A stretch of DNA of 64,000 bases, from the NCBI RefSeq assembly GCF_027924145.1, contig NZ_BRVP01000009.1:1-64000 (forward strand). The letters run 5' to 3'. Position numbers and translations under genes: made by a program. The notes below the pieces were generated by a model that saw only the letters and a list, made by a program, of their open reading frames with translations, was not told where the DNA came from and ran no database searches. Of the stretch, positions 1 to 64,000 are shown one piece after another (position 1 is the stretch's first letter; each line of letters opens with the position of its first letter). The stretch comes from Neptunitalea chrysea (lineage in GTDB: Bacteria > Bacteroidota > Bacteroidia > Flavobacteriales > Flavobacteriaceae).

Positions 1-198
1 CTACACCAGTTGAAGTATCGGTTTTCAACCTACAATGCAAATTGTTTTAGATACATACTCACTAAGTAGCAACTGTAATTCATACAAAACAACGAATACG
101 CAAAAAGCATACAAAAACCAGCAATTTGAATACATCCATACTTTATAGTTGCTCTAATTTTGTTTCAGAATTAATTGTGAATCTTTAAAAAAAGAAAA

Positions 199-1023
199 AT
201 GAACAAAACAATTTTAATCACAGGAACATCATCAGGAATAGGGAAAGCTACAGCCAAAAAGTTTCAAGCAGAAGGTTGGAATGTAATTGCTACAATGCGT
301 AGTCCTGAAAAAGAAAAGGAGCTAAACTCTCTAGAAAATGTTTTAGTAACCAAACTAGATGTTCAAGATTTAACAAGTATTGCAAGTGCAATTGAAGAAG
401 GAATTGATAAGTTTGGGAAAATCGATGTTGTCCTAAATAATGCTGGATACGGTATATTAGGTACTTTTGAATCTGTAGCTAGAGAAAATATTTCGAGACA
501 GTTTGATGTAAATGTCCTTGGTCTCTTTGATGTAACAAGAGCTGTATTGCCACATTTTAGAAAAAATAAAGACGGAATGTTCATCAATATATCATCGGTT
601 GGAGGTAAAACAACCTTTCCAATGATGCAACTTTACCATTCTACAAAATTTGCTGTTGAAGGTTTTTCAGAATCTTTACAATACGAATTAGAGCCCATTG
701 GAGTAAAAGTAAAAATAGTAGAACCAGGTAGCATAAAAACAGATTTTTCAGGTCGCTCGATGGATTTTCAGCACAATGATGAGTTAACAGAATATAACGA
801 ATTTGCATCGGGGGTTATGAATACTTTTGAAAAATTAATGAGTTCTGAAAACAGGAATAGTCCAGAACTAGTAGCAGATGTAATTTACAATGCCGCAACT
901 GACGGAACGAACACGCTTAGATATGCAGCGGGTGCGGATGCTGAACATTTGTTAGCAGCTAGAAAAACGATGAATGATGCTGAATTCATTACTATGATGA
1001 AAACGAACCTAAACATTAAATAA
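199..1023 (+). CDS. SDR family NAD(P)-dependent oxidoreductase
   Basis: A 274-aa classical short-chain dehydrogenase/reductase. The N-terminal Rossmann motif TGTSSGIG (about residues 8-15) binds the dinucleotide, NNAG follows in the middle, and the catalytic Ser (ISSVGG) and YxxxK (YHSTK) are intact. The length is usual for an extended-tail classical SDR. The substrate cannot be told from sequence. It has its own intrinsic terminator immediately downstream, so it is probably monocistronic. The AraC gene that follows in the same direction may regulate it, which is an inference from adjacency only. Confidence 0.93.
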   Translation: MNKTILITGTSSGIGKATAKKFQAEGWNVIATMRSPEKEKELNSLENVLVTKLDVQDLTSIASAIEEGIDKFGKIDVVLNNAGYGILGTFESVARENISRQFDVNVLGLFDVTRAVLPHFRKNKDGMFINISSVGGKTTFPMMQLYHSTKFAVEGFSESLQYELEPIGVKVKIVEPGSIKTDFSGRSMDFQHNDELTEYNEFASGVMNTFEKLMSSENRNSPELVADVIYNAATDGTNTLRYAAGADAEHLLAARKTMNDAEFITMMKTNLNIK

Positions 1024-1030
1024 GAAATAG

Positions 1031-1063
1031 AAAAGCACACTTTCACCCATAAAGTGTGCTTTT
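1031..1063 (+). terminator. Intrinsic terminator of the SDR gene
   Basis: Perfect 13-bp stem (AAAAGCACACTTT / AAAGTGTGCTTTT) with a 7-nt loop, ending in a T run. It begins 7 nt after the SDR stop codon. The stem covers the GTG at 1056, which argues against that codon being the start of the next gene. Confidence 0.9.
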
Positions 1064-1082
1064 TTATACAAAAACACACACA

Positions 1083-1997
1083 TTGAAAGATTTTATAAAA
1101 ATAGAAACCATATCGGAATTTCATCAGGTTTTAGGTTTAGAAAAGCCAAAACATCCACTAATATCGGTATTACGATTAGGTGATGCTCGAAAAAATTTAG
1201 AAGTTGAGAATCTAAAATATTTACCAAGCTTATACAAAATCAGCTTAAAGGATAATTGTCCTTATAGTATTGTCAATTACGGTAGAAATTCATATGACTT
1301 TCAAGAGGGTACAATGATTTTTACGGCACCAAACCAAGTAATGGAATATAAAAAGGCTGAAACAACCAAAACTGACAAAGGTTGGATTTTAGCATTTCAC
1401 CCGGATTTGATTCGGAAATCACCATTGGGACAAAACATAGAAGACTATTCATTCTTTTCCTATGCTTCGAATGAAGCCTTGCACCTATCCGAAGAGGAAA
1501 GAAAAACTGTCACAGATATCGTTGAGAAAATAGAGAAAGAGATCAGCAATAATATGGACACACATAGTCAAACGTTGATTATTTCAAATGTAGAATTGCT
1601 ATTGAATTATTGTGTTCGTTTTTATGACCGACAATTTTATACAAGAACAAATCTAAATCAAGATATTGCAAGTCAGTTCGAACAATTTTTAAAAGATTAC
1701 TATAACCAAGATAAACAATTGGAATTAGGGATTCCTACAGTTCAATACTGTGGAGAATCAATGAATATGTCACCCAAATATTTAAGTGATTTACTGCGAA
1801 AAGAAACTGGAAAAAGCACACAAGACCATATTCATCAATACATTATTGAAAAAGCAAAAAACAGACTACTAAATTCCAATGAAAGCGCGAGTCAAATCGC
1901 TTATGCTTTAGGATTTGAATACCCCCAGTATTTCAGTAAAATCTTCAAGAAGAAAACAACAATGAGCCCAAATGAATTTAGGAAAAATCTGAATTAA
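1083..1997 (+). CDS. AraC family transcriptional regulator
   Basis: About 304 aa. The C-terminal third holds a two-helix-turn-helix AraC domain (from YLSDLLRKETGKS through SQIAYALGFEYPQYFSKIFKK, ending SPNEFRK); the N-terminal part is a cupin-like effector region. The frame is open from a GTG at 1056, but that codon lies in the terminator hairpin of the previous gene, so I choose the TTG at 1083, giving the family-like start LKDFIKIETISEF. This is a non-ATG start. Likely role: local regulator, perhaps of the upstream SDR gene. The ligand is unknown. Confidence 0.88.
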   Translation: MKDFIKIETISEFHQVLGLEKPKHPLISVLRLGDARKNLEVENLKYLPSLYKISLKDNCPYSIVNYGRNSYDFQEGTMIFTAPNQVMEYKKAETTKTDKGWILAFHPDLIRKSPLGQNIEDYSFFSYASNEALHLSEEERKTVTDIVEKIEKEISNNMDTHSQTLIISNVELLLNYCVRFYDRQFYTRTNLNQDIASQFEQFLKDYYNQDKQLELGIPTVQYCGESMNMSPKYLSDLLRKETGKSTQDHIHQYIIEKAKNRLLNSNESASQIAYALGFEYPQYFSKIFKKKTTMSPNEFRKNLN

Positions 1998-2563
1998 AAA
2001 AAGTCTAGCGCCTAACAATGTGTTCTATGAAAAGCCTTAGTCCAGTTCCCTAAAGTTAAACAATATTTTCTTTTGATATAACTTGCCCCGCATCCTATAT
2101 TTGATACGCCCTTTTTCAGGTGTTCACCAGCATCTGTATGATTATAAGTCATAATAAGTTTGATCACTTGCTAACCAATGTGGTCACTGCCAACGGCAGG
2201 CCACCTACATTGTTCTGTGATACAAACCGATCTACTTTTATGTGAGCTTTGTTATGGTTTAATTTCTATAATCTCTAAGATAATAACTAGCTAACATATT
2301 CTCTCATCTTTATGTCCAGTCTAATATAGCAAATCCATTCTAACAAATTAAATGTACAAATAAGCAGATCTAAAAAGAGGAAACTCACAGCCAACCACAA
2401 ATTATTTTTTTGGTCATAAATATTTATTCAATCATTGAGGTTAAATGCTCCGAGACATGTTTCGAAATAAAAGTTTTGTTCCTATAAACTACTTCATGGG
2501 TTTGCCCCGAAGTAGTTTATATAAAGAAAGTACTAGTGTTGATGTTAGCCTAATTTTAAGCCT
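1998..2563. other. Gene-poor region with small ORF remnant and a dispersed repeat
   Basis: No convincing full gene. On the minus strand an open frame with an ATG runs from 2152 to 2012 (46 aa, MTYNHTDAGEHLKKG...WTKAFHRTHC), looking like coding remnant rather than noise. Its stop overlaps TGTTAGGCGC, which resembles an attC right core, with an imperfect inverted copy (CTACATTGTTC) about 190 nt away. The distal part carries repeat copy 1 (2426-2521). No tRNA or conserved RNA is visible. Confidence 0.4.
2426..2521 (+). repeat. Dispersed intergenic repeat, copy 1
   Basis: Consensus modules: a CTCAAT-A-ATTGAG-like palindrome, a GAGACxxGTCTC-type hairpin, and a terminal hairpin. Here the last is perfect at its base: TAAACTACTTC ... 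GAAGTAGTTTA. Related copies lie at 3427, 4591, 9664, 16918, 19729 and (reverse) 41189. Confidence 0.8.
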
Positions 2564-3172
2564 CTAATACCTTTGTATAAACGATTTTTTTTCTTCTTTC
2601 CCTTCTTTTCTTTCCATTGATTTATTGATTTTAGGTTGTAAAATCCATACCCCTATTGGAAAAAACCAAACCATAAAAAATTCTCCTGCAAAATCAGAAA
2701 AGCGCACTTCTCTTTGCAGCTCTACAGTTTTAATAGTTTTGGCAACAAAATAAATAGTATAGAACATACAAAATAAGGAGAAAAAATGTAGCGGAAATAT
2801 AATGAGTATAAATACAGCATGCATTGCATCGTCTGCTGTTGATATAAGAGAAATATAGGTGATAATGATTAAAAAATAGACTAGAGGAGTAAAGAAAAAT
2901 AGTTTAAACTTTTTTATTTTCATTGTAACTGCTGGTACTTTTGTTTGTAACCCAACTGCCACCGAATAATACCAACCAAATAATGATGCTGCATACATTA
3001 CTGTTATTACCATGAAAATTGGAAAAAATAGCTCATATATGGTATCATCATTGCTATCATATACTAAATTTCTAAATAGGGATACTATTGTAGTAATTTG
3101 AAGGATAAAAGGTATGCCAAATGTTAGTAAGAATAACTGCCAATGTTTTGCCTTTAAGAATTTTTCAATCAT
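2564..3172 (-). CDS. Multi-span membrane protein of unknown function
   Basis: A 202-aa membrane protein from the ATG at 3172; the frame is open to a TTG at 3256 (230 aa), but the ATG start (MIEKFLKAKHWQL) matches how I remember relatives beginning. About five hydrophobic segments are visible. Near the C terminus is a motif I recognise as recurring in Bacteroidota hypotheticals: VRFSDFAGEFF followed by WFFPIGVWILQPKIN. The tail is strongly charged (RKEGKEEKK). No catalytic residues are recognised and the function is unknown. It stands alone between intergenic repeats, divergent from the small protein at 3509. Confidence 0.75.
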   Translation of the reverse strand: MIEKFLKAKHWQLFLLTFGIPFILQITTIVSLFRNLVYDSNDDTIYELFFPIFMVITVMYAASLFGWYYSVAVGLQTKVPAVTMKIKKFKLFFFTPLVYFLIIITYISLISTADDAMHAVFILIIFPLHFFSLFCMFYTIYFVAKTIKTVELQREVRFSDFAGEFFMVWFFPIGVWILQPKINKSMERKEGKEEKKSFIQRY

Positions 3173-3508
3173 TTTTCGATGGTTTTTAGTGTATAGCAAA
3201 AATAGTAATCCCGCATTTAATAGAACAGTTAAATTTATATTCCTTACTTCTATCAACCTTCAAAAGGGATAAAATCGTACTTGGTTTCCTCAATACCTAT
3301 TTCTTTTGTTTCTATAAGAACTACTTTAGCTGTGTAATTAATAGTGATTTATGAGGTTTCTGAACTCAATATGTATTAATAACTTTATTTTTAAAATAGT
3401 ATTACTCTATTAGATACTTCCTGACCTTTCCCCGAGGTAGTTTACTGTTAATTTTATGATAATAATCATAATTTTCATTATTTTTGCCTACCAAAATTTA
3501 GTAAAGCA
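3173..3508. other. Intergenic region with partial repeat
   Basis: No gene seen. It holds a truncated copy of the dispersed repeat (3427-3447, only the right hairpin arm CCCCGAGGTAGTTTACT) and a TATTTTTG sequence at 3479-3486 that fits the Bacteroidota -7 element TAnnTTTG, 22 nt before the TTG start of the next gene. Confidence 0.45.
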
Positions 3509-3892
3509 TTGAAGCATACATTGTTGGCTATATTATTTTTAGTTCACACGGTTAAACCAATCATTCCTTTTGTGGAATATGCGCTTAATTACAACTATAT
3601 TTCTACAGTGTTGTGTGTGAATAAAGACAAGCCTAAAATGCAATGTAACGGGAAGTGTCATTTGGCAAAAATGGTAGCCAAAAACACTGATGACAATCAG
3701 GAAAAAAACCTTCCGGAAGCCAAGTTAAATGTGCTCTTTATGACACTTTTTTTACAAGAAATAACACGTGTGCCACTGGTACATACCATTAAAGTTATAA
3801 AAGAGGATACAGTTTCTTTTAAAGAAAGCAACTATACGTTCTCTTTTGTAAATCTTCTTTTTAAACCTCCTATTTCAGGTTTTTTTTCATAG
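3509..3892 (+). CDS. Small Cys/His-motif protein, copper-locus paralogue 1
   Basis: 127 aa from a TTG start; no in-frame ATG precedes it. An N-terminal hydrophobic segment (LLAILFLVHTVKPIIPFVEYAL) looks like a signal anchor. The hallmark is C36-x-NKDKPKMQ-C46-NGK-C50-H51, a compact Cys3/His/Met cluster shared with the paralogue at 4145. A second hydrophobic stretch follows and the protein ends in a short KPPISGF tail. The function is not established. The position next to an OprC-like receptor and the MbnP/MbnH pair suggests a periplasmic or membrane-associated metal-handling role, which is inference. Confidence 0.8.
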   Translation: MKHTLLAILFLVHTVKPIIPFVEYALNYNYISTVLCVNKDKPKMQCNGKCHLAKMVAKNTDDNQEKNLPEAKLNVLFMTLFLQEITRVPLVHTIKVIKEDTVSFKESNYTFSFVNLLFKPPISGFFS

Positions 3893-4144
3893 GTGATATT
3901 CGAATTTTTCTAACAGTTTATAATGGTGGTTTCACTTTGGTACGTAGAGTGTAGCGTTTATTATGTGCTGTTTGATTTTCAAATTGCTATGTAAAACATC
4001 CGTTTAATGCATCTAATAATGCCTTCGTGTTGTTATGGTAGATGCTCATACAATATGTTATCCTAATAGTACTAAAAAGAGTAGGCTAAGGCAGTATGCT
4101 ATACCTTGTAGTGATGAATTGCTGTTTTTGCCAGTATAACTTTT

Positions 4145-4513
4145 ATGAAGAAAATTGTAATCATAGTTGCATTATTTATGCTTTGTAAACCTATTATTCC
4201 GGTGTTGGAATACATAGTGTTTTATGATTACATTAAAAATGAACTCTGCGAGAACAAGGATAAACCAGCTATGCATTGTAATGGTAAATGTCATTTGGCA
4301 AAGCAATTGGCCAAGGCATCAGATGCCGAAAAGGAAACCAAAGATAAAAAGCAGTTTTCGTTAGAAACCAGTATTGTTTTTTGTCAGGAGTTGCCTGCTG
4401 GTATAGGTCTTGATTTATGTTGTACAGATTTAGGAAATACGATTATCAAGTATTATAACTCGTTATATACGCATTTAAGAATATCAACCTTATTGCGTCC
4501 TCCCATTAGTTAA
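4145..4513 (+). CDS. Small Cys/His-motif protein, copper-locus paralogue 2
   Basis: 122 aa, ATG start. It is paralogous to the 3509 gene: the same hydrophobic N terminus with KPIIPVLEY, then C35-ENKDKPAM-H44-C45-NGK-C49-H50-LAK. The spacing of the cysteines is conserved, while the sequence between the motif and the C-terminal RPPIS is not. The conserved Cys, Met and His side chains are all soft-metal ligands. About 250 bp separates it from paralogue 1 with no gene between. The function is unknown. Confidence 0.8.
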   Translation: MKKIVIIVALFMLCKPIIPVLEYIVFYDYIKNELCENKDKPAMHCNGKCHLAKQLAKASDAEKETKDKKQFSLETSIVFCQELPAGIGLDLCCTDLGNTIIKYYNSLYTHLRISTLLRPPIS

Positions 4514-4590
4514 TTTTAAATGCGTGAATTGTTTAAGTTTTATTGCAATTCACAGGTATAAAACTGTTGTAACAATACATGAATACATTT

Positions 4591-4687
4591 ATTAGTTAAT
4601 CGAAATTAGATGTTTAGAGACTTGTTTCGAAATGCAAATGTAATTCTCAATAAATGCTTTGTGGGCTAGCCCTTAAGTAGTTTACTG
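4591..4687 (+). repeat. Dispersed intergenic repeat, copy 3
   Basis: Contains GAGACTTGTTTCGAAAT and a terminal hairpin AATGCTTTGTGGGC-TA-GCCCTTAAGTAGTTTACT. It lies just upstream of the copper-receptor operon, 48 bp before the lipoprotein ATG. Confidence 0.75.
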
Positions 4688-4734
4688 TATGTAGTTAAAG
4701 CAGTAATTTTTAATACGTTTTAAATTAATTATTC

Positions 4735-5658
4735 ATGAAGATTTTTAATCTTTTACTTGGTGTAGTTTTGGCTACAGTGGTTACCTCGTGTACATTAGAG
4801 AAAACCGATTATGAAGCTGAGTTAAGTGAGGTTGCTACAGATGAATACGTTTTTGAACAAGCGTTTTTATTAACTAGCAACGGGTATCAAATAAGTGTGG
4901 AAGTACTAAACGGTACTTTTTATAAAGGGTATAATGAAATACACTTATTTATAACCGATGAAAACAATGAGACTGTACAAAATGCTACAGTTACTTTTTT
5001 ACCCATTCGGTTAGATGCTAATGAGGATGCCTATTCGTGTCCGCATGCTTATGAGGTGGGGTATCAAGCAGATAACCAATACTATTTAGGGTATGCTGTA
5101 TTTGATGAGGTAAGTAATACCAATGCTACGTGGGAATTTTATTTAACCGTTACGATAGCTAATGAAACGTTTACCCTACAACACGGAGTTACGGTAGCTT
5201 CACAACCTAATCTCAACTTAAATATGACCTCGTTTACAGGTAACAATGGCGTGCAGTATTACATTGCTTTAATAGCCCCTGTGAGTCCGGGTGTGTCAGA
5301 AAATGAGTTGATTGCAGGGATATACCAGTATAACGAACCTCAGGTTCCTATAGGTAATTTTCCCGATCCTACACAGTTTTCTTTTAGTGAGGTACAAGGG
5401 GCAACCTTGTTGTTAGATCCCAGAATGCCTGAACCTTCTATGGGCAACCATTCGTCACCTAATAATGAGGATTTAACGCAGGGTAGTGACGGACTGTATT
5501 ATGGGGTTGTGAACTATACTATGACCGGTAATTGGACGCTCAATTTTATTTTTCAGAATGAAGGGGGAGCGGTTATTAAAGGAACTGAGGTACCAACCGA
5601 TTTTACTCCGGGTATAACGGGTGAGAAAAGCGAACTCCATATAGATATACTGTTTTAA
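4735..5658 (+). CDS. Lipoprotein with FixH/YtkA-like domains
   Basis: 307 aa. The signal peptide ends in a lipobox (VVTSC, Cys at about residue 19), so it should be membrane-anchored. Two immunoglobulin-like halves are visible. The second contains DPRMPEPSMGNHSSPN followed by DGLYYGVVNYTMTGNWTLNF, the pattern of FixH/YtkA-like domains (MPxMGxH ... GxYxGxxxFTMxGxWxL). The Met and His residues are plausible copper ligands. Its stop codon is 1 bp from the receptor ATG, so the two are certainly one operon. Likely role: accessory metal-binding lipoprotein of the uptake system (inference). Confidence 0.85.
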   Translation: MKIFNLLLGVVLATVVTSCTLEKTDYEAELSEVATDEYVFEQAFLLTSNGYQISVEVLNGTFYKGYNEIHLFITDENNETVQNATVTFLPIRLDANEDAYSCPHAYEVGYQADNQYYLGYAVFDEVSNTNATWEFYLTVTIANETFTLQHGVTVASQPNLNLNMTSFTGNNGVQYYIALIAPVSPGVSENELIAGIYQYNEPQVPIGNFPDPTQFSFSEVQGATLLLDPRMPEPSMGNHSSPNNEDLTQGSDGLYYGVVNYTMTGNWTLNFIFQNEGGAVIKGTEVPTDFTPGITGEKSELHIDILF

Positions 5659-5659
5659 G

Positions 5660-7648
5660 ATGAAGAAATTAGTAATAACGATTCTCTTTTTACTGTGTGT
5701 AATACCCGTAATAGCACAGGATACAACCAAAGAAAAGGATAGTATAGAAATTTTAGAGGAAGTACAGATATCAAAGCATGTTAAGAAGAAAATTGAAACG
5801 GATCTGAAAATGGCAGTTTCAGTAGATGAATTTTTAGCATCGTCTACTGCTATTAGCTTTATTAAGCGGGGGGCGTATGCGTGGGAGCCTTTACTTAACA
5901 ATATGGGTGCCGAACGTGCTACCATTACCATTGATGGGATGCATGTGTTTGGCGCATGTACCGATAAGATGGATCCTATTACGGCGTATGTAGAAAGTAA
6001 TAACCTAGCAGCGGTAGATGTAAAATCGGGTCAGGAGGGCGGACTGAATGGTGCTACGGTTGCGGGTAGTATAGACCTTAAACGAAAGGCGAGTACCTTT
6101 AGCATGCAAGAGCAATGGAAGGGCGCCTACCAAACAGGGTTTGAGTTTAACAACCAACAGTTGTTTAACTTAGGAAATGTATCGTACGCCAATAGTAAAT
6201 GGGTGGCAGAAGGAAGTATATCGTACCGTAAAGCCGATGATTATAGCGATGGAAACAATACTGAGGTAGCGCATTCTCAGTATACCAAAATCAATTCCTC
6301 ATTAGGGTTTGCATATAAAACAAGCCCGTTAGCATCGGTACGTGTAGATGCTATTTTTGATGAGGCTAAAAATGTGGGATACCCCGCATTACCAATGGAT
6401 TTATGGCTTTCCAGAGCGCTTATTACTTCGGCTACATATAAGCAGTTGTTTGAAAAAGGATTGGTGAAAGTTTGGGATACCAAAGTCTATTTTAATACCA
6501 TAGAGCATTATATGGACGATACCACCCGCCCAGAGAATTTAGTACATATGGATATGCCTGGTTGGAGTACTACCTATGGGTTGTTGTCTAAAATTAACAT
6601 ACGCAAAAATAACGTTGCTTCAGAAATTCAGTTGAATGCATACAACAATTTATCGATAGCAGAAATGCGTATGTATCCGCAGGATAGAAGCGAGCGAACC
6701 ATGTTTGCTTATAGTTGGCCTTGGGTAACTACCCGTTATGCCGGACTCTCTATGAATAATTCATTAGACATTGCTGAGTATAGTGAGCTTACCTTTGGAG
6801 GTTCGTTAGGGATTAATTACAATCGTTCTAAGTATATAGATTTTAACTGGATTTTTAATCCGGGAGCACCGCAGGAAAAAACAAGGTTATTGCCTAGTTT
6901 ACATGCTGGTTACAATGTAACGGTAAAGCAATTTAATTTTGCTGTGGGAGCAGGTTACGGACACCGAGCGCCTTCCGTTTCGGAAGGATATGGCTATTAT
7001 ATCTATAATAGTTTTGACAGGTACGATTATGTTGGAAACCCAAACTTAAAAAATGAAATTTCTTATGAAGGTAATGCAGCGGCAAGCTTTAGTAGTAAAA
7101 AGCTAACCGTGCAGGCCAAAGTAAATTATTTCTATATACAGAATTATATTATAGGAAGAATTTTAAGTTTAGGAAGCCCCATGAACTATCAATCGGTTGG
7201 GGTAAAGGGATATACTTCTTTAGACTATGCAACCTTGTTCAATTTCTCTATGAATGCAAGTTACGCCATTACAGAGAATTTGCATTGGAAAGGTACTCTA
7301 GCATATGCCAGAGGGCTAGATAATGACGGAGGCAACCTGCCGTTTATTCGTCCGTTAAGTTACCAAACTTCATTGCATTATAAATACAAGGCGTTTGGTT
7401 TTCAAACCGCTTTTAGTGGTGATTTGGAACAACAACATTACAGTCCGTTATATGGGGAAGATTTAACACCTGCCTATTCCATTCTAAATTTCTCGGCCGA
7501 TTATAGCTTTCGTATAAAAGATTTTAAAACAGTGCTTCAGGTAGGAGCAGAAAACGTATTGAACCAATATTATAGCACCTATGCTGATTGGGGAAATATA
7601 CCAAGAATGGGGAGAAATATTTTCACCTCTTTACAAATCAAATTCTAA
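5660..7648 (+). CDS. OprC/NosA-like TonB-dependent copper receptor
   Basis: 662 aa with a signal peptide (cleavage after about residue 19, VIAQ), a plug domain and a C-terminal barrel ending in aromatic QIKF. The plug holds TIDGMHVFGACTDKMDP, with C100 and M104 forming CxxxM. The barrel holds IEHYMDD, with H283 and M285 forming HxM. These two motifs correspond to the Cu-binding CxxxM-HxM site described for Pseudomonas OprC. It lacks the long carboxypeptidase-like N domain of SusC proteins. Operonic with the lipoprotein upstream and the MbnP-like gene 31 bp downstream. I infer copper import across the outer membrane. Confidence 0.9.
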   Translation: MKKLVITILFLLCVIPVIAQDTTKEKDSIEILEEVQISKHVKKKIETDLKMAVSVDEFLASSTAISFIKRGAYAWEPLLNNMGAERATITIDGMHVFGACTDKMDPITAYVESNNLAAVDVKSGQEGGLNGATVAGSIDLKRKASTFSMQEQWKGAYQTGFEFNNQQLFNLGNVSYANSKWVAEGSISYRKADDYSDGNNTEVAHSQYTKINSSLGFAYKTSPLASVRVDAIFDEAKNVGYPALPMDLWLSRALITSATYKQLFEKGLVKVWDTKVYFNTIEHYMDDTTRPENLVHMDMPGWSTTYGLLSKINIRKNNVASEIQLNAYNNLSIAEMRMYPQDRSERTMFAYSWPWVTTRYAGLSMNNSLDIAEYSELTFGGSLGINYNRSKYIDFNWIFNPGAPQEKTRLLPSLHAGYNVTVKQFNFAVGAGYGHRAPSVSEGYGYYIYNSFDRYDYVGNPNLKNEISYEGNAAASFSSKKLTVQAKVNYFYIQNYIIGRILSLGSPMNYQSVGVKGYTSLDYATLFNFSMNASYAITENLHWKGTLAYARGLDNDGGNLPFIRPLSYQTSLHYKYKAFGFQTAFSGDLEQQHYSPLYGEDLTPAYSILNFSADYSFRIKDFKTVLQVGAENVLNQYYSTYADWGNIPRMGRNIFTSLQIKF

Positions 7649-7679
7649 TAAGAACCAATACAATTTAAATTTTATAAAA

Positions 7680-8540
7680 ATGAAAAATATTAAACAGATA
7701 CTTTTTTTAGCACTTACTTCAATAGTCTTCATCTCATGTGGTAACGATGATGATATACCGGCAGCAAATAACATTACCTTAGCGTTTCATAATACCTTTG
7801 GAGACGAAACCATTGTGTTAGGAGATGCTACTTCTGAAACTGCAACAGTAAATACTTCAGAGGCCGGACAAGTACATCATTTTTCTGAGGTGAAATATGT
7901 AATTAGTAACATTGTTTTGGTACAAGCAGATGGTACAGAGTTTCCATACTATATTAACGATTTAGACAATGGTGCAACGGTGGTAAATGTAGCCGATGCA
8001 TCAACGTTGAATTATGTATTAACAACTATTCCTTCTGGTGAGTATACACAAATTAAATTTGGGTTAGGAGTTAGAAGCGATTTAAACACCTTAGACGAGG
8101 TTAGTTTTCCTGAGTTTTATGCATTGGCGGGTGCAAACGATACCGAAATGCATTGGGAATGGGGAACAGGATACCGTTTTACCAAAATCGAAGGATTTTA
8201 TAGTGCCGATGACTTAACACTTTCTGTGCATACAGGTAGTACTGTTGAAGGAACACAAGGAGACGAGTCTACTTATACACAAGGGGTAGATGCCTATAGA
8301 GGAATTACCTTAGACTTAACTACCAATGCAGTGGTGGGTAGCAGTGCACCAACCATTACAATTAAAGCTGATTTTGATAAATTATTAAGCGGACAAACCA
8401 ATACCATTACATTAGGCGATAATAATGCAACACCTAGCGTTCATACGGCTGCTAATATGGAATTGTTTGTAGATAATTTAGGGGGCGATGGTACCAACGA
8501 TGTAAACGGAATGTTTTCTGTTGAGAATGTAGAAAACTAA
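7680..8540 (+). CDS. MbnP family copper-binding lipoprotein
   Basis: 286 aa from the ATG at 7680; the frame opens earlier, but upstream residues overlap the receptor gene. A lipobox (VFISC) is followed by an Asp-rich linker. The body matches MbnP-like proteins: ITLAFHNTFGDE near the N terminus, then HHFSEVKYVISNIVL, PSGEYTQIKFGLGV, and MHWEWGTGYRFTKIEG, where the conserved Trp residues lie. In methanotrophs MbnP binds Cu(I) through a kynurenine made by MbnH; an MbnH-like gene follows here. Which Trp would be modified cannot be told. Confidence 0.88.
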   Translation: MKNIKQILFLALTSIVFISCGNDDDIPAANNITLAFHNTFGDETIVLGDATSETATVNTSEAGQVHHFSEVKYVISNIVLVQADGTEFPYYINDLDNGATVVNVADASTLNYVLTTIPSGEYTQIKFGLGVRSDLNTLDEVSFPEFYALAGANDTEMHWEWGTGYRFTKIEGFYSADDLTLSVHTGSTVEGTQGDESTYTQGVDAYRGITLDLTTNAVVGSSAPTITIKADFDKLLSGQTNTITLGDNNATPSVHTAANMELFVDNLGGDGTNDVNGMFSVENVEN

Positions 8541-8554
8541 AAATAACCTTTCAA

Positions 8555-8580
8555 AGCCGTCTGTTGTAATACAGACGGCT
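8555..8580 (+). promoter_or_regulatory. Intercistronic hairpin between MbnP and MbnH genes
   Basis: Perfect 10-bp stem AGCCGTCTGT / ACAGACGGCT with a 6-nt loop, 15 nt after the MbnP stop and 18 nt before the MbnH start. There is no T run after it, so it is more likely an mRNA-stabilising or attenuating hairpin setting the ratio of the two products than a full terminator. Confidence 0.65.
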
Positions 8581-8598
8581 CTATAAAACTGTAGTTGT

Positions 8599-9627
8599 AT
8601 GTTAAAAGAAATAACAATGCTGGCTGTGGTTTTCTTGTTTTTGTCTTGCAGTACAACTGATGAGGAGCCGATAGTGATAGCTAATCCGCAGATTGGTGTT
8701 GATATACCTCTTAATTTTCCGGAGTTTAATGCGGCTGTTTATGCCAATAGGCCTACCCAATACGGGGTAGCATTGGGTGAAGAATTGTTTTTTGATGTAC
8801 GCTTAAGTACCGATAATACAATAGCCTGTGCTAGTTGCCATATGCCCGGTAATGCCTATGCCGATCATAACGTGCAAGGTGTTGGTGTAGAAGGTAGGAT
8901 AGGATTAAGAAATGTGCCTGCTATTCAAAATTTAGCATTTATGAATTTTTATAACTGGGATGGTAGCAGGTTGCAATTAGAGAATCAGTCTTTGGTGCCT
9001 ATTATTACGCATGAAGAAATGGACTCTTCTATACTGGAGGTAATGAGTAAACTTGAAGGGGATGATACTTATACCGAAATGTTCCGGAATGCTTTTGGAG
9101 ATGCAGAAATAACTCCCGAAAGAATTTACACTAGTATTGCCCAGTATGAGTATACATTAATCTCAGCTAATAGTACCTATGATAAGGTGATAAGAAATGA
9201 AGGGGTTGCGTTTACAGAAAGTGAAGCAAGAGGCTACGAAACCTTTCAGCAAAAATGCGTGAGTTGTCATAGTACCGAATTGTTTACCGATCAAAGTTTT
9301 AGAAATATAGGTTTTCCGGTAAATACAAGTGTTGACGAGGCTGGTAGAGCCAGAGTTACAGGAGATATGGATGATTATATGAGTTTTAGAGTTCCGTCTT
9401 TACGCAATGTTGAGTATACTGCACCCTATGGTAGTTTTGGTCAGTTTGAAACGTTAAGAGCAGTACTCGATTATTTTGATGATGGTGTTTTGGATGCCGA
9501 TAATTTAGATCCTATTTTTAAAAACAACAGCAATCGTATTCCGTTATCCGAATTGGAAAAAGAAGATTTAATAGCTTTTATGAAAACACTGAGCGATGCG
9601 GAGTTTGTTTCGGTATTGAATGATTAG
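8599..9627 (+). CDS. MbnH-like di-heme cytochrome c peroxidase family protein
   Basis: 342 aa. A lipobox (LFLSC, Cys17) anchors it. Two c-type haem motifs are visible: C77-AS-C80-H81 and C220-VS-C223-H224, the arrangement of the bacterial di-haem peroxidase/MauG superfamily. GEELFFDVRLS before the first haem and FRVPSLRNVEYTAPYGSFG before the C terminus are family landmarks. Next to an MbnP-like gene it is best read as the MbnH-type tryptophan-oxidising partner rather than a simple peroxidase. No cytochrome maturation genes are in the window. Confidence 0.9.
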   Translation: MLKEITMLAVVFLFLSCSTTDEEPIVIANPQIGVDIPLNFPEFNAAVYANRPTQYGVALGEELFFDVRLSTDNTIACASCHMPGNAYADHNVQGVGVEGRIGLRNVPAIQNLAFMNFYNWDGSRLQLENQSLVPIITHEEMDSSILEVMSKLEGDDTYTEMFRNAFGDAEITPERIYTSIAQYEYTLISANSTYDKVIRNEGVAFTESEARGYETFQQKCVSCHSTELFTDQSFRNIGFPVNTSVDEAGRARVTGDMDDYMSFRVPSLRNVEYTAPYGSFGQFETLRAVLDYFDDGVLDADNLDPIFKNNSNRIPLSELEKEDLIAFMKTLSDAEFVSVLND

Positions 9628-9663
9628 AGATCAGTTAACAATACTAAAATTTCAAAGAGCTGT

Positions 9664-9760
9664 TACTCAATAATTGAGATTAGATGCTTCGAGACTTGTC
9701 TCTAAATAGAAATGCAATGCTTACTAAATGCTTCGTGGGCTTGCCCGGAAGTAGTTTACT
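9664..9760 (+). repeat. Dispersed intergenic repeat, copy 4 (most complete)
   Basis: Full-length copy with all three modules: ACTCAATAATTGAGAT, CGAGACTTGTCTC, and CTTCGTGGGCTTGCCCGGAAGTAGTTTACT. It sits after the MbnH-like gene and before a large hairpin. Confidence 0.85.
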
Positions 9761-9771
9761 TTGATGATGAC

Positions 9772-9820
9772 GTATCTTACCAAAATATAGTACAATAGAT
9801 ACTATATTTTGGTAAGATAC
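9772..9820. terminator. Perfect 21-bp stem hairpin between convergent genes
   Basis: GTATCTTACCAAAATATAGTA and its exact reverse complement flank a 7-nt loop (CAATAGA). It lies between the plus-strand MbnH-like gene and the minus-strand VOC gene. The A/T-rich arms could end transcription in either direction. The length of the perfect match is unusual for an ordinary terminator. Confidence 0.6.
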
Positions 9821-9899
9821 TTTTCATGAGAAATTCATCAATCAATCGTTAAGAACCTTCGTTACATGATTATTTGTTGTTTTCAATTTTGTCTTAGTA

Positions 9900-10301
9900 C
9901 TATTGTTTTTTTGATAATTCAGAAAATAGTTCGATTAAATTATTTTCGGGATCTCTAAAATGGGTAACTCTAATACCCCAGTCAGTCATGTCTTTAGGCT
10001 CGGTAAGAAATGCAATTCCTTTAGCTTGTAAGAATGTATAAGTTTCGTTTACATTGTCAACTTCTAGTATTAGGGCCACTTTGTCTTGTATATGTTCATG
10101 GGTATGTGTATCGGTATTATCAATAGCCATGTTCATAAATTCGGCTTTAAATAAGCAAAGACCAGAGGGCACTCCTACGTTAAAGCTAGCATAGGCTTCC
10201 CCAAGTTTCCCCCAGGTACATTCCAAACCAAGTGTGTCTTTGTAAAAAGTAAAACAGGTATCAAAGTTGTTTACTAAAAGTCTGATATTATTGAATTTCA
10301 T
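9900..10301 (-). CDS. VOC (glyoxalase/bleomycin resistance) family protein
   Basis: 133 aa, two beta-alpha-beta-beta-beta modules of the vicinal oxygen chelate fold: LLVNNFDTCFTFYKDTLGLECTWGK at the N terminus and RVTHFRDPENNLIELFSE at the C terminus, where the DPExNxIEL motif supplies the usual metal-site Glu. The substrate is unknown. It is co-directional with the AraC gene upstream (35 bp apart), so the two probably form one transcript. Confidence 0.88.
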   Translation of the reverse strand: MKFNNIRLLVNNFDTCFTFYKDTLGLECTWGKLGEAYASFNVGVPSGLCLFKAEFMNMAIDNTDTHTHEHIQDKVALILEVDNVNETYTFLQAKGIAFLTEPKDMTDWGIRVTHFRDPENNLIELFSELSKKQ

Positions 10302-10336
10302 TTCACTATTATTTATGTATTCATAATAAAGTAAAA

Positions 10337-11086
10337 TTACTTTTTTGTCATTGTAGTCAATTGTAAAAATCGGTCGTTTTTATTCTCGAAGAGCTGGGTA
10401 GGGCTACTGCCTGTATGTTTTTTTAGGTCTTTAATGAAGTGTGACTGATCAAAATAATCTTGTTCAGGGTAGAGCTGTCCTTTTTTGAGGTGCTTGTAAG
10501 AGGCATGACATTTTAAAATGGTGCAATAGGATTTTAGCGGAAGTCCGAACCGATCTGAAAAATACCTATTGATTTGTCGACTTGACCAGCATACTTGTTC
10601 TGCATATTGCGTAACGGTTTGCTCACCGTTGGTTTGGTACAGAAGGTTAAAAAGTTGCCGTTTTCTATGGTCTATACTTTCATGACTTGTTACGAGAGAA
10701 AGCATTGTATTATTCAGCTTTTCGGTAACACTTTCCAAATGAGTAAAAGTGTACTCGTTTAATTGCCAAAAGCTAGGTTCTTTAGATTGTTCACTATTAA
10801 GAAGCAGAGCAATCTTTTGTTGCAACATATAGTCTACTGCTAATAATTTAAACCGTATCCCAAAGAGTTGTGTATTCGGTGGTATGGAAACCGCTACCTG
10901 TTTTGTCCAAAGTCCGGTAAGCGAAATTTCTTGCTGTTGCTGTTTCGTAAATGAAATGATAAGATCAAAACAGCCATCGGGTAAAATGGTATAATCCAGA
11001 GGTTTGTTTGTAGTATTGTCAAACCACCAATAACTCTTTACAAAGTCGGTTAGTAATGCAGTGGGTTCAAACTCTTTGTATACCAT
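10337..11086 (-). CDS. AraC family regulator with DUF6597-like N domain
   Basis: 249 aa. The N-terminal region (YWWFDN ... ILPDGCFDLIISF ... LFGIRFKLLA) is of the DUF6597 type common in Bacteroidota AraC regulators. The C-terminal HTH is seen as VTQYAEQVCWSSRQINRYFSDRFGLPLKSY and DYFDQSHFIKDLKKHTGSSPTQLF. The effector is unknown. It probably controls its own operon with the VOC gene. Confidence 0.87.
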   Translation of the reverse strand: MVYKEFEPTALLTDFVKSYWWFDNTTNKPLDYTILPDGCFDLIISFTKQQQQEISLTGLWTKQVAVSIPPNTQLFGIRFKLLAVDYMLQQKIALLLNSEQSKEPSFWQLNEYTFTHLESVTEKLNNTMLSLVTSHESIDHRKRQLFNLLYQTNGEQTVTQYAEQVCWSSRQINRYFSDRFGLPLKSYCTILKCHASYKHLKKGQLYPEQDYFDQSHFIKDLKKHTGSSPTQLFENKNDRFLQLTTMTKK

Positions 11087-11192
11087 GTATCGTGTTGTAT
11101 GGTTTTTTCAAAGATAAGGTGTTTTTACATATGTTTTTAAATACTCTTTAGCCTGCTGAACTAACTTTTGGTATTTCTGAAATAATATACTC

Positions 11193-11406
11193 TTATGCTC
11201 TTTCAAATGTATTTTGGAGAAGACTTCCTTTAGTTATAGGAATAGCTTCTTTAACACCATGCACTGGGGTGCCAATGCGTTCTTGGTTTAGGGCACTTAT
11301 TCGTACTGTCAGAACCTTATATTTTCATGCCCAAAAGGTTTTGTCTATGGCATCACTATACCCGTTTATGTCTATTTTATGAGTTGTAATAATGTTCTGT
11401 AATTCA
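11193..11406 (-). pseudogene. Decayed coding remnant with internal stop
   Basis: In the 393-bp gap between the AraC gene and the peptidase gene one minus-strand frame reads coherently for about 70 codons (NELQNIITTHKIDINGYSDA, a TGA, then KYKVLTVRISALNQERIGT through SLLQNTFERA) with a single in-frame TGA. The composition is protein-like. I do not recognise the family. No start codon of a full-length gene is left. The rest of the gap shows nothing. Confidence 0.4.
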
Positions 11407-11479
11407 TTTTACCCTTTAACTTTATTTTAGTGCTATACCTAAAGCAAAAAACTTATTTTAGTAGTTTAAAATATATGTA

Positions 11480-13036
11480 ATGAAGCTTCACTTTTCTTTC
11501 TTATGGTTGTTATGTGCTTTGCCCACGGTACTATTGGCGCAAAACCCAGATGTAGATATACAACAATATGAATTTCACCTTTCAGTAACCGATACCAATA
11601 ATGAGATTAAAGGAAAGGCAGTGATTGATTTTGACTTTGTGAATACTACCGATGTATTGCAACTGGATTTTGTGGCTGTTGATGCTAAAGGTAAGGGGAT
11701 GAAGGTAGACAGTGTGGTACAAGAGCATAACAAGCTAAAGTTTGCGCAAGACAAGGAGACGTTAAGTATATATACTTCATCTGATGCTCAAGTGGCTGTT
11801 TACTATCACGGTATTCCTAAAGACGGATTGATTATTAGCAAAAACATTTATGGAAATCGTACTTTTTTTGGAGACAACTGGCCCAACCGGGCACACCATT
11901 GGTTGCCTGTTATAGATCATCCTACAGATAAGGCTAAGGTGTCTTTTTATGTTACCGTACCTAAAAAATACGAGGTAATTGCTACCGGTACATTACAAGA
12001 GATCTTTGAGAGTGGTTCTACCAAAAAGTACCTATATAAATCGCCGGTAGAATTGTCTACTAAGGTAATGGTTATTGGAGTGGCACAATTTGCGGTAGAA
12101 GATTTAGGTACCGTAGCCAACGTACCTTTAACCAGTTGGGTGTATCCTGAAAATGAAAAAGCCGGATTTTATGATTATGCCATAGCCGAACCCATTCTAA
12201 ACTTTTTTACCCAACATATATCAGAATTCCCGTTTACGAAGTTAGCAAACGTACAATCAACTACACGTTATGGAGGTATGGAGAATGCAGGGAATATATT
12301 CTATTCAGAAAAGTCTGTTGATGGAAAACGTTCGTATGAGTTTATCATTGCCCATGAAATAGCACACCAATGGTTTGGAGATTCGGCTTCAGAGATCGAT
12401 TGGCCACAGCTTTGGTTAAGTGAGGGGTTTGCTACCTATTTTACCAATTTGTATGCAGAATATGCCTACGGCAAGGAAAAGTTAGACGAACGTTTGCAAA
12501 AGGAGCGTGCCGAGGTAATTGCATTTAGCAAGTATGCCAAAACGCCTATTATAGATAGCAGTAGAACGGAGCTTATAGAGTTATTAAACCCGAACTCTTA
12601 CCAAAAGGGTGGTTGGGTGTTGCACATGCTACGTAGAAAAGTAGGGGATGCCATTTTCTGGAAAGCCATTAAAAAGTATTACCAAACCTATGCGTATAGC
12701 AATGCTACTTCGCATGATTTACAAGCAGTATTTGAAGAGGTTTCCGGTACCGACTTAGAATTGTTTTTTAAGCAATGGTTAACACAATATGGGGAACCTA
12801 AGTTGAAACTGGACTATACCTATAAAAATAAGAAGGCCACGATTACGATACACCAGTTACAGCAAAGTAATTTTGAGTTTCCATTACAACTACGCATTAC
12901 CTATGCAAATAAAGATGCTGAGGTAATAGAGGTTCAGGTAACCAAAAAAGAACAGGTTTTTGAAGTAGAGGTGCCCGAAACCCCAACAACTATAGTATTA
13001 GATCCTAATACGAATTTATTGTTTGAGAAGGGGTAG
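11480..13036 (+). CDS. M1 family aminopeptidase
   Basis: 518 aa with a signal peptide (LPTVLLAQ), so it is exported. The exopeptidase motif GGMEN is at 265-269. Zinc ligands are H292 and H296 (HEIAH) and E315 (LSEGF), with catalytic Glu293. The N-terminal beta domain is of the LTA4H/APN type; the protein is shorter than classical PepN, as in secreted Bacteroidota M1 enzymes. It should remove N-terminal residues from peptides in the periplasm or outside. It appears monocistronic. Confidence 0.95.
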   Translation: MKLHFSFLWLLCALPTVLLAQNPDVDIQQYEFHLSVTDTNNEIKGKAVIDFDFVNTTDVLQLDFVAVDAKGKGMKVDSVVQEHNKLKFAQDKETLSIYTSSDAQVAVYYHGIPKDGLIISKNIYGNRTFFGDNWPNRAHHWLPVIDHPTDKAKVSFYVTVPKKYEVIATGTLQEIFESGSTKKYLYKSPVELSTKVMVIGVAQFAVEDLGTVANVPLTSWVYPENEKAGFYDYAIAEPILNFFTQHISEFPFTKLANVQSTTRYGGMENAGNIFYSEKSVDGKRSYEFIIAHEIAHQWFGDSASEIDWPQLWLSEGFATYFTNLYAEYAYGKEKLDERLQKERAEVIAFSKYAKTPIIDSSRTELIELLNPNSYQKGGWVLHMLRRKVGDAIFWKAIKKYYQTYAYSNATSHDLQAVFEEVSGTDLELFFKQWLTQYGEPKLKLDYTYKNKKATITIHQLQQSNFEFPLQLRITYANKDAEVIEVQVTKKEQVFEVEVPETPTTIVLDPNTNLLFEKG

Positions 13037-13443
13037 GAAGGAATTTGACTGGTGAATATATAAGTAATTCATAGTGATTTACTTAGGCGTTAGTTATTAA
13101 TGATTTCTACTATATAGCATTGATTTTGTAGTAAATACGATTAAAGCCATATACAGGTTGTCTGTAACTTTTTTGATACAATTAATAGCTTCAAATGAAG
13201 ACGGATTTTCAGTACTCATACATATTTTTGGTCGGCTCGTCTTTTAAGAAGAGATCTGAAAAATTAGGTCATTGGTTCTGTTTGTATATGTGTTGCGATA
13301 TATAGCTATTCATTACAAGGAGTAACAGGTATTTCTATTCTTAACAGATAGTATTTAACTTAGGGGGTAATTTTTTAAATATTAAGACATAAAAAAAGCC
13401 CCTTAAAAGGGGCTCTTCTGTACGTCATTTTTAACGTTTGGTC
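13037..13443. other. Intergenic region, no firm gene
   Basis: Contains a 40-aa minus-strand open frame with ATG (13219 to 13097, beginning MSTENPSSFEAINCIKK), which I cannot assign and which may be chance or remnant. The distal end holds the terminator of the cold-shock gene. Confidence 0.35.
13391..13414 (-). terminator. Intrinsic terminator of the csp gene
   Basis: On the minus strand AGCCCC-TTTTAA-GGGGCT followed by seven T residues, 29 nt past the stop codon of the cold-shock gene. Confidence 0.9.
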
Positions 13444-13635
13444 TTATTTAGTAACTTGTACATTTACCGCGTTTAAACCTTTTTTACCAGATTCAACATC
13501 GAAAGTTACTTCATCTTGTTCTTGGATTTCGTCAGTTAATCCTGAAATATGAACAAAAATATCTTCTCCTTGTTCGTTTGTAATAAAACCAAATCCTTTA
13601 CTTTGGTTGAAAAATTTTACCGTTCCTTTTTGCAT
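13444..13635 (-). CDS. cspA: Cold-shock protein (CspA family)
   Basis: 63 aa, a single cold-shock domain. RNP1 reads KGFGFIT and RNP2 reads DIFVHIS; the N terminus QKGTVKFFN is canonical. It binds single-stranded nucleic acid and acts as an RNA chaperone. It lies 22 bp downstream of a second cold-shock-domain gene and the helicase gene, all minus strand, and so is probably part of a cold-responsive operon. The symbol is used for family membership only. Confidence 0.95.
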   Translation of the reverse strand: MQKGTVKFFNQSKGFGFITNEQGEDIFVHISGLTDEIQEQDEVTFDVESGKKGLNAVNVQVTK

Positions 13636-13657
13636 TTCTATAATAATTAAATAAATT

Positions 13658-14092
13658 TTATTGTTTTCTTATTTCTATGGCTTTATAGCCTTTTGGTGAT
13701 TTCTCTTTTTCAAATGTAACGCGATCCTGCTGTTTTACTAAATCAAGTAAGTCGTTTGTATGAAAAAATATAGTTTCTCCCATTCCGCCATCTTCCCTTA
13801 TAAATCCATATCCTTTTTCAAGAATGAATTTTTCTACAGTCCCGGTCTTAATAGGAGACTCTTCTATTATAGGAGCAGCTCCTAGCTGAATGTCCTCTAG
13901 ATTAATCTCACTTCTTTCCTCTGTTGGAGGAGTGTCGTGTAAGTGCCCGTTTTCATCTACATAGGCAAACATACTTTCTATACTTTTACCTTTATTGTTA
14001 TTAGACTTTCTATTCTCTCTTCTTTGAGATTTTTCTTTTAGTTTTTGAGCTTTCTTTTTTGCCTTTTCTTTTTTAGAAAAAGAGTCTGCCAT
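13658..14092 (-). CDS. Cold-shock domain protein with basic N-terminal extension
   Basis: 144 aa. The first 45 residues are extremely Lys/Arg-rich (SKKEKAKKKAQKLKEKSQRR), followed by an acidic linker and a C-terminal cold-shock domain with KGYGFIRED (RNP1) and TIFFHTNDL (RNP2). Such basic-tail cold-shock proteins are common next to RhlE-type helicases in Flavobacteriia. Likely RNA chaperone. The gap to the helicase gene is 33 bp. Confidence 0.9.
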   Translation of the reverse strand: MADSFSKKEKAKKKAQKLKEKSQRRENRKSNNNKGKSIESMFAYVDENGHLHDTPPTEERSEINLEDIQLGAAPIIEESPIKTGTVEKFILEKGYGFIREDGGMGETIFFHTNDLLDLVKQQDRVTFEKEKSPKGYKAIEIRKQ

Positions 14093-14125
14093 ATGTTTTA
14101 TAATTAGTTAATAATCCGTTTCATG

Positions 14126-15241
14126 TTATTTTGCCTGATGTCTGGGGATACTAAAACCAATGAGGTTTTCAATGGTTTTTAGGTAGGTCCTTTCATCGGT
14201 ATCGCATAATGATATTGCATGCCCTGGTTTTCCTGCACGCCCTGTACGTCCAATTCGGTGTACATACGTTTCGGGTACGTTTGGTAATTCGTAATTAATT
14301 ACTTGTGGCAAGCCAGCAATGTCAATACCTCTTGAGGCTATATCTGTAGCTACCAAAATGGCAATTCTACTATCTTTAAAATCGTTTAGTGCTTTTTGGC
14401 GTGCGTTTTGAGACTTGTTACCATGAATAGCTGCTGCTTTTATTCCGGTTTTGTCCAAATGCTTCACCAATTTATCTGCACCTCGTTTGGTTCTGGTAAA
14501 AATAAGGGAACGTGATGATTTGTTATTTTTTAATAAGGAAACCAACACCTCTCTTTTTTCCTGTTTTGGTGTAAAACATACTGATTGTTCTACAGTATGT
14601 GCGGTAGAAGATACAGGAGCTACCACTATTTCTTCAGGTTGATATAAAATATTTAACGCGAATTTACGAATGGCTTTAGGTAATGTTGCCGAAAAGAATA
14701 AGATTTGTTTCTTTTTAGGTAACAGCGACAGTATTTTTTTAATATCATTTATAAAGCCCATGTCTAGCATCGTATCTGCTTCATCTAGTACCAATGTTTC
14801 TATGTACGATAGGTTAATATGTTTGGTATTTACCAAGTCTAGTAACCGTCCAGGGGTAGCTATTACAATATCTGTTCTTTTCTTTAGGCCAATAATTTGC
14901 TTTTGTTGTGATACTCCCCCAACAATAACTTGTGAGGTTATAGGTAAAAATGCACTATAGGCATTAAAATTTTTATGTATTTGTACTGCTAGTTCTCTGG
15001 TAGGAGTAACTACTAAAACTCTAATTGCTTTTTTACGAGAAGGGTTTTGTTGTAGCTGTTGTAAAATAGGTATGGCGAAAGCTGCGGTTTTACCTGTACC
15101 TGTTTGTGCACAAGCTAGTACATCTCTCCCCTCTATAATTCTAGGAATAGCCTCACTCTGTATGCTGGTTGCAGTAGTATACCCCGCTTTAGAGATGGCT
15201 TTTAAAATAGATCCTGATAATTTTAATTCGTTGAAATTCAT
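14126..15241 (-). CDS. DEAD/DEAH box RNA helicase (RhlE-like)
   Basis: 371 aa. All DEAD-box motifs are present: AQTGTGKT (motif I), PTRELA (Ia), DEAD (II), SAT (III), ATDIASRGID (V) and HRIGRTGRAG (VI). There is almost no C-terminal extension, so specificity probably comes from partner cold-shock proteins encoded in the same operon. Predicted to unwind RNA duplexes during low-temperature growth or ribosome assembly. Confidence 0.94.
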   Translation of the reverse strand: MNFNELKLSGSILKAISKAGYTTATSIQSEAIPRIIEGRDVLACAQTGTGKTAAFAIPILQQLQQNPSRKKAIRVLVVTPTRELAVQIHKNFNAYSAFLPITSQVIVGGVSQQKQIIGLKKRTDIVIATPGRLLDLVNTKHINLSYIETLVLDEADTMLDMGFINDIKKILSLLPKKKQILFFSATLPKAIRKFALNILYQPEEIVVAPVSSTAHTVEQSVCFTPKQEKREVLVSLLKNNKSSRSLIFTRTKRGADKLVKHLDKTGIKAAAIHGNKSQNARQKALNDFKDSRIAILVATDIASRGIDIAGLPQVINYELPNVPETYVHRIGRTGRAGKPGHAISLCDTDERTYLKTIENLIGFSIPRHQAK

Positions 15242-15637
15242 ACATGTTTTTTAACCGGAACAACCGGACTTATAGAAGCACTTTATTGGTCTTCTTTCAA
15301 TTGTAATTCATGTATATTCTGAAGAGAAAGCAGTACCGTTTAACCGGTAGTAATTTTATTAATAAAAAAACGAAACACCATAAGTGTTATAGCATAGCTA
15401 TCGCCAATATATATACTAATTGGTTATAATTTGGCAACTGGAAAAGCAAAAACTGAAGGTGATATAATAGGGTGTAAAATAAAACTGTGTCAGAAAAAGC
15501 AAGGCAGAAGCCTGTAAATCAATTATGAAGCAAAGGTATTGTAAATAAACCAAATATCTACACAGTTTTATATTTATTTTTTAAAAAAAATTTGTAAGGG
15601 GTTGTTATATAGTATTTTGTATAGTTGTAATTTAATT
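15242..15637. other. Long leader of the helicase operon; no gene seen
   Basis: About 390 bp between the helicase start and the sigma gene end. No gene is visible. It is AT-rich, and a long 5' untranslated leader would fit cold-shock mRNAs, but no specific structure could be confirmed by eye. Confidence 0.35.
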
Positions 15638-16501
15638 TTATCCTAGGTATTTTATAAGATCTAACGATATATTAGACCCTTGTAATTTGGATATAGCACG
15701 TACTTTTATTTGTCTAACTCGTTCTCGAGTAAGTTGTAATGTTTCGCCTATTTCTTCTAGATTTTGTGGGGCAGTATGTTGCAATCCAAACAGTAAGACA
15801 ATAACTTGTTTTTCGCGATCGGATAGTATTTTCAGAATACGATTTATATCTATTGTAAGAGATGCTTTAAGCATATTACCTTCGGGGTTGGGTGAGTCTT
15901 TGCATGCAATTGTTGTATAAAGGGTGCTGGGTTCACCATCATTAAAAGGCATGTCTAATGAAAGATTTCGTTCTGAATTTTGCAAACAGTTTTCTATCTC
16001 CTTTTCAGAGATATTTAAAAACTGAGCGAGTTCTTCTACCGAGGGTTTTCGTTGTAATTGTTGTTGTAACTTTAACGATGCTCTATTTATTTTGCCAATA
16101 ATACTTATTTTATTAAGGGGCAATCTTACAATACGCGAGTTGTCTGTAATGGCTTGAGCAATGCCTTGTCGTATCCACCATACGGCATACGAGATAAATT
16201 TAAACCCTCTTGTTTCATCAAAGCGCATGGCGGCTTTCATTAAGCCCAAATTCCCTTCGTTGATTAAATCGGATAGTGTTAGTCCTTTATGTTGGTATTG
16301 TTTAGCTACAGAGACTACAAACCGTAGGTTAGATTCTATAAGTAAGTTTAGTGCTTTTTGATCTCCTTGTTTTATTTTTTGAGTTAGCTCGGCCTCTGTT
16401 TCAGCAGATATCATAGGTATCCTATTAATATCTTGTAGGTATTTATCTAAACAATGATCTTTTCGGTTCGTTATCTGTCTAGTAATCGTTAATTGTCTCA
16501 T
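15638..16501 (-). CDS. Diverged RpoD/SigA-like sigma-70 factor
   Basis: 287 aa, the same length as the Bacteroidota primary sigma factor. Region 2 is well kept (NLRFVVSVAKQYQ, LINEGNLGLMKAAMRFD, FKFISYAVWWIRQGI), region 4.2 ends LTRERVRQIKVRAISKL. However, residues usually near invariant differ: the N terminus is MRQLTITRQITNRKDHCLDKYL and the regions 3 and 4.1 are strongly diverged (FGLQHTAPQNLEEIGETLQ). I read it as an alternative, group 2-like paralogue. It is next to the cold-shock operon, suggesting but not proving a stress role. Confidence 0.87.
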   Translation of the reverse strand: MRQLTITRQITNRKDHCLDKYLQDINRIPMISAETEAELTQKIKQGDQKALNLLIESNLRFVVSVAKQYQHKGLTLSDLINEGNLGLMKAAMRFDETRGFKFISYAVWWIRQGIAQAITDNSRIVRLPLNKISIIGKINRASLKLQQQLQRKPSVEELAQFLNISEKEIENCLQNSERNLSLDMPFNDGEPSTLYTTIACKDSPNPEGNMLKASLTIDINRILKILSDREKQVIVLLFGLQHTAPQNLEEIGETLQLTRERVRQIKVRAISKLQGSNISLDLIKYLG

Positions 16502-17245
16502 TGATTTGTTGTAATAAGGTTAATAAACTCCTTTTTGGACTGTAAATACGTTGAATGTGAGTTTCAGATAACACATTCGCTATTGAGATAACTTCCTTGT
16601 GAGGTAATTAAAGGAATAGTGAAAATGAAAGGAGTAGATGTATTGAATTTATACGAATCTATGAATACAAATAAATCTACCTGAAATGGATTTTGATAAA
16701 TATAGTTTTAATAAACTGATAAACCTATTATTTTTAAATAATTAACCTATTCCTTTCTGTGCAGTTTAGAATAGGTGGGGGTTGTTAATCACCCTTAAAA
16801 TGGTAACAGAGGTAGTTTTAGATGCATGGTAAAGAATTATAAAGGCGATAGAAACACAATAGAAAAGGACAAGGTATTTCGTCCAATTTTAAAATGGAGA
16901 GTAATCTATGGTTTCGGTTACTCAATAATTGAGATTAAATGCTCCGAGACTTGTCTTGAAATAGAAATGCAATGCTTACTAAATACCCCGAAGTAGTTTA
17001 ATTTTTAATTTTCCGATAGTTTATATGCATGCTTGTAACAGTAAGGGTAACCCATGTTAGTAAGAAGTACATGGGGGTATAAATGTTCTTAAACAAACTT
17101 TTCAGTAAAAAGGTGGTAGTACTTAAGGTTGTTAAAAACAACCATGGTCAACCATACAAAACTGAAAAATACTACTCGTTTGGTAGTTGTATTTTTATAT
17201 ACACTAGTAAAAGTACAAGATGTTCATTTCTATTCAAAAAAGGAA
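16502..17245. other. Intergenic region with repeat copy 5
   Basis: No gene seen in 744 bp. Contains the dispersed repeat (16918-17000) and a short inverted repeat GTTGTTAAAAACAAC near 17128. A 63-codon plus-strand frame at 17129 has no protein-like character and runs into the antisense of the next gene. Confidence 0.45.
16918..17000 (+). repeat. Dispersed intergenic repeat, copy 5
   Basis: Has TTACTCAATAATTGAGATT and GCTCCGAGACTTGTCTTGAA, but the last hairpin has lost its loop (ACTAAATACCCCGAAGTAG), a clean internal deletion relative to copy 4. Confidence 0.8.
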
Positions 17246-17728
17246 TTACTTAACTCGTTTCATCGAAAATTCTATTTCACGTTTTTCATTGTTTGCTATT
17301 CCCGATATGGTTGCTTGTAAAGAATCGGCTGATAGTTTTTTATAGGCGATTACCTGAGGGAAATCGTGTTTTGGATTCTCAAAAATAACACTGGTGTCTG
17401 TAATTGTGGTAGATACAAATGTAATAGGCAGGTTGTTATTTTGAGTAGGTACAATAATAATACAATTAAGCCGATCGTTTTTTTCAATAAGTTGTACACT
17501 CTCCAATACTAGTGTATCCTCCTGCTCGTTAATCATATAACTTTTTCCTGTAAATAACGTATCACTTGTGTGGTTCCATTCTTCAAAAACAGGTCTTTCA
17601 AAATAGTTATATTTCCATGTGCCCTTAAGCCATGTTACTTTATTTAGTAGTGAAGGCGTAGCTTTGGCGCAGCTAATAATTAGTAGTAAACCTACTAAGG
17701 TATAAACAAAGTAACGGATTGTTTTCAT
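17246..17728 (-). CDS. DUF6265-type lipoprotein
   Basis: 160 aa. Signal peptide with lipobox (LLIISC, Cys at about 20). The body WLKGTWKYNYFERPVFEEW, then PKHDFPQVIAYKK near the C terminus, fits the DUF6265 family of small beta-barrel proteins. The function is not established; lipocalin-like ligand binding is a guess. It stands alone. Confidence 0.75.
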   Translation of the reverse strand: MKTIRYFVYTLVGLLLIISCAKATPSLLNKVTWLKGTWKYNYFERPVFEEWNHTSDTLFTGKSYMINEQEDTLVLESVQLIEKNDRLNCIIIVPTQNNNLPITFVSTTITDTSVIFENPKHDFPQVIAYKKLSADSLQATISGIANNEKREIEFSMKRVK

Positions 17729-18085
17729 GGTTATTAAAATAAGGTATGAAAGTATGGAAAATATCTAATAGTAACACCAATTTATTTTACAATTGTTCTT
17801 TATGAAGGTAAATGCCTTTGCTTGATATCTTTTATTAAGTAACACCCGTAAGTAAAGTACTCATGTTTATTATTGTGTTGCAATGCCTATACATTACCAT
17901 TTACTATAAAAATAGTTGATAGGTGTAGCTACTTGCTATTTCCGCTTGGGTAGTCCTACAAGAGACGGCAATTCTTTTATCGATGGCTATCCAGTTGGTA
18001 TCACTTTCGTTAGCTTCGGCTAGAGTCCAACCTAAACAACCCCCTCCTGAAGGTTGAATAATGCTAGGCTATATAAAATGCATCT
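17729..18085. other. Gap with possible coding remnant
   Basis: A stop-to-stop minus-strand frame of 54 codons without a start (18068 to 17904; SIIQPSGGGCLGWTLAEANE ... SSYTYQLFL) looks protein-like and may be the 3' end of a lost gene. I do not recognise it. Nothing else is seen. Confidence 0.35.
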
Positions 18086-19246
18086 CTAACTCTTGAACTT
18101 TATCCACGTGAGTTTATGCCAAATACCTTCTAATGGACCATGTTTATGGTATTTGTTCCACCATGTACACAGTACAATAAAGATAGCAGCTAACAACAAG
18201 CCAATAATAAAACTATAGGTGGCTCCGGTGTATTTATACAGCCCTATACCAAAACCGTAGTAGATTACCGACCCCACTATAGACTGAAAAACATAATTGC
18301 TTAAGCTCATTTTACCCACAGGTGCAATGGCTTGTAAGGCTTTGTGAGCCCACGAGGTATAAAACAATAAAATAAAACCAGCTACCAATAAAAGCATAAA
18401 TGATAGATTCATAAACGAGCTGGTAATAACAAGTACCGTTGCGCTAATAGCTTTAGAGGAGGTAAGTGTTTCCAAATTGGTATTTAGTACGTAAAATAGT
18501 ACATACAGTACCAAAGAGGCGAAGGCCGTTTTTCTCCAGAATTTTTTAGTGGTTTCATTCCATTCAAAAAGCTTTTTACGTCCTAATATATATCCTAGTA
18601 TGAATAAGGCTAGAATTTGAAAATAACGACCATTCTCATAGTTCCAAAGTAATACTGCTTTGCGTCCATTTGTTAGGTTACCATATAGGGTATCTAATAA
18701 CGAATCCGATTGTATATACGTACCCATGTTACCAAAGTAGGTCCATGAGGTAGGGTTGGGGAGTATTATGTTGGGATGCTGTATAGCGTGGTATATTTGT
18801 ATAAGTTGCAAAGGCTGTAGCAGTAATAGGGAAGCAATAACTAATAAAACACTGTTTTTTAGGTTAGCAAGCGGAATCATAAACAACCCAACAACAGCAT
18901 AAATAGTAAGGATATCGCCCTGAAAGAAAGCGGAGTTAATCACTCCGAACAAGAGAAGTAGCAACATTCGCCAGGCAAAACGCAGACGAAAATCGTTTCC
19001 TTTTATCCGTTGGTTTTCAAACTGTATGTAAAAGGTGAGACCAAAAAGTAAAGCAAAAATAGCAAATGATTTACCGCTAAACATGAAAAAGAGAATATGC
19101 CATATCACCTGATCAATCGGAACCATCCATTCAGGAATATTTTCTGCGGTATAATACATGTCAAAATGCTCAATGTTATGCAGTAGCATAATAGAAATAA
19201 TAGCGAAACCTCGTAATGCATCAATTACATGAAGTCGTTTACCCAT
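18086..19246 (-). CDS. DUF418 domain-containing membrane protein
   Basis: About 386 aa from the ATG at 19246 (an upstream ATG at 19264 adds six residues). Starts RLHVIDALRGFAIISIMLLHN, the landmark of DUF418/acyltransferase-3-like membrane proteins. About ten transmembrane helices follow, and a C-terminal DUF418 segment reads KMSLSNYVFQSIVGSVIYYG. Predicted inner-membrane protein; an acyl-transfer role is suggested by the superfamily but not shown. Monocistronic. Confidence 0.9.
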   Translation of the reverse strand: MGKRLHVIDALRGFAIISIMLLHNIEHFDMYYTAENIPEWMVPIDQVIWHILFFMFSGKSFAIFALLFGLTFYIQFENQRIKGNDFRLRFAWRMLLLLLFGVINSAFFQGDILTIYAVVGLFMIPLANLKNSVLLVIASLLLLQPLQLIQIYHAIQHPNIILPNPTSWTYFGNMGTYIQSDSLLDTLYGNLTNGRKAVLLWNYENGRYFQILALFILGYILGRKKLFEWNETTKKFWRKTAFASLVLYVLFYVLNTNLETLTSSKAISATVLVITSSFMNLSFMLLLVAGFILLFYTSWAHKALQAIAPVGKMSLSNYVFQSIVGSVIYYGFGIGLYKYTGATYSFIIGLLLAAIFIVLCTWWNKYHKHGPLEGIWHKLTWIKFKS

Positions 19247-19344
19247 AATGTGTTTTTTAAACAATAATAAAATCTGAACCTTAATTCAATTTGGTTTTAT
19301 AGGGTACGATAAAGATAGGAAAATTGTGGGGGTATAATTAATTT

Positions 19345-19603
19345 TTACCGTTGAATATACTCTTCTGTAAATGCAGCACCCCGTCTTTTTCTATCCACGG
19401 GAAATAATATTCTATTAAGGTCGAATTATGGGACAAAAATCCAGCGTGTAATTTTGAACCCCTGTAAGTAGTGTATAGGGCATTCCCTCTACAATAATGG
19501 CAAGTTCTCCGCGAGTAAGTTTTCTATTATTACAGTCTGAAAAAACAATGGTTTGCGTGGTGTCGGTAAACATTTTAGCTACTATAAGGAACGTTTTTTC
19601 ATT
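19345..19603 (-). pseudogene. Frameshifted gene remnant
   Basis: A minus-strand frame reads NEKTFLIVAKMFTDTTQ ... MPYTLLTGVQNYTLDFCPIIRP and stops at 19415. In another frame the translation carries on DLNRILFPVDRKRRGAAFTEE to a stop at 19345, so one frameshift near 19418 splits a protein of about 85-90 residues. An ATG at 19573 could start a 52-aa product from the first part. The family is not recognised. The remainder of the 19247-19780 gap holds a terminator and repeat copy 6. Confidence 0.45.
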
Positions 19604-19670
19604 TCATTCTTTTTGGTTTTAGGTATCAAAATGGCACTAAATGTTATGACTTTCTGAGGTATATAAAAAA

Positions 19671-19702
19671 TAAAACACCAGTACCTAAAGGCACTGGTGT
19701 TT
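19671..19702. terminator. Bidirectional intrinsic terminator
   Basis: AAAACACCAGT ... ACTGGTGTTTT hairpin with a 10-nt loop between A and T runs. On the minus strand it lies about 80 nt past the end of the 19781 gene. Confidence 0.75.
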
Positions 19703-19728
19703 TGTATATTTTTGGTGAGTAATTTTAT

Positions 19729-19782
19729 TTACTCAATAATTGAGATTAAATGCTCCGTGTATTTGCCTCGAAGTGGTTTACT
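19729..19782 (+). repeat. Dispersed intergenic repeat, copy 6 (shortened)
   Basis: TTACTCAATAATTGAGATTAAATGCTCCG joined directly to GCCTCGAAGTGGTTTACT; the middle hairpin is deleted. Its right end overlaps the stop codon of the minus-strand gene at 19781. Confidence 0.75.
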
Positions 19783-20368
19783 AATTCAATAACTCAGCTG
19801 GTAAAATTTGAGCTAATATTGCTTCTTGTCCTTTTTCAATGGCAATAAACTTCCAGTTGGTTTTACCATCTGCAGAAACTGCATAGCCATCTCTTTCAGC
19901 AAAAACTTCAAAAAATTCTGTTTCCTCATCGTAGGTTATATTTTCAGCACCCATGGCAGTCGATAAGTTGGTTTTCATCATTTCAATACGATTCGCTTTT
20001 TCTTCAGGTGTTTCTTCACCTTGCGCATTAAATTTAATTCTAATAGTAACACTATAAGTTACATGAGAATAATATTTTCCCTCTATTTCCTTAGCATCGC
20101 CCACATCTTTAATTTGTGGGTTTTTTTGCTCTATAGTGATAGTAGGGTTGTTAAGCATTTGTTCCATTAAAGCAATTAATTGCTCTTTTGGTACAAGGGT
20201 AAAAATCTCCGGCATCATATAGTCGGTCGCTTTTCTAAAATCTTTGTTCGTAAGTGCTGTAAGATATTCAGAGAATCCTGTCTTAATTTCTTTTTTATAC
20301 TCTTGTGCGTTACCAGTAAAACTGATGGCAACAAATAAAAATGCAAAAACGTATTTTTTAATACTCAT
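19781..20368 (-). CDS. Exported protein of unknown function
   Basis: 195 aa from the ATG at 20368 (MSIKKYVFAFLFVAIS), which gives a clear signal peptide cut near GNAQ; the frame is open further upstream but that part lacks a signal. A single NTF2-like or DUF4864-like helical/beta domain is suggested by YLTALTNKDFRKATDYMMPEIF and WKFIAIEKGQEAILAQILP. The function is unknown. Its 3' end meets a repeat copy. Confidence 0.75.
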   Translation of the reverse strand: MSIKKYVFAFLFVAISFTGNAQEYKKEIKTGFSEYLTALTNKDFRKATDYMMPEIFTLVPKEQLIALMEQMLNNPTITIEQKNPQIKDVGDAKEIEGKYYSHVTYSVTIRIKFNAQGEETPEEKANRIEMMKTNLSTAMGAENITYDEETEFFEVFAERDGYAVSADGKTNWKFIAIEKGQEAILAQILPAELLN

Positions 20369-20575
20369 TGGTTCTAAATTAATTGTTTTAAAAGTGGGAA
20401 TATCGTAAAATATATGTAATTGGACTACTTTAAAAAAGTTAAATTTTGTTGATAGGTTTAAAAAGTACAGTTCTGGTACAGGGAAAAATACCAACAAAAG
20501 GGTATTTGTTTTATTAAAAAACCGCGTAATTTTACCTCAATAACCAACAATCGCTATTAATTTTTTTATAAATGG

Positions 20576-20611
20576 AAGAGGTGTTTTCTATAGTAGAGAG
20601 CACCTCTATTT
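20576..20611. terminator. Intrinsic terminator-like hairpin
   Basis: AGAGGTG ... CACCTCT stem with internal pairing and a T run on the plus strand (ATTTTTT). There is no plus-strand gene before it, so it may serve the minus strand only weakly. Confidence 0.5.
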
Positions 20612-20617
20612 TTTAGA

Positions 20618-20761
20618 CTATTCTACTTCTTTTTTAACCTCCAGATAGAGTCCTATTGTTCTAAAGACTACTTTCCCGTCAGATTTGTCTACCATGATAT
20701 TCATACGCGATTGATTATTTTTTCGGAGTGCTACTTTTATTGACGTACTTATAAAAAACAA
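20618..20761 (-). other. Possible small ORF or remnant after the Vat-like gene
   Basis: Directly after the stop of the acetyltransferase gene, in the same frame, a TTG-started frame of 47 codons reads STSIKVALRKNNQSRMNIMV then DKSDGKVVFRTIGLYLEVKK. An internal ATG would give 28 aa. It looks protein-like, but it is unassigned. Confidence 0.3.
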
Positions 20762-21391
20762 CTACACTATTTTTTTCAATTCATCAAAGTTAGCCGAGGT
20801 TAACGTGTGTAAATTTTTAGTAATTTTTGCTACATCCCAGTTCCACCATTCTACTTGTAATAAGAGTTCTATTACCTCGTTGCTAAAGCGTTTTTTAACT
20901 TCTTTCGCAGGGTTACCACCCACAATGGTATAGGGTGCTACATCTTTTGTTACCGTGGCATTGGTAGCAATAATGGCACCATCACCAATAGTAACACCCG
21001 GCATTATAGTGGCATTATGGCCAATCCATACATCGTTACCAATAATAGTATTTCCTTTAGTAGGGTAGGTTTTACCGTCCATGGCTTTTTGCCAACCGTT
21101 ACCAAAAATAGCAAACGGAAAGGCAGAAAAAGACTCGGTTAAGTGATTACCCCCGTTCATAATAAACTTGGCTCCTGAGGCAATTTGGCAAAATTTCCCT
21201 ATAATCAATTTATCGCCTATAAAGTCGAAATGGTATTTTACATTTTTCTCAAAATTGTAAACATCATCAAAGTCATCATAGTAGGTATAGTTGCCTACTA
21301 TAATGTTAGGGTTGGTAACAATGTTTTTTAAAAAACATAAGTTGTTATATCCGTTTAACGGAAATGGGGTATTTTTATCAGGTCCTGTCAT
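20762..21391 (-). CDS. Vat-like xenobiotic O-acetyltransferase (CatB/XAT family)
   Basis: 209 aa, a left-handed beta-helix hexapeptide acetyltransferase. [20 protein letters not shown] is followed by GNH, with H83 in the place of the catalytic His of streptogramin A acetyltransferases. Then [25 protein letters not shown] and [14 protein letters not shown] follow, ending WWNWD. The order and spacing match VatD-type enzymes closely. Known members acetylate streptogramin A or chloramphenicol; here the substrate is not proved. The 3' end of the gene is 6 bp downstream of the fusion hydrolase ATG side (both minus strand), so the two likely share a transcript. Confidence 0.88.
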
Positions 21392-21397
21392 GGTTAT

Positions 21398-23389
21398 TTA
21401 GTTATCGGTTTTTTTATGGAAGGAGTGATTTTCAAAAATACAAATAAGCTGGTTAAGTAAGACAAACTTATTAAATGGAGTCTCTGCCTGATTTACATTA
21501 TACGATACCACAGTTTGAGTATCTGGGGCATAGGCAATATAACTACCATAAAATCCGTAATGCCCATAAAATGTATGTTGGTTATAGATAGTTTTATACA
21601 TGCCTAGTCCGTACTCACTATTATTTTCTCCGGTTTTTTGAGTAGCCATCATTTTTTGAAGACTCTGTTGTGAAATTAGTTTACCGTTAAATAAGGCTTT
21701 TATAAAAATAGCTAAATCATGATGGGTAGACACCAGTCCGCCACCAGCCCAGTCAAAAGAGGTGTTTATATCTTTAAAATTATAAGTACCTATATACTGG
21801 TCTAATAATGGGAGTGTTGTAGTAGCGGGTTCATAATGTTGCAAATACGTATTTTGCATGTGCAAGGGGCTCAGGATTCGAGTGCGTATACATTCAGCTA
21901 AGGGCTTTTGTTCTATCTGTTCTATTAGCATTCCTAATAGTACGTAGTTGATGTCTGAATAGTAAAATCCGGTACCGGGTGTAAAATGGGGTTGTTTATG
22001 TAGCCCATATGTATAATACAATTTTAAAATAGCTTCTGGGCTATATTGTTTTGTGGTGTTAGTAACCACACTGGTTAAAAATGGGTTTAGTTTATCTGTA
22101 AAAATATCTGCAAGTCCCGATTTGTGACTAAGTAATTGTTTAAGAGTAATGGTATGCCCTAAGTTTTTGCCCTCTAACAGCATTAGCGAGTCGGTTGCCA
22201 TATAGGTTGCTAAGGAATCTGTTAACGTTAGTTTATGTTCTTCTGCTAATTGCAGTATTATGGTTGCTACAAATAGTTTAGTGCTACTGGCAATTTTAAA
22301 CGGAGTTTGGGTAGTGTAAGTAGCCGCTGCTTCTGTTGTACTTATTGCAGTATGGATGTTACCTGTTTGTTGATTTTCAAGGTATATGCTAATGGCACTG
22401 GTTCTGGTTTGGGTATTTGTATTGGTATGTTGATGGGTTAATGTTTTTATAGAATCGGTATAGGCAATTACTATTTGTTGCATTTTAGCTGCCTGTGTTT
22501 GTGGTATGTTATGGCCTGTTTTTTGAAATGGATACCATAGTTTTTCAGAAACAGCTATCGAGTCAAAATAGGCTTTGGTTAGCATATAATTAGCTGTATT
22601 GTCTGTTTCTCCAGCCATTATAATGAGCGGACAATCTAAATGCGTTACCTTAGTTTTAATAGGATGTGCATACAGCTCTTTGTATAAAGGCATGTAAAGT
22701 TTTCCCCAATTTTCAAAATAGGCACAGAGTCCTTTGTAATGCTCATCGGGTATAGGGTTTCCTTCAAAGTCGGCTTGCCACTTGTACTGTGTACATAAGT
22801 CGGTTACGGTTTGGTACGGAATGTGAACGGATGCGAGTTTGGTAAGGGCTTGCTCGTTTTTTTGCTGTTTATAATGAGTTATGAGTTTCTGTTGTAGCAA
22901 TTGTTGGCTTTTCAGGTTGTCTATAATAGGATTTACTGCAAAAAAAGCATGTATTTTTTCGGGGTATGTTGCGCTTAGGTGAAAACCAAGTACGGTACCC
23001 CATGAGTTTCCTAATATATAAAGCTTGTCTCGCTGATACTTGTTTAATAAGTAGTGCAATACCCCTTCTGTATCTTTTTTCATCACCTTTAAAGAAATAG
23101 CAGTGGTATCGTTTTTAGAATTTTTAGAGCCACGCTGATCCCAATGAACTACTATAAAGTGTTTTTCTAAATCTTTAGTAATATGCTCTTGATGCGCTGA
23201 GGTAGCCGCTCCGGGGCCGCCATGTAAATACAATAGTATGGGTAAGTCTGCATTGGTTCCTTTTTCGGTTAGTTGTTGAGAAATACCTCCAATACGTATT
23301 TGTTCTATATGGTCTACTGCTTTAGCAGAAGTTTGTGCCGCCACCATAAGGCTAAAAAATAAAGTATATATGTAAAGCGTAATCTTCAT
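21398..23389 (-). CDS. Fusion: alpha/beta hydrolase plus class C beta-lactamase-like serine hydrolase
   Basis: 663 aa with a signal peptide. Residues about 30-310 are a proline-iminopeptidase-like alpha/beta hydrolase: HGGPG (56-60) oxyanion loop, DQRG, nucleophile elbow G127-N-S129-W-G131, Asp near 263 and H293. Residues about 340-660 are a class C beta-lactamase/DD-peptidase domain: S368-S-T-K371 (SxxK), Y477-S-D (YxN position with Asp), and GHYG near the C terminus. Both active sites seem intact apart from the Asp. A Thr/Gln-rich linker joins them. A bifunctional peptide or ester hydrolase is inferred. Confidence 0.9.
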   Translation of the reverse strand: MKITLYIYTLFFSLMVAAQTSAKAVDHIEQIRIGGISQQLTEKGTNADLPILLYLHGGPGAATSAHQEHITKDLEKHFIVVHWDQRGSKNSKNDTTAISLKVMKKDTEGVLHYLLNKYQRDKLYILGNSWGTVLGFHLSATYPEKIHAFFAVNPIIDNLKSQQLLQQKLITHYKQQKNEQALTKLASVHIPYQTVTDLCTQYKWQADFEGNPIPDEHYKGLCAYFENWGKLYMPLYKELYAHPIKTKVTHLDCPLIIMAGETDNTANYMLTKAYFDSIAVSEKLWYPFQKTGHNIPQTQAAKMQQIVIAYTDSIKTLTHQHTNTNTQTRTSAISIYLENQQTGNIHTAISTTEAAATYTTQTPFKIASSTKLFVATIILQLAEEHKLTLTDSLATYMATDSLMLLEGKNLGHTITLKQLLSHKSGLADIFTDKLNPFLTSVVTNTTKQYSPEAILKLYYTYGLHKQPHFTPGTGFYYSDINYVLLGMLIEQIEQKPLAECIRTRILSPLHMQNTYLQHYEPATTTLPLLDQYIGTYNFKDINTSFDWAGGGLVSTHHDLAIFIKALFNGKLISQQSLQKMMATQKTGENNSEYGLGMYKTIYNQHTFYGHYGFYGSYIAYAPDTQTVVSYNVNQAETPFNKFVLLNQLICIFENHSFHKKTDN

Positions 23390-23556
23390 AACTAAACAAC
23401 GTGTTTTAAAGTTTTATGATAATACAAAACTGATTTTGTTTAATGCATCATTTTAAAATATCCAATGCTAGGTAAGTGCTTCCTTTTTTAATTTCTGATC
23501 TCAACTTCCTAACCTAAGTTAAGACCAGAAATTTAATTACCGTTTAAGATAAAAGA

Positions 23557-24138
23557 TTAATACCAGTTAAAACCAACACCAACAGAAATGGTTGCTGCAT
23601 CTCTGTGCCCGTCTCCTTTAAAGAATGTTCTTCCAGCAGTAGTTTGCAGTTGTAAATCTATTGCAAAGTTTTTTTGTTGATAGATTTCGTGTCCTACGCT
23701 TAATCCTACTGCGCATCCTGCGTTAAAATCGTCGTTTAGGTTGTCTTCAACATCATAAAGCGCAGGCATGTCAATAGCTAAGCCAATACCACCACTAATC
23801 CAAAGGTTGTTTTTTACCCAGTATTGTACCGATGGTAAAAAAGTTTCAAAACTACGGTCGTACTCATTCTGACTGTAAATCATTCCCGAGGTATTTAACA
23901 ACACCGCAAGACGCTCGTTTACCATATACCCCAATTTAATGTTTGGTAAGCTTAAACTCCCTTGACCTTTGTCAAAATCTTGGCCTGTTTCGGTATCAGA
24001 AATACTAATGGCACCACCACTAATACCTAACCCAATAACAAATCCTTTGCGTTCCATTTGATCTGTAGTGTCTTGTGCATGTAATTTAGCTGTTATAGCT
24101 AATAAAAGCAATATGGTAAAAAATATAAATTGTTTCAT
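23557..24138 (-). CDS. Outer-membrane beta-barrel protein
   Basis: 193 aa with a signal peptide (LHAQ cut). Alternating hydrophobic strands with a C-terminal aromatic (GVGFNWY) indicate a small outer-membrane barrel of about eight strands. GLGISGGAISISDTETG at the first strand. The function is unknown. It lies 37 bp from the serine hydrolase gene on the same strand and may be co-transcribed. Confidence 0.82.
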   Translation of the reverse strand: MKQFIFFTILLLLAITAKLHAQDTTDQMERKGFVIGLGISGGAISISDTETGQDFDKGQGSLSLPNIKLGYMVNERLAVLLNTSGMIYSQNEYDRSFETFLPSVQYWVKNNLWISGGIGLAIDMPALYDVEDNLNDDFNAGCAVGLSVGHEIYQQKNFAIDLQLQTTAGRTFFKGDGHRDAATISVGVGFNWY

Positions 24139-24175
24139 TTTTCAATTGATTTAAAAGTTTTTTGATTTATATGTG

Positions 24176-25237
24176 TTAAAAAGAAGTCATTAAGGCTTCT
24201 AAAATTGTGTTACGTTGTGAGCTATAAGCATCCCCTTGGTTATTACTTAATAGTACAATTGTACTGTTATACTTGGGCATAAAGCCAATCATGCTCCAGT
24301 ATCCGTTAATATCGCCACCATGCCAGTAGAGGGTTGTATCACTTTCTTGTGATGTAAACCACCCCAAGCCATAATCGGTGTAGCCATCTTCTACATTGGT
24401 AGCAAAAATGAGTGCCTTTTCTTCAGTGGTAAACCATGCGTTTTTTGCGGCATCTGCCCAAAGCTCCATATCGTTAGGCGTACTGCTCCAATCACCGGCA
24501 CCAAAAGTAATTTCTATAGGATAGTCACTTGCTGGGGTACTATGGTTATACCCCTCTGCATGTACCGAGGTATTAATGGCATTAGCTCCTTTTTCTGTAG
24601 AAGTCATACCTAAGGGAGTTAATACATTTTGGGTAATGTATTGGTAATAATCGGTGCCTGATACTTCTTGTATTAGCAAGGCTAAAAGCACGTAGTTTGA
24701 GTTGGAGTATTGCTTTTGCATGCCTGGTGTAAAGAGTAATCCTTCCTGAGCAACAATGGTTTCAATAACTTCGTAAAGAGTAGTTGCTGTAAATTCGGTA
24801 CCATTAAAGGCATCGTCTTCTACATAGCTTAGATAATCTGGGATGCCCGATTGATGTGATAACAACTGCGCTAAGGTAATCTGATTTCCATTTGGAAATT
24901 CTGGGTCAAAGTCGGCAATAGTTTGGTTAAATCCGGTAATTAAACCATCTCTTTTTAATTGTACAATTCCGGCGGCGGTAAGTGTTTTACTAACCGATCC
25001 TAATCGGTATTGTAGGGTAGCAGCTTGGGCTAGCCCGGTACCTGTATTTGCCAAACCGTATCCCTTTCGTACTACATCTGTTCCATTTTTGGTAATAATA
25101 GCGTACCCATTAAAGTTTATTTCTTCCAATAAGGTTTCTATATTCATATTGTTAGTAATGGTAGTGTCATCACTGTTTGAACAAGAGAATACTGTAAGGG
25201 TTATAAGAGCTATTCCGATTGTTTTTAATTTTTTCAT
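24176..25237 (-). CDS. Class C beta-lactamase-related serine hydrolase, lipoprotein
   Basis: 353 aa. Lipobox VFSC (Cys19). SxxK motif S-V-S-K in YRLGSVSKTLTAAG, YSN in QYSNSNYVLLALLIQE, and a C-terminal HGG in LYWHGGDINGY, so all three motifs of serine beta-lactamase/DD-peptidase-like enzymes are present. The natural substrate is unknown; it resembles esterase/EstB-type enzymes. It is divergent from the TolB-AraC regulator and separated from it by a perfect palindrome. Confidence 0.9.
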   Translation of the reverse strand: MKKLKTIGIALITLTVFSCSNSDDTTITNNMNIETLLEEINFNGYAIITKNGTDVVRKGYGLANTGTGLAQAATLQYRLGSVSKTLTAAGIVQLKRDGLITGFNQTIADFDPEFPNGNQITLAQLLSHQSGIPDYLSYVEDDAFNGTEFTATTLYEVIETIVAQEGLLFTPGMQKQYSNSNYVLLALLIQEVSGTDYYQYITQNVLTPLGMTSTEKGANAINTSVHAEGYNHSTPASDYPIEITFGAGDWSSTPNDMELWADAAKNAWFTTEEKALIFATNVEDGYTDYGLGWFTSQESDTTLYWHGGDINGYWSMIGFMPKYNSTIVLLSNNQGDAYSSQRNTILEALMTSF

Positions 25238-25307
25238 ATGAGTTTTATTTATTTTATAGATGCAAATTTGATTTATTTTGAGAACTCAAAAGTTTTGATT
25301 TACTTTG

Positions 25308-25339
25308 AAAAAGTTCGGAATTATAATTCCGAACTTTTT
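25308..25339. promoter_or_regulatory. Perfect 32-bp palindrome between divergent genes
   Basis: A fully symmetric sequence centred between 25323 and 25324, core AAGTTCGGAATT / AATTCCGAACTT. It lies between the starts of two divergent genes, so a terminator role is unlikely for its position; an operator or a 5' leader hairpin is more plausible. It begins 31 bp upstream of the regulator's GTG. Confidence 0.6.
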
Positions 25340-25369
25340 TAATTATCATCACCCAAAAACTCAACTTTC

Positions 25370-27151
25370 GTGTATACAAACAACAGGTCTATTGTAGTAC
25401 TGCCTTTTGTTAATATGAGCAATAGCTCAGATAATGACTATTTTAGTGATGGGATCACTGAAGAGATTATTAATGCCTTAAACTCTGTAAAAGGACTCAA
25501 GGTTATTGCCCGTACGTCTAGCTTTGCATTTAAAGGAAAGAATATTGATGTTCGTAAGATTGGCAAACAATTAGAAGTTCATAATATTTTGGAAGGAAGT
25601 GTACGTATGGTACAAAACCATGTGCGTATTACGGCTCAGCTTATAGATGCAGAAACAGGGGTGCACTATTGGTCTAAGAATTTTGATAGAGAATTAAATG
25701 ATATTTTTAAGCTACAAGATGAGGTGAGTTTGCTTATTGCAAACCAAATACGTGAGAATTTTGGACATTTAGAGATTCAGGAACATTTGGTAAAGCAGCC
25801 CACTACTAGTTTTACTGCTTACGAGCTATTCTTAAAGGGAAGATATCAGCAGTTACAATGGACTCCCGATTCTATGAAAAAGGCTATTGCTTTTTTTGAT
25901 ATGGCCATTGCTCAGGATAAGAACTTTGCCAGAGCGTATTATGGTAATTTACAATGTTATGGGTTATTGGCTATTTGGGGGTATATGGAACATGAAACGG
26001 CGATGGAGAAAGCTATTGGTAATTTAATGATTGCCAAAGAAATAGATGCGAGTTTGCCTGAATATCCGTTGGCTTTTGTGGGGCGAAGCTTTTGGGGGGA
26101 ATGGGATTTTAAGGCAGCTTATGGTTATATACAACAAACACTTGGGGTAAACCAAAATCATATAGATGGGTTAGAGGCCATGGCCGAAATGTTTATTGCA
26201 CTGGGCTTTTTTGAAGAAGCTACTGTATATGCTAAGAAATTGCTGGGGGTAGATCCGTTATCGGCAAATAACTTATATACTTATGCTCATATTTTATACT
26301 ATCAACGCAATTATAAGGAAGCGTTGCAATGGGTGCAGAAGTCGTTAGAAGTACGCCCCGATTTAGAGCTTTCCAAACATCTTTTAGTGCTATGTTATAT
26401 ACAGTTAAAAGACAAAGATGCTTTTGAACGTGCTATTATGAACGATCCGTTGGCCGATTTACAATTGCTTCTATACCATGCTGTAAATGATACTGTGGAA
26501 TTAACAGATGATACCTTAACACAATGGATGGATACCGATAAATCTGAAGTGCAATTAGCTCCTTATGAATTATATATTATGGCAAGTGCCGGATACAAAA
26601 AACATGCGTTTATACTGTTGAAAAAGTATATAGATCAGCGTAGGGGGCAAATTATTAATTACCGCCAAGAAGTGCTGTTAGAGAACTTGCACGGTGTTGA
26701 GGGGTTTCATGAGCTACATGTTTCTAATTTACTACGTATCGACTTGTTACCAGGGGATAGAGGAGAGCCAGAAGTAAGTGTCAAAAACAGAATGGATAGC
26801 AATGAGTTGACGGTTATGAAGCAAGTACTCATTGCTTATATAGAAAAGGAAAAACCTTATTTAGATACTCAACTATCGTTAACAGGATTGGGGAACGAAT
26901 TGAATATGCAGTCCAATAAGTTATCGTATATGATTAATGAGGTATTAGGGATTAACTTTAATGAATTTATTAATAGATATAGATTAGAACATTTTAAATC
27001 GATAGCTGCATTACCAGAGAATAAGTCGTTAACCTTAGTAGGTTTGGCCTATGAAAGCGGATTTAACTCTAAAAGCGTGTTTAATACTTACTTTAAAAAG
27101 GTAGAAGGTGTTACACCTAAGGTATGGTTAAAAGGGATATTAGAAACCTAA
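25370..27151 (+). CDS. TolB-TPR-AraC regulator
   Basis: 593 aa from a GTG start; no earlier start is possible past the palindrome. N-terminal TolB-like domain (IVVLPFVNMS, YFSDGITEEIINALN, VHNILEGSVR) as often found in adenylate-cyclase-like and HTH fusions. The middle, about residues 140-350, has TPR repeats (FLKGRYQQLQWTPDSMKKAI, ARAYYGNLQCYGLLA). The C terminus is an AraC HTH: LGNELNMQSNKLSYMINE and LAYESGFNSKSVFNTYFKK. No membrane span. It probably senses a cytoplasmic partner and may control the serine hydrolase gene opposite. Confidence 0.9.
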   Translation: MYTNNRSIVVLPFVNMSNSSDNDYFSDGITEEIINALNSVKGLKVIARTSSFAFKGKNIDVRKIGKQLEVHNILEGSVRMVQNHVRITAQLIDAETGVHYWSKNFDRELNDIFKLQDEVSLLIANQIRENFGHLEIQEHLVKQPTTSFTAYELFLKGRYQQLQWTPDSMKKAIAFFDMAIAQDKNFARAYYGNLQCYGLLAIWGYMEHETAMEKAIGNLMIAKEIDASLPEYPLAFVGRSFWGEWDFKAAYGYIQQTLGVNQNHIDGLEAMAEMFIALGFFEEATVYAKKLLGVDPLSANNLYTYAHILYYQRNYKEALQWVQKSLEVRPDLELSKHLLVLCYIQLKDKDAFERAIMNDPLADLQLLLYHAVNDTVELTDDTLTQWMDTDKSEVQLAPYELYIMASAGYKKHAFILLKKYIDQRRGQIINYRQEVLLENLHGVEGFHELHVSNLLRIDLLPGDRGEPEVSVKNRMDSNELTVMKQVLIAYIEKEKPYLDTQLSLTGLGNELNMQSNKLSYMINEVLGINFNEFINRYRLEHFKSIAALPENKSLTLVGLAYESGFNSKSVFNTYFKKVEGVTPKVWLKGILET

Positions 27152-27750
27152 CCCATTTCAATTGTTTTATAAAGAGAGAACTCTTCTGTTAGTTCGGCTT
27201 TGGTAAAAAAGAACTTCCTGTAAAAATAATCGGGGTAGCCAAAGGCGTTGTTTTGGGTATAGGTTTTAAGGTAGGTGTTGTTTATTGTAAGTAGCAAACC
27301 AGCATCAATCAGGTGTATGTGTTCTTTTTTTAGGTAGTCGGATAGCACTGTGTCGGGGTGACAAATAATTTCGTCATGGTCGCCTAGGGTATCGGTTAGT
27401 TTTTTACCAATACCTGAAAACTCAGGTTGGGCATTGCTATATTTATAAGCATTGGTAAAAAACAATTTGGTTTGCATAATGGCTACTTCCGTAATGGTAC
27501 TGTTTTCAGAAATAAGGTAGGAGAGGTTAGTAGGTGTAAAGGGTTCGTTAACCTTTATAATGATGGTGCGTATGGCTTCGTCAAAATCGTTTTGTGAAGG
27601 GGCTTCGTTTACTTCACTTGAAAGCTGAATGGAATAACTACCATAATCTAAAACATATCTATGGTAATCGTGCCATATTTTTAATGGAGTAGATTGGGGT
27701 AATTCATTAATTAGTTCCAGCTCTTTAGGGGTGAATAGGAATGAGGTCAT
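27148..27750 (-). CDS. Protein of unknown function
   Basis: 200 aa, cytosolic, without signal or membrane segment. Its stop codon overlaps that of the regulator tail to tail. Features: ELINELPQSTPLKIWHDYHRYVLDYG near the start, KLFFTNAYKYSN in the middle, and YPDYFYRKFFFTKAELTEEF at the end. I do not recognise the family. Confidence 0.65.
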   Translation of the reverse strand: MTSFLFTPKELELINELPQSTPLKIWHDYHRYVLDYGSYSIQLSSEVNEAPSQNDFDEAIRTIIIKVNEPFTPTNLSYLISENSTITEVAIMQTKLFFTNAYKYSNAQPEFSGIGKKLTDTLGDHDEIICHPDTVLSDYLKKEHIHLIDAGLLLTINNTYLKTYTQNNAFGYPDYFYRKFFFTKAELTEEFSLYKTIEMG

Positions 27751-27953
27751 TCTAGCTAGTAAGTTTATTTGCCTTAAATATACCTATTTATACTTTTCAA
27801 GTAACTAATATTTGAGTTTTTAACACGTAAAATATAAGATTTATACAGTTCTATAAAGAGCTCATCATTTCTAAAAATAATACCAAACGAAACAAACTAG
27901 AAGAGGGTAGAAAGTAATGCTACTAATAGAAGTTCTAAAGGGGTATAAAAAAA

Positions 27954-28358
27954 TCATTTCACTTTATAAAACCAATTATACGTACCATTGTCTTTTTTAG
28001 TATACGGAAATTCATAAGGTACATTCATTACATCATCTAAATACAACCGTTGCATTTCAATAATGCGCGGTTCATTATCTTCAAGTACGTGTAGTAATAA
28101 GGAGTTGGCTTCGATGTTTTGTATTTTACGTATTTCTATAATTTCCTGTTCATTAAAAATCTCGTTATCTTTAAGATATAAAATAACCCCGTTGGCCGCA
28201 ATATGTATGTGATAGGTGTGTTTGCTGTTAGCCAAACGTTTGTAATGCACCAACAGCGGAGCCGCTGAATCTACAAATTTAGTTTCACGCCATTCCCAGG
28301 TTCCTGTTAAAAAGGAAATCTCAGGGTCGTTTAATAATACATCGGTTACAGACATCAA
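27954..28358 (-). CDS. Small lipocalin-like protein of unknown function
   Basis: 134 aa. FLTGTWEWRETKFVDSAAP resembles the first strand of lipocalin-like and DUF6265-like domains; the rest is alternating beta strands ending in YNWFYKVK. No signal peptide in this frame, unusual for the family, so an N-terminal part may have been lost. Function unknown. Confidence 0.6.
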   Translation of the reverse strand: MMSVTDVLLNDPEISFLTGTWEWRETKFVDSAAPLLVHYKRLANSKHTYHIHIAANGVILYLKDNEIFNEQEIIEIRKIQNIEANSLLLHVLEDNEPRIIEMQRLYLDDVMNVPYEFPYTKKDNGTYNWFYKVK

Positions 28359-28398
28359 TTTTATTTTTTATAAAGATAGTATTTAAAAGAAGTTACAA

Positions 28399-28794
28399 TC
28401 AGGAGACCGGAGGCAAAAATTTGGAGGCTATTTGTAACGGTTGTACCGAATAGGAAATAAGATTATATGCTTTCAAGTTTTTAAGGGCGGTTAGCTGCTT
28501 GGCAATTTCAGTTTTCTTTTTAGAAAGGTGTTGTTGCTTTATAAAGTCTTTTAAAGTACTAGTACTTGTAGCATTTAAAAAAAGTAATTCTTCCGTATGG
28601 TTCATGGTGTATTCCATGTTTTCAGAAACAATAGTTATTTGGTCTCCCGTATATTTCCATGTGGCAGTACGTACAAAATATAAGTTTTTAATGGGTATAT
28701 GGTCTATAACATGAACATCAAATGGTAAGCCTTCTTCTTTTTTGGTTGCTATTGTTTTACGGGCTTTTCCTTGATAGTAGAAAGCAAAAAGCTC
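28399..28794 (-). pseudogene. 5'-truncated gene remnant
   Basis: The only ATG-started ORF here (28617 to 28399) is 72 aa, but the same frame is open without any ATG, GTG or TTG back to 28794 and reads protein-like throughout (FAFYYQGKARKTIATKKEEG, DHIPIKNLYFVRTATWKYTG). A TAA-TAG pair ends it. A gene that has lost its 5' end is the simplest reading. The family is not recognised. Confidence 0.55.
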
Positions 28795-29099
28795 CTATTA
28801 AATTACTATGAGAAATAAATAGATATTGGTCATAGACTTATCTATTGGTTGTCTTTCAAAAATAGGAAATATATTGCTTGTTCTATATCTTTTCGATTAC
28901 GCCATTGTTACCCACTGCAACTTTTTTGTGAAACACTGTGTAAGTATTACACATGTTTTAAAGGTGTGTAATAAAATGTATTTTTATGTAAGTGATTGTT
29001 TTTCAGTTATTAATGCGTGTTGAAGGGTGCTTTTTAAAATTAGGCACACTTATTTCTATACTCTTTAGTATAACTATGTAACCCTTTATACAATTTACG
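28795..29099. other. Upstream region of the efflux operon
   Basis: No gene seen. It should hold the promoter of the RND operon; I could not place a clear -33/-7 pair. Confidence 0.3.
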
Positions 29100-30263
29100 A
29101 TGAAGAATTACTTATATAAATTTAAAAAACTTGGAGCGCTCGTTATTGCCGGAGCATTTGCTGTAAGTTTTGTAGGGTGTAAAGAAGAAGAAAAGAAAGA
29201 TGAAGGTGTGCCGTTACCAGTAATGACTGTAAAGCAAGAAAGTGCAGCCAAAGGGTTTCAGTACTTAGGGGCTATTGAAGGAGTTGAGACTGTTGAGATT
29301 CGTCCTCAGGTAGATGGAATTCTTGAAGAGATTTTTGTAGATGAAGGAGATTTTGTAGAAAAAGGTCAGTCCTTATTTAAAATTAATAGTCAGCCTTATA
29401 TGGAAGATTACAAAAATGCTATGGCGAATGTAAACTTAGAGAAGGCTAAATTAGAAAAAGCAAAAACAGATTTAGAGCGCTTGCAGCCGCTAATAGATAA
29501 TGAAGTATTATCTCCGGTACGTATTAAAACTGCTCAGGCCGATTATAAGGTAGCATTATGCTCATTGCAAAAAGCACAAGCCGAGGCGGCTAATATGAGA
29601 ATTAGTTTAAATTTTGCTACTATAAAAGCACCTGTTAGTGGTTTTATGGGAAGAATCCCAAAATCGATAGGTAACGTGGTTAAAAAAACAGATTCGGAAC
29701 CACTAACAGTACTATCTAATGTAAACGATATTTATGTGTATTTTTCTATGAGCGAAGGCGATTACCTTGCCTTTGAACGTGCTAAGAACGATACCCTGAG
29801 TAGCCGTGTAAACAGAGATGTAAAATTGGTATTAGCCGATGGATCTATCTATGAGCATATTGGTCATATCGATGCCAATTCCGGACAAATAGATAAGTCA
29901 ACCGGATCGATCACATTACGTGCCCGATTCCAAAATCCGGATACGTTATTACGTTCAGGAAACACCGGTAAAATACTAATGGAAGAAATTTATCCGAAAG
30001 CTATTTTGGTACCACAAAGTGCAACCACCTTTATACAAGATAAAAAGTTTGTATTTGTTCTAGACAAAGATAGTTGTGCACAGCGCAGAGAGATTATTAC
30101 ACAAGGCCGCTCGGGTGATAGCTACATAGTAAGTTCAGAAAGCTTAGCTCCTGAAGAACGTATTGTTACCGCTGGTTTATATAAGCTGGCAAGTGGTATA
30201 AAAGTGCAGCCTGTAGATAGAGGAAAGCTACTTGTACAAGCAAAAGTAGCCAATGCTAATTAA
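29100..30263 (+). CDS. RND efflux periplasmic adaptor (AcrA/MexA family)
   Basis: 387 aa. Lipoprotein signal with C27 (SFVGC). The barrel-sandwich/lipoyl half reads GVETVEIRPQVDGILEEIFVDEGDFVEKGQSLF; a coiled-coil hairpin spans about residues 100-165; the second lipoyl half reads FATIKAPVSGFMGR; the beta-barrel and membrane-proximal domains follow (GNTGKILME). It joins the inner-membrane pump to the outer-membrane channel. First gene of a three-gene operon (32 bp to the permease). Confidence 0.95.
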   Translation: MKNYLYKFKKLGALVIAGAFAVSFVGCKEEEKKDEGVPLPVMTVKQESAAKGFQYLGAIEGVETVEIRPQVDGILEEIFVDEGDFVEKGQSLFKINSQPYMEDYKNAMANVNLEKAKLEKAKTDLERLQPLIDNEVLSPVRIKTAQADYKVALCSLQKAQAEAANMRISLNFATIKAPVSGFMGRIPKSIGNVVKKTDSEPLTVLSNVNDIYVYFSMSEGDYLAFERAKNDTLSSRVNRDVKLVLADGSIYEHIGHIDANSGQIDKSTGSITLRARFQNPDTLLRSGNTGKILMEEIYPKAILVPQSATTFIQDKKFVFVLDKDSCAQRREIITQGRSGDSYIVSSESLAPEERIVTAGLYKLASGIKVQPVDRGKLLVQAKVANAN

Positions 30264-30295
30264 GCCCAATAATCACCCTTAACCCGAAAAAAGGC

Positions 30296-33200
30296 ATGTT
30301 TAAGAAAATACTTAAAAAGCCCGTTTTAGTACTGGTTATTACCATAATATTGGTGTTGGCTGGTGCGGCTAGTATAACCTCGTTACCTATAGAGCGTTTC
30401 CCTGAAATTGCACCACCTAGTGTAAGTGTAGGAGTAAAGTATCCTGGAGGTAATGCAGAAACAGTTGCTAAGTCGGTTTTATTACCAATAGAAGAGGCTA
30501 TTAACGGTACCGAGAATATGACGTATGCCAACTCTACCGCCAGTAACTCTGGGGCTGGTAGAGTAACGGTATACTTTAAGCCCGGTACAGATCCCGATAT
30601 TGCAGCGGTGAACATTCAAAACCGTGTGTCTACCGTAACTGAGAAAATTCCGCCGGAAGTTCTGGAAGCGGGTATCTCAGTAACCAAACGTATGAAAGGA
30701 AGTATCATGACATTAAATATTTACAGTGATGATACTACCTACGATGAAACCTTTTTAAATGCCTATACCCGCATTAACATTCGTCGTGAACTGAAACGTG
30801 TAGAAGGCTTGGCAGAAGCCAGTATTTTACGTCAGCGAGATTATGCGATGCGCATCTGGTTAAATCCACAAAAAATGGCTGCCTATGGGTTAACGCCAAG
30901 AGATGTATACAATCAGATTAAAGATCAAAACTTTGAGGCAGCACCAGGTAAGTTTGGAGAGAATTCCGATGAGTTGTTTGAGATTGTACTAAAGCATGGC
31001 GGACGTTTAAACCAGATTGAAGATTATGAAAATCTGGTCATAAAATCAAACTTAGAAGGAACCACTTTACACCTTAAAGATGTGGCTCGTATAGAGTTTG
31101 GAGCCTCTAACTATACCAGTGAAAACCGTTTGAACGGAAAGCCTGCGGTAACCATAGATATTGTTCAGCAAAACGGAGCCAATGCGGTTGAAATAGATAA
31201 AAAAATACGTGAAATTTTAGAAGAGCAGGAGAAACGTTTCCCAGAGGGCATACATTACCAAATTACCTATAGTGTTCGTCATCAGATAGACGAAAGTATG
31301 GAGCAGGTAAAGCATACCTTGGTAGAGGCTTTTATATTGGTATTCTTGGTAGTATTTATCTTTTTGCAAGATTTTAGAGCTACCATTATTACAGCTATCT
31401 CAATTCCGGTTTCGTTATTGGGTACGTTCTTTTTCTTAAAGGTTATTGGGGTATCCATGAATGTATTAAGTATGTTCTCTTTAGTATTAGCCATTGGTAT
31501 TGTAGTAGATGATGCCATTGTAGTAATGGAGGCCATACACGAAAAAATGACCCACCATAAAATGGTAGCTACTAAAGCAGTATCAGTTGCTATGGACGAG
31601 ATCACCGGGGCCATTATGTCTATTACCATTGTAATTGCAGCAGTGTTTATTCCGGTAGGGTTTTTAAGCGGGCCCGTTGGGGTGTTTTATAGTGAGTTTG
31701 CCTATACAATTATTTTTGCGGTATTACTATCGGCAATTAATGCACTTACATTAACTCCTCTATTAACCAAAATGTTCTTCGGGTCACCTAAAAATCCGAA
31801 GCGCAAAAGAAGACTTACTGCTTGGGTTAGCAATACTAAACTAGGGCAAAAAGGAAAAACCGCTGGAAAGAAAGGGTTCCGTAAGTTCGATTTTTATTTC
31901 TACCGATTTACCCAATCGTATGTACGTATTGTAAAATGGTTCTTAGTAAGAAAATGGGTTGGTTTAGGGGCGCTAGTAGTGCTTATTGGTTTAACCGTAT
32001 TTTTATCTACTAGTACACCAAAAGCATTTATTCCAACGGAGGACGATAACTTTTTAATCTTTTCATTAAAGATGCCAGAAGGATCATCGTTACACCGTAC
32101 CAATATGGCATTGCGTAAAGCCGATTCTATTTTACGAAGTGATGAAGCGGTAGCAGGAGTCAACACGGTATCTGGTTTTAATATTGTAGTAAACGCCGAG
32201 AGTCCGTCTTCAGGAATGGGGTATGTACAATTAAAACGCGGAGCAGAACGTGGAGCAGTACACGATATACAAGAAGTCATCAAACGCTTGTTAACCAAGC
32301 TAGATACTATAGACGAAACCTCGTTTAATATGTATCCGAGACCAACGGTACAAGGGTTTGGTAATTTTGATGGTGTGCAGTTTATGTTACAAGACCGTGC
32401 CGATGGAGACTTGGGAGAGTTTGGATTAATGATTAACGAGTTTATTCATCACCTGAATAGCCAACCGGAAATAGAAACAGCATTTACCTCGTTCAATCCT
32501 AATTTTCCGCAGTATAAGCTTAACATCGATTACGAGAAGGCGAAAAACATGGGGGTTAGTGTAAAAGATATGATGTTTACTATACAGTCGTATTTCGGAC
32601 GTGTGCAACCAGGAGACTTTAATCGCTTTAGTCGTCAGTATGGAGTGTATATGCAGTCAGACATCCAATTCCGCGAATCGCCCGAATCATTTAACGGCGT
32701 ATTTGTAAAGAACACCGCAGGGAAAATGGTGCCTATCAATACCTTGGTACGATTGGAACAAACCTACGGACCAGAGGTGGTAAACCGATACAACCTGTAT
32801 AATGCAGCAAAGGTAAACGTAACCCCAGCCAAAGGATATAGTACCGGGGATGTAATGAGTAAGATAGAAGAACTAGCAGCAGACAAATTACCAGCCAGTT
32901 TAAGCTATGAATGGACAAGCATGAGTTTGGAAGAGAAAAACTCGGGTGGCGATACCATTATTGTATTCGTAATTATTATTCTGTTGGTATACTTTATACT
33001 AGCTGCGCAATACGAGAGTTTCTTGCTGCCATTAGCTGTAATGCTATCGTTGCCGGCGGGTATCTTCGGGGTATTTGTAGCCATTAATCTAGCAGGTATA
33101 GATAATAACATATATGTGCAAATTGGTATTATAATGCTCATAGGGTTGTTGGCCAAAAACGCCATACTTATTGTAGAATTTGTGGTACAAAAACGAAGAT

Positions 33201-33496
33201 CAGGATTACCGGCGTTAGAAGCCGTTTTAGAAGCTAGCTCGTTGCGTTTACGCCCAATTATAATGACCTCGTTGGCATTTACTGTAGGGTTAATACCCCT
33301 AATGTTTGCGCACGAATCATCAGCTCAGGGGAATCATTCGGTAAGTATAGGCACTGCCGGAGGTATGTTAAGCGGCATTATTCTAGGTATTTTCATTATA
33401 CCTGTATTGGCGTACATATTCCAACTGTTACATGACAAGTTTAATCTGGAGCGTTTTGGATCCAAAGAAGAAGTAATAGAACTAGCAGAAGAGTAA
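30296..33496 (+). CDS. RND efflux permease (AcrB/HAE1 family)
   Basis: 1066 aa, the usual length. N-terminal TM1 after MFKKILKKP, large periplasmic loop with SIERFPEIAPPSVSV-like docking region, then TM4 GIVVDDAIVVMEAI with the paired Asp residues of proton relay, and the second half repeating the fold (NKMPEGSS region, GLLAKNAILIVEFV). The sequence is intact across both halves. Hydrophobic and amphiphilic drug export is the family role; the substrate is unknown. Confidence 0.96.
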   Translation: MFKKILKKPVLVLVITIILVLAGAASITSLPIERFPEIAPPSVSVGVKYPGGNAETVAKSVLLPIEEAINGTENMTYANSTASNSGAGRVTVYFKPGTDPDIAAVNIQNRVSTVTEKIPPEVLEAGISVTKRMKGSIMTLNIYSDDTTYDETFLNAYTRINIRRELKRVEGLAEASILRQRDYAMRIWLNPQKMAAYGLTPRDVYNQIKDQNFEAAPGKFGENSDELFEIVLKHGGRLNQIEDYENLVIKSNLEGTTLHLKDVARIEFGASNYTSENRLNGKPAVTIDIVQQNGANAVEIDKKIREILEEQEKRFPEGIHYQITYSVRHQIDESMEQVKHTLVEAFILVFLVVFIFLQDFRATIITAISIPVSLLGTFFFLKVIGVSMNVLSMFSLVLAIGIVVDDAIVVMEAIHEKMTHHKMVATKAVSVAMDEITGAIMSITIVIAAVFIPVGFLSGPVGVFYSEFAYTIIFAVLLSAINALTLTPLLTKMFFGSPKNPKRKRRLTAWVSNTKLGQKGKTAGKKGFRKFDFYFYRFTQSYVRIVKWFLVRKWVGLGALVVLIGLTVFLSTSTPKAFIPTEDDNFLIFSLKMPEGSSLHRTNMALRKADSILRSDEAVAGVNTVSGFNIVVNAESPSSGMGYVQLKRGAERGAVHDIQEVIKRLLTKLDTIDETSFNMYPRPTVQGFGNFDGVQFMLQDRADGDLGEFGLMINEFIHHLNSQPEIETAFTSFNPNFPQYKLNIDYEKAKNMGVSVKDMMFTIQSYFGRVQPGDFNRFSRQYGVYMQSDIQFRESPESFNGVFVKNTAGKMVPINTLVRLEQTYGPEVVNRYNLYNAAKVNVTPAKGYSTGDVMSKIEELAADKLPASLSYEWTSMSLEEKNSGGDTIIVFVIIILLVYFILAAQYESFLLPLAVMLSLPAGIFGVFVAINLAGIDNNIYVQIGIIMLIGLLAKNAILIVEFVVQKRRSGLPALEAVLEASSLRLRPIIMTSLAFTVGLIPLMFAHESSAQGNHSVSIGTAGGMLSGIILGIFIIPVLAYIFQLLHDKFNLERFGSKEEVIELAEE

Positions 33497-33516
33497 TTTA
33501 GATAGAAAAAGGAAGA

Positions 33517-35055
33517 ATGCAATTCAAATTCAAACATATAACATTACAACATAAGCAGTACCGTGGGGCGCTGCTGCTTAGAAGGATTGTGTTTACCTTG
33601 TTAGTTGGGACAGCTGTAGTAGGCTGTAAGGTAGGCAATCCTTATAAAAGACCGGTATTATATACCGGTACCCCCACATACTATACTCCCGGTGGAGTAC
33701 CCACCGATACGTTATTGTTAGTTACTCAGGAAGTAAAAGATAGTATGTTACTGTCTGAAATTCCGTGGGGGGAGTACCTGCAAGACACCGTGTTGGTGGG
33801 ACTCATCGAGGAGGCGTTGGTAAATAATATCGACATGCAAAAGGCATTGCAAAACCTACATATAGGGATGGAATCGCTAGAGCAGTCGAAAGCCAATTTC
33901 CTTCCATCGGTAAACAGTACACCGGGAGGTTATAGAAGCGATTATTATTCTGAGAATTATAACAATTATGGGTCTAACCGAGCAAGAAAGAACCATGGAG
34001 AAGGTGCTATACCCAACAGTTTCTATACCGAGCGTTTAGAATATAGCAGTGCTTTGCAAGCCAGTTGGGAAGCCGATATATGGGGTAAACTACGTTGGAA
34101 GAAGGAAGCCGCTCGTGCCCAATACATGAAAAGTGTTGCGTTTAAAAAGGCTCTGCAAACCGCTATAATTTCAGAAGTAGCAGCTACCTATTATAACCTA
34201 CTAATGCTAAAGGCACAGATAGCAGTTGCCAAACAGAATTTTCAGTTAAACGATAGTACCCTTAACATCGTAAGGTTGCAATACGATGCAGGCGAAACCA
34301 CCTCGTTGGCGGTACGCCAAACGCAATCGCGTATGCTAAAATCTAAAACGTTGATACCCGAGTTGCAATGTGCTTATGCACTAGAAGAAAATAAATTAAA
34401 CCAATTGCTTGGTAGGTTCCCACAACCCATTGTAATTACATCTGAATTAGATGAGGTACGTTTTCAGGATATTTATGAAACAGGAGTGCCGTTAGATCTT
34501 ATTAAAAACAGACCTGATGTGGCTATGGCAGAGTATGAACTGATAAGGAGAAATGCTAAAGCCGGAGTAGCCGAAGCACTTACGTATCCGCAACTTACTA
34601 TTGATGCTAGTTTAGGATTAAATTCAAGAACCTTAGACGGATTTTTAAATCCGGTAAGCTCAGGGTTTGCCATTTTAAACGGTGCTATTTTTCAGCCCAT
34701 TTTTAATAACCGTAAGTTAAAAACAAACTACCGTGTTGCCTTATCTGAAAAAGAAATAGCGCAATTAGATTTTAAAGATACATTAATAGATGCCATTGGT
34801 GATGTTTCGGGCTCCTTAGCTACACTCGATAAGCTAGAGGAAGAATATGCCATAGCACAAGAACGTATACAGGTGACTCGTCAGGGACTTAAAGATGCCG
34901 GATTGTTGTTTAAAAGTGGTTTTGCCAACTATTTAGAGGTGATTGCCGCACAAACCGATGCATTGGAAAGCGAACTGAATTTAATTGCAATTAAGAAACA
35001 GATATTAATTGCCAATGTAGAGTTGTATAGAAGTTTGGGGGGCGGCTGGCAATAA
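33517..35055 (+). CDS. Outer-membrane efflux channel (TolC/NodT family)
   Basis: 512 aa. Lipobox VVGC with C37 after an unusually long, basic N terminus, so an alternative start nearer the signal is possible. Two outer-membrane efflux repeats: YSSALQASWEADIWGKLRWKK and, in the second, KNRPDVAMAEYELIRRNAKAGVAEA with LTIDASLG. The end LYRSLGGGWQ is the classical NodT C terminus. It completes the tripartite pump and is followed by a terminator. Confidence 0.95.
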   Translation: MQFKFKHITLQHKQYRGALLLRRIVFTLLVGTAVVGCKVGNPYKRPVLYTGTPTYYTPGGVPTDTLLLVTQEVKDSMLLSEIPWGEYLQDTVLVGLIEEALVNNIDMQKALQNLHIGMESLEQSKANFLPSVNSTPGGYRSDYYSENYNNYGSNRARKNHGEGAIPNSFYTERLEYSSALQASWEADIWGKLRWKKEAARAQYMKSVAFKKALQTAIISEVAATYYNLLMLKAQIAVAKQNFQLNDSTLNIVRLQYDAGETTSLAVRQTQSRMLKSKTLIPELQCAYALEENKLNQLLGRFPQPIVITSELDEVRFQDIYETGVPLDLIKNRPDVAMAEYELIRRNAKAGVAEALTYPQLTIDASLGLNSRTLDGFLNPVSSGFAILNGAIFQPIFNNRKLKTNYRVALSEKEIAQLDFKDTLIDAIGDVSGSLATLDKLEEEYAIAQERIQVTRQGLKDAGLLFKSGFANYLEVIAAQTDALESELNLIAIKKQILIANVELYRSLGGGWQ

Positions 35056-35085
35056 CCGCTTCCCGAGTTAGGTTAGGTTGTAACC

Positions 35086-35128
35086 CTCGGACCATCTTTC
35101 TTCTAGGTTCGGGGGTTCTTTTTTGTGG
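35086..35128 (+). terminator. Terminator of the RND operon
   Basis: AACCCTCGGACC ... GGTTCGGGGGTT stem with an 11-nt loop and a following CTTTTTT tract, 36 nt after the channel stop codon. Confidence 0.85.
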
Positions 35129-35231
35129 TGAAAATAAATATAATAAAACATATTCTAAAGTTAGTGAGATTTTTTCTCATTTATAATCTATATTTGTAAA
35201 TAGAAAGATTTCTTATAAAGAAAAAGAAAAT

Positions 35232-36518
35232 ATGATTATTGAATTTACAGTGGGTAATTTTTTGTCATTTAAGGAAAATAAAACATTATCCTTGGAAGCA
35301 ACTAATATAACAGAGCATAATAATTCTACTTTTAAAATAGGCAATTTTAAACTTTTAAAAAGTGCTGTTCTTTATGGTGCTAATTCAAGTGGTAAATCTA
35401 ATTTTATCAAAGCAATTTCCACCATGAAAAAGATTGTATTAACATCTGTTGAAAGAACATCTGCATCAAAATTTGAAGTTATTCCCTTTTTACTTAATAC
35501 AACGACAAAAAACGAACCTACTTTCTTTGAGGTTGTTTTTATAATTGAAAAAACTAGATATAGATATGGTTTTGAGATTGATAGCAATTCAATCTTAGGA
35601 GAATGGCTTTTTAAATTAGAAAAGCATGACGAGGTACCTCTTTTCATAAGAGAAGAAAATGGTATCGGAGTAACTGATGAATTTGTAGAAGGAAGGGGGC
35701 TTGAATCTAAAACTAGAGAAAACGCCCTTTTTGTTTCTGTTGTAGATCAATTTAATGGTGAGATTTCAGCCAGAATTATTCAATGGTTCGATAATTTAGG
35801 AACAATTTCCGGTTTAAGCCATGAAAACTATAGAGGCGTCACATTTTCTTTATTAGATAAGAAAACATCAAAAGAAAAGCTTTTAGATTTTTTCAAAGAC
35901 CTAGATTTAGGTTTTGAGCAGTTAAAATTCCGAAAAGAGAAATTTCAAGAAAGCATATTACCAAGTGACATTCCATCAGATCTTCTCGATGATATCATAA
36001 ACGATTTACAAGGGAAAACTATAGCTAGAATTAATACTGTTCATAAAATATTTGATGACAATGGTAATCAAGTTGGTTTAGAAGATTTTGAATTAAGAGA
36101 GCAGGAATCGTCAGGAACAAATAAGATAATTGATATTTCTGGTCCAATTTTCGATATTTTACTAGCAGGTGGGGTTCTAGTTATTGATGAATTAGATGCG
36201 AAACTACATCCTTTAATGACCGCAGCTATTACAAACTTGTTTAATTCTCCTGATTTTAATAACAATAATGCTCAATTAATTTTTGCTACTCATGATACTA
36301 ACTTACTATCATACGGTAAATTTAGAAGGGATCAAATCTACTTTTTGGAAAAAGATAAATTTGAAGCTAGTGATCTATATTCACTAATAGAGTACAAAGA
36401 AGAAGGCTCTGAGAAAAAAATCAGAAAAGATAGATCCTTTGAAAAAGATTATATTAAAGGTAGATATGGAGCCATACCCTTTATTGGAAACTTTGAAGAA
36501 ATTTTAAGAAATGGCTAA
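35232..36518 (+). CDS. AAA family ATPase, first gene of an AbiL/RloAB-like pair
   Basis: 428 aa, SMC/ABC-like ATPase of the AAA_21 type. [19 protein letters not shown] at the start, Walker A GANSSGKS (49-56), ABC signature ESSGT (292-296), Walker B VLVIDE (315-320) and H-loop ATHD (352-355). The central part is a coiled/variable insert. It overlaps the next ORF by 8 bp, so the two are translationally coupled. ATPases of this type with an RloB partner are annotated in abortive-infection systems such as AbiL; function here is by analogy. Confidence 0.88.
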
Positions 36519-37230
36519 TATTATAAAAATTGATAACGCTGTTCTCAAAAGAAGGCGAAGGACTGAACAAAAGCGTAAAACTGAATTTAAATCTAAAAGA
36601 ATGTTTTACCTAATTGTTTGTGAAGGTGAAAAAACGGAGCCTAACTATTTTGAATCACTTAAGAAGTCTCTCCCTAAAGGAGTTTTAGAATTAACAAATA
36701 TAGATATTGATGGAACAGGTAAGAATACTCTTTCAATTATTGATGAAGCTAAAAAGTTAAGGGATAAATATTATAGTCAATATTTACGAACAATAGACAA
36801 AGTTTGGGCTGTATTTGATAAAGATAGTTTTCCTGATGAAAATTTTAATAATGCCATAAACAAAGGAGAGAATTCAAAACTAAAGATTAATTGTGCTTGG
36901 ACGAATGAAGCTTTTGAGTTATGGTATTTATTGCATTTTAATTATTATAATACAGGAATTTCAAGAAGGCAGTATCAAAATCTTATAGAAAAGGAAATAA
37001 ATAGTGCGAGTAATAGAAGAGATTATCGATATTTAAAAAATTCTAAAGATATGTTTGCTCTTTTAAATAAGTATGGGGATCAAAAAAAAGCAATTACCAA
37101 TGCAGAAAGGTTAGAAAAGCAATATTTGGATAGAAATTTTGCTAGGCATAATCCATCTACGAGGGTACATAATTTGGTATGTGAATTAATAAAGTTAACA
37201 GAAGATTATGTTAGAGAACAAAGCATTTAG
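36511..37230 (+). CDS. rloB: RloB-like protein with Toprim-like core
   Basis: 239 aa. An Arg/Lys-rich start, then [19 protein letters not shown] with E38-G-E-K-T-E, and [10 protein letters not shown] with D103-K-D105; these match the E and DxD motifs of Toprim nucleases and the RloB family. ELWYLLHF is a further RloB landmark. Encoded in an 8-bp overlap with the AAA ATPase. Predicted effector of the pair; the target (DNA or RNA) is unknown. Confidence 0.85.
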
Positions 37231-37299
37231 TTTGCGTATTAAAAAAATATCGTTTATAAATATCCCTAAATCCTTATATTTCCTAAAACCGCAAAAAAC

Positions 37300-37593
37300 A
37301 TGTTTCCAACAGACTCCGAGTTTACTACCTTATATAGTTTGTTTATCGTTTTTTTAGGGTACTTGGTGTTTATGACGTACAAGTCTAAACGGAAAGGGTA
37401 TTATAAAATTAACCTTGTTATTTATCTGTTGTATACTGCGTTGTTTATTGTGAAGTTTACCAATCCTGATAACTTTAAATACGGTAGTAGTTTAGTTATG
37501 TTACTGATACCTGGTTTTGTGGTAGGTATTCACATTGGGGTGCTATTATTGGTGTGGCTGGTAAGGTTAGCGGTGAAAGGGGAATTGTGGTAA
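37300..37593 (+). CDS. Small membrane protein of unknown function
   Basis: 97 aa, three predicted membrane spans (YSLFIVFLGYLVFMTY, INLVIYLLYTALFIVKF, LVMLLIPGFVVGIHIGVLLLV). No family recognised. It stands between the RloB-like gene and a LuxR-type regulator with a gap of about 70 bp upstream. Confidence 0.6.
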   Translation: MFPTDSEFTTLYSLFIVFLGYLVFMTYKSKRKGYYKINLVIYLLYTALFIVKFTNPDNFKYGSSLVMLLIPGFVVGIHIGVLLLVWLVRLAVKGELW

Positions 37594-37692
37594 CATAAAC
37601 CACATCCTTTAACACAGCTATCCATAACACGTTCGCCAATCCCCTCAAACATTTTCCTACCTTTGTTACGCATCAATTTTAAATTCTGTAGT

Positions 37693-38706
37693 ATGAAACG
37701 TTTGCTGTTTTTGTGTGCGGTATTGGCGGTTACGGTAGTAACGGCACAAAATACCATTAGCGGATATGTGAATCCGGCTGAGTTAGCCATGGCTAAAGAG
37801 GTGGTACTATTATCGGTAGACCCATCTGCGCCCTCAGTAAAGGATAGCACCAAGGTATTGGCTACATCGGCTATTGGCAAAAACGGTGAGTTTAGTTTTG
37901 GAAAAGAATTGTTTCAGCCTACCGAAAAGGTGTACCAGCTAGCTTTGGCGGGGGAGAAGTATAATGGTACTACCGGATTTCCGCAAATGATTAAAACTCT
38001 GAAAACGTTTATACTGTCGGCAGACGATTATATGGTGTTTAACGGCACTACTACCGAGTATGAAACCACCAGTGCAGCCGATAAGGAATGGGCCAAGTTT
38101 AAAAAGTTTGAGAAAGCAAGGCATGCACAGGCGTTTGATGCACAGCAAGTGGCAGGCTACTTAACTTCTACAAAAGGATACATTAAAGACTCCCTACAAA
38201 TTTTATTGGTGAAGTTAATGAGCATACAAGAGCTAGATGCTAAGCACTTGTTAGATACCGATATTAAAGAGAATCCTGATTATTACGAGCAATTGTTAGT
38301 ACAACTAAAGGAGAGCGATGTAAAACCAGAGTACTATATGTATTTAGAAAGCAAACTACACCAATACCATTACCTGCAAGCCAATACATTTTTTAAAACC
38401 AGTGTTATTGTAAATTTACTATTAGTGGTGTTGTTAGTATGGGTAGTTGTGAAATGGTTAAGAGCCAGAAAACAGCAAAAGCAAGAACCTGCTATAGCAC
38501 TTAGCAAACAAGAAACCTTGGTAAAGAATCTTATTTTAGAGGGTAAAACCAATAAAGAGATTGCTGCCACCCTGTTTATTAGTGTAAGTACGGTAAAAAC
38601 TCATATTACCAATATATACAGTAAGTTACAGGTGAGTAATAGAAAAGACCTCATACAACAATACCAAAATACAACGGGTACTAGTACCTATTTGGTACCC
38701 GAATAA
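37693..38706 (+). CDS. Membrane-anchored LuxR-type regulator
   Basis: 337 aa from the ATG at 37693 (MKRLLFLCAVLAVTVVTAQ signal). A periplasmic part of about 210 residues, one TM segment (VIVNLLLVVLLVWVVVKWL), then a cytoplasmic LuxR HTH: LVKNLILEGKTNKEIAATLF and STVKTHITNIYSKLQVSNRK. This order is common in Bacteroidota, where such proteins couple an envelope signal to transcription. The next gene in the same direction encodes an outer-membrane barrel protein, a plausible target or partner. Confidence 0.88.
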   Translation: MKRLLFLCAVLAVTVVTAQNTISGYVNPAELAMAKEVVLLSVDPSAPSVKDSTKVLATSAIGKNGEFSFGKELFQPTEKVYQLALAGEKYNGTTGFPQMIKTLKTFILSADDYMVFNGTTTEYETTSAADKEWAKFKKFEKARHAQAFDAQQVAGYLTSTKGYIKDSLQILLVKLMSIQELDAKHLLDTDIKENPDYYEQLLVQLKESDVKPEYYMYLESKLHQYHYLQANTFFKTSVIVNLLLVVLLVWVVVKWLRARKQQKQEPAIALSKQETLVKNLILEGKTNKEIAATLFISVSTVKTHITNIYSKLQVSNRKDLIQQYQNTTGTSTYLVPE

Positions 38707-38758
38707 GGTATAGAAATGCAGTAAGGCATCGGTTATTTGCAGCAAAAGAATAACCAAC

Positions 38759-41062
38759 ATGAAATTACTGTTTACTACGCTATGTTTTTTATCGGTTGTC
38801 ATTGGTTTTGGACAACAAAAAGCAATCCTTTCTTGTACTGTTACGGTAGAAGATAATGAACCATTACCTTATGGTACGTTACAACTTACCCAAGAAGGTA
38901 CAACATCCCCTGTTTATTTTACTATAATTGATGGCAAGGTGAGTACCGAAGAACTTCCTTTAGGTACGTATCAATTGTTTATTGCTACTTTGGGGTATAA
39001 GGATTATACGGAAACCATTACCCTAAATAGAACCACTCAAAAGAGTATTGTATTAACTATCGATGTTACCCAATTGGAGGGTGTTACAGTTACCTCGGCA
39101 CAAAAAAGCATGACCTACAAAAACGGAATCCTATCTGTTAATGTGGCAAATAGTGTATTGGCAAACATGTCGGCTACTACAGATGTGATAGGTAAGTTAC
39201 CCGGTGTTATTGTAAGTGCCGATAAAGAGTCTATTAATGTATTGGGTAAAGGGAGTCCTATTTTGTATTTGGGGCACCAGCGTATTACTATAGAGCAATT
39301 AAATAGTATTCCGGTTAATGCTATAGAAAAAATAGAGTTGCTTAAGAATCCGTCTGTTAAGTACGAGGCCGATGGAAACGCAGTGCTGGTAATAACCTTA
39401 AAAAAGAACAACGATAAAGGGTACCAAATACAACTAAAAGAAGATGCTTCTCAACAACACAATTTTAATAATTACTTAAGTGGTAATGCGTATGTAGGGC
39501 TGGGGAAGATGAGCATGCAATTATCGTTAGGATATAACCAGTTGCAGCATTGGGAAAGCAATACCTCTAAACTTAGGTATGTAGCAGAAGGGTTTACCAA
39601 TGAGTATGTGGTATTATCAGACGGAAATAGAGCCCAAGTTCCGGGGTCGGTTGGGGTATCGTATAACCTCAATGAGACCGACTATATTTCTACTCAAACC
39701 AGTTTTATGATACATAGAGACCCAAGTCCTATATACAGTCAGACCAATATTACCGATAATGGGGTAACTACCTTTTACGACAACTATAGCAGCAATAAAA
39801 GTAACCGTGATTATATTAGCACGAATCTTAATTATTATAAAAAGCTAACCGCTAAAACCGGCTTATTTACAGGGGCACAATACACGTATAAAAAAAGAGA
39901 GTCTAACAGTAATGTTTACGATGTTACAATACCCAATACTGTAAGCTTAACGGCACAAAACATTCAAAAATCGAACATAGAGGTATTTTCCGCCAAAGCC
40001 GATGTTGAGGTTGCACTTAACGAAAAAACACAGTGGGAGTCGGGCGTAAATCTGTACTTAGCGGAAACAACCTCTCAATCGAGTAATCGTAATGAAACGA
40101 CTCCAGATTATCTTTATAAAGAACATACGTATGCGGCTTATTCGCAATTAAAAGGAGAAGTGAAGAAAATATCCTTTACCGCAGGTTTGCGTTTAGAGCA
40201 TAACACCCGTAACGGAAGTTATATAGAAACCGGAGAAACAGAGGTAGATAATACCAATACGTACCTATTCCCAAGGGTACATACAACCTGGGAAATAGAC
40301 AGTGTAAACTCCGTAAGTGTAAGTTATAATAAAAGTATTTCGCGTCCATCATTTTCACAAGCTAACAATGCTAAGGTATATATAAATGAGTATTTAGATT
40401 TTGTAAACAATGTAAACCTGCAACCTTCTATACGCGATGAAGTGGGTGTAGAATACAAACGTGGTAAAAAAGGACTCCATTTTGTGGCCTATAGAGCAAC
40501 CAATACAGTATACTATTTAACCAATTATGATACCGATAGTGAGAAACTACAAATAGGAGCTACCAATGTAACTTCGGAAAACGGATACCAGTTAATTTTA
40601 ATGCTTCCTTTTAGTCATAAAATATGGAATTCTACCAATTACTTGTATGGTGGTTTGGTAGATGTGAACAATGTAAACGCGCAACATATGGGGGCTACTC
40701 CGTACTTTTATTACTATACCGATAACGAGCTAAAGTTTAAAAAAGACTTTACTATTGGGGTGAATTATTTCTACATGATGAAGCATGAAGAAGGCGTACG
40801 TACCAGTGCCGGATTTAGTTCGTTAGGGATAAATGCCAGCAAAAAGTTCAATAAGCATTGGACGTGTTTTTTATATGCCAATGATGTGTTTAATACCTTG
40901 AAATTTACACAAGCATATACTACCAATGGCATTGATAGTAAGACCACTTATTTTACCGATAATCATGGGGTAGGTTTATCGGTTACGTATACTTTTGGCA
41001 AGCTGGTTAAAAAGAATTTTAAAAACAAAAATGTAGACGAACAGTTAGACAGGGTGAAGTAG
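38759..41062 (+). CDS. Outer-membrane beta-barrel family protein (PF14905-type)
   Basis: 767 aa with signal (VVIGFGQ). An N-terminal carboxypeptidase-regulatory-like domain (LPYGTLQLTQ, LPLGTYQLFIATLGYKDY), a plug-like region (MSATTDVIGKLPGVIVSADK, PVNAIEKIELLKNPSVKYEA), then a large barrel ending GVGLSVTYTFGKLVKKNF. This is the layout of TonB-receptor-like outer membrane proteins that lack a full TonB box. Role unknown. It is convergent with the tRNA array; its stop is only 4 bp from the tRNA-His 3' end. Confidence 0.9.
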   Translation: MKLLFTTLCFLSVVIGFGQQKAILSCTVTVEDNEPLPYGTLQLTQEGTTSPVYFTIIDGKVSTEELPLGTYQLFIATLGYKDYTETITLNRTTQKSIVLTIDVTQLEGVTVTSAQKSMTYKNGILSVNVANSVLANMSATTDVIGKLPGVIVSADKESINVLGKGSPILYLGHQRITIEQLNSIPVNAIEKIELLKNPSVKYEADGNAVLVITLKKNNDKGYQIQLKEDASQQHNFNNYLSGNAYVGLGKMSMQLSLGYNQLQHWESNTSKLRYVAEGFTNEYVVLSDGNRAQVPGSVGVSYNLNETDYISTQTSFMIHRDPSPIYSQTNITDNGVTTFYDNYSSNKSNRDYISTNLNYYKKLTAKTGLFTGAQYTYKKRESNSNVYDVTIPNTVSLTAQNIQKSNIEVFSAKADVEVALNEKTQWESGVNLYLAETTSQSSNRNETTPDYLYKEHTYAAYSQLKGEVKKISFTAGLRLEHNTRNGSYIETGETEVDNTNTYLFPRVHTTWEIDSVNSVSVSYNKSISRPSFSQANNAKVYINEYLDFVNNVNLQPSIRDEVGVEYKRGKKGLHFVAYRATNTVYYLTNYDTDSEKLQIGATNVTSENGYQLILMLPFSHKIWNSTNYLYGGLVDVNNVNAQHMGATPYFYYYTDNELKFKKDFTIGVNYFYMMKHEEGVRTSAGFSSLGINASKKFNKHWTCFLYANDVFNTLKFTQAYTTNGIDSKTTYFTDNHGVGLSVTYTFGKLVKKNFKNKNVDEQLDRVK

Positions 41063-41066
41063 TTTA

Positions 41067-41139
41067 GGGTAGCACCGGGACTCGAACCCTGTTCTCCTCA
41101 TTCACAGTGAGGCGTTTTACCGGTTAAACTAGAGCTACC
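41067..41139 (-). tRNA. tRNA-His(GTG), degenerate
   Basis: Anticodon arm CCTCA-CTGTGAA-TGAGG with anticodon GTG. Discriminator C73, the His identity base. Acceptor GGTAGC pairs GCTACC with a T-T mismatch at position 7-66. T arm CAGGG-TTCGAGT-CCCGG has one A-G mismatch, and there is one surplus nucleotide before the D stem (GTTT/AAAC). CCA is not encoded. It is the last gene of the array. Confidence 0.75.
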
Positions 41140-41188
41140 GTTTGCAGTATTGACTAACTACTTTTTAGAAAGTGAATCTCGTTTATCT

Positions 41189-41240
41189 AGTAAACTACTT
41201 CGGAGCAAGCCCACAAAGTAGTTAACCTCAATTATTTAGT
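41189..41240 (-). repeat. Dispersed intergenic repeat, copy 7 (reverse, internally deleted)
   Basis: Read on the minus strand, AATAATTGAGGTTAACTAC, TTTGTGGGCTTGC and CCGAAGTAGTTTACTAG; the middle part of the consensus is missing. It lies inside the tRNA array between tRNA-Gln and tRNA-His, so it was gained within the array. Confidence 0.75.
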
Positions 41241-41310
41241 AAACCTAACAGGATTTGAACCTGTACTGCCAGTGCCAAAAACTGACGTGCTAACGTTACA
41301 CTATAGGTTT
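41240..41310 (-). tRNA. tRNA-Gln(TTG)
   Basis: Acceptor AAACCTA/TAGGTTT is perfect, D arm GTG/CAC, anticodon arm TCAGT-TTTTGGC-ACTGG with anticodon TTG, T arm ACAGG-TTCAAAT-CCTGT perfect. A73; no encoded CCA. The acceptor is A/T-rich and unlike a housekeeping Gln tRNA. Confidence 0.88.
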
Positions 41311-41323
41311 AAACATAAAATAG

Positions 41324-41396
41324 TACAAGAGAAGAGACTCCAGCTCTAAAAACCCTGATTCTAAATCAGGTGCGTGTGCCTGTACGCCACTCTTGT
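41324..41396 (-). tRNA. tRNA-Leu-like (TAG), class I shape
   Basis: Acceptor ACAAGAG/CTCTTGT perfect, T8 G9, D arm GCG/CGC with a Leu-like TGGCG start, anticodon arm CCTGA-TTTAGAA-TCAGG, anticodon TAG, A73 as for Leu. But the variable region is only five nucleotides, whereas bacterial tRNA-Leu has a long variable arm, and the T loop is CTGGAGT rather than TTCGAGT. Either an unusual tRNA or a decayed one. Confidence 0.65.
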
Positions 41397-41404
41397 AAGT
41401 GGAA

Positions 41405-41459
41405 ATAAGCGCTATGCCTACGGGAGACAGCCGTAAGCATAGGTTATTCCCTTTATTCC
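41405..41459 (-). other. Strong hairpin between tRNA-Cys and tRNA-Leu
   Basis: TATGCCTACGG ... CCGTAAGCATA with a 7-nt loop, extended on both sides by AATAA/TTATT pairing, forming a stem of about 17-20 bp. A small ATTCCA-CTCA-TGGAAT hairpin lies next to it. It may guide processing of the array transcript. A tRNA-Asp-like reading of the loop (CTGTCTC) fails because no T arm is present. Confidence 0.45.
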
Positions 41460-41472
41460 ATGAGTGGAATTG

Positions 41473-41544
41473 AGACAAGGATGGGATTCGAACCCATATA
41501 AAACAGATTTGCAGTCTGTTACCTAACCATTCAGTCACCTTATC
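41473..41544 (-). tRNA. tRNA-Cys(GCA)
   Basis: Acceptor GATAAGG/CCTTGTC (one G-U), D arm ACT/GGT, anticodon arm ACAGA-CTGCAAA-TCTGT with anticodon GCA, T arm ATGGG-TTCGAAT-CCCAT. U73 is present, the Cys identity discriminator. CCA is not encoded. Confidence 0.9.
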
Positions 41545-41556
41545 AAATCATTTTTG

Positions 41557-41639
41557 TGGAAGTGGTAGGATTTGAACCTACACGCCTAATAAGGACCAGA
41601 TTTACAGTCTGGCGAGCCAACCAATTGCTCAACACTTCC
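41557..41639 (-). tRNA. tRNA-Tyr(GTA)
   Basis: Acceptor GGAAGTG/CACTTCC, D arm GAGC/GCTC, anticodon arm CCAGA-CTGTAAA-TCTGG with anticodon GTA, a long variable arm as expected for bacterial Tyr, T arm GTAGG-TTCAAAT-CCTAC, A73. First gene of the array, 44 nt after the leader terminator. Confidence 0.92.
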
Positions 41640-41682
41640 TTCCTTTTTTCTTTTTCAATAGTTTTTTTCCCACATGTTTAAA

Positions 41683-41717
41683 AAAAAAGCATCTCCGGGA
41701 AAAGGAGATGCTTTTTT
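41683..41717 (-). terminator. Leader terminator between leader ORF 1 and the tRNA array
   Basis: On the minus strand AAAAAAGCATCTCC-TTTTCCC-GGAGATGCTTTTTT, a 14-bp stem and a T run: a strong intrinsic terminator. It lies 20 nt after the stop codon of leader ORF 1 and 44 nt before tRNA-Tyr. Its 5' arm and loop (ATCTCCTTTT, 41709-41700) are fully complementary to AAAAGGAGAT (41766-41757) within the leader ORF. Confidence 0.9.
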
Positions 41718-41737
41718 ACTTGGTTATATAATAGCCG

Positions 41738-41866
41738 CTAGGGCATTATAAGTCGTATCTCCTTTTTAGGTATTTTATATAGTGTTGTACTACAGGCACA
41801 ATAATGTATATAATAACACAAACTAAGTTGCGATTGCTGCTGTGTATGTAGTGTATGTGTTTTCAT
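41738..41866 (-). CDS. Leader peptide 1 of the tRNA array (predicted)
   Basis: 42 aa, ATG at 41866, starting MKTHTLHTQQQSQLSLCYY. His, Gln, Leu, Cys and Tyr make up 18 of the first 30 residues, three of them (His, Cys, Gln) normally rare. The order of the runs is His, Gln, Leu, Cys, Tyr, the reverse of the order of the tRNA genes downstream (Tyr, Cys, Leu, Gln, His). Codons used (CAT, CAA/CAG, CTA/CTT, TGT, TAT) are those read by these tRNAs, apart from one TTG. The 3' part carries the putative antiterminator strand. A TTG (41925)-N20-CATCTTTG (41902-41895) promoter lies upstream. Related to leader ORF 2. Translation is not proved. Confidence 0.6.
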   Translation of the reverse strand: MKTHTLHTQQQSQLSLCYYIHYCACSTTLYKIPKKEIRLIMP

Positions 41867-41894
41867 TTGTATGGTGTTTGTTATTTCGACAGGG

Positions 41895-41925
41895 CAAAGA
41901 TGGAAACCTTTTTTGAATTACACAA
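41895..41925 (-). promoter_or_regulatory. Putative promoter of leader 1 and tRNA array
   Basis: TTG, 20 nt, CATCTTTG, close to the Bacteroidota TTG-N19-TAnnTTTG pattern. It would start transcription about 20-25 nt before the leader ATG. Confidence 0.5.
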
Positions 41926-42117
41926 ATTATTTTTACATTTAAAATGTTGATAATCAGTGTTTTGTGTGTTGATTTTAGCGTGTTGAATTCCTGTCCGGCA
42001 TCATGCGGATTCTTGAAATGTATACAACTGACTGTCTCCCAATTGTTTTGTTTTCAATTCAATTATTTGTTATGTTTTGTACTACAGTAACTTTGCATCT
42101 CAAAAAAAATTAAAAAA

Positions 42118-42145
42118 AAAGCGTCCAATTTATATTGGACGCTTT
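42118..42145 (-). terminator. Intrinsic terminator after leader ORF 2
   Basis: AAAGCGTCCAAT-ATAA-ATTGGACGCTTT on the minus strand followed by further T residues; 12-bp perfect stem. It lies 36 nt past the stop codon of leader ORF 2. Its 5' arm (AGCGTCC, 42143-42137) can pair with GGATGCT in the leader (42207-42201), including one G-U, giving a weaker antiterminator. Confidence 0.85.
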
Positions 42146-42181
42146 GTATAACTGATTTTAGTTGTTTTTCTATCGTATGAA

Positions 42182-42289
42182 TCACCTTAAATTAGCCCGC
42201 AGCATCCTGTGTTGTTCACTATATAATGAACAAGAATAACATAGTTGTACACTATGTTGCTGTATGCTATGTAGGGTAACTGTTTTCAT
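42182..42289 (-). CDS. Leader peptide 2 (predicted), paralogue of leader 1
   Basis: 35 aa, ATG at 42289, MKTVTLHSIQQHSVQLCYS at the start. Aligns with leader 1: MKTxTLH, QQ, QL, LCY in the same places. His, Gln, Leu, Cys and Tyr are 16 of 35 residues. TACTTTTG at 42306-42299 fits a -7 element, but would leave almost no untranslated leader. The ORF stops (TGA) before a 12-bp-stem terminator. Short ORFs are easily formed by chance, and the case rests on the similarity between the two copies. Confidence 0.55.
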   Translation of the reverse strand: MKTVTLHSIQQHSVQLCYSCSLYSEQHRMLRANLR

Positions 42290-42368
42290 ATAATCTTACA
42301 AAAGTAGTGTTTTATTACGTAAATATGCTTTTATAGCACAAAGGGATGTTCCTCTTGGCTAGCCTAAA

Positions 42369-42767
42369 TTACTGTCTTGTATACTTTGCTTGTATCGTTT
42401 CAATACTAGGATAGTCTATAACTAAAGTATCTGCAGATATGGTAAAGGTATAGTCCCATACGGCGGTACATGCAGTAGAGCTAAGTGTATAATTGTTTAA
42501 CGAGTAGGTGCCATCTGTGGTCATAGTAGCATCTATAGTACTTGAACAAAATTCTCCGTTGCAAGTAAAAGTACCATTGGTATCAAATGTAAGTGTTCTG
42601 TTGCTGTTTACCTCTACAAAGGGGACTACACTACCTGGTGAAACTTTCATAGCGGTAAGTTTCCATTCACCCACCAAAGCATTATCGTTTATGCTATCGT
42701 CATTTTTGGTGTCGTTACAAGAAAAAGTGAATCCGATAAATAGTAATAATAGTGTAAAATTTCTCAA
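42369..42767 (-). CDS. Lipocalin-like lipoprotein
   Basis: 132 aa. Signal and lipobox (GFTFSC). LVGEWKLTAMKVSPGS, then SNRTLTFDTNGTFTCNG, and a C-terminal LVIDYPSIETIQAKYTR: the lipocalin-like family frequent in flavobacteria. Four further Cys residues may form two disulfides. Ligand unknown. It lies upstream of the leader/tRNA region on the same strand. Confidence 0.8.
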   Translation of the reverse strand: MRNFTLLLLFIGFTFSCNDTKNDDSINDNALVGEWKLTAMKVSPGSVVPFVEVNSNRTLTFDTNGTFTCNGEFCSSTIDATMTTDGTYSLNNYTLSSTACTAVWDYTFTISADTLVIDYPSIETIQAKYTRQ

Positions 42768-42930
42768 GTTATAATGGTTTTATTGCTTATAAGATGCAGA
42801 AAACTAAAAAGGTTGCGTGCGTAAAAAACAATAAAAATGGTGTGTTAGAGCAAGTTATAGGTGTGGAGTTAGGTTGCTGTGGTGTATTTAAATAAAGATA
42901 TACAGATAGTTGTAATAAGTAAATACACTT

Positions 42931-44298
42931 TTACCCAAACAAAAAGCTCACTACTTCTTCTACTTTATTTACCTTTTTAACCTCAATGTTTGTGTTAAGT
43001 TCTGGTAGTTTACTTTGGCCCGATATTACAATAGTTTTAAAGCCTAATTTTTCAGCCTCAGTGATACGTTGTTCTACGCGGGTAACAGGGCGAATTTCTC
43101 CTGCTAAACCTACCTCCGCGGCAAGGCATACATGGCTTTGTATAGCAATATCTTCATTAGAAGAAAGAATAGCGGCTACTACTGCTAAATCTATAGCGGG
43201 GTCATCTACAGTAATTCCTCCGGTAATATTTAAAAACACATCTTTAGCACCTAATCTAAATCCGGCACGTTTTTCTAAAACTGCCAGTAACATATTTAAA
43301 CGTTTTACGTTAAACCCGGTAGCACTACGTTGTGGTGTACCGTATACAGCGGTACTAACTAATGCCTGTATTTCTATAAGTAGCGGACGCAAACCTTCTA
43401 CGGTAGCAGCAATGGCCGTACCACTTAATTCTTCGGCATTTTTAGAAAGTAAAATTTCTGAAGGGTTAGAGACCTCTCTTAGTCCGGCACCTTGCATTTC
43501 ATAAATACCTAACTCATTGGTAGATCCAAACCGGTTTTTGTGTGCCCGCAAAATGCGGTATACATGGTTGCGGTCGCCTTCAAACTGAAGTACTGTATCT
43601 ACCATGTGTTCTAGTATTTTAGGACCAGCTATGTTACCATCTTTGGTAATATGACCAATTAATAATACGGGTGTATGGGTTTCTTTCGCAAATTTTATTA
43701 GTTCAGAAGTACACTCTTTAATCTGACTAATACTACCCGCAGAAGACTCTATGTAATCTGAATGTAAGGTCTGTATAGAATCAATCACCAATACGTCGGG
43801 ATCTAATTCCTGAATTTGTTTAAAAATTACCTGCGTTTTAGTTTCGGTAAGTATGTAGCAATCATTTGGTGTTTGCTGTATCCTGTCGGCTCGCATTTTA
43901 ATTTGGCGTTCACTCTCCTCACCAGATACATACAATACCTTAAACGGTAAGTTTAAAGCAATTTGTAAAAGCAGGGTACTTTTACCAATACCCGGTTCAC
44001 CCCCTAATAAAATTACTGCACCAGGCACCAATCCACCACCCAATACACGATTAAATTCGCCATTAGGGGTACGCATTCTAAACTCGTGCTCACTCTCAAT
44101 TTCCTTAATGGCAATGGGCTTAGTAGCACGTTTTTTACTGGTGCTTGTAGCGGCATTTTTCCAACTTTTAGGATCTTCTTTTTGTATAATTTCTTCGGCA
44201 ATGGTATTCCACTCTTTACAAGAAGTACACTGTCCTTGCCATTTGGCGTATTGAGCACCGCAGTTTTGGCAGTAAAAGGTAGTTTTCAGTTTTGCCAT
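42931..44298 (-). CDS. radA: DNA repair protein RadA
   Basis: 455 aa, normal length. N-terminal zinc finger C10-x2-C13 ... C24-x2-C27; RecA-like core with Walker A GEPGIGKS (100-107), KNRFG motif (253-257) typical of RadA; C-terminal Lon-protease-like domain. It promotes branch migration of recombination intermediates. The ATG overlaps the stop region of the esterase-like gene by 1 bp, so they are co-transcribed. Confidence 0.97.
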   Translation of the reverse strand: MAKLKTTFYCQNCGAQYAKWQGQCTSCKEWNTIAEEIIQKEDPKSWKNAATSTSKKRATKPIAIKEIESEHEFRMRTPNGEFNRVLGGGLVPGAVILLGGEPGIGKSTLLLQIALNLPFKVLYVSGEESERQIKMRADRIQQTPNDCYILTETKTQVIFKQIQELDPDVLVIDSIQTLHSDYIESSAGSISQIKECTSELIKFAKETHTPVLLIGHITKDGNIAGPKILEHMVDTVLQFEGDRNHVYRILRAHKNRFGSTNELGIYEMQGAGLREVSNPSEILLSKNAEELSGTAIAATVEGLRPLLIEIQALVSTAVYGTPQRSATGFNVKRLNMLLAVLEKRAGFRLGAKDVFLNITGGITVDDPAIDLAVVAAILSSNEDIAIQSHVCLAAEVGLAGEIRPVTRVEQRITEAEKLGFKTIVISGQSKLPELNTNIEVKKVNKVEEVVSFLFG

Positions 44299-45437
44299 TA
44301 CAGCCCGAAATCTATTTTAATTTGTTGCATTTTTTCGTAAGCCAAATCTTTGGTCATAAAGTCAATTTCTTCTTTAGCAAAAGCATCCTGATAGTATTTC
44401 AACGCTTTCTTAGGCTTCCCTGTCAATTCGTAATACTCACCAAAAAAATAATCAGACATCATGGTTTTAGGATAATCTCTCTTAGCTAATTGTGCTAATT
44501 TTTCAAGAGATTCAAAATCTTCTTTTTTCTTAGAAGCTACATAGATAGCCATAAAATCATTGATAAGAATTTCTTTTTTAAACCCAAAAAGTTGCTCAAT
44601 AGTATTGTATTTATCATTTAAATAGTTAACTACATGATCTTCCATAGGCATAATTTTTTCTTTATACTCTTGCGTACTAATAGGTTTAAATATAGAGAAG
44701 ATATCACTTAATGCTTTAGGAATGGCATTAATAGCAAGTGTGTTATGATTAGCACTTTTAAACTTATCGTAGTAGTAATAAAGGTTTTTATTATTGTTAA
44801 GCTCTAATTGTGTATTTAGGTTAGCAACATCTGTTTTGTTAACTCTAATATCATTATCTGCCGTGGCTAGGTAGTAAAATTTACGAGAGTTAATAGTTTG
44901 CAGTCGTGTAGCTATACGATCTTGCATCTTAGGAGCAAAAGTAGGGCTTAATGAAATATATGCATTAAATAGTACATCTTCTCTAAGTAAATAGTAGTTA
45001 ATAAAACCAGCACTTAAATCGTGTCCAATAACAAGACGAAAGTTAGCAATGGTATATTTACTTTCTATATAAGGAATAAGCTCTATACCAACAAAATCAA
45101 AAAAGTAACTTCCTTTGTTTTTAGGGAGTCCATTTTCTTCATCAAACTCCATATCACTGTAACGGCTCTCAAATTGATTAACCCCAACCACAATAGCCTC
45201 GGGCATTTCTTCAAAGTAAGTTAAGTAGTTAATGTTTGATACTACCGGATCAAACAAATAATCGGCATCTAAAACAATAACTAAAGGGTATACTTTGGTT
45301 TCGGTATAATTGGCAGGAATATGAATTTTCAACGATCTTTTCTCTTCAAGAATTCCAGATTCAATTTCTTCGTTGATAACCTGAGCGTTTGCAATAAGTG
45401 TAAATAGGAAAAGCAAACCGAGTAAGATTTTTTTCAT
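44298..45437 (-). CDS. Esterase-like alpha/beta hydrolase fold protein with altered nucleophile
   Basis: About 379 aa from the ATG at 45437 (MKKILLGLLFLFTLIANAQ signal). It resembles enterochelin-esterase/esterase-D-like proteins: RSLKIHIPANYTETKVYPLV and VVGVNQ, YIESKYTI. At the nucleophile elbow it has GHDLS instead of GxSxG, so the Ser is replaced by Asp; classic esterase activity is doubtful. A TPR-like C-terminal tail (YELTGKPKKALKYYQDAF) follows. Exported. Function unknown. Confidence 0.8.
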   Translation of the reverse strand: MKKILLGLLFLFTLIANAQVINEEIESGILEEKRSLKIHIPANYTETKVYPLVIVLDADYLFDPVVSNINYLTYFEEMPEAIVVGVNQFESRYSDMEFDEENGLPKNKGSYFFDFVGIELIPYIESKYTIANFRLVIGHDLSAGFINYYLLREDVLFNAYISLSPTFAPKMQDRIATRLQTINSRKFYYLATADNDIRVNKTDVANLNTQLELNNNKNLYYYYDKFKSANHNTLAINAIPKALSDIFSIFKPISTQEYKEKIMPMEDHVVNYLNDKYNTIEQLFGFKKEILINDFMAIYVASKKKEDFESLEKLAQLAKRDYPKTMMSDYFFGEYYELTGKPKKALKYYQDAFAKEEIDFMTKDLAYEKMQQIKIDFGL

Positions 45438-45484
45438 AAGCTTAAGAATATGCATTGGTTAATGAGCCTGTGCAAGTTAGTAAA

Positions 45485-46447
45485 TTATTTGTTTTTGTTG
45501 TAAATGGGTAATAAAATTAAGGAAAGCCCTCCAAAAAACACCAACATTACAAATTGAGCTATCCAGATAATCCAGCCAAAGGCAGTACCTACGGTTAAAG
45601 TAACCCCAAAAAGTGATAGAATTTCGGCAATAGCAAAAGGGTACGATCCAAAACCACCGTTGGTAAAAGCAATGGTAAAACTGCCAATAATAAAGGCCGA
45701 AAGTACAACCCCAAATTCCATGTTTTGGGTTTGTGGTAAGGCGTAAATATTAATGTAAAACATGCTTAAATACATTATCCAAATAAAAATGGTATGAGCA
45801 ATAAATGCCCATTTTTTGTCCATTTTAATTATAGACAATACACCTGTCATAATACCCGATACCAAACCACGTATTTTAAGACTGATTTTAGTATTGGTTT
45901 TGTAGATGAACCATAAAAAAGTAAGTCCTAGTACAGTGGCTCCTGCCATAAGACTTAATAAGAGGGTAGTGTTAACGGTTTCTAAAAGATATTCTTTTAA
46001 AATATCTATCTGAATAAAAAATGCGGTGGCTACAATAAGTCCTAATACAATAAGATCGGCAACACGCTCTGCAATAATGCTTCCTAAAGCTTTGTCATAA
46101 GGTACATCTTCGTACTTATTTACCACCAAAGCTCTGGAAAATTCACCTGAGCGCGGGATAAACATATTCATTATGTATCCTGAAAAAACAGCCATCGCAT
46201 TGTTAGCCAAACTAGGGTTATACCCCATGGGTCTCAACATAAAATTCCAACGGTAAGCACGTGAGAGGTGGCTTAAAAAACCGAAGGAGATAGAAATAAT
46301 AACATACCAATAATTGGCATTTTTAAAATAGTGTTTTATTTCGGTAATCTGCTGCGGAGTAAATTTACTGAGCGAATACCATATTAAAAAAACTCCCAAC
46401 GAAAGTGGGAGTATAAAACTAGCTATTTTTTTAATATTCATTTTCAC
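45485..46447 (-). CDS. LPG synthase-like/UPF0104 membrane protein
   Basis: 320 aa, about eight transmembrane helices. SLGVFLIWYSLSKF, RAYRWNFMLRPMGY and GGFGSYPFAIAEILSLFGV are landmarks of the lysylphosphatidylglycerol synthase TM/UPF0104 family (YbhN-like). The cytoplasmic synthetase domain is absent, so it is more likely a flippase-type protein. It directly follows panD (2 bp). Confidence 0.88.
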   Translation of the reverse strand: MKMNIKKIASFILPLSLGVFLIWYSLSKFTPQQITEIKHYFKNANYWYVIISISFGFLSHLSRAYRWNFMLRPMGYNPSLANNAMAVFSGYIMNMFIPRSGEFSRALVVNKYEDVPYDKALGSIIAERVADLIVLGLIVATAFFIQIDILKEYLLETVNTTLLLSLMAGATVLGLTFLWFIYKTNTKISLKIRGLVSGIMTGVLSIIKMDKKWAFIAHTIFIWIMYLSMFYINIYALPQTQNMEFGVVLSAFIIGSFTIAFTNGGFGSYPFAIAEILSLFGVTLTVGTAFGWIIWIAQFVMLVFFGGLSLILLPIYNKNK

Positions 46448-46449
46448 TG

Positions 46450-46800
46450 CTATTGCAACAGATTGTTTTCTTCGTTAGGGAATACAATAGCAGGTTTAAA
46501 AGTTTTGGCTTCTTCAAAGTCCATAACTGCATAGGCAATTAATATTAACACATCACCTACAGCTACTTTACGGGCTGCTGCTCCGTTTAATGTAATTTCG
46601 CCACTGTTTCGTGGTCCCGGAATTACATACGTTTCTAATCGCTCGCCATTATTATTATTCACAATCTGTACTTTCTCTCCTTGAATAATGTTAGCGGCTT
46701 CCATCAGGTCTTCGTCAATAGTAATACTGCCAATATAATTTAAATCGGCTCCTGTAACTTTAACTCTGTGTATTTTAGATTTTACAACATGTACTTGCAT
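46450..46800 (-). CDS. panD: Aspartate 1-decarboxylase
   Basis: 116 aa. Self-cleaving pyruvoyl enzyme: the G24-S25 cleavage site is in [14 protein letters not shown]. It makes beta-alanine for pantothenate. [19 protein letters not shown] is the family C-terminal core. Directly downstream of panC (13 bp), matching their consecutive roles. Confidence 0.97.
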
Positions 46801-46813
46801 GGCACAAAAGTAA

Positions 46814-47662
46814 TTAATTTAAAGCTATATTATCAATTAGTCGTACACCATCGGCATAGACTGCAATAAAAGCTCTGTATTTTTTAGTGTTTAACATCGA
46901 TTTTGTGGGAATGAGTGTTTCCTCATCGCAAATTTCAATATATTCCAAATCAAAACCGGCATAATTTTGAAACTCATTGCTTACCCAACTACTTATTTCT
47001 TCAACATTTTTAGTGCCAAAACAGTTTTTGACATGTGTTAATGTGTTGTAAATAAAGGCAGCTTTTTGTCTGGTTTCGGGTAGTAAACGTTCGTTTCTAG
47101 AGCTCATTGCCAAACCATTCGCTTCTCTTAAAATTGGGCAGCCAATAATAGTAACGGGCATTTGCTCTTTATGAACCATCTTTTTTATAATCTGTAACTG
47201 TTGAAAATCTTTCTCTCCAAAATAAGCATTGTTGGGTTTTGTAATCTCAAACAGTTTTTTAACCACAGTGCCAACCCCGTCAAAATGTCCGGGTCTGTGA
47301 CTACCTTCCATTTGGTTTTCCAGTCCGTCAAAATCAAAATAAGCAGACATAACTTCATCTTCGTACACATCTTTTGCGTTAGGAGCGTAGATAAGTACCG
47401 TATCGTTAAAGGCATTTATTTTAGCTACATCAGCTTCTAAGGTACGCGGGTATTTCTCCAAATCTTCCGGGTTATTAAATTGTGTAGGATTCACAAAAAT
47501 ACTGACAATCACCACATCATTTTCAGATACAGCTCTGTCAATAAGTGATATATGCCCCTCGTGTAAGGCTCCCATAGTAGGAACCAAACCCACTAGGGTA
47601 TTTGTCTGGTTTTGGTTTGAAAAGAAATTCTTTAGTTTTTCTTTCTCTGTAAAAAGGTTCAT
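46814..47662 (-). CDS. panC: Pantothenate synthetase
   Basis: 282 aa. ATP-dependent condensation of pantoate and beta-alanine. [14 protein letters not shown] contains the HxGH nucleotide motif, FVNPTQF and [11 protein letters not shown], and SSRN complete the active site. Divergent from the glycogen-synthase-like gene with a 78-105 bp gap. Confidence 0.97.
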
Positions 47663-47767
47663 TTTCTCGTCTTTGGACGGTGCAAAATTATATATTTTAG
47701 GTCAAATACACATAATTTTTGTAATTTTGCATGTTTAAAAGTGAGTCTTAACCAAAGAAAAGATTTT

Positions 47768-48586
47768 ATGACTGATAAGAAAGTGTTATTTGTGTCCTCT
47801 GAAGTGATGCCTTACCTGCCTGAAAATGAAACTTCATTAATGTCGTTCGAGTCGCCAAGAATGGTAAATGACAGGGGGGGGCAAATACGCATATTTATGC
47901 CGAGATTCGGAAATATCAATGAAAGAAGACATCAATTACATGAGGTAATACGTTTATCTGGAATGAATTTGGTGGTGAACGACATGGATATGCCATTAAT
48001 TATTAAAGTGGCATCTATTCCTAAAGAGCGTATTCAGGTATATTTTATTGATAATGAAGAGTACTTTAAACGTAAAGCTACTTTTAAAGACGAAGACGGT
48101 AATTTGTTTCCTGATAATGACGAACGCGCTATCTTTTTTGCTAAAGGGGTAGTAGAAACAGTGAAAAAATTAAACTGGGCTCCAGACATTATTCATGTGC
48201 ATGGATGGATGGCCTCTTTGCTCCCATTATACTTGAAAAAGTACTATGGAGACGAACCACTTTTTGCAGAAAGTAAAATTGTAACCTCTGTATACAACAA
48301 AGGCTTTGACGGAACGTTAGATGAAAAGATGATGGATAAGGTTTTGTTTGATGGTTTTGTAGAATCTGAAATTTCTGTAATCAAAGAACCTGATTACTCC
48401 AATATAATGAAACTGGCAGCTAAAAACTCAGATGGGGTCATCATAGCCTCTGAAACCTTGCCAGATGATTTACAGGAATTCCTTTCATCATTAGAAGTTC
48501 CGGTACTGCCTTTTGTTCCTGTATTTGAATTTGAAGAGGCTTACATGGAATTTTATAAAAATGAAATTTTAAATTTAACGTCTTAA
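47768..48586 (+). CDS. Glycogen/starch synthase catalytic-domain-like protein
   Basis: 272 aa from the ATG at 47768; a GTG at 47741 would add nine residues, but DKKVLFVSSEVMPYLPENE is the usual start. It covers only the N-terminal (GT5) half: IHVHGWMASLLPLYLKKYYG is the ADP-glucose synthase signature. The C-terminal GT1 half is absent, which is usual for this conserved Bacteroidota gene beside panC. Whether it has synthase activity is unclear. TAATTTTG just upstream (about 47721-47728) fits a -7 element. Confidence 0.88.
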   Translation: MTDKKVLFVSSEVMPYLPENETSLMSFESPRMVNDRGGQIRIFMPRFGNINERRHQLHEVIRLSGMNLVVNDMDMPLIIKVASIPKERIQVYFIDNEEYFKRKATFKDEDGNLFPDNDERAIFFAKGVVETVKKLNWAPDIIHVHGWMASLLPLYLKKYYGDEPLFAESKIVTSVYNKGFDGTLDEKMMDKVLFDGFVESEISVIKEPDYSNIMKLAAKNSDGVIIASETLPDDLQEFLSSLEVPVLPFVPVFEFEEAYMEFYKNEILNLTS

Positions 48587-48593
48587 AAATTGC

Positions 48594-50240
48594 ATGATTA
48601 AAAACTCGAAGACTTGCGTGCAGACCTTAGCTTGGGGAATATTATTGCTAATGGTACTGTCATCTTGCAAGAAAGATTTTAGTAATTTGGATTTACCGGG
48701 GGTAAGTCCAGATTTTGAAACTGACGTGGCATATTTTAAAACGTATGCCAAGAATGTAAGACTTAACTCTGTACAAACAGATGGGTTGAGTCTGTATCAG
48801 TTAGGAAAGTACACTAGTGGTGTTTACGGTACAGAGGAGTCGTATATTGTTTCTCAGTTAACCTTAAACGCTACAAGCCCACGATTTGGGTTGTATTCTC
48901 AGGAAAGAGAAATGGCAGACGATACATTGGTGTCTACCATTGATGAAGAAGAGTTGGTAACAAGGGTGTATTTAGATATACCGTATTTTACCAATGTAGT
49001 TTTAGATGAAGAGGGGAGTGCAGTATTAGATGACGATGATACAACTACGTATGAGTTGGATTCTATTTATGGAGACAGCGATCAAGAGTTTGGGATTAAG
49101 GTACAACGATTAACGTATTATTTAGGAGATTACGCAGCTCCTGATTTTACAGATGATGAGAAATATTACTCGTCAAATCCAACGCCTGATTTCTTAACTA
49201 ACTATACGTCTGATGTATTGGCAGATAAAGGCGATTTTAAAATTAGTAATGAGACGATTAAAATCTATAAAGAGGATGATCCTGATACAGAAGATGTAGA
49301 TGAGTCTGAAGAAATAGAGGAAGTATTAACGCCGCGTTTACGTTTAGATTTAGATACCGCTTTTTTTCAGCAGTACATAATTGATCAGGAAGATAATACG
49401 GCATTTAAAAATGTTTCGAATTTTAAAGAGTACATGAGAGGTATTGTTATTAATACATACGATATAAGTGATAATTTATTGATGCTTTTAGACTTGTCTG
49501 AAGCAAAAATAACTATCGAGTATTCATATACGTCGGCTTCAGAAAATGATGAAGGTGTAGTGGAGTATGATACGACTAATACATCTTCTTTTGATATCAA
49601 CCTTAATGGGAATATGATTCAGAAAACTACCACAACAGATTTCCCTAGTATGGATACCTCTGATGATACGGAGCTTATCTATCTGAAGGGAGTACAAGGT
49701 AGTATGGCGCAAATAGATTTATTAGACGCTACTGATTTAGAAACCATGCGTGACGAAAATTGGTTGATTAATGAGGCGAACCTAACATTTTATGTTGATA
49801 GAGACGATTTGGATGGTAATGGAGTTATAGAGCCAAATCGTATTTTTTTGTTTAACCTAGATGAAGAAGGGATTCCTTTAATGGACTATGCGTTCGATCC
49901 TACAGCAACCTCTGTAGCATATTCATCAAGATATGTTCATGGAGGTATTATAGAAAAAGATGACGATGATGATGCCGTTAAATATAAAATTCGTTTAACT
50001 GAGCATTTAAATAATATTGTTAGAAATGATTCTGTAAACGTTTCTTTAGGGTTGGTAGTGTTATCCGATATTAATGCGGTAACAACATCGACTGTTAGAA
50101 CCGTATCTGAAGAAGAAGTTATTATTCCTGCTGGATCAACAACAAATCCGTCGGGAACCATTTTATACGGGTCTAGTGCAACGGTACCGGAAGATAAGCG
50201 TTTGCGACTGGAGGTATTTTATACAAAACCCTCTAATTAA
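48594..50240 (+). CDS. DUF4270 lipoprotein
   Basis: 548 aa, lipobox LSSC (Cys at about 24). Acidic, beta-rich. DUF4270 landmarks FETDVAYFKTYAKNVRLNSVQTD near the start and YLGDYAAPDF; KGVQGSMAQIDL and WLINEANLTFYVDRDD are later. It is a typical neighbour of glmS in Flavobacteriia. Probably outer-membrane-associated; function unknown. Confidence 0.88.
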   Translation: MIKNSKTCVQTLAWGILLLMVLSSCKKDFSNLDLPGVSPDFETDVAYFKTYAKNVRLNSVQTDGLSLYQLGKYTSGVYGTEESYIVSQLTLNATSPRFGLYSQEREMADDTLVSTIDEEELVTRVYLDIPYFTNVVLDEEGSAVLDDDDTTTYELDSIYGDSDQEFGIKVQRLTYYLGDYAAPDFTDDEKYYSSNPTPDFLTNYTSDVLADKGDFKISNETIKIYKEDDPDTEDVDESEEIEEVLTPRLRLDLDTAFFQQYIIDQEDNTAFKNVSNFKEYMRGIVINTYDISDNLLMLLDLSEAKITIEYSYTSASENDEGVVEYDTTNTSSFDINLNGNMIQKTTTTDFPSMDTSDDTELIYLKGVQGSMAQIDLLDATDLETMRDENWLINEANLTFYVDRDDLDGNGVIEPNRIFLFNLDEEGIPLMDYAFDPTATSVAYSSRYVHGGIIEKDDDDDAVKYKIRLTEHLNNIVRNDSVNVSLGLVVLSDINAVTTSTVRTVSEEEVIIPAGSTTNPSGTILYGSSATVPEDKRLRLEVFYTKPSN

Positions 50241-50251
50241 AGTTATAAAAT

Positions 50252-52099
50252 ATGTGTGGAATTGTTGGATATATTGGCTACAGAGAAGCTTATCCTATTG
50301 TTATTAAAGGTTTAGAGCGATTAGAATATCGCGGATATGATAGTGCTGGTGTTGCGCTTTATGATGGAGAAGAAGTTCATATTTGTAAAACCAAAGGAAA
50401 GGTGTCTGACCTAAAAGAAAAGGTTGAAGGGGCTGTAGCAATCACGGGAGCTCTAGGTTTAGGGCACACGCGTTGGGCTACTCATGGGGTGCCAAACGAT
50501 GTAAATTCACATCCACACCAATCTAATTCTGGAGATATTGTTATTATCCATAACGGAATTATTGAGAATTATGCATCTATAAAGCAAGAGCTTACCAAAA
50601 GAGGATACGTTTTTCATTCGGATACCGATACCGAGGTATTGGCTAACCTTATAGAAGAGGTAATGAAAATTGAGGGCGTAAAATTAGGTAAAGCTGTTCA
50701 GATTGCTTTAAAGGAAGTTGTTGGAGCTTATGCAATTGCGGTATTCGATAAGAAAAAACCAGACGAAATAGTGGTAGCCAGATTGGGTAGCCCGTTGGCT
50801 ATTGGTATTGGTAAAGATGAATATTTTATTGGATCTGATGCTTCTCCGTTTATCGAGTATACTAGTAATGCTATTTATTTAGAAGATGAAGAAATGGCTA
50901 TTATTAGAATTGGTAGAGAGGTAAGGGTAAGAAGTATTAATGACGATGAGCAAATAGATATTAATATTCAAAACTTAAAGATTAGCCTTGAGCAAATAGA
51001 GAAGAAAGGGTATGATCATTTCATGCTTAAAGAGATCTATGAGCAGCCAAGTGCTATTTTAGATACGTTTAGAGGTAGGTTATTGCCAAATGAAGGCATT
51101 ATAAAAATGTCGGGTATAGAGGATAACCTTTCTAAATTTACCGGTGCCAACCGTATTATTGTCATTGCTTGCGGAACTTCATGGCATGCAGGTTTAGTAG
51201 CCGAATATTTATTTGAGGATATTGCCAGAATACCTGTAGAGGTAGAGTATGCATCTGAGTTTAGATACCGTAATCCGGTAATTAAGAGAGATGATGTGGT
51301 AATAGCTATTTCACAATCTGGTGAGACAGCCGATACGCTTGCTGCTATTAAGTTGGCAAAATCAATGGGAGCCTTTGTATTTGGAGTTTGTAATGTAGTA
51401 GGTTCTTCTATTGCAAGAGAAACCAATGCTGGGGCTTATACCCATGCCGGACCTGAAATAGGTGTGGCTTCTACCAAAGCATTTACAACACAAATTACGG
51501 TGCTTACCTTAATTGCGTTACGATTAGCAAATGCTAAGGGTACATTATCTACCAGTGATTATAAAAAGTGTTTGTTCGATTTAGAAGCGATTCCTAAAAG
51601 AGTAGATGAAGTATTAGAGGTAAACAATCAGATTATTGAAATAGCTAATAACTATAGTAATGTATCTAACTGTTTATATTTAGGAAGAAAATACAATTTC
51701 CCGGTAGCACTTGAGGGAGCCTTAAAGCTTAAAGAAATTTCATATATACATGCAGAGGGGTACCCTGCTGCAGAAATGAAACACGGGCCTATTGCGCTGA
51801 TAGATGAACAAATGCCGGTGGTTGTAATTGCCACAAAGAAAGGTAATTACGAAAAAATTGTAAGTAATATTCAAGAGATTAAATCTAGAAACGGACGCAT
51901 TATTGCTATTGTTACTCAGGGGGATACCATGATTAAAGAAATGGCTGATTTTGCTGTTGAAATTCCGGAGACATCCGAATTTTTAACCCCGTTAGTGGCT
52001 ACCATTCCACTTCAGTTATTGTCTTACCATATTGCTGTTATGAGAGGATGTAACGTAGATCAACCTCGTAATTTAGCAAAGTCTGTTACTGTGGAGTAG
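50252..52099 (+). CDS. glmS: Glutamine-fructose-6-phosphate aminotransferase
   Basis: 615 aa. Starts with C2 after Met (MCGIVGYIG), the glutaminase nucleophile. Glutaminase half with GHTRWATHG, then two SIS domains (ISQSGETADTLAAIK; STKAFTTQ) and a C-terminal [13 protein letters not shown] tail. It makes glucosamine-6-phosphate for cell-envelope synthesis. The 3' end is also a duplicated sequence, the other copy being at 63473-63589, so this end may have come with the island. Confidence 0.97.
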   Translation: MCGIVGYIGYREAYPIVIKGLERLEYRGYDSAGVALYDGEEVHICKTKGKVSDLKEKVEGAVAITGALGLGHTRWATHGVPNDVNSHPHQSNSGDIVIIHNGIIENYASIKQELTKRGYVFHSDTDTEVLANLIEEVMKIEGVKLGKAVQIALKEVVGAYAIAVFDKKKPDEIVVARLGSPLAIGIGKDEYFIGSDASPFIEYTSNAIYLEDEEMAIIRIGREVRVRSINDDEQIDINIQNLKISLEQIEKKGYDHFMLKEIYEQPSAILDTFRGRLLPNEGIIKMSGIEDNLSKFTGANRIIVIACGTSWHAGLVAEYLFEDIARIPVEVEYASEFRYRNPVIKRDDVVIAISQSGETADTLAAIKLAKSMGAFVFGVCNVVGSSIARETNAGAYTHAGPEIGVASTKAFTTQITVLTLIALRLANAKGTLSTSDYKKCLFDLEAIPKRVDEVLEVNNQIIEIANNYSNVSNCLYLGRKYNFPVALEGALKLKEISYIHAEGYPAAEMKHGPIALIDEQMPVVVIATKKGNYEKIVSNIQEIKSRNGRIIAIVTQGDTMIKEMADFAVEIPETSEFLTPLVATIPLQLLSYHIAVMRGCNVDQPRNLAKSVTVE

Positions 52100-52163
52100 T
52101 AACAAGCGTGGGTGAGTTGGTTTGACTTTTTATAGCCTTATTTAACAGGCTTTATAGATATTT

Positions 52164-52190
52164 GGGTTCCGTTTTCGGAACCCTTTTTTT
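52164..52190 (+). terminator. glmS terminator
   Basis: GGGTTCC-GTTTTC-GGAACCC followed by seven T residues, 65 nt after the glmS stop. Confidence 0.92.
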
Positions 52191-52206
52191 ATCTAGTACT
52201 ACGGGT

Positions 52207-52246
52207 ATTTTAAAATGAATATTCAAAAAGGGATAGTTTGTTCTCT
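52207..52246. repeat. Left inverted repeat of the restriction island
   Basis: Its reverse complement (GAGAACAAACTATCCC then TTTTTGAATATTCATTTTAA) matches the sequence at 63391-63430 at about 36 of 40 positions. Confidence 0.65.
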
Positions 52247-52540
52247 TTGTTATAGGTTGCAATTATCGAATCTATTACAGTATTCAGAAATATCAGTTTG
52301 AGTTTTCAAAGAGGTGCCTTCTTCCTCGTGAATTAATGTACTAACTCTAACTAATATGTGTAATGTCTCTTTCATTAATACCCTATTTTAACTATTTGGA
52401 AAATAATAATAAATCTATACTACTGCTATAAAAACACATTAAATTAGTATCACTACTTATCATCCAATAAAATACAAGTATAAAAAACACTATAATCTGA
52501 TGGATTTATGTAAATTAGTCAGACTTGGCTTGTCTACAAA

Positions 52541-52681
52541 ATGGGTAAAAGTTATAACACGATTAATGAGTATGCTCGAAACAAAAGACAACCGAGTATT
52601 GAAGTCCTGTTTGAAATAGCTGAAATATTGAATATGGAGGCAAAAGAACTAATTGAGAAACGAGATTTTAAGAGAAAATAA
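52541..52681 (+). pseudogene. Truncated XRE-family regulator
   Basis: 46 aa from ATG: MGKSYNTINEYARNKRQPS then VLFEIAEILNMEAKELIEK, which is the second half of a small XRE HTH domain. The first half is found just upstream in another frame (LGLSTKW), as if a short deletion of about five codons had removed the ...LAEQL... segment and shifted the frame. The intact gene of about 65 aa usually precedes hsdM in such loci. It ends directly at the hsdM ATG. Confidence 0.65.
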
Positions 52682-54772
52682 ATGAATTTAGATACACAAA
52701 GCCTACAACCTATTATAAACTTCATCTGGACAGTAGCAGATGATGTTTTAATCAATAAGTATTTAGAAAACCAATATCAAGACGTTATATTACCGATGAC
52801 AGTGTTAAGACGTTTAGATTTGGCGTTAGAGCCTACCAAAGACCAAGTACTTAAAACGCATAAAGAATTTAAGAGTAAAATAGATAATCTTCTAGGTTTA
52901 CTAACAAGTAAAGAACACGGTTCTGGATTGGCATTTTACAACACTTCACCATACACAATGAAAAAGTTGTTGGATGACCCAAAAAACATTGACAGTAACT
53001 TTGAGGACTATCTAAACGGATTCTCAGAAAACGTACAAGACATCATTTCTAAATTCAAATTTAGAAACCAATTAGAAACACTTGAAAATGGTGGTATTAC
53101 TTTTTCACTTATCGAAAAATTCTGTAATCCAAAAATAGAATTACGCCCTGAAAAAATATCACCTATGGCAATGGGTTATATGTTTGAGGACTTAATTCGC
53201 AGATTTAACGAAAAAACAAACGCTGCTGCTGGACGTCACTTTACACCAAGAGAGATTATTGAATTAATGACCCATTTGGTGTATTTGCCTGTAAAAGACC
53301 AAATACAAAACGGAACGTTTTTAGTATACGACCCTTGTGCGGGTTCTGGAGCAATGCTAACACAATCCAAAAAATATGCAACCAATCCTGATGGAGAAAT
53401 AAAATCTAAAGCAACCTTTCATTTATACGGACAAGAAAACACAGGTGAAATGTATGCGGTTTGTAAATCAGATATGCTACTAAAAGGCGAAGACCCAGAT
53501 AAAATAAAATTTGGCTCTACCCTAAGCGAGTATGGATTTGACCCAAACCTAAAGTTTAACTTTATGCTTACCAACCCACCATACGGTACAAGTTGGAAAG
53601 AAGACCAAAAAGAACTGAACGTAGGGACAGCCAAAAAAATAGAAATAAACGATACACGTTTTAACCTACCTATTAAAAACTTTAAAGGCGAACTCGAAGA
53701 AACATGTTTGACTTCACGTAGCAATGACGGACAGTTAATGTTTATGCTACATATGCTTTCTAAAATGAAAGCCCCAAAAGATGGTGGTAGCCGTATTGCT
53801 TCTGTACACAATGGTTCTGCCCTATTTACAGGAGATGCAGGGAGTGGTGAAAGTGGTATACGCCAATACATTTTAGAAAACGACTTGCTAGAGTGTATTA
53901 TACAATTGCCCAACGATATGTTTTACAACACAGGTATTGCCACCTATATCTGGATTTTAAGCAATGTAAAAGAAGACAAACGAAAAGGAAAAGTACAGTT
54001 GATAAATGCCTCTTCTAAAGGTGAGTTTTCTAAAAAAATGAGAAAGCCTTTAGGAGATAAAAGAGTTGAATTAAATCCTAGCCATATTTTAGATATTCAA
54101 AATTTATATTTTGCCTTTGAAGAAAATGAATATTCTAAAATATTCGATAATGAGGATTTTGGCTTTTACCAAATTACAACGCAACAGCCATTAAAATTAG
54201 CTATTACTAATTGTAAAGAAAAAATTAGAAATGGTAAAGGAGCTTATTTAGAAGATTTATTGAATGTTGCAGGTTTTAACATTGAAGTAATAGCAGACTT
54301 TTTTGGAGATGATATCCATTTAGATTTCAATAAATCTATAATTGATTTTTCTAGTCATTTGGGAGTTAAAAAGGAAGGATTTATAAATAAAACCATAAGG
54401 GATGTTTTGTCTGTATTTGCAGAAACAAATAGTGATGCTAAACCAGTCTTTAAAAATATAAATGATTATAAGAAACATAAAACTCAACCCGAAAAAAGAG
54501 TAGAGAATACAAAATATATAATTGATAAAGATTTAAAAGATTTTGAAAATGTGCCAATGACTGAAAATATTGAAACATATTTTCAACGAGAGGTAAAACC
54601 ATTTGCACCTGACGCTTGGTACGATAAAAAGAAAATGAAAGTAGGTTATAATATTCCATTAACTAAGCATTTTTACAAGTATGATGAACTTAGAAATCTT
54701 GATGTTATCACAAAAGAAATACTCTCTTTAGAACAAGAAACAGATGGTTTGTTAAAAGAAATTATTGACTAA
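52682..54772 (+). CDS. hsdM: Type I restriction-modification methyltransferase subunit
   Basis: 696 aa. N-terminal HsdM helical bundle, AdoMet motif I DPCAGSG (217-223), catalytic motif IV NPPY (298-301) for N6-adenine methylation, plus RHFTPREIIELM. The C-terminal part is extended (residues 500-696) and includes the EAxRDVLSVFAETN-like region linked to HsdS binding. Overlaps hsdS by 1 bp. Confidence 0.96.
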   Translation: MNLDTQSLQPIINFIWTVADDVLINKYLENQYQDVILPMTVLRRLDLALEPTKDQVLKTHKEFKSKIDNLLGLLTSKEHGSGLAFYNTSPYTMKKLLDDPKNIDSNFEDYLNGFSENVQDIISKFKFRNQLETLENGGITFSLIEKFCNPKIELRPEKISPMAMGYMFEDLIRRFNEKTNAAAGRHFTPREIIELMTHLVYLPVKDQIQNGTFLVYDPCAGSGAMLTQSKKYATNPDGEIKSKATFHLYGQENTGEMYAVCKSDMLLKGEDPDKIKFGSTLSEYGFDPNLKFNFMLTNPPYGTSWKEDQKELNVGTAKKIEINDTRFNLPIKNFKGELEETCLTSRSNDGQLMFMLHMLSKMKAPKDGGSRIASVHNGSALFTGDAGSGESGIRQYILENDLLECIIQLPNDMFYNTGIATYIWILSNVKEDKRKGKVQLINASSKGEFSKKMRKPLGDKRVELNPSHILDIQNLYFAFEENEYSKIFDNEDFGFYQITTQQPLKLAITNCKEKIRNGKGAYLEDLLNVAGFNIEVIADFFGDDIHLDFNKSIIDFSSHLGVKKEGFINKTIRDVLSVFAETNSDAKPVFKNINDYKKHKTQPEKRVENTKYIIDKDLKDFENVPMTENIETYFQREVKPFAPDAWYDKKKMKVGYNIPLTKHFYKYDELRNLDVITKEILSLEQETDGLLKEIID

Positions 54773-56036
54773 TGAAAAACAACCACAGTTATATAAATAC
54801 ATCAAAAATTGATTGGCTAAATAAAATTCCAAATCATTGGAAAGAAGTTAGACTTGGAAGTGTTTTTAATGAAAGAAAAGAGAAGGTATCTGATAAAGAT
54901 TTCTCACCGCTTTCTGTTACTAAAAATGGAGTTGTTCCACAATTAGATAATGCGGCTAAATCTAATGATGGCGATAACAGAAAATTAGTATTAAGTGGAG
55001 ATTTTGCAATTAATAGTCGTTCAGATAGAAAAGGTTCTAGTGGCTTATCTATATATGATGGCTCTGTTTCGCTAATAAATATTGTCTTAAAACCGATAGA
55101 CATAGTTCCTATTTTTTCTCAATATCTATTAAAATCATACTTTTTTAAAGAAGAGTATTATAGATATGGTAGAGGTATTGTAGAAGACCTTTGGACTACT
55201 AGGTATTCTGAAATGAAGAATATGATTATTCCAATTCCACCAAAACCAGAACAAATTGCTATAGCTAATTTTCTCGACTACAAAACGGAAAAAATAGACC
55301 GTTTTATTAAAAATAAAAGGCAACTTCTTTTGCATAAAATTGAACGCAGAAAATCCATAACTACTCAAATAATAAATTCTAATACTGTTAAATATTTAAG
55401 GCTATCTGTAATTACAAATTTAATTGAAAGACCTATTAACCGTAAGGATAATAGTAGTTTTATTCCGATAGGTTTATACAATAGAGGAAGAGGAATCTTT
55501 CATAAACCAAAAACTTTAGGAAAGGATTTAGGAGATTCTACATTTTTTAAAATCAACAAAGGAGATGTGATTTTAAGTGGTCAATTCGCTTGGGAAGGTT
55601 CAGTTGCGTTAGCAAAACAATCAGACGAGGGTTGTATTGCTTCACATAGATATCCAATTTTAGAATGTAATCAAAAATTTATTTTACCTGAATTTCTTTT
55701 TTCACTATTTCTGATGGGCATTTTCTTTTAGAAACTAATTCTATAGGTGCAGCAGGAAGAAATCGTCCATTAAACCCTAGGAAGTTAATTAAAGAGAAGA
55801 TTCCTGTTCCTTCTCTATCGGAACAAAAGTCACTTATCGAGATTATAAAAAGTGAGATTGCTTTAAATGATTTAGTAGAAAAAGAAATCACTTTAGTAGA
55901 AGAATACAAAGAAGCATTAATAGCAGAAGCCGTTACAGGCAAAATAGATGTAAGAGATTTTAAAATACCAACAGCAGAAACACCTTTGGCAATGGTAGCT
56001 GAAGAAGCTGCTAATTATAATAAAGAAACAAACTAA
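54772..56036 (+). pseudogene. hsdS: Type I specificity subunit, frameshifted in the second target domain
   Basis: The reading frame from 54772 gives 319 aa ending FLMGIFF at 55731. The rest of the protein continues in another frame (ISDGHFLLETNSIGAAGRN ... YKEALIAEAVTGKIDVRDF) to 56036. The shift lies at or just after CTTTTTTCACTATT (55697-55720), where a single lost base would restore the frame. TRD1 and the central conserved region (PPKPEQIAIANFLDYKTEKID) are intact, and TRD2 is cut off. It may be a real mutation, a phase-variable tract or a sequencing error. If real the system could lose or change specificity. Confidence 0.8.
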
Positions 56037-56037
56037 T

Positions 56038-57465
56038 TTGATACAAGTTAATACATACCGCTTTTTTGACTTGTATGAGAAATTTCCAAATTTGGTTATA
56101 CCAGATTACCAGCGTGCTTATACTTGGGATGTTGCCAAAGTACAAGAGTTGCTACAAGATTGGGAAGAATACATTGCTTCAAGTCCTAAACAAACCTATT
56201 ATATGGGTTCTGTATTGTTGTTTGCCAACACTAAAGATGCTAATTTTCAAATTATAGATGGTCAACAAAGACTTACAACATTAACACTAATCTATTACCA
56301 ACTATTTGGCTCGTTGCTAAAAGGGCAAAATGTACAATACAATCAAAGTGTTTCAGGTTTTAACATTGCCAAAAACTTAAACTTTGCAAAGCAATCCATA
56401 GCTAGATTAGAAAAATTAAAGGATTCTGAAATTTTCCACAAGCTAGAATTTACGGTAATTGTAAGTGATAATCAAGACCACGCTTTTGCGTTTTTCGATT
56501 CACAAAACAATAGAGGTGTTAGTCTTGGCGTAGATGATTATCTAAAAGCATATCATCTTAGAGCATTACCAGAAAAACTACAAGAGCAAAAAGCAAAATC
56601 TTGGGAAGACATTACCTTTAAAGCCAGAAAAGAAGATAACCATTTGCTAGACCTCAAACATTTATTCAATGAAATATTGTTTAAGGTGAGACAATGGAAA
56701 GGACAATCGCATTTTCCGTATCCCAATAAAACGGAAGTGTTAACAGAGTTTCAAAAAAACACGTACAGTACAGAGACTAAAAACGCTTTTCGTTTATTTC
56801 CTAATAATAACAATATGCGTTATCATCAATTAGAATATACAGATAATGGTGTACTACTGGTATCAGCAGAAAAACCTTTAGCTAAAAAAGACTATCCTTT
56901 TGCTATAAGGCAACCCATCTATAAAGGACAAAACTTTTTTGATTATACAGATAAATATCACGCCATATTTCGTTTTCTTTTTAACACCAAAGAACAGAAG
57001 TCTCTTGAAATAGAAAATGCATTGCATTTTTATAATGCTTTGTACACTAAAGATATGTCGGAGTATTTACGGTATTATATGCAAATGTGTTTAGTAGCCT
57101 ACTATGACAATTTTAAGGAAGAACTGTTCTTTAAAGCCATACAGTATTTCGATTATTATTTAGGAGCCATTAGGTTAGAGAAATATTATGTGCGTCAAGA
57201 AGCCATAAAAAACAGTTTAAAAAATGCGTCTAATAGCTTATTGGATGTCATATGTAATGCCTATTTGCCAAATGAGGTGTTTAGCTTTATTAATAAAGCA
57301 AAAGCTACTGAAAGCATCTATGTCAATAATGGGTTCTTAAATGGCAAAAAAGAAGTAAAAAACAAGGTAATAGACAGATATATACAAAGGTTGTGCAAGT
57401 TATATCATAAAGATATTGATAATAGATTAATAGAAGTTAAGAGCAGAAAGCAATGGATAGCATAG
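56038..57465 (+). CDS. DUF262 (GmrS-like) protein 1
   Basis: 475 aa from a TTG start, 1 bp after the hsdS stop. DUF262 N domain: IPDYQRAYTW, YYMGSVLLF, and FQIIDGQQRLTTLTL, the ParB-like nucleotide-binding core; FDSQNNRGVSLGVDDYLKAY follows. No clear DUF1524 HNH nuclease motif at the C terminus, so it may need its partner. In GmrSD-type enzymes these proteins use NTP to attack modified DNA. The next DUF262 gene overlaps by 13 bp. Confidence 0.87.
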   Translation: MIQVNTYRFFDLYEKFPNLVIPDYQRAYTWDVAKVQELLQDWEEYIASSPKQTYYMGSVLLFANTKDANFQIIDGQQRLTTLTLIYYQLFGSLLKGQNVQYNQSVSGFNIAKNLNFAKQSIARLEKLKDSEIFHKLEFTVIVSDNQDHAFAFFDSQNNRGVSLGVDDYLKAYHLRALPEKLQEQKAKSWEDITFKARKEDNHLLDLKHLFNEILFKVRQWKGQSHFPYPNKTEVLTEFQKNTYSTETKNAFRLFPNNNNMRYHQLEYTDNGVLLVSAEKPLAKKDYPFAIRQPIYKGQNFFDYTDKYHAIFRFLFNTKEQKSLEIENALHFYNALYTKDMSEYLRYYMQMCLVAYYDNFKEELFFKAIQYFDYYLGAIRLEKYYVRQEAIKNSLKNASNSLLDVICNAYLPNEVFSFINKAKATESIYVNNGFLNGKKEVKNKVIDRYIQRLCKLYHKDIDNRLIEVKSRKQWIA

Positions 57466-59420
57466 CATCAAATTTAACAGATATAAAGTCTATTGTAGCA
57501 CAAGAATATGAGTTCAATATTCCTATTTATCAACGCTTATATGTTTGGACAGAGGAGCAAGTAAAAACCTTATTTGAAGATTTACTTACAGCTTATAAAG
57601 CAGATAAGGACATATACTACATAGGTGGAGTCATAACCGTAAATAATGAAAACAGCGATAAGTTGTATGACCTAGTAGATGGGCAGCAGCGTTTTACCAC
57701 ACTATGGTTATTATCCAATGAATTAGGAGGTAATCTTGAGCCATTCACCTATAAAAATGGAGAACTTAGGTTAAAGTTTGCCATTCGTCAAAATGTAACA
57801 GACTATTTCAATAATATAGGTAATGCAGAACATTCTTCATCAAATGATTCAAAAGACTATTCCGATTTATTAAAAATAGGGAAAGCTCGAAATCAAATTA
57901 ACCAATTGATTTTACAACACTTAAAAGATGAGGAAGAAAAAATAAAATTCTCAAATTATATTTTTGAAAAAGTAAAAATGGTATTAACCGATGTGCCAAA
58001 AACTACAGACCTTAACAAACTATTTGAAGCCTTAAACAACAGAGGTGAGCAGTTGGCACATCACGAGATACTTAAAGCTAGGCTACTTAACTACATTAAA
58101 AATGTAGAAAAGAGGAATCAATATGCCAAACTATGGCAAGTATGTTCTGTAATGGATAATTATTTAGAACGTGTTATTGCCTTAGAAATTGGCTCTTCAA
58201 AGGATGTAGCTCATATTTATCATAATGGATTTCACATTAATGATGTTTTAAATTTATTCGAAAGTTCAAATCCTCAAACCACTCTTGTGCTAAGCGATGT
58301 GTTAGAACATCCTGAACAATACGAGGATATTGCAACTTCAATTAAAGACAACATTACTCATCATCCAGAATCAAATGAAGATGAGTTTGAACCAGTAAGG
58401 AGTATTCTCTCTTTTCCTCAACTTTTGCTACATACATTACGTATTTTTCTATTCGAAAATGAAGATGACGATATTTTACGCATTAATGAAAAAGAGCTTT
58501 TAGAAACTTTTGACAAGCACTTATTGAAGTCTGAAATTATCAACGAAAAATTTGTAGTTAGATTCTTTGAAACCTTGTTTAAAGTTAGATATAGCTTTGA
58601 CAGATATGTAATAAAGTGGATTACTGTTTCAGAAGACAAAGAAGAACACGGTATTAAGGACATTTATAAACAAAACCAAAAAAAAGGAGGCTGGACTTAT
58701 TATTTAAGAAGATTGAATAAAGACAGTTTGAACGGAATGGCATTGCTACAAAGCATATTATACCATTCTCAACAAAACACGACTCAATACTGGTTGACAC
58801 CTTTTTTATATTGGATGATTGATGAAAAACCATCATTTAATGATGCCTATTACTGGTTAAGACAATTAGACAATACCTTATTTAGTTCAAATACCGAGCA
58901 TATTTCTTTACCAGAAAGAACTATTAATTCTATGGAAGATTTTTTAGATATAGAATGTGATGCAGAAACAGTTTTCGGAACTCTGGAGAATTTAAATAAT
59001 TCAGGTGTTAGCTTTCCACACTATTGGTTTTATAAAATAGAATTTATACTCTGGTATTATAGAGGTCAATTGGATAAAGAAGATGATTGGGGTAATTATA
59101 AAATGACGGCAAGAAACTCAATTGAACATATAGGCCCGCAAAACCCAAGAGACCCTAGAGACAAGGTTTGTACTGAATCCTTAGATACAATGGGCAATTT
59201 AGTGCTGGTTACTAGAAGTATAAATTCAGAATACAGTGACAAGGCTTATGGTGTTAAACGCAGTATGTTTGAAAATAAAAAAGCAAAAGGAAGTATAGAT
59301 AGCTTAAAATCAGATTTAATATATAATGAAGATATTTGGAATGATGAAAAAGCAAAAGAACATTTTGAAAAAATAATGGTATTGTTAAATGATTACTTTC
59401 ATGACCACAATTTGAATTAA
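57453..59420 (+). CDS. DUF262-DUF1524 (GmrSD-like) protein 2
   Basis: 655 aa. DUF262 part: FNIPIYQRLYVW, YYIGGVITV, LVDGQQRFTTLWLLSN, LFEALNNRGEQLAHHEILKA. C-terminal DUF1524 nuclease: NSIEHIGPQNP (H-x-x-P) and MGNLVLVTRSINSEYSDKAY (HNH-type N residues). The presence of both parts implies a complete GmrSD-like endonuclease. Located between hsdS and hsdR; no separate promoter seen. Confidence 0.9.
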   Translation: MDSIASNLTDIKSIVAQEYEFNIPIYQRLYVWTEEQVKTLFEDLLTAYKADKDIYYIGGVITVNNENSDKLYDLVDGQQRFTTLWLLSNELGGNLEPFTYKNGELRLKFAIRQNVTDYFNNIGNAEHSSSNDSKDYSDLLKIGKARNQINQLILQHLKDEEEKIKFSNYIFEKVKMVLTDVPKTTDLNKLFEALNNRGEQLAHHEILKARLLNYIKNVEKRNQYAKLWQVCSVMDNYLERVIALEIGSSKDVAHIYHNGFHINDVLNLFESSNPQTTLVLSDVLEHPEQYEDIATSIKDNITHHPESNEDEFEPVRSILSFPQLLLHTLRIFLFENEDDDILRINEKELLETFDKHLLKSEIINEKFVVRFFETLFKVRYSFDRYVIKWITVSEDKEEHGIKDIYKQNQKKGGWTYYLRRLNKDSLNGMALLQSILYHSQQNTTQYWLTPFLYWMIDEKPSFNDAYYWLRQLDNTLFSSNTEHISLPERTINSMEDFLDIECDAETVFGTLENLNNSGVSFPHYWFYKIEFILWYYRGQLDKEDDWGNYKMTARNSIEHIGPQNPRDPRDKVCTESLDTMGNLVLVTRSINSEYSDKAYGVKRSMFENKKAKGSIDSLKSDLIYNEDIWNDEKAKEHFEKIMVLLNDYFHDHNLN

Positions 59421-59422
59421 CT

Positions 59423-62400
59423 ATGAGTAAAAACACCAATACAAAAGAAAATGGCTTTGAAAAGCATATTGTTGATTATTTAGTTAATAGCAACAACTAT
59501 GTAGAAAGAGCAAACAGCAATTACAATAATATCAATTGTATTGATGAAGATTTGCTGTTTCAGTTTTTAGAAAAAACACAAGCCAAAGCATTAGACAAAT
59601 TAAAACGTTACCATAAAGACCTTTACAAACAAAAAATAGTAAAGCGTTTAAACGACCAAATAAGACAAAAGGGCGTTATAGAAGTTTTGCGTAAAGGTAT
59701 TGTAGATGGCTTTACAGATACCAAGCTACGCTTGTTTTATGACAAACCAGTTTCTGTATACAACCAAAAAGCAAATGACTTGTACCAAGCCAATATCTTT
59801 TCGGTTATACGACAGGTATATTATTCTACCAAAAACAAAAACTCTTTAGATGTAGTCAGTTTTATAAATGGTTTGCCAATAATAAGTTTTGAGCTTAAAA
59901 ACGAGCTTACCAATCAAAATGTAAAACATGCCATAAAGCAATATAAAACAGACCGTAACCCAAATGAAGAATTGTTTCGTTTGGGTAGGATGGTTGTTAA
60001 TTTTGCAGTGGACACAGAAGAAGTTTGGATGTGTACTGAACTAAAAGCAGACAAATCTTATTTTTTACCATTTAACAAAGGCAATAAAAACGGAGCAGGA
60101 AACGAACCCAATGGCGGTATAAAAACAGATTACCTTTGGAAAGAGATTTTAACCAAAGATTCGCTTACCAATATCCTTCAAAACTATGCTAAATTAATCA
60201 CAGAAGACAAAGAGTATAGAGACGCTAAGGGTAAGAAAAAAGTAAAGAAAACTAAAAAACTTATATTTCCTCGTTTTCATCAATTAAACGCCGTTTCCCA
60301 ATTATTAGCAGATGCACAAGAAAAAGGGGCAGGTCAAAAATATTTGATACAACATTCGGCAGGTTCAGGTAAAAGTAACTCCATTTCTTGGTTGGCTCAC
60401 CAACTGGTTGGTTTACATGATAAATCAGGTTCTAAAACAATTTTTGATACCGTTATTGTCATCACAGACCGAAGAGTTTTAGATAAGCAAATACGAGAAA
60501 ACATAAAACAATACCAACAAGTCAAAGGTGTTGTACAAGCTATTACAGATGGAAGTAAACAATTAAAAACTGCATTAGAAGAAGGAAAAAAAATAATAAT
60601 TACTACCATTCAAAAATTCCCCCATATTGTCGAGGATATTGGTGATTTACCGAGTAATAATTTTGGAATAATTATAGATGAAGCCCATAGTAGTTTAAGC
60701 GGACAAATGGCTCGTAAATTAAACGAAACACTTGCTAAAGTTTCAGATGAAGAACAGTTGCAAAGTGATTTAGAAAATTATGACGACACTGAAGATGATG
60801 AAGTAACAGGAGAAGATTTTATAAGAGCAATGGTGAAAGCTCGTAAACTATTACCAAATGCTAGCTACTTTGCTTTTACAGCAACACCGAAAAATAAAAC
60901 TTTAGAATTATTTGGTGAACCTTTTGAACAGGATGGAAAAACCAAATACAAGGCATTTCATTTGTACTCAATGAAACAAGCCATAGAGGAAGGTTTTATC
61001 AAAGATGTATTGCTCAATTATACAACATACCAAAGCTTTTATGCTTTACTGAAAAAGATAGAAGACGACCCAGAGTACGATAAGAAAAAGGCACAAAAGA
61101 AACTGAAAGCCTATGTAGAAGGGCACAACCACGCCGTAAAAAAGAAATCTATTTTGATGATAGACCATTTTATGGATAATGTAGTTAGAAAGAAAAAAAT
61201 AGGAGGAAAAGCTAAGGCTATGATGATAACAAGTAGCAGGGCAAAAGCAGTACAATACAAACAAGCTTTTGATGCATATTTAAAATCTATTAATAGCCCT
61301 TATAAAGCAGTTGTCGGGTTTTCTGGTGAAATAAATGGAGAAACAGAATCAAGTTTAAACGGTTTTCCAAGCGGAAACATTCCAGAGGAATTTGAAAAAG
61401 ACGAATACAAGTTTCTATTAGTAGCAAACAAATTCCAAACAGGATTTGATCAACCACTACTCCATACTATGTATGTAGACAAAAAATTAGGTGGTGTAAA
61501 TGCTGTACAAACCTTATCTCGTTTAAATAGAAGTCACCCATTAAAACAAGATACTTTTGTGTTAGATTTTGCTAATTCATCTGAAGATATAGAAAAAGCT
61601 TTTAAACCTTATTTTGAGAATACTATTTTAGGAGAAGGTACAGACCCAAATAAATTATTTGATTTAAAAGATGCTTTAGACAATTATGAAGTGTATTCTA
61701 GAGAGCAAGTTGAAGAATTTTCGAATAAAATATTGGCAAATGTACCTGTAGACCAGTTACACGACATTTTAGACCAATCTAGTGCTATTTTTAGAGAAGA
61801 ATTAGAACAACAACAACAAGCGGATTTTAGAGCAAAAGTAAAGACTTATGTACGTTTGTATATATTCTTATCTCAAATTGTAGATTTTGAAAATGCATAT
61901 TTAGAGCGTCTGTATATTTTCTTAAATCATTTACAAAGCAAATTAGGAACTGATACTGAACCTGATTTTTCACAAGGTGTTTTAGATAATATAGATATGG
62001 ATAGTTACCGCCTACAGTTGGAAGCCACCACAAATATAGCAATGGAACAGGGAGAAGATTTACAACCTATTCCTACAGAAATGAGAGGAGGAACAAGTGA
62101 CCCTGAGATTGACCAATTATCAAATATTATTCAAACTTTTAACGCCCGCTACGGAACTGAATTTGAAGATGCTGATAAAGTGAGGCAAATGGCAGAAAGT
62201 ATTGTAAATGGAGTAGCCAAAAATGAGGATATGCTAAATTCAATACAACATTCTGATGAACAAAATGCGCGAATTACAAGTGATAAAATTGCTCAAGACG
62301 AGTTATTAAAGCACGTTACAACAAACTTTGATTTCTATAAAGTTATAAACGATAACCCAGAAGCCAAAGAGGAATTTAACTCTATGGTCTTTGATATGGT

Positions 62401-62428
62401 AAAAGAATTAATGAGAAAAAGTATTTAA
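59423..62428 (+). CDS. hsdR: Type I restriction endonuclease motor subunit
   Basis: 1001 aa. PD-(D/E)xK nuclease core D143 ... E157-L-K159 (SFELKNELTNQ), then SF2 translocase: Walker A SAGSGKS (312-318), DEAH box at 419-422, TATPKNKTLELFG, and NKFQTGFDQP. The C-terminal domain anchors it to HsdMS. The length is typical. It cuts DNA after ATP-driven translocation. Confidence 0.96.
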   Translation: MSKNTNTKENGFEKHIVDYLVNSNNYVERANSNYNNINCIDEDLLFQFLEKTQAKALDKLKRYHKDLYKQKIVKRLNDQIRQKGVIEVLRKGIVDGFTDTKLRLFYDKPVSVYNQKANDLYQANIFSVIRQVYYSTKNKNSLDVVSFINGLPIISFELKNELTNQNVKHAIKQYKTDRNPNEELFRLGRMVVNFAVDTEEVWMCTELKADKSYFLPFNKGNKNGAGNEPNGGIKTDYLWKEILTKDSLTNILQNYAKLITEDKEYRDAKGKKKVKKTKKLIFPRFHQLNAVSQLLADAQEKGAGQKYLIQHSAGSGKSNSISWLAHQLVGLHDKSGSKTIFDTVIVITDRRVLDKQIRENIKQYQQVKGVVQAITDGSKQLKTALEEGKKIIITTIQKFPHIVEDIGDLPSNNFGIIIDEAHSSLSGQMARKLNETLAKVSDEEQLQSDLENYDDTEDDEVTGEDFIRAMVKARKLLPNASYFAFTATPKNKTLELFGEPFEQDGKTKYKAFHLYSMKQAIEEGFIKDVLLNYTTYQSFYALLKKIEDDPEYDKKKAQKKLKAYVEGHNHAVKKKSILMIDHFMDNVVRKKKIGGKAKAMMITSSRAKAVQYKQAFDAYLKSINSPYKAVVGFSGEINGETESSLNGFPSGNIPEEFEKDEYKFLLVANKFQTGFDQPLLHTMYVDKKLGGVNAVQTLSRLNRSHPLKQDTFVLDFANSSEDIEKAFKPYFENTILGEGTDPNKLFDLKDALDNYEVYSREQVEEFSNKILANVPVDQLHDILDQSSAIFREELEQQQQADFRAKVKTYVRLYIFLSQIVDFENAYLERLYIFLNHLQSKLGTDTEPDFSQGVLDNIDMDSYRLQLEATTNIAMEQGEDLQPIPTEMRGGTSDPEIDQLSNIIQTFNARYGTEFEDADKVRQMAESIVNGVAKNEDMLNSIQHSDEQNARITSDKIAQDELLKHVTTNFDFYKVINDNPEAKEEFNSMVFDMVKELMRKSI

Positions 62429-62502
62429 ACATCCCTAATACTGATTGTGTTAGTATGAAAAATAATTGAGTATTGGACAATACAACTGAAGATTAAATAT
62501 AA

Positions 62503-63399
62503 ATGGAATTACCAAAATATCACCAAACCTTTATACCAATTCTAGAAGTTTTGAATTCGGTGGAAGTTATAAATAGTAGAGAATTAGCTAGAAAAGTTAG
62601 AGATGGTTACTATTCTCAACTCCCTAAAGAACTTTTGGATAAAAAAACAAGTTCAGGTGCAAATGTATTAGTCGACAGAATACTTTGGGGTAAATCGTAT
62701 CTGAAAATGGGCAAATTTGTTACCTACCCAAAAAGAGGGTTAGTTAAAATAACCGATAAAGGTATGCTAGCCTTTAATAATGGTAAACTTTTATTATCGG
62801 ACCTTCAAAATGACCCAGATTTTATTAACCATCGTTCTTTGGTGCAAAGTAAAAAAAATAATAAGTTAGATTTGGTAACAATCGACATTGATAATGCTTC
62901 TCCACAAGATTTAATTGATAATGGATTCTCTACTATCGAAACTGAAGTTAAAACTGAGTTATTAGATAAACTAAAAGAAATTGACCCTTATTTTTTTGAA
63001 AAAGTGATTTTAATTTTACTTAAAAGAATGGGTTATGGAGATTTTATAGAAACTTCAAAATCGGGAGATGGAGGAATTGACGGAATTATTAATGAAGATA
63101 AACTTGGTCTTGAAAAAATATACACTCAAGCAAAAAGATATACAGAAAATAAAGTTAGAGAAAAGGATATTAGAAATTTTATTGGGGCAATGAGTGGAGA
63201 CACCACTAAAGGCGTATTTATAACTACTTCAACTTTTGATGAAGCTGCAATAAAAAAAGCAAGAGAAGCTCATCATACCATAATTTTAATTGACGGGTTG
63301 AAACTAGTTGATTTAATGCATCAATATAATGTTGGGGTACAAGTAAAGATAATGTACGAAATTAAGGAACTTGATAATGACTTTTTTGAGGGAGAATAA
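62503..63399 (+). CDS. Mrr-like restriction endonuclease
   Basis: 298 aa. N-terminal winged-helix of the Mrr_N type (YHQTFIPILEVLN, GKFVTYPKRGLVKITDKG), C-terminal Mrr catalytic domain: EKVILILLKRMGYGDFIETS, GDGGIDGIINEDKLGL and YTQAKRY with the D ... QxK nuclease signature. Mrr family enzymes cut modified or foreign DNA. The 3' end of the gene lies within the right inverted repeat of the island. Confidence 0.92.
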   Translation: MELPKYHQTFIPILEVLNSVEVINSRELARKVRDGYYSQLPKELLDKKTSSGANVLVDRILWGKSYLKMGKFVTYPKRGLVKITDKGMLAFNNGKLLLSDLQNDPDFINHRSLVQSKKNNKLDLVTIDIDNASPQDLIDNGFSTIETEVKTELLDKLKEIDPYFFEKVILILLKRMGYGDFIETSKSGDGGIDGIINEDKLGLEKIYTQAKRYTENKVREKDIRNFIGAMSGDTTKGVFITTSTFDEAAIKKAREAHHTIILIDGLKLVDLMHQYNVGVQVKIMYEIKELDNDFFEGE

Positions 63400-63430
63400 A
63401 CTACCCCTTTTTGAATATTAATTTAAAAAT
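63391..63430. repeat. Right inverted repeat of the restriction island
   Basis: GAGAATAAACTACCCC then TTTTTGAATATTAATTTAA; inverted relative to 52207-52246 with about four mismatches in 40. Confidence 0.65.
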
Positions 63431-63472
63431 ATCTATTATGGTTATTAAACGAGGTTGAAAAAATAATCTCAA

Positions 63473-63589
63473 TTTACCCCGTTAGTGGCAACCATTCCAT
63501 TTCAGTTGTTGTCTTACCATATTGCTTTTATGCGAAGATGTAACGTAGATAAACCTCGTAACTTAGCAAAATCTGTTACTGTGGAGTAG
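63473..63589 (+). pseudogene. glmS: glmS 3' end fragment (direct duplication)
   Basis: 38 codons in frame ([20 protein letters not shown] ... NLAKSVTVE stop) match the 3' end of glmS (51983-52099) at roughly 90 percent of positions with no indels. There is no start. It marks the right edge of the island; the original neighbour of glmS, a TonB receptor gene, follows after 91 bp. Confidence 0.88.
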
Positions 63590-63680
63590 GTTTTGTTACT
63601 GTATTATAAATTTTTCGGGAGTTTTATTATTGAATTAAAAAAAAACGTATATTGCTATCGAAAAATTAATAAAATACCAA

Positions 63681-64000
63681 ATGAAACAATTAGTAAGTAT
63701 AATTGCATTTTTATGCACTACCTTCCTATTCTCTCAAACCAAGGTTACGGGAAAGGTAGTAGATTTAAATAATGACCCTATCCCTGCTAATGTAACAGTT
63801 GAAGGTGGGAGTACTGGTGTTGTTGCCGATTTTGATGGTAATTTCACTTTAATTACTCAACAAACGCCTCCTTTTAATATAGTTGTTACTAGTATCGGCT
63901 TTTCCTCTAAAACGTTTGAAATTACAGCCAATAACCAAAATATTTTGGTACAGTTGGAAGAAGAGCATACACAGTTAGACGAAATTGTGCTTTCTGCTTC
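63681..64000 (+). CDS. TonB-dependent receptor, 5' part (runs off window)
   Basis: ATG at 63681, 106 residues visible: signal peptide (LFSQ) and a CarboxypepD_reg-like domain (KVTGKVVDLNNDPIPANVTV, GVVADFDGNFTL, VTSIGFSSKTFEI), followed by LDEIVLSAS, the TonB-box region. The plug and barrel are beyond the window. In many flavobacteria such a gene follows glmS directly, supporting the island reading. Confidence 0.85.
   Translation, partial: MKQLVSIIAFLCTTFLFSQTKVTGKVVDLNNDPIPANVTVEGGSTGVVADFDGNFTLITQQTPPFNIVVTSIGFSSKTFEITANNQNILVQLEEEHTQLDEIVLSA

Follow-up and report, generated by a model that had tools for sequence, protein, structure and literature searches.

The five tRNA genes of the window (the whole stretch of 64,000 nucleotides that was analysed, positions 1 to 64,000 of contig NZ_BRVP01000009.1 of Neptunitalea chrysea) lie behind two tandem leader-terminator modules, which are interpreted here, with a probability of about 0.8, as a tandem ribosome-mediated transcription attenuator controlling spare tRNA genes. 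Three features demonstrated at the level of sequence support this reading: the anatomy of the modules, the complementarity of antiterminator and terminator strands with compensatory change, and a match in the ATG frame between leader codons and the isotypes of the array. It should be recognized that translation of the leaders, ribosome stalling, induction, tRNA charging and the trigger are inferred, and that there are no expression data. The pairing of modules with arrays holds in dozens of flavobacterial genomes.

Modules and tRNA array of the window

The order on the minus strand is the leader B module, a conserved element, the leader A module and the genes for tRNA-Tyr, Cys, Leu, Gln and His. 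The features are the following.

42299-42306, minus strand: predicted -7 box of the leader B promoter, TACTTTTG (flavobacterial TAnnTTTG consensus)
42182-42289, minus strand: leader B ORF (type III), 35 aa, MKTVTLHSIQQHSVQLCYSCSLYSEQHRMLRANLR
42200-42208, minus strand: antiterminator strand B, AGGATGCTG, within the last codons of leader B
42110-42145, minus strand: intrinsic terminator B, AAAGCGTCCAAT-ATAA-ATTGGACGCTTT and T run, -16.2 kcal/mol
41946-42051, minus strand: conserved inter-module element, ACAATTGGGAGACAG...ATCCG...CGGACAGG...TGATTATCAA (alignment A4, model R1)
41895-41925, minus strand: predicted leader A promoter, TTG, 20 nt, CATCTTTG, aligned and conserved in 13 loci
41738-41866, minus strand: leader A ORF (type IV), 42 aa, MKTHTLHTQQQSQLSLCYYIHYCACSTTLYKIPKKEIRLIMP
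41756-41767, minus strand: antiterminator strand A, AAAAAGGAGATA, codons K-K-E-I of leader A
41679-41717, minus strand: intrinsic terminator A, AAAAAAGCATCTCC-TTTTCCC-GGAGATGCTTTTTT and T run, -18.4 kcal/mol
41556-41639, minus strand: tRNA-Tyr(gta), ARAGORN and Rfam, 63% identity to the other tRNA-Tyr of the genome
41472-41544, minus strand: tRNA-Cys(gca), ARAGORN and Rfam, 62% identity to the other tRNA-Cys of the genome
41323-41396, minus strand: tRNA-Leu(tag), ARAGORN and Rfam, 74 nt, without a long variable arm
41239-41310, minus strand: tRNA-Gln(ttg), ARAGORN and Rfam, 65% identity to the other tRNA-Gln of the genome
41067-41139, minus strand: tRNA-His(gtg), ARAGORN and Rfam, 60% identity to the other tRNA-His of the genome

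The earlier note had described the 42-residue ORF, a strong intrinsic terminator downstream of it (41717-41683 plus the T run), for which -18.4 kcal/mol is now calculated, and tRNA genes for exactly Tyr, Cys, Leu, Gln and His; all its coordinates are correct. ARAGORN finds only these five tRNA genes in the window, all on the minus strand, and Rfam concurs. The array tRNAs are only 55-65% identical to same-isotype tRNAs elsewhere in the genome and thus are not recent duplicates; the other tRNA-Leu(tag) of the genome has 83 nt, as against 74 nt in the array. Modules and array are flanked by a lipocalin/RadA gene group and a convergent TonB-receptor gene, the neighbours in the window being RadA, PanC, PanD, an esterase and the TonB receptor. 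A repeat of ∼55 nt with six further copies in the genome is present at 41243-41189, between the Gln and His tRNA genes, and a second hairpin spacer separates the Cys and Leu genes.

His, Gln, Leu, Cys and Tyr make up 19 of the 42 residues of leader A (45%, the proportion originally reported; binomial p 2e-4 versus local proteins). The second of the two leader peptides mentioned in the earlier note is leader B, MKTVTLHSIQQHSVQLCYSCSLYSEQHRMLRANLR (42289-42182), which has its own terminator and contains 16 of these residues in 35 (p 6e-4). The proposal that the five corresponding tRNAs are sensed needs correction, each leader being a broad codon sampler that is not specific to five residues. In the window, leader residues do run in the opposite order to the tRNA genes (Kendall tau -1 for mean residue positions), but this does not extend to all loci (mean tau -0.09 and -0.14), and in the window it is probably due to chance.

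Relatives and the predicted switch

A DNA search of 60 relatives gave one clear homologous locus, in G020, where two leader-terminator modules precede a 12-tRNA array and an operon encoding RtcB and PrfH, itself with two leader modules, lies further upstream. PrfH loci were gathered from genome contigs and from same-family genomes, in 28 of 349 of which they were found. One or two modules (types I and II) precede RtcB-PrfH in most of the flavobacterial loci examined, and tRNA arrays downstream of RtcB-PrfH have two more (types III and IV); arrays behind tandem modules contain up to 19 tRNAs and often adjoin the RtcB-PrfH RNA-repair operon. Leader B of the window is of type III and leader A of type IV, with no adjoining RtcB-PrfH; in this genome rtcB-prfH is encoded on a different contig, accompanied by a leader resembling type II, MHIYTTYFQLPLASANVLRGFRFS. 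A tblastn search of the window's own genome with a single leader found nothing useful outside the window.

From terminator III to leader IV runs a stretch with inverted repeats that is strongly conserved across loci, the window among them. The model R1 of this element matches in 53 of 397 same-family genomes and sporadically in other families of the order and class; the match in the window has an E value of 4e-19, but it should be noted that the window sequence is itself part of the model. R1 matches provided two further rounds of loci, independent of the formation of the hypothesis. In some loci (L245, L247, L249, L250, L255, L253 and L264) the element and a leader are present with no tRNA array within the fetched stretch, and in G001, from the same genus, the modules are present and the tRNA sequences are all broken. 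The element also occurs in a viral contig (IMGVR_UViG_3300002231_000758, L288 3246-3292), with no tRNA found in the stretch. The question raised in the earlier note, whether such leaders precede tRNA arrays in relatives, has a positive answer with one correction: they do so in many flavobacterial genomes, and similar modules also stand before RtcB-PrfH operons or, in some cases, before a TPR gene without a tRNA array being found.

Genes linked to the arrays encode RtcB and PrfH, PcfJ, a T4 Rnl2-type RNA ligase, RlaP and an exonuclease. Genes for TPR and Band-7/SPFH proteins are linked as well, and this set of genes suggests RNA damage as the trigger. The TPR protein, of ∼190 aa, is encoded after PrfH or tandem leaders and often before the tRNA array (L247 5364-5942, L106 11948-12505 and group-2 loci), and the Band-7/SPFH protein is often encoded downstream of the array. 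Possible leader ORFs, such as MLEFTTHTKQAIRKG, stand with terminators before rtcB-prfH outside the Flavobacteriaceae in L045, L051, L053 and L054, hinting that attenuation of RtcB-PrfH is spread more widely in Bacteroidota.

Some array tRNA genes in relatives are interrupted, with the same isotype and insert position in several genomes. Inserts of ∼45-55 nt are found at the anticodon loop of Ser-tga genes (L028, L050, L140, L146) and Tyr genes (L028, L143), and near positions 24-30 of Leu-taa genes (L026, L035, L140, L146, L152); the alternatives are gene decay through small insertions and intron-like sequences next to RNA-ligase genes. Outside the arrays there are 111-nt tRNA genes whose anticodon region is enlarged by extra sequence (L144 2231-2341 and L152 7640-7750, both minus strand). 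Tandem pairs of truncated tRNA-like sequences, which retain the D arm and have an abnormal anticodon or T arm, are found downstream of arrays (L050 17242-17373, L029 12533-12668) and near the module in L020, with single similar matches in L146 and L153.

A short leader ORF lies directly upstream of an intrinsic terminator in the window and in 84 modules. Antiterminator strand A pairs with the 5' arm and loop of terminator A (z -3.1, p 0.01 versus shuffles), which bears out the complementarity first noticed for AAAAAGGAGATA, and on folding, as the earlier note had suggested, the antiterminator helix forms when the leader A transcript ends before the 3' arm of the terminator. Antiterminator strand B is complementary to the 5' arm, AAGCGTCCA, of the terminator at 42145-42118, terminator B (z -2.3, p 0.035). 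In the 84 modules the partner of the terminator 5' arm falls within the final codons of the ORF and in most cases begins 20-45 nt from the ORF end; mean z values are -2.8, -3.5, -2.1 and -1.5 for types I, II, III and IV, respectively, and complementarity is similar in 43 new modules. The type IV antiterminators are individually weak (p < 0.05 in 4 of 14). Compensated changes are seen in the antiterminator/terminator pairs AGGACGCT/AGCGTCC, AAGACGCT/AGCGTCT and GGAACGCT/AGCGTTC. Attenuation calls for an antiterminator that is exclusive with the terminator and reachable by the ribosome; this is met, most weakly for type IV. An upstream (1:2) helix sequestering the antiterminator is not evident in types I (z 0.0) and III (z 0.6) and is marginal in type IV (z -0.5); types II (z -1.6) and IV-prime (z -1.1) may have one. 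As types I and III show no such competitor, failed translation start should also turn them on. A box resembling TAnnTTTG is found upstream of most leaders, and for type III a promoter box lies within 90 nt upstream of 31 of 33 (6.5 in shuffles).

In the mechanism proposed, each module would comprise a promoter, a leader ORF of 35-42 codons, an antiterminator in its last codons and an intrinsic terminator. With all tRNAs available, the ribosome would reach the stop codon and cover the antiterminator strand, allowing the terminator to form. When any one of the sampled tRNAs runs short, lacks its amino acid or has been cleaved, the ribosome is predicted to stall upstream of the antiterminator strand, which, being free, would pair with the terminator 5' arm so that polymerase enters the array. 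Since the leader codons sample the array's own isotypes, the array would supply what the leader finds missing. The most likely trigger, inferred from the linkage of modules to RNA-repair genes, is tRNA cleavage by toxins or anti-phage nucleases.

Correspondence of leader codons with array isotypes

The his and trp attenuators require leader codons cognate to the output, and for leaders and arrays this is met. The correspondence was examined in three sets of loci, of 13-14 loci (set 1), 16-17 loci (set 2) and, as set 3, five late loci from other genera and families (four for type III and five for type IV). Mechanical scans were the basis for leader starts, isotype lists and array contents, all of which were partly curated by hand; set 1 also counts interrupted tRNA genes as part of the array. 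In sets 1 and 2 only the leader part upstream of the antiterminator was scored, with random protein windows of equal length as control. Type III leaders of set 1 represent 148 of 150 array isotypes (random windows 99.8, sd 4.7) and type IV leaders 154 of 161 (116.5, sd 4.7); on permutation of the arrays the observed presence score was not reached in 50,000 trials, and codon frequency gave p values of 6e-4 (III) and 2e-5 (IV). Types I and II, compared with the same arrays as a control, gave no significant result (p 0.20 and 0.09). In set 2 the counts are 119 of 124 for type III (random 84.8, sd 4.4; permutation p 0.016) and 106 of 122 for type IV (random 72.6, sd 4.4; p 0.001), the array isotypes without a leader codon being most often Trp and Asp. 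Set 3, scored by eye, gave 29/29 for type IV in five loci and 21/22 for type III in four, the type III leader of L291 being unresolved; in L290, where the array consists of Ser and Asp, leader IV is strikingly rich in Ser.

The match depends on reading frame. Across 29 loci the ATG frame of leader III covers 266 of 272 isotypes and the other five frames 181-205, and permutation is significant in the ATG frame only (p < 1e-4). For leader IV the ATG frame covers 261 of 281 and other frames 167-200, with weaker residual permutation signals in two non-ATG frames that are attributed partly to leader length; presence counts for leader IV are partly confounded by this length, but the frequency test is free of the confounding. 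Third-position codon drift was tried as proof of coding, but comparison of leaders between close relatives revealed no excess of third-position changes, and therefore coding is inferred from the frame-specific match, the frame control taking its place.

Leaders and arrays also change together. Between nearest relatives, array and codon changes are concordant in 18 cases and discordant in 1 for type III (p 4e-5), and in 21 and 3 for type IV (p 1.4e-4); the p values are approximate because loci are shared between pairs. For example, L026 has CLYDFRSEY and a tRNA-Asp, whereas L243 has CLYVFRSEY and none, and leader IV contains Trp in L151 and L241, where tRNA-Trp is in the array, and none in L153 and L242, where it is not. 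Thus the check put forward in the earlier note, that leader composition should track array isotypes in relatives, turned out positive in the three sets, in the ATG frame for type III and between nearest relatives.

Where Leu, Ser and Arg codons are split between boxes, the codon class that belongs to the array tRNA occurs in the leader for 109 of 110 classes; as proof, this matching of synonymous boxes (AGY/TCN, CTN/TTR, CGN/AGR) is weak alone, the unmatched boxes being mostly present too. Over all loci the arrays favour Tyr, Cys, Phe, Leu, Gln, His, Asp, Glu and Arg, and Thr, Gly, Ala, Val and Ile are rare in them. In the leaders, 95% of His codons are CAT (versus 70%), 98% of Tyr codons are TAT (versus 71%) and Pro codons are mostly CCG.

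Known systems, alternative readings and implications

The modules resemble the his, trp, leu and ilv attenuators in having a leader ORF with regulatory codons and an antiterminator that competes with an intrinsic terminator. However, the output of those attenuators is biosynthetic enzymes and that of the flavobacterial modules tRNA genes, and the flavobacterial modules also differ in that many isotypes are sampled by one leader, frequently through a single codon apiece, two modules follow one another with separate predicted promoters, and types I and III have no detectable 1:2 helix. The armZ/mexXY and whiB7 leaders also sense stalled ribosomes, in the context of antibiotic resistance. In macrolide mef/mel attenuation a leader ORF likewise senses ribosome trouble through a terminator and antiterminator (PMC4335068). 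What all these leaders sense is drug-arrested ribosomes, and their codons are not known to match a tRNA output. The nearest functional analogue found is the trn operon of Anabaena PCC 7120, a long array of extra tRNAs that is silent in normal growth and induced by translational stress; its regulator is the RHH DNA-binding repressor TrcR, which also has rtcB and a slipin (SPFH) gene among its listed targets, and no leader or attenuator is mentioned (PMC10272220). The repair genes of the RtcR-controlled RNA repair operon are turned on by damaged tRNA through a transcriptional activator with a CARF domain, RtcR, with no mention of an attenuator or tRNA array (Hughes et al. 2020, PMC7790460). The RtcB2-PrfH operon of E. 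coli ATCC25922 has the RtcB and PrfH pair in common with the flavobacterial loci and protects against colicin E3, which targets rRNA, but not against the tRNA-cutting colicins E5 and D (PMC9223846); a leader or attenuator is mentioned neither there nor in PMC1586002. Literature searches covering attenuation, leader peptides, tRNA arrays and RtcB-PrfH, with subscription journals largely uncovered, gave no description of tRNA genes attenuated by their own isotypes, in line with what the earlier note had supposed, and spare tRNA arrays under predicted leader control appear to be undescribed.

The modules might instead report translation failure in general, from an antibiotic, ribosome cleavage or a block of initiation, in the manner of the leaders found before antibiotic-resistance genes, with codon richness serving sensitivity and the array match being inherited or incidental. 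Similar modules of types I and II precede RtcB-PrfH, a repairer of damaged ribosomes in E. coli (PMC9223846), the composition of these types does not significantly track the arrays (p 0.20 and 0.09), and types I and III, without a competing upstream helix, would also be turned on by failed initiation; but a general sensor does not predict that types III and IV track the arrays between nearest relatives (18:1 and 21:3) or in the ATG frame, and we regard it as rather unlikely. Sensing of amino acid starvation, as in the his and trp operons, with the array a passive passenger or a boost to decoding capacity, would account for an architecture shared with those attenuators, and uncharged and missing tRNAs are indistinguishable to a stalled ribosome. 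It is nevertheless improbable, given that downstream amino acid biosynthesis genes are absent, a single leader samples 5-19 unrelated amino acids and the neighbours are RNA-repair genes.

A protein, repressor or antiterminator, could bind the inter-module element or the terminators, by analogy with TrcR, and the ORFs would then be secondary. The strong conservation of the element and its inverted repeats would be explained, but the codon-array match and the antiterminator strands would not; there is only a small chance that a protein is the regulator, and its additional action remains possible. That the whole is a decaying mobile or phage tRNA cluster with a functionless leader and terminators is suggested by the interrupted tRNA genes, by the broken tRNA sequences that alone accompany the modules in G001 and by short stretches resembling phage tRNAs. 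It is very improbable indeed in view of leader content that shifts with the array and antiterminators maintained by compensatory change; furthermore, no phage or mobile genes lie next to the window array, and no phage record spans most of it. A search for a phage-borne array found no phage genes around the window array and no near-full match among phage records, and phage or plasmid origin was rejected, the tRNA matches being short only and the TPR protein absent from plasmids. A T-box or other known riboswitch was rejected as well: Rfam models at gathering score detect only tRNA, tRNA-Sec and Flavo-1 in the window and the loci of 14 relatives.

The attenuator interpretation of the earlier note is supported, having withstood tests that might have overturned it, with transcription, stalling and induction being inferred. 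A wider proposal, on which we consider the odds to be even, is that the leaders are multiplexed tRNA sensors, samplers of 35-40 codons with about one codon per tRNA species, that are retuned as arrays gain or lose isotypes and that, with the RtcB-PrfH modules, constitute an inducible response to tRNA and ribosome damage in which nuclease-cut tRNAs would be replaced by divergent copies that the nuclease does not recognise. If this is true, one short reading frame would gauge many tRNA species together and the cell would answer with those same tRNAs, an inducible defence against toxins that cut tRNA and against anti-phage nucleases. Attenuation would be extended from amino acid supply to tRNA supply and tied to RNA repair, and the scheme would predict which tRNAs each strain had to defend.

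Follow-up and report, generated by a model that had tools for sequence, protein, structure and literature searches.

The stretch of DNA analysed here, referred to as the window, comprises positions 1-64,000 (64,000 nt) of the forward strand of contig NZ_BRVP01000009.1 of Neptunitalea chrysea (GCF_027924145.1). On its minus strand a lipocalin-like gene (42767-42369) is followed by a distal leader, a terminator, a conserved block, a promoter-like pair, a proximal leader, a second terminator and five tRNA genes. The latter constitute an array of tRNA-Tyr (GTA, 41556-41639), tRNA-Cys (GCA, 41472-41544), tRNA-Leu (TAG, 41323-41396), tRNA-Gln (TTG, 41239-41310) and tRNA-His (GTG, 41067-41139), with a relic Asp-type anticodon hairpin (41419-41435; loop CTGTCTC, 41430-41424) between the second and the third gene. 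The genome gave 52 tRNA matches, and as the array tRNAs are 54-65% identical to the chromosomal tRNAs of the same anticodon, the array represents a second set. In a congener (G001) the neighbouring RadA gene is present, and no tRNA was detected in the 9 kb from there. The same window holds an AbiL-like pair about 4 kb from the array (35232-37230; AAA_21 ATPase with RloB protein, PADLOC AbiLi and AbiLii) and a type I methyltransferase (52682-54772).

The distal leader (leader 1) is a minus-strand ORF of 35 amino acids at 42182-42289 (MKTVTLHSIQQHSVQLCYSCSLYSEQHRMLRANLR, closed by a stop codon), as in the original prediction, with control codons for His, Gln, Leu, Cys and Tyr. The 12-bp-stem terminator described along with it (42118-42145, then T's) was found to be stable at -16.7 kcal/mol (z -6.4), a value reached by 0 of 200 shuffled sequences. 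Likewise, the proposed antiterminator stood up: GGATGCT (42207-42201), located within the ORF about 24 nt ahead of the stop codon, can pair with AGCGTCC (42143-42137) in the 5' arm of the terminator, and this duplex of -12.0 kcal/mol was equalled by 2% of shuffles. Downstream, the block (41960-42065; covariance model R1) contains a hairpin (42046-42024) with the loop GAGACAG (42038-42032) and then a second hairpin. The promoter-like pair (41895-41926), composed of TTTG at 41926-41923 and TTTG at 41898-41895, precedes the proximal leader, an ORF of 42 amino acids (41738-41866) that is supported by the content test given below. Its antiterminator 5' arm AAAAGGAGAT (41757-41766) pairs with ATCTCCTTTT (41709-41700), and its terminator, a 14-bp stem with T-run (41683-41717), stands ahead of the array. 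The richness in His, Gln, Leu, Cys and Tyr that had been pointed out for both ORFs amounts to 14/26 and 18/32 control-region residues (shuffle P 0.004 and <0.001). In the window leader the control codons follow the order H-Q-L-C-Y, the reverse of the gene order Y-C-L-Q-H; no such reversal was seen in leaders of other loci when these were compared by eye and without a statistic.

Related loci were then sought. When the DNA of the array was compared with 40 relatives, one clearly related array (G020) came up, found without using the leaders, and upstream of it two leader ORFs of quite different sequence as well as the same block were present. A pattern of the block matched 3 of 397 family genomes (the reversed pattern: none among the matches listed) and, in a collection of 84,980 species, 12 places, of which 7 displayed a tRNA array with two leaders and 5 did not; pattern matches without tRNA genes or such leaders (L043, L047, L048, L050, L051) were dropped. 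A covariance model of the block built from 8 loci gave matches in 7 of 395 class genomes, that of the window being one of these, which added 8 new loci in 6 genomes, and in 7 of 296 genomes drawn from the phylum, 3 of these new. Altogether 19 loci are known, an array being present in 18 of them and missing from L071. As the block was what these searches looked for, its conservation is in part a product of the search; leaders and arrays played no part in the block searches, with the exception of G020, which was located by its tRNAs. A phage or plasmid origin of the array found no support: the phage collection contained no similar DNA, the plasmids gave one 43-nt match, and the block pattern matched none of the viral contigs.

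The arrangement of leader 1, terminator, hairpin block, promoter, leader 2, terminator and tRNA array is displayed by 18 Bacteroidia loci. A hairpin with T-run follows the stop codon in 32 of 32 leaders (16 loci, L071 included and the last three loci excluded), and a short leader ORF lies directly ahead of a terminator also in the 6 leaders of these last three. In most distal leaders an arm GGAYGC(T) within the ORF pairs with the terminator 5' arm (shuffle P about 0.02), and its start is 67-85 nt away from the start codon in 15 of 16. Antiterminator pairing was weak, or did not surpass that of shuffled sequences, for many proximal leaders (P 0.2-0.5) and for the distal ones of L065 and L067. 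Ahead of the proximal leader a TTG-N24/25-TTTG pair, which we take to be the form of Bacteroidetes promoters, occurs in 18 of 18 loci with a spacing constant within one base; a comparable pair ahead of the distal leader was detected in some loci, the window not being among them. Thus, the distal unit would usually yield a short terminated RNA, and RNA escaping the distal terminator would meet a second gate, so that both roles originally suggested for the distal unit, a gate in series and a separate small transcript, fit the locus. The claim that chance is an unlikely source of this unit is borne out as well: distal leader, terminator and antiterminator are kept independently of the proximal unit, with the architecture present in 18 further loci, which makes chance very unlikely. 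The locus without array (L071, on contig C13 of G335) possesses both leaders and terminators, has lost the GAGACAG loop and shows no tRNA in the downstream stretch scanned; it is either orphaned or directed at a different target.

The leaders differ in sequence, but the amino acids they contain track the tRNAs of the array. Over 18 loci and both leaders, 239 of 242 leader-by-amino-acid cells were filled. The first 8 loci filled all of their cells (124/124), both leaders containing each amino acid for which an intact array tRNA exists, and the 10 test loci found later reached 115/118, the misses (Trp twice, Arg once) all belonging to L064. When arrays were reassigned to loci at random, 0 of 200,000 arrangements were as good, for all 18 loci, for the 10 test loci and for a set of 14 in which one member of the close clade was retained; random leaders of pooled composition filled at most 226 cells in 2,000 draws. 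Within the first 8 loci the residues D, F, P, R, E, S and C were present in 64/64 cells with an intact tRNA and absent in 25/48 cells without one, and Asp codons occurred in the control regions of none but the two loci with an intact tRNA-Asp. Even the codon family of Arg corresponds to the anticodon: leaders of arrays with tRNA-Arg(ACG) contain 24 CGN versus 6 AGR codons, those with tRNA-Arg(UCU) only 2 versus 6, those with both 5 versus 6 and those with none 10 versus 8, as compared to 264 versus 264 in the long ORFs of the window. L071 was left out of these tests because it has no array. At five leaders (proximal in L064 and L049; distal in L065, L053 and, with GTG, L069) a start differing from the longest ATG frame, or GTG, was chosen so as to give the customary spacing from the terminator; when the longest ATG frame was taken throughout, 0 of 200,000 shuffles were as good for the 18 loci and 1 of 200,000 for the test set. 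The correspondence of leaders and arrays is firm. Misfits occur: Ser (5 and 3 residues) and Thr (2 and 5) are found in the window leaders although the array has no tRNA for either, the leaders of L049 and L044 retain codons whose tRNAs are disrupted or missing, and a prediction made blind for L067 (Val, Ala and Thr tRNAs) failed, while those of Lys and Gly at this locus were not blind, as the tRNAs had already been seen.

Several arrays showed peculiarities of their own. In L049, L044, L052 and L068 tRNAs are interrupted by palindromic inserts of about 50 nt, several of them in the anticodon loop, and related insert sequences were found in different tRNAs and loci. At 2536-2610 of L053 a tRNA-Leu-like array gene carries the anticodon TAT (reading AUA) in place of TAG, and in L066 (G600) the first array tRNA, called Cys with the anticodon ACA, resembles tRNA-Arg(ACG) of L068 in its body and possibly acquired a changed anticodon.

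On these grounds we consider it quite probable that both leaders encode composite control peptides of ribosome-mediated transcription attenuators governing a reserve tRNA array. Judged by the leader anatomy, ribosome stalling and antitermination are the likely working mode. We infer that the leaders would be translated, that ribosomes would stall on them and that attenuation would operate in vivo as follows. With array tRNAs plentiful, the ribosome would reach the stop codon and cover the arm of the antiterminator in the final part of the ORF, whereupon the terminator would form and the tRNA genes stay off. If at least one array tRNA became scarce, through nuclease cleavage or for want of charging, the ribosome would stall at the corresponding codons upstream, the arm would be free to pair with the terminator 5' arm, and RNA polymerase would read into the array, the products of which would restore decoding. 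The distal unit would be the first gate for RNA started at a promoter further upstream, and as the proximal unit has a promoter of its own, the array would possess one single-gated and one double-gated source. A cell short of the listed tRNAs would thus probably switch on its spare set, which amounts to a feedback circuit.

The same molecular machinery would serve an amino-acid starvation attenuator, in which the leaders sense uncharged tRNA and the array is a gene set of the starvation response, and a leader listing many amino acids would indeed respond to starvation too. Extra tRNA, however, is no cure for a missing amino acid, the leader content tracks the tRNA genes locus by locus down to the Arg anticodon present, and RNA-repair genes adjoin many loci, so that we regard starvation as an unlikely purpose of the system. 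Homologues of RtcB, PrfH or RlaP were found in the stretches retrieved for 12 of 19 loci (L052, L053, L042, L044, L046, L049, L064, L065, L068, L069, L096, L097), a raw count that includes a homologue of 30% identity in L065 and a 33-residue edge match in L097; in 8 loci the repair homologue is situated directly before the distal leader. The window has no adjacent repair gene, and the RtcB-PrfH pair of this genome is located on another contig (C7). That damage to tRNA is what naturally triggers the system is a reasoned guess, drawn from these neighbours and from how the circuit would work. RlaP is reported as predicted to restore nucleotides lost from cleaved RNA ahead of ligation (PMC7824862). 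For RtcB2-PrfH of E. coli no protection from the tRNA-cleaving colicins E5 and D was reported, which counts against a tRNA role of this pair (PMC9223846).

Five close loci allowed the substitution pattern of the leaders to be followed. Their control regions accumulated at least 83 substitutions with 0 stops (5.1 expected) and, in agreement with the original prediction, neither frameshift nor stop interrupts them; the control-region ORFs align with 0 gapped columns versus 4-8 in neighbouring stretches, and other reading frames contain stops in nearly all members. Differences are spread evenly over the codon positions (50/66/50 and 85/56/60 for the two leaders), a concentration at third positions not being seen, which speaks against the original prediction, where an even spread had been named as contrary evidence. 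The pN/pS values of the two leaders are 0.74 and 0.69, and in the close clade amino-acid changes did not stay within the array set above random (83/169 versus 0.65 expected). An open frame combined with such values, even positions and unconfined changes suggests that selection acts on which codons occur somewhere in the leader and not on the peptide itself. The even spread, together with terminator surroundings and block that are more conserved than the ORFs, would also suit a locus in which block and terminators are the functional parts, as small RNA or DNA elements, and the ORFs happen to be open or code for a peptide of another role. Such a locus would not account for the correspondence of content and array across 18 loci, nor for ORFs that diverge without indels or stops while the other frames do not stay open, and we hold it to be more unlikely still than the starvation response.

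Common ancestry of the loci, whose clade members are not independent, could by itself have handed down leaders and arrays jointly, yet the relation persists with one close-clade member, in the 10 test loci and within the six loci of one genus (g143; 284 of 200,000 array shuffles as good), which leaves mere shared inheritance very improbable.

The distal unit had originally been taken for a tandem copy of the proximal one. In the window the two ORFs do resemble each other: their first 33 nt are 76% identical, and the protein local score between distal and proximal leader is 57. In 15 other loci, however, the leaders of a pair scored 12-29 against each other and the terminators are of different types (GCGTCC and GCAYCTCC), so that distal and proximal leader are separate, unlike modules there and the resemblance of the two ORFs is confined to the window among the loci compared. 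The ORF starts of the window may have undergone gene conversion. The shared residue order did not hold as a general feature across loci; the property in common is residue content. That the distal unit arose by recent tandem duplication of the proximal leader and has no role of its own is hardly credible in view of both units being present in all 18 other loci with ORF pairs unlike in the 15 tested. The distal leader is a conserved module that probably acts as upstream gate, not a simple copy of the proximal one.

The block adds a further feature to the attenuator arrangement. Its loop GAGACAG complements without mismatch the whole seven-base Asp-type anticodon loop of the array, CTGTCTC, in all 15 array loci examined and in three added later; L071, without array, has neither of the two loops. 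The loop of the chromosomal tRNA-Asp in N. chrysea reads CTGTCAC. The Asp-type hairpin covaries (27 double-change cells versus 8.7 in shuffles, in a set of 14 distinct sequences, six of these intact tRNA-Asp), and covariation of the block stem is weaker. A relic hairpin with invariant CTGTCTC and the rest of the tRNA decayed was observed in the window, L042, L044, L046, L049, L053, L065, L068 and L069. As the loop is kept in a covarying hairpin although the tRNA has decayed, it may be a nuclease decoy or a T-box-like feedback partner, both roles, decoy and RNA-RNA feedback, being guesses. A self-matching tRNA-insurance system, in which two codon-content sensors are joined by the block hairpin as a third RNA sensor, maybe as decoy for an anticodon nuclease or as T-box-like feedback partner, is a tentative and rather doubtful extension.

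If the attenuator reading is true, bacteria use a peptide that lists individual tRNAs to gauge how well each is supplied, and keep a divergent emergency set at hand. Attenuation, tRNA arrays and RNA repair would be joined in one circuit, silent tRNA arrays would have a reason, and a leader sequence would predict which tRNAs are stored downstream and which attacks on tRNA open the gate.

The trp, his and phe leaders are ribosome-mediated attenuators of amino-acid operons (Rfam Phe_leader RF01859). They share with the present leaders a short ORF of control codons, an arm near the ORF end and, as predicted here, mutually exclusive antiterminator and terminator; here, by contrast, the genes regulated would be tRNA genes, 2-14 amino acids are covered at once in accordance with the array, and two units are arranged in tandem. 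In the window Rfam gave sub-threshold matches to Phe_leader (27.8 bits, gathering 55), and in four relatives no family other than tRNA was matched. T-box leaders are RNA leaders reporting on the state of a tRNA. The block hairpin is alike in that its loop contains the Asp codon GAC and is able to pair with an anticodon loop, and unlike in that its partner is the array's own Asp-type loop; the T-box covariance model of Rfam matched neither the window nor the four relatives. A description of a tRNA array under leader-peptide control was not found in the open full-text literature, with subscription papers mostly outside its range. The RtcB2-PrfH and RlaP modules, homologues of which adjoin many arrays here, repair RNA (PMC9223846, PMC7824862), and the text on RtcB2-PrfH makes no mention of an array or leader (PMC9223846). 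Within the literature searched, the nearest known system is the cryptic trn operon of Anabaena, a normally silent second tRNA set that is turned on under translational stress and coregulated with rtcB (PMC10272220). This text does not mention leader or attenuation and names the DNA-binding repressor TrcR as the controlling factor (PMC10272220), whereas in the loci described here RNA leaders matched to the array would take that place.
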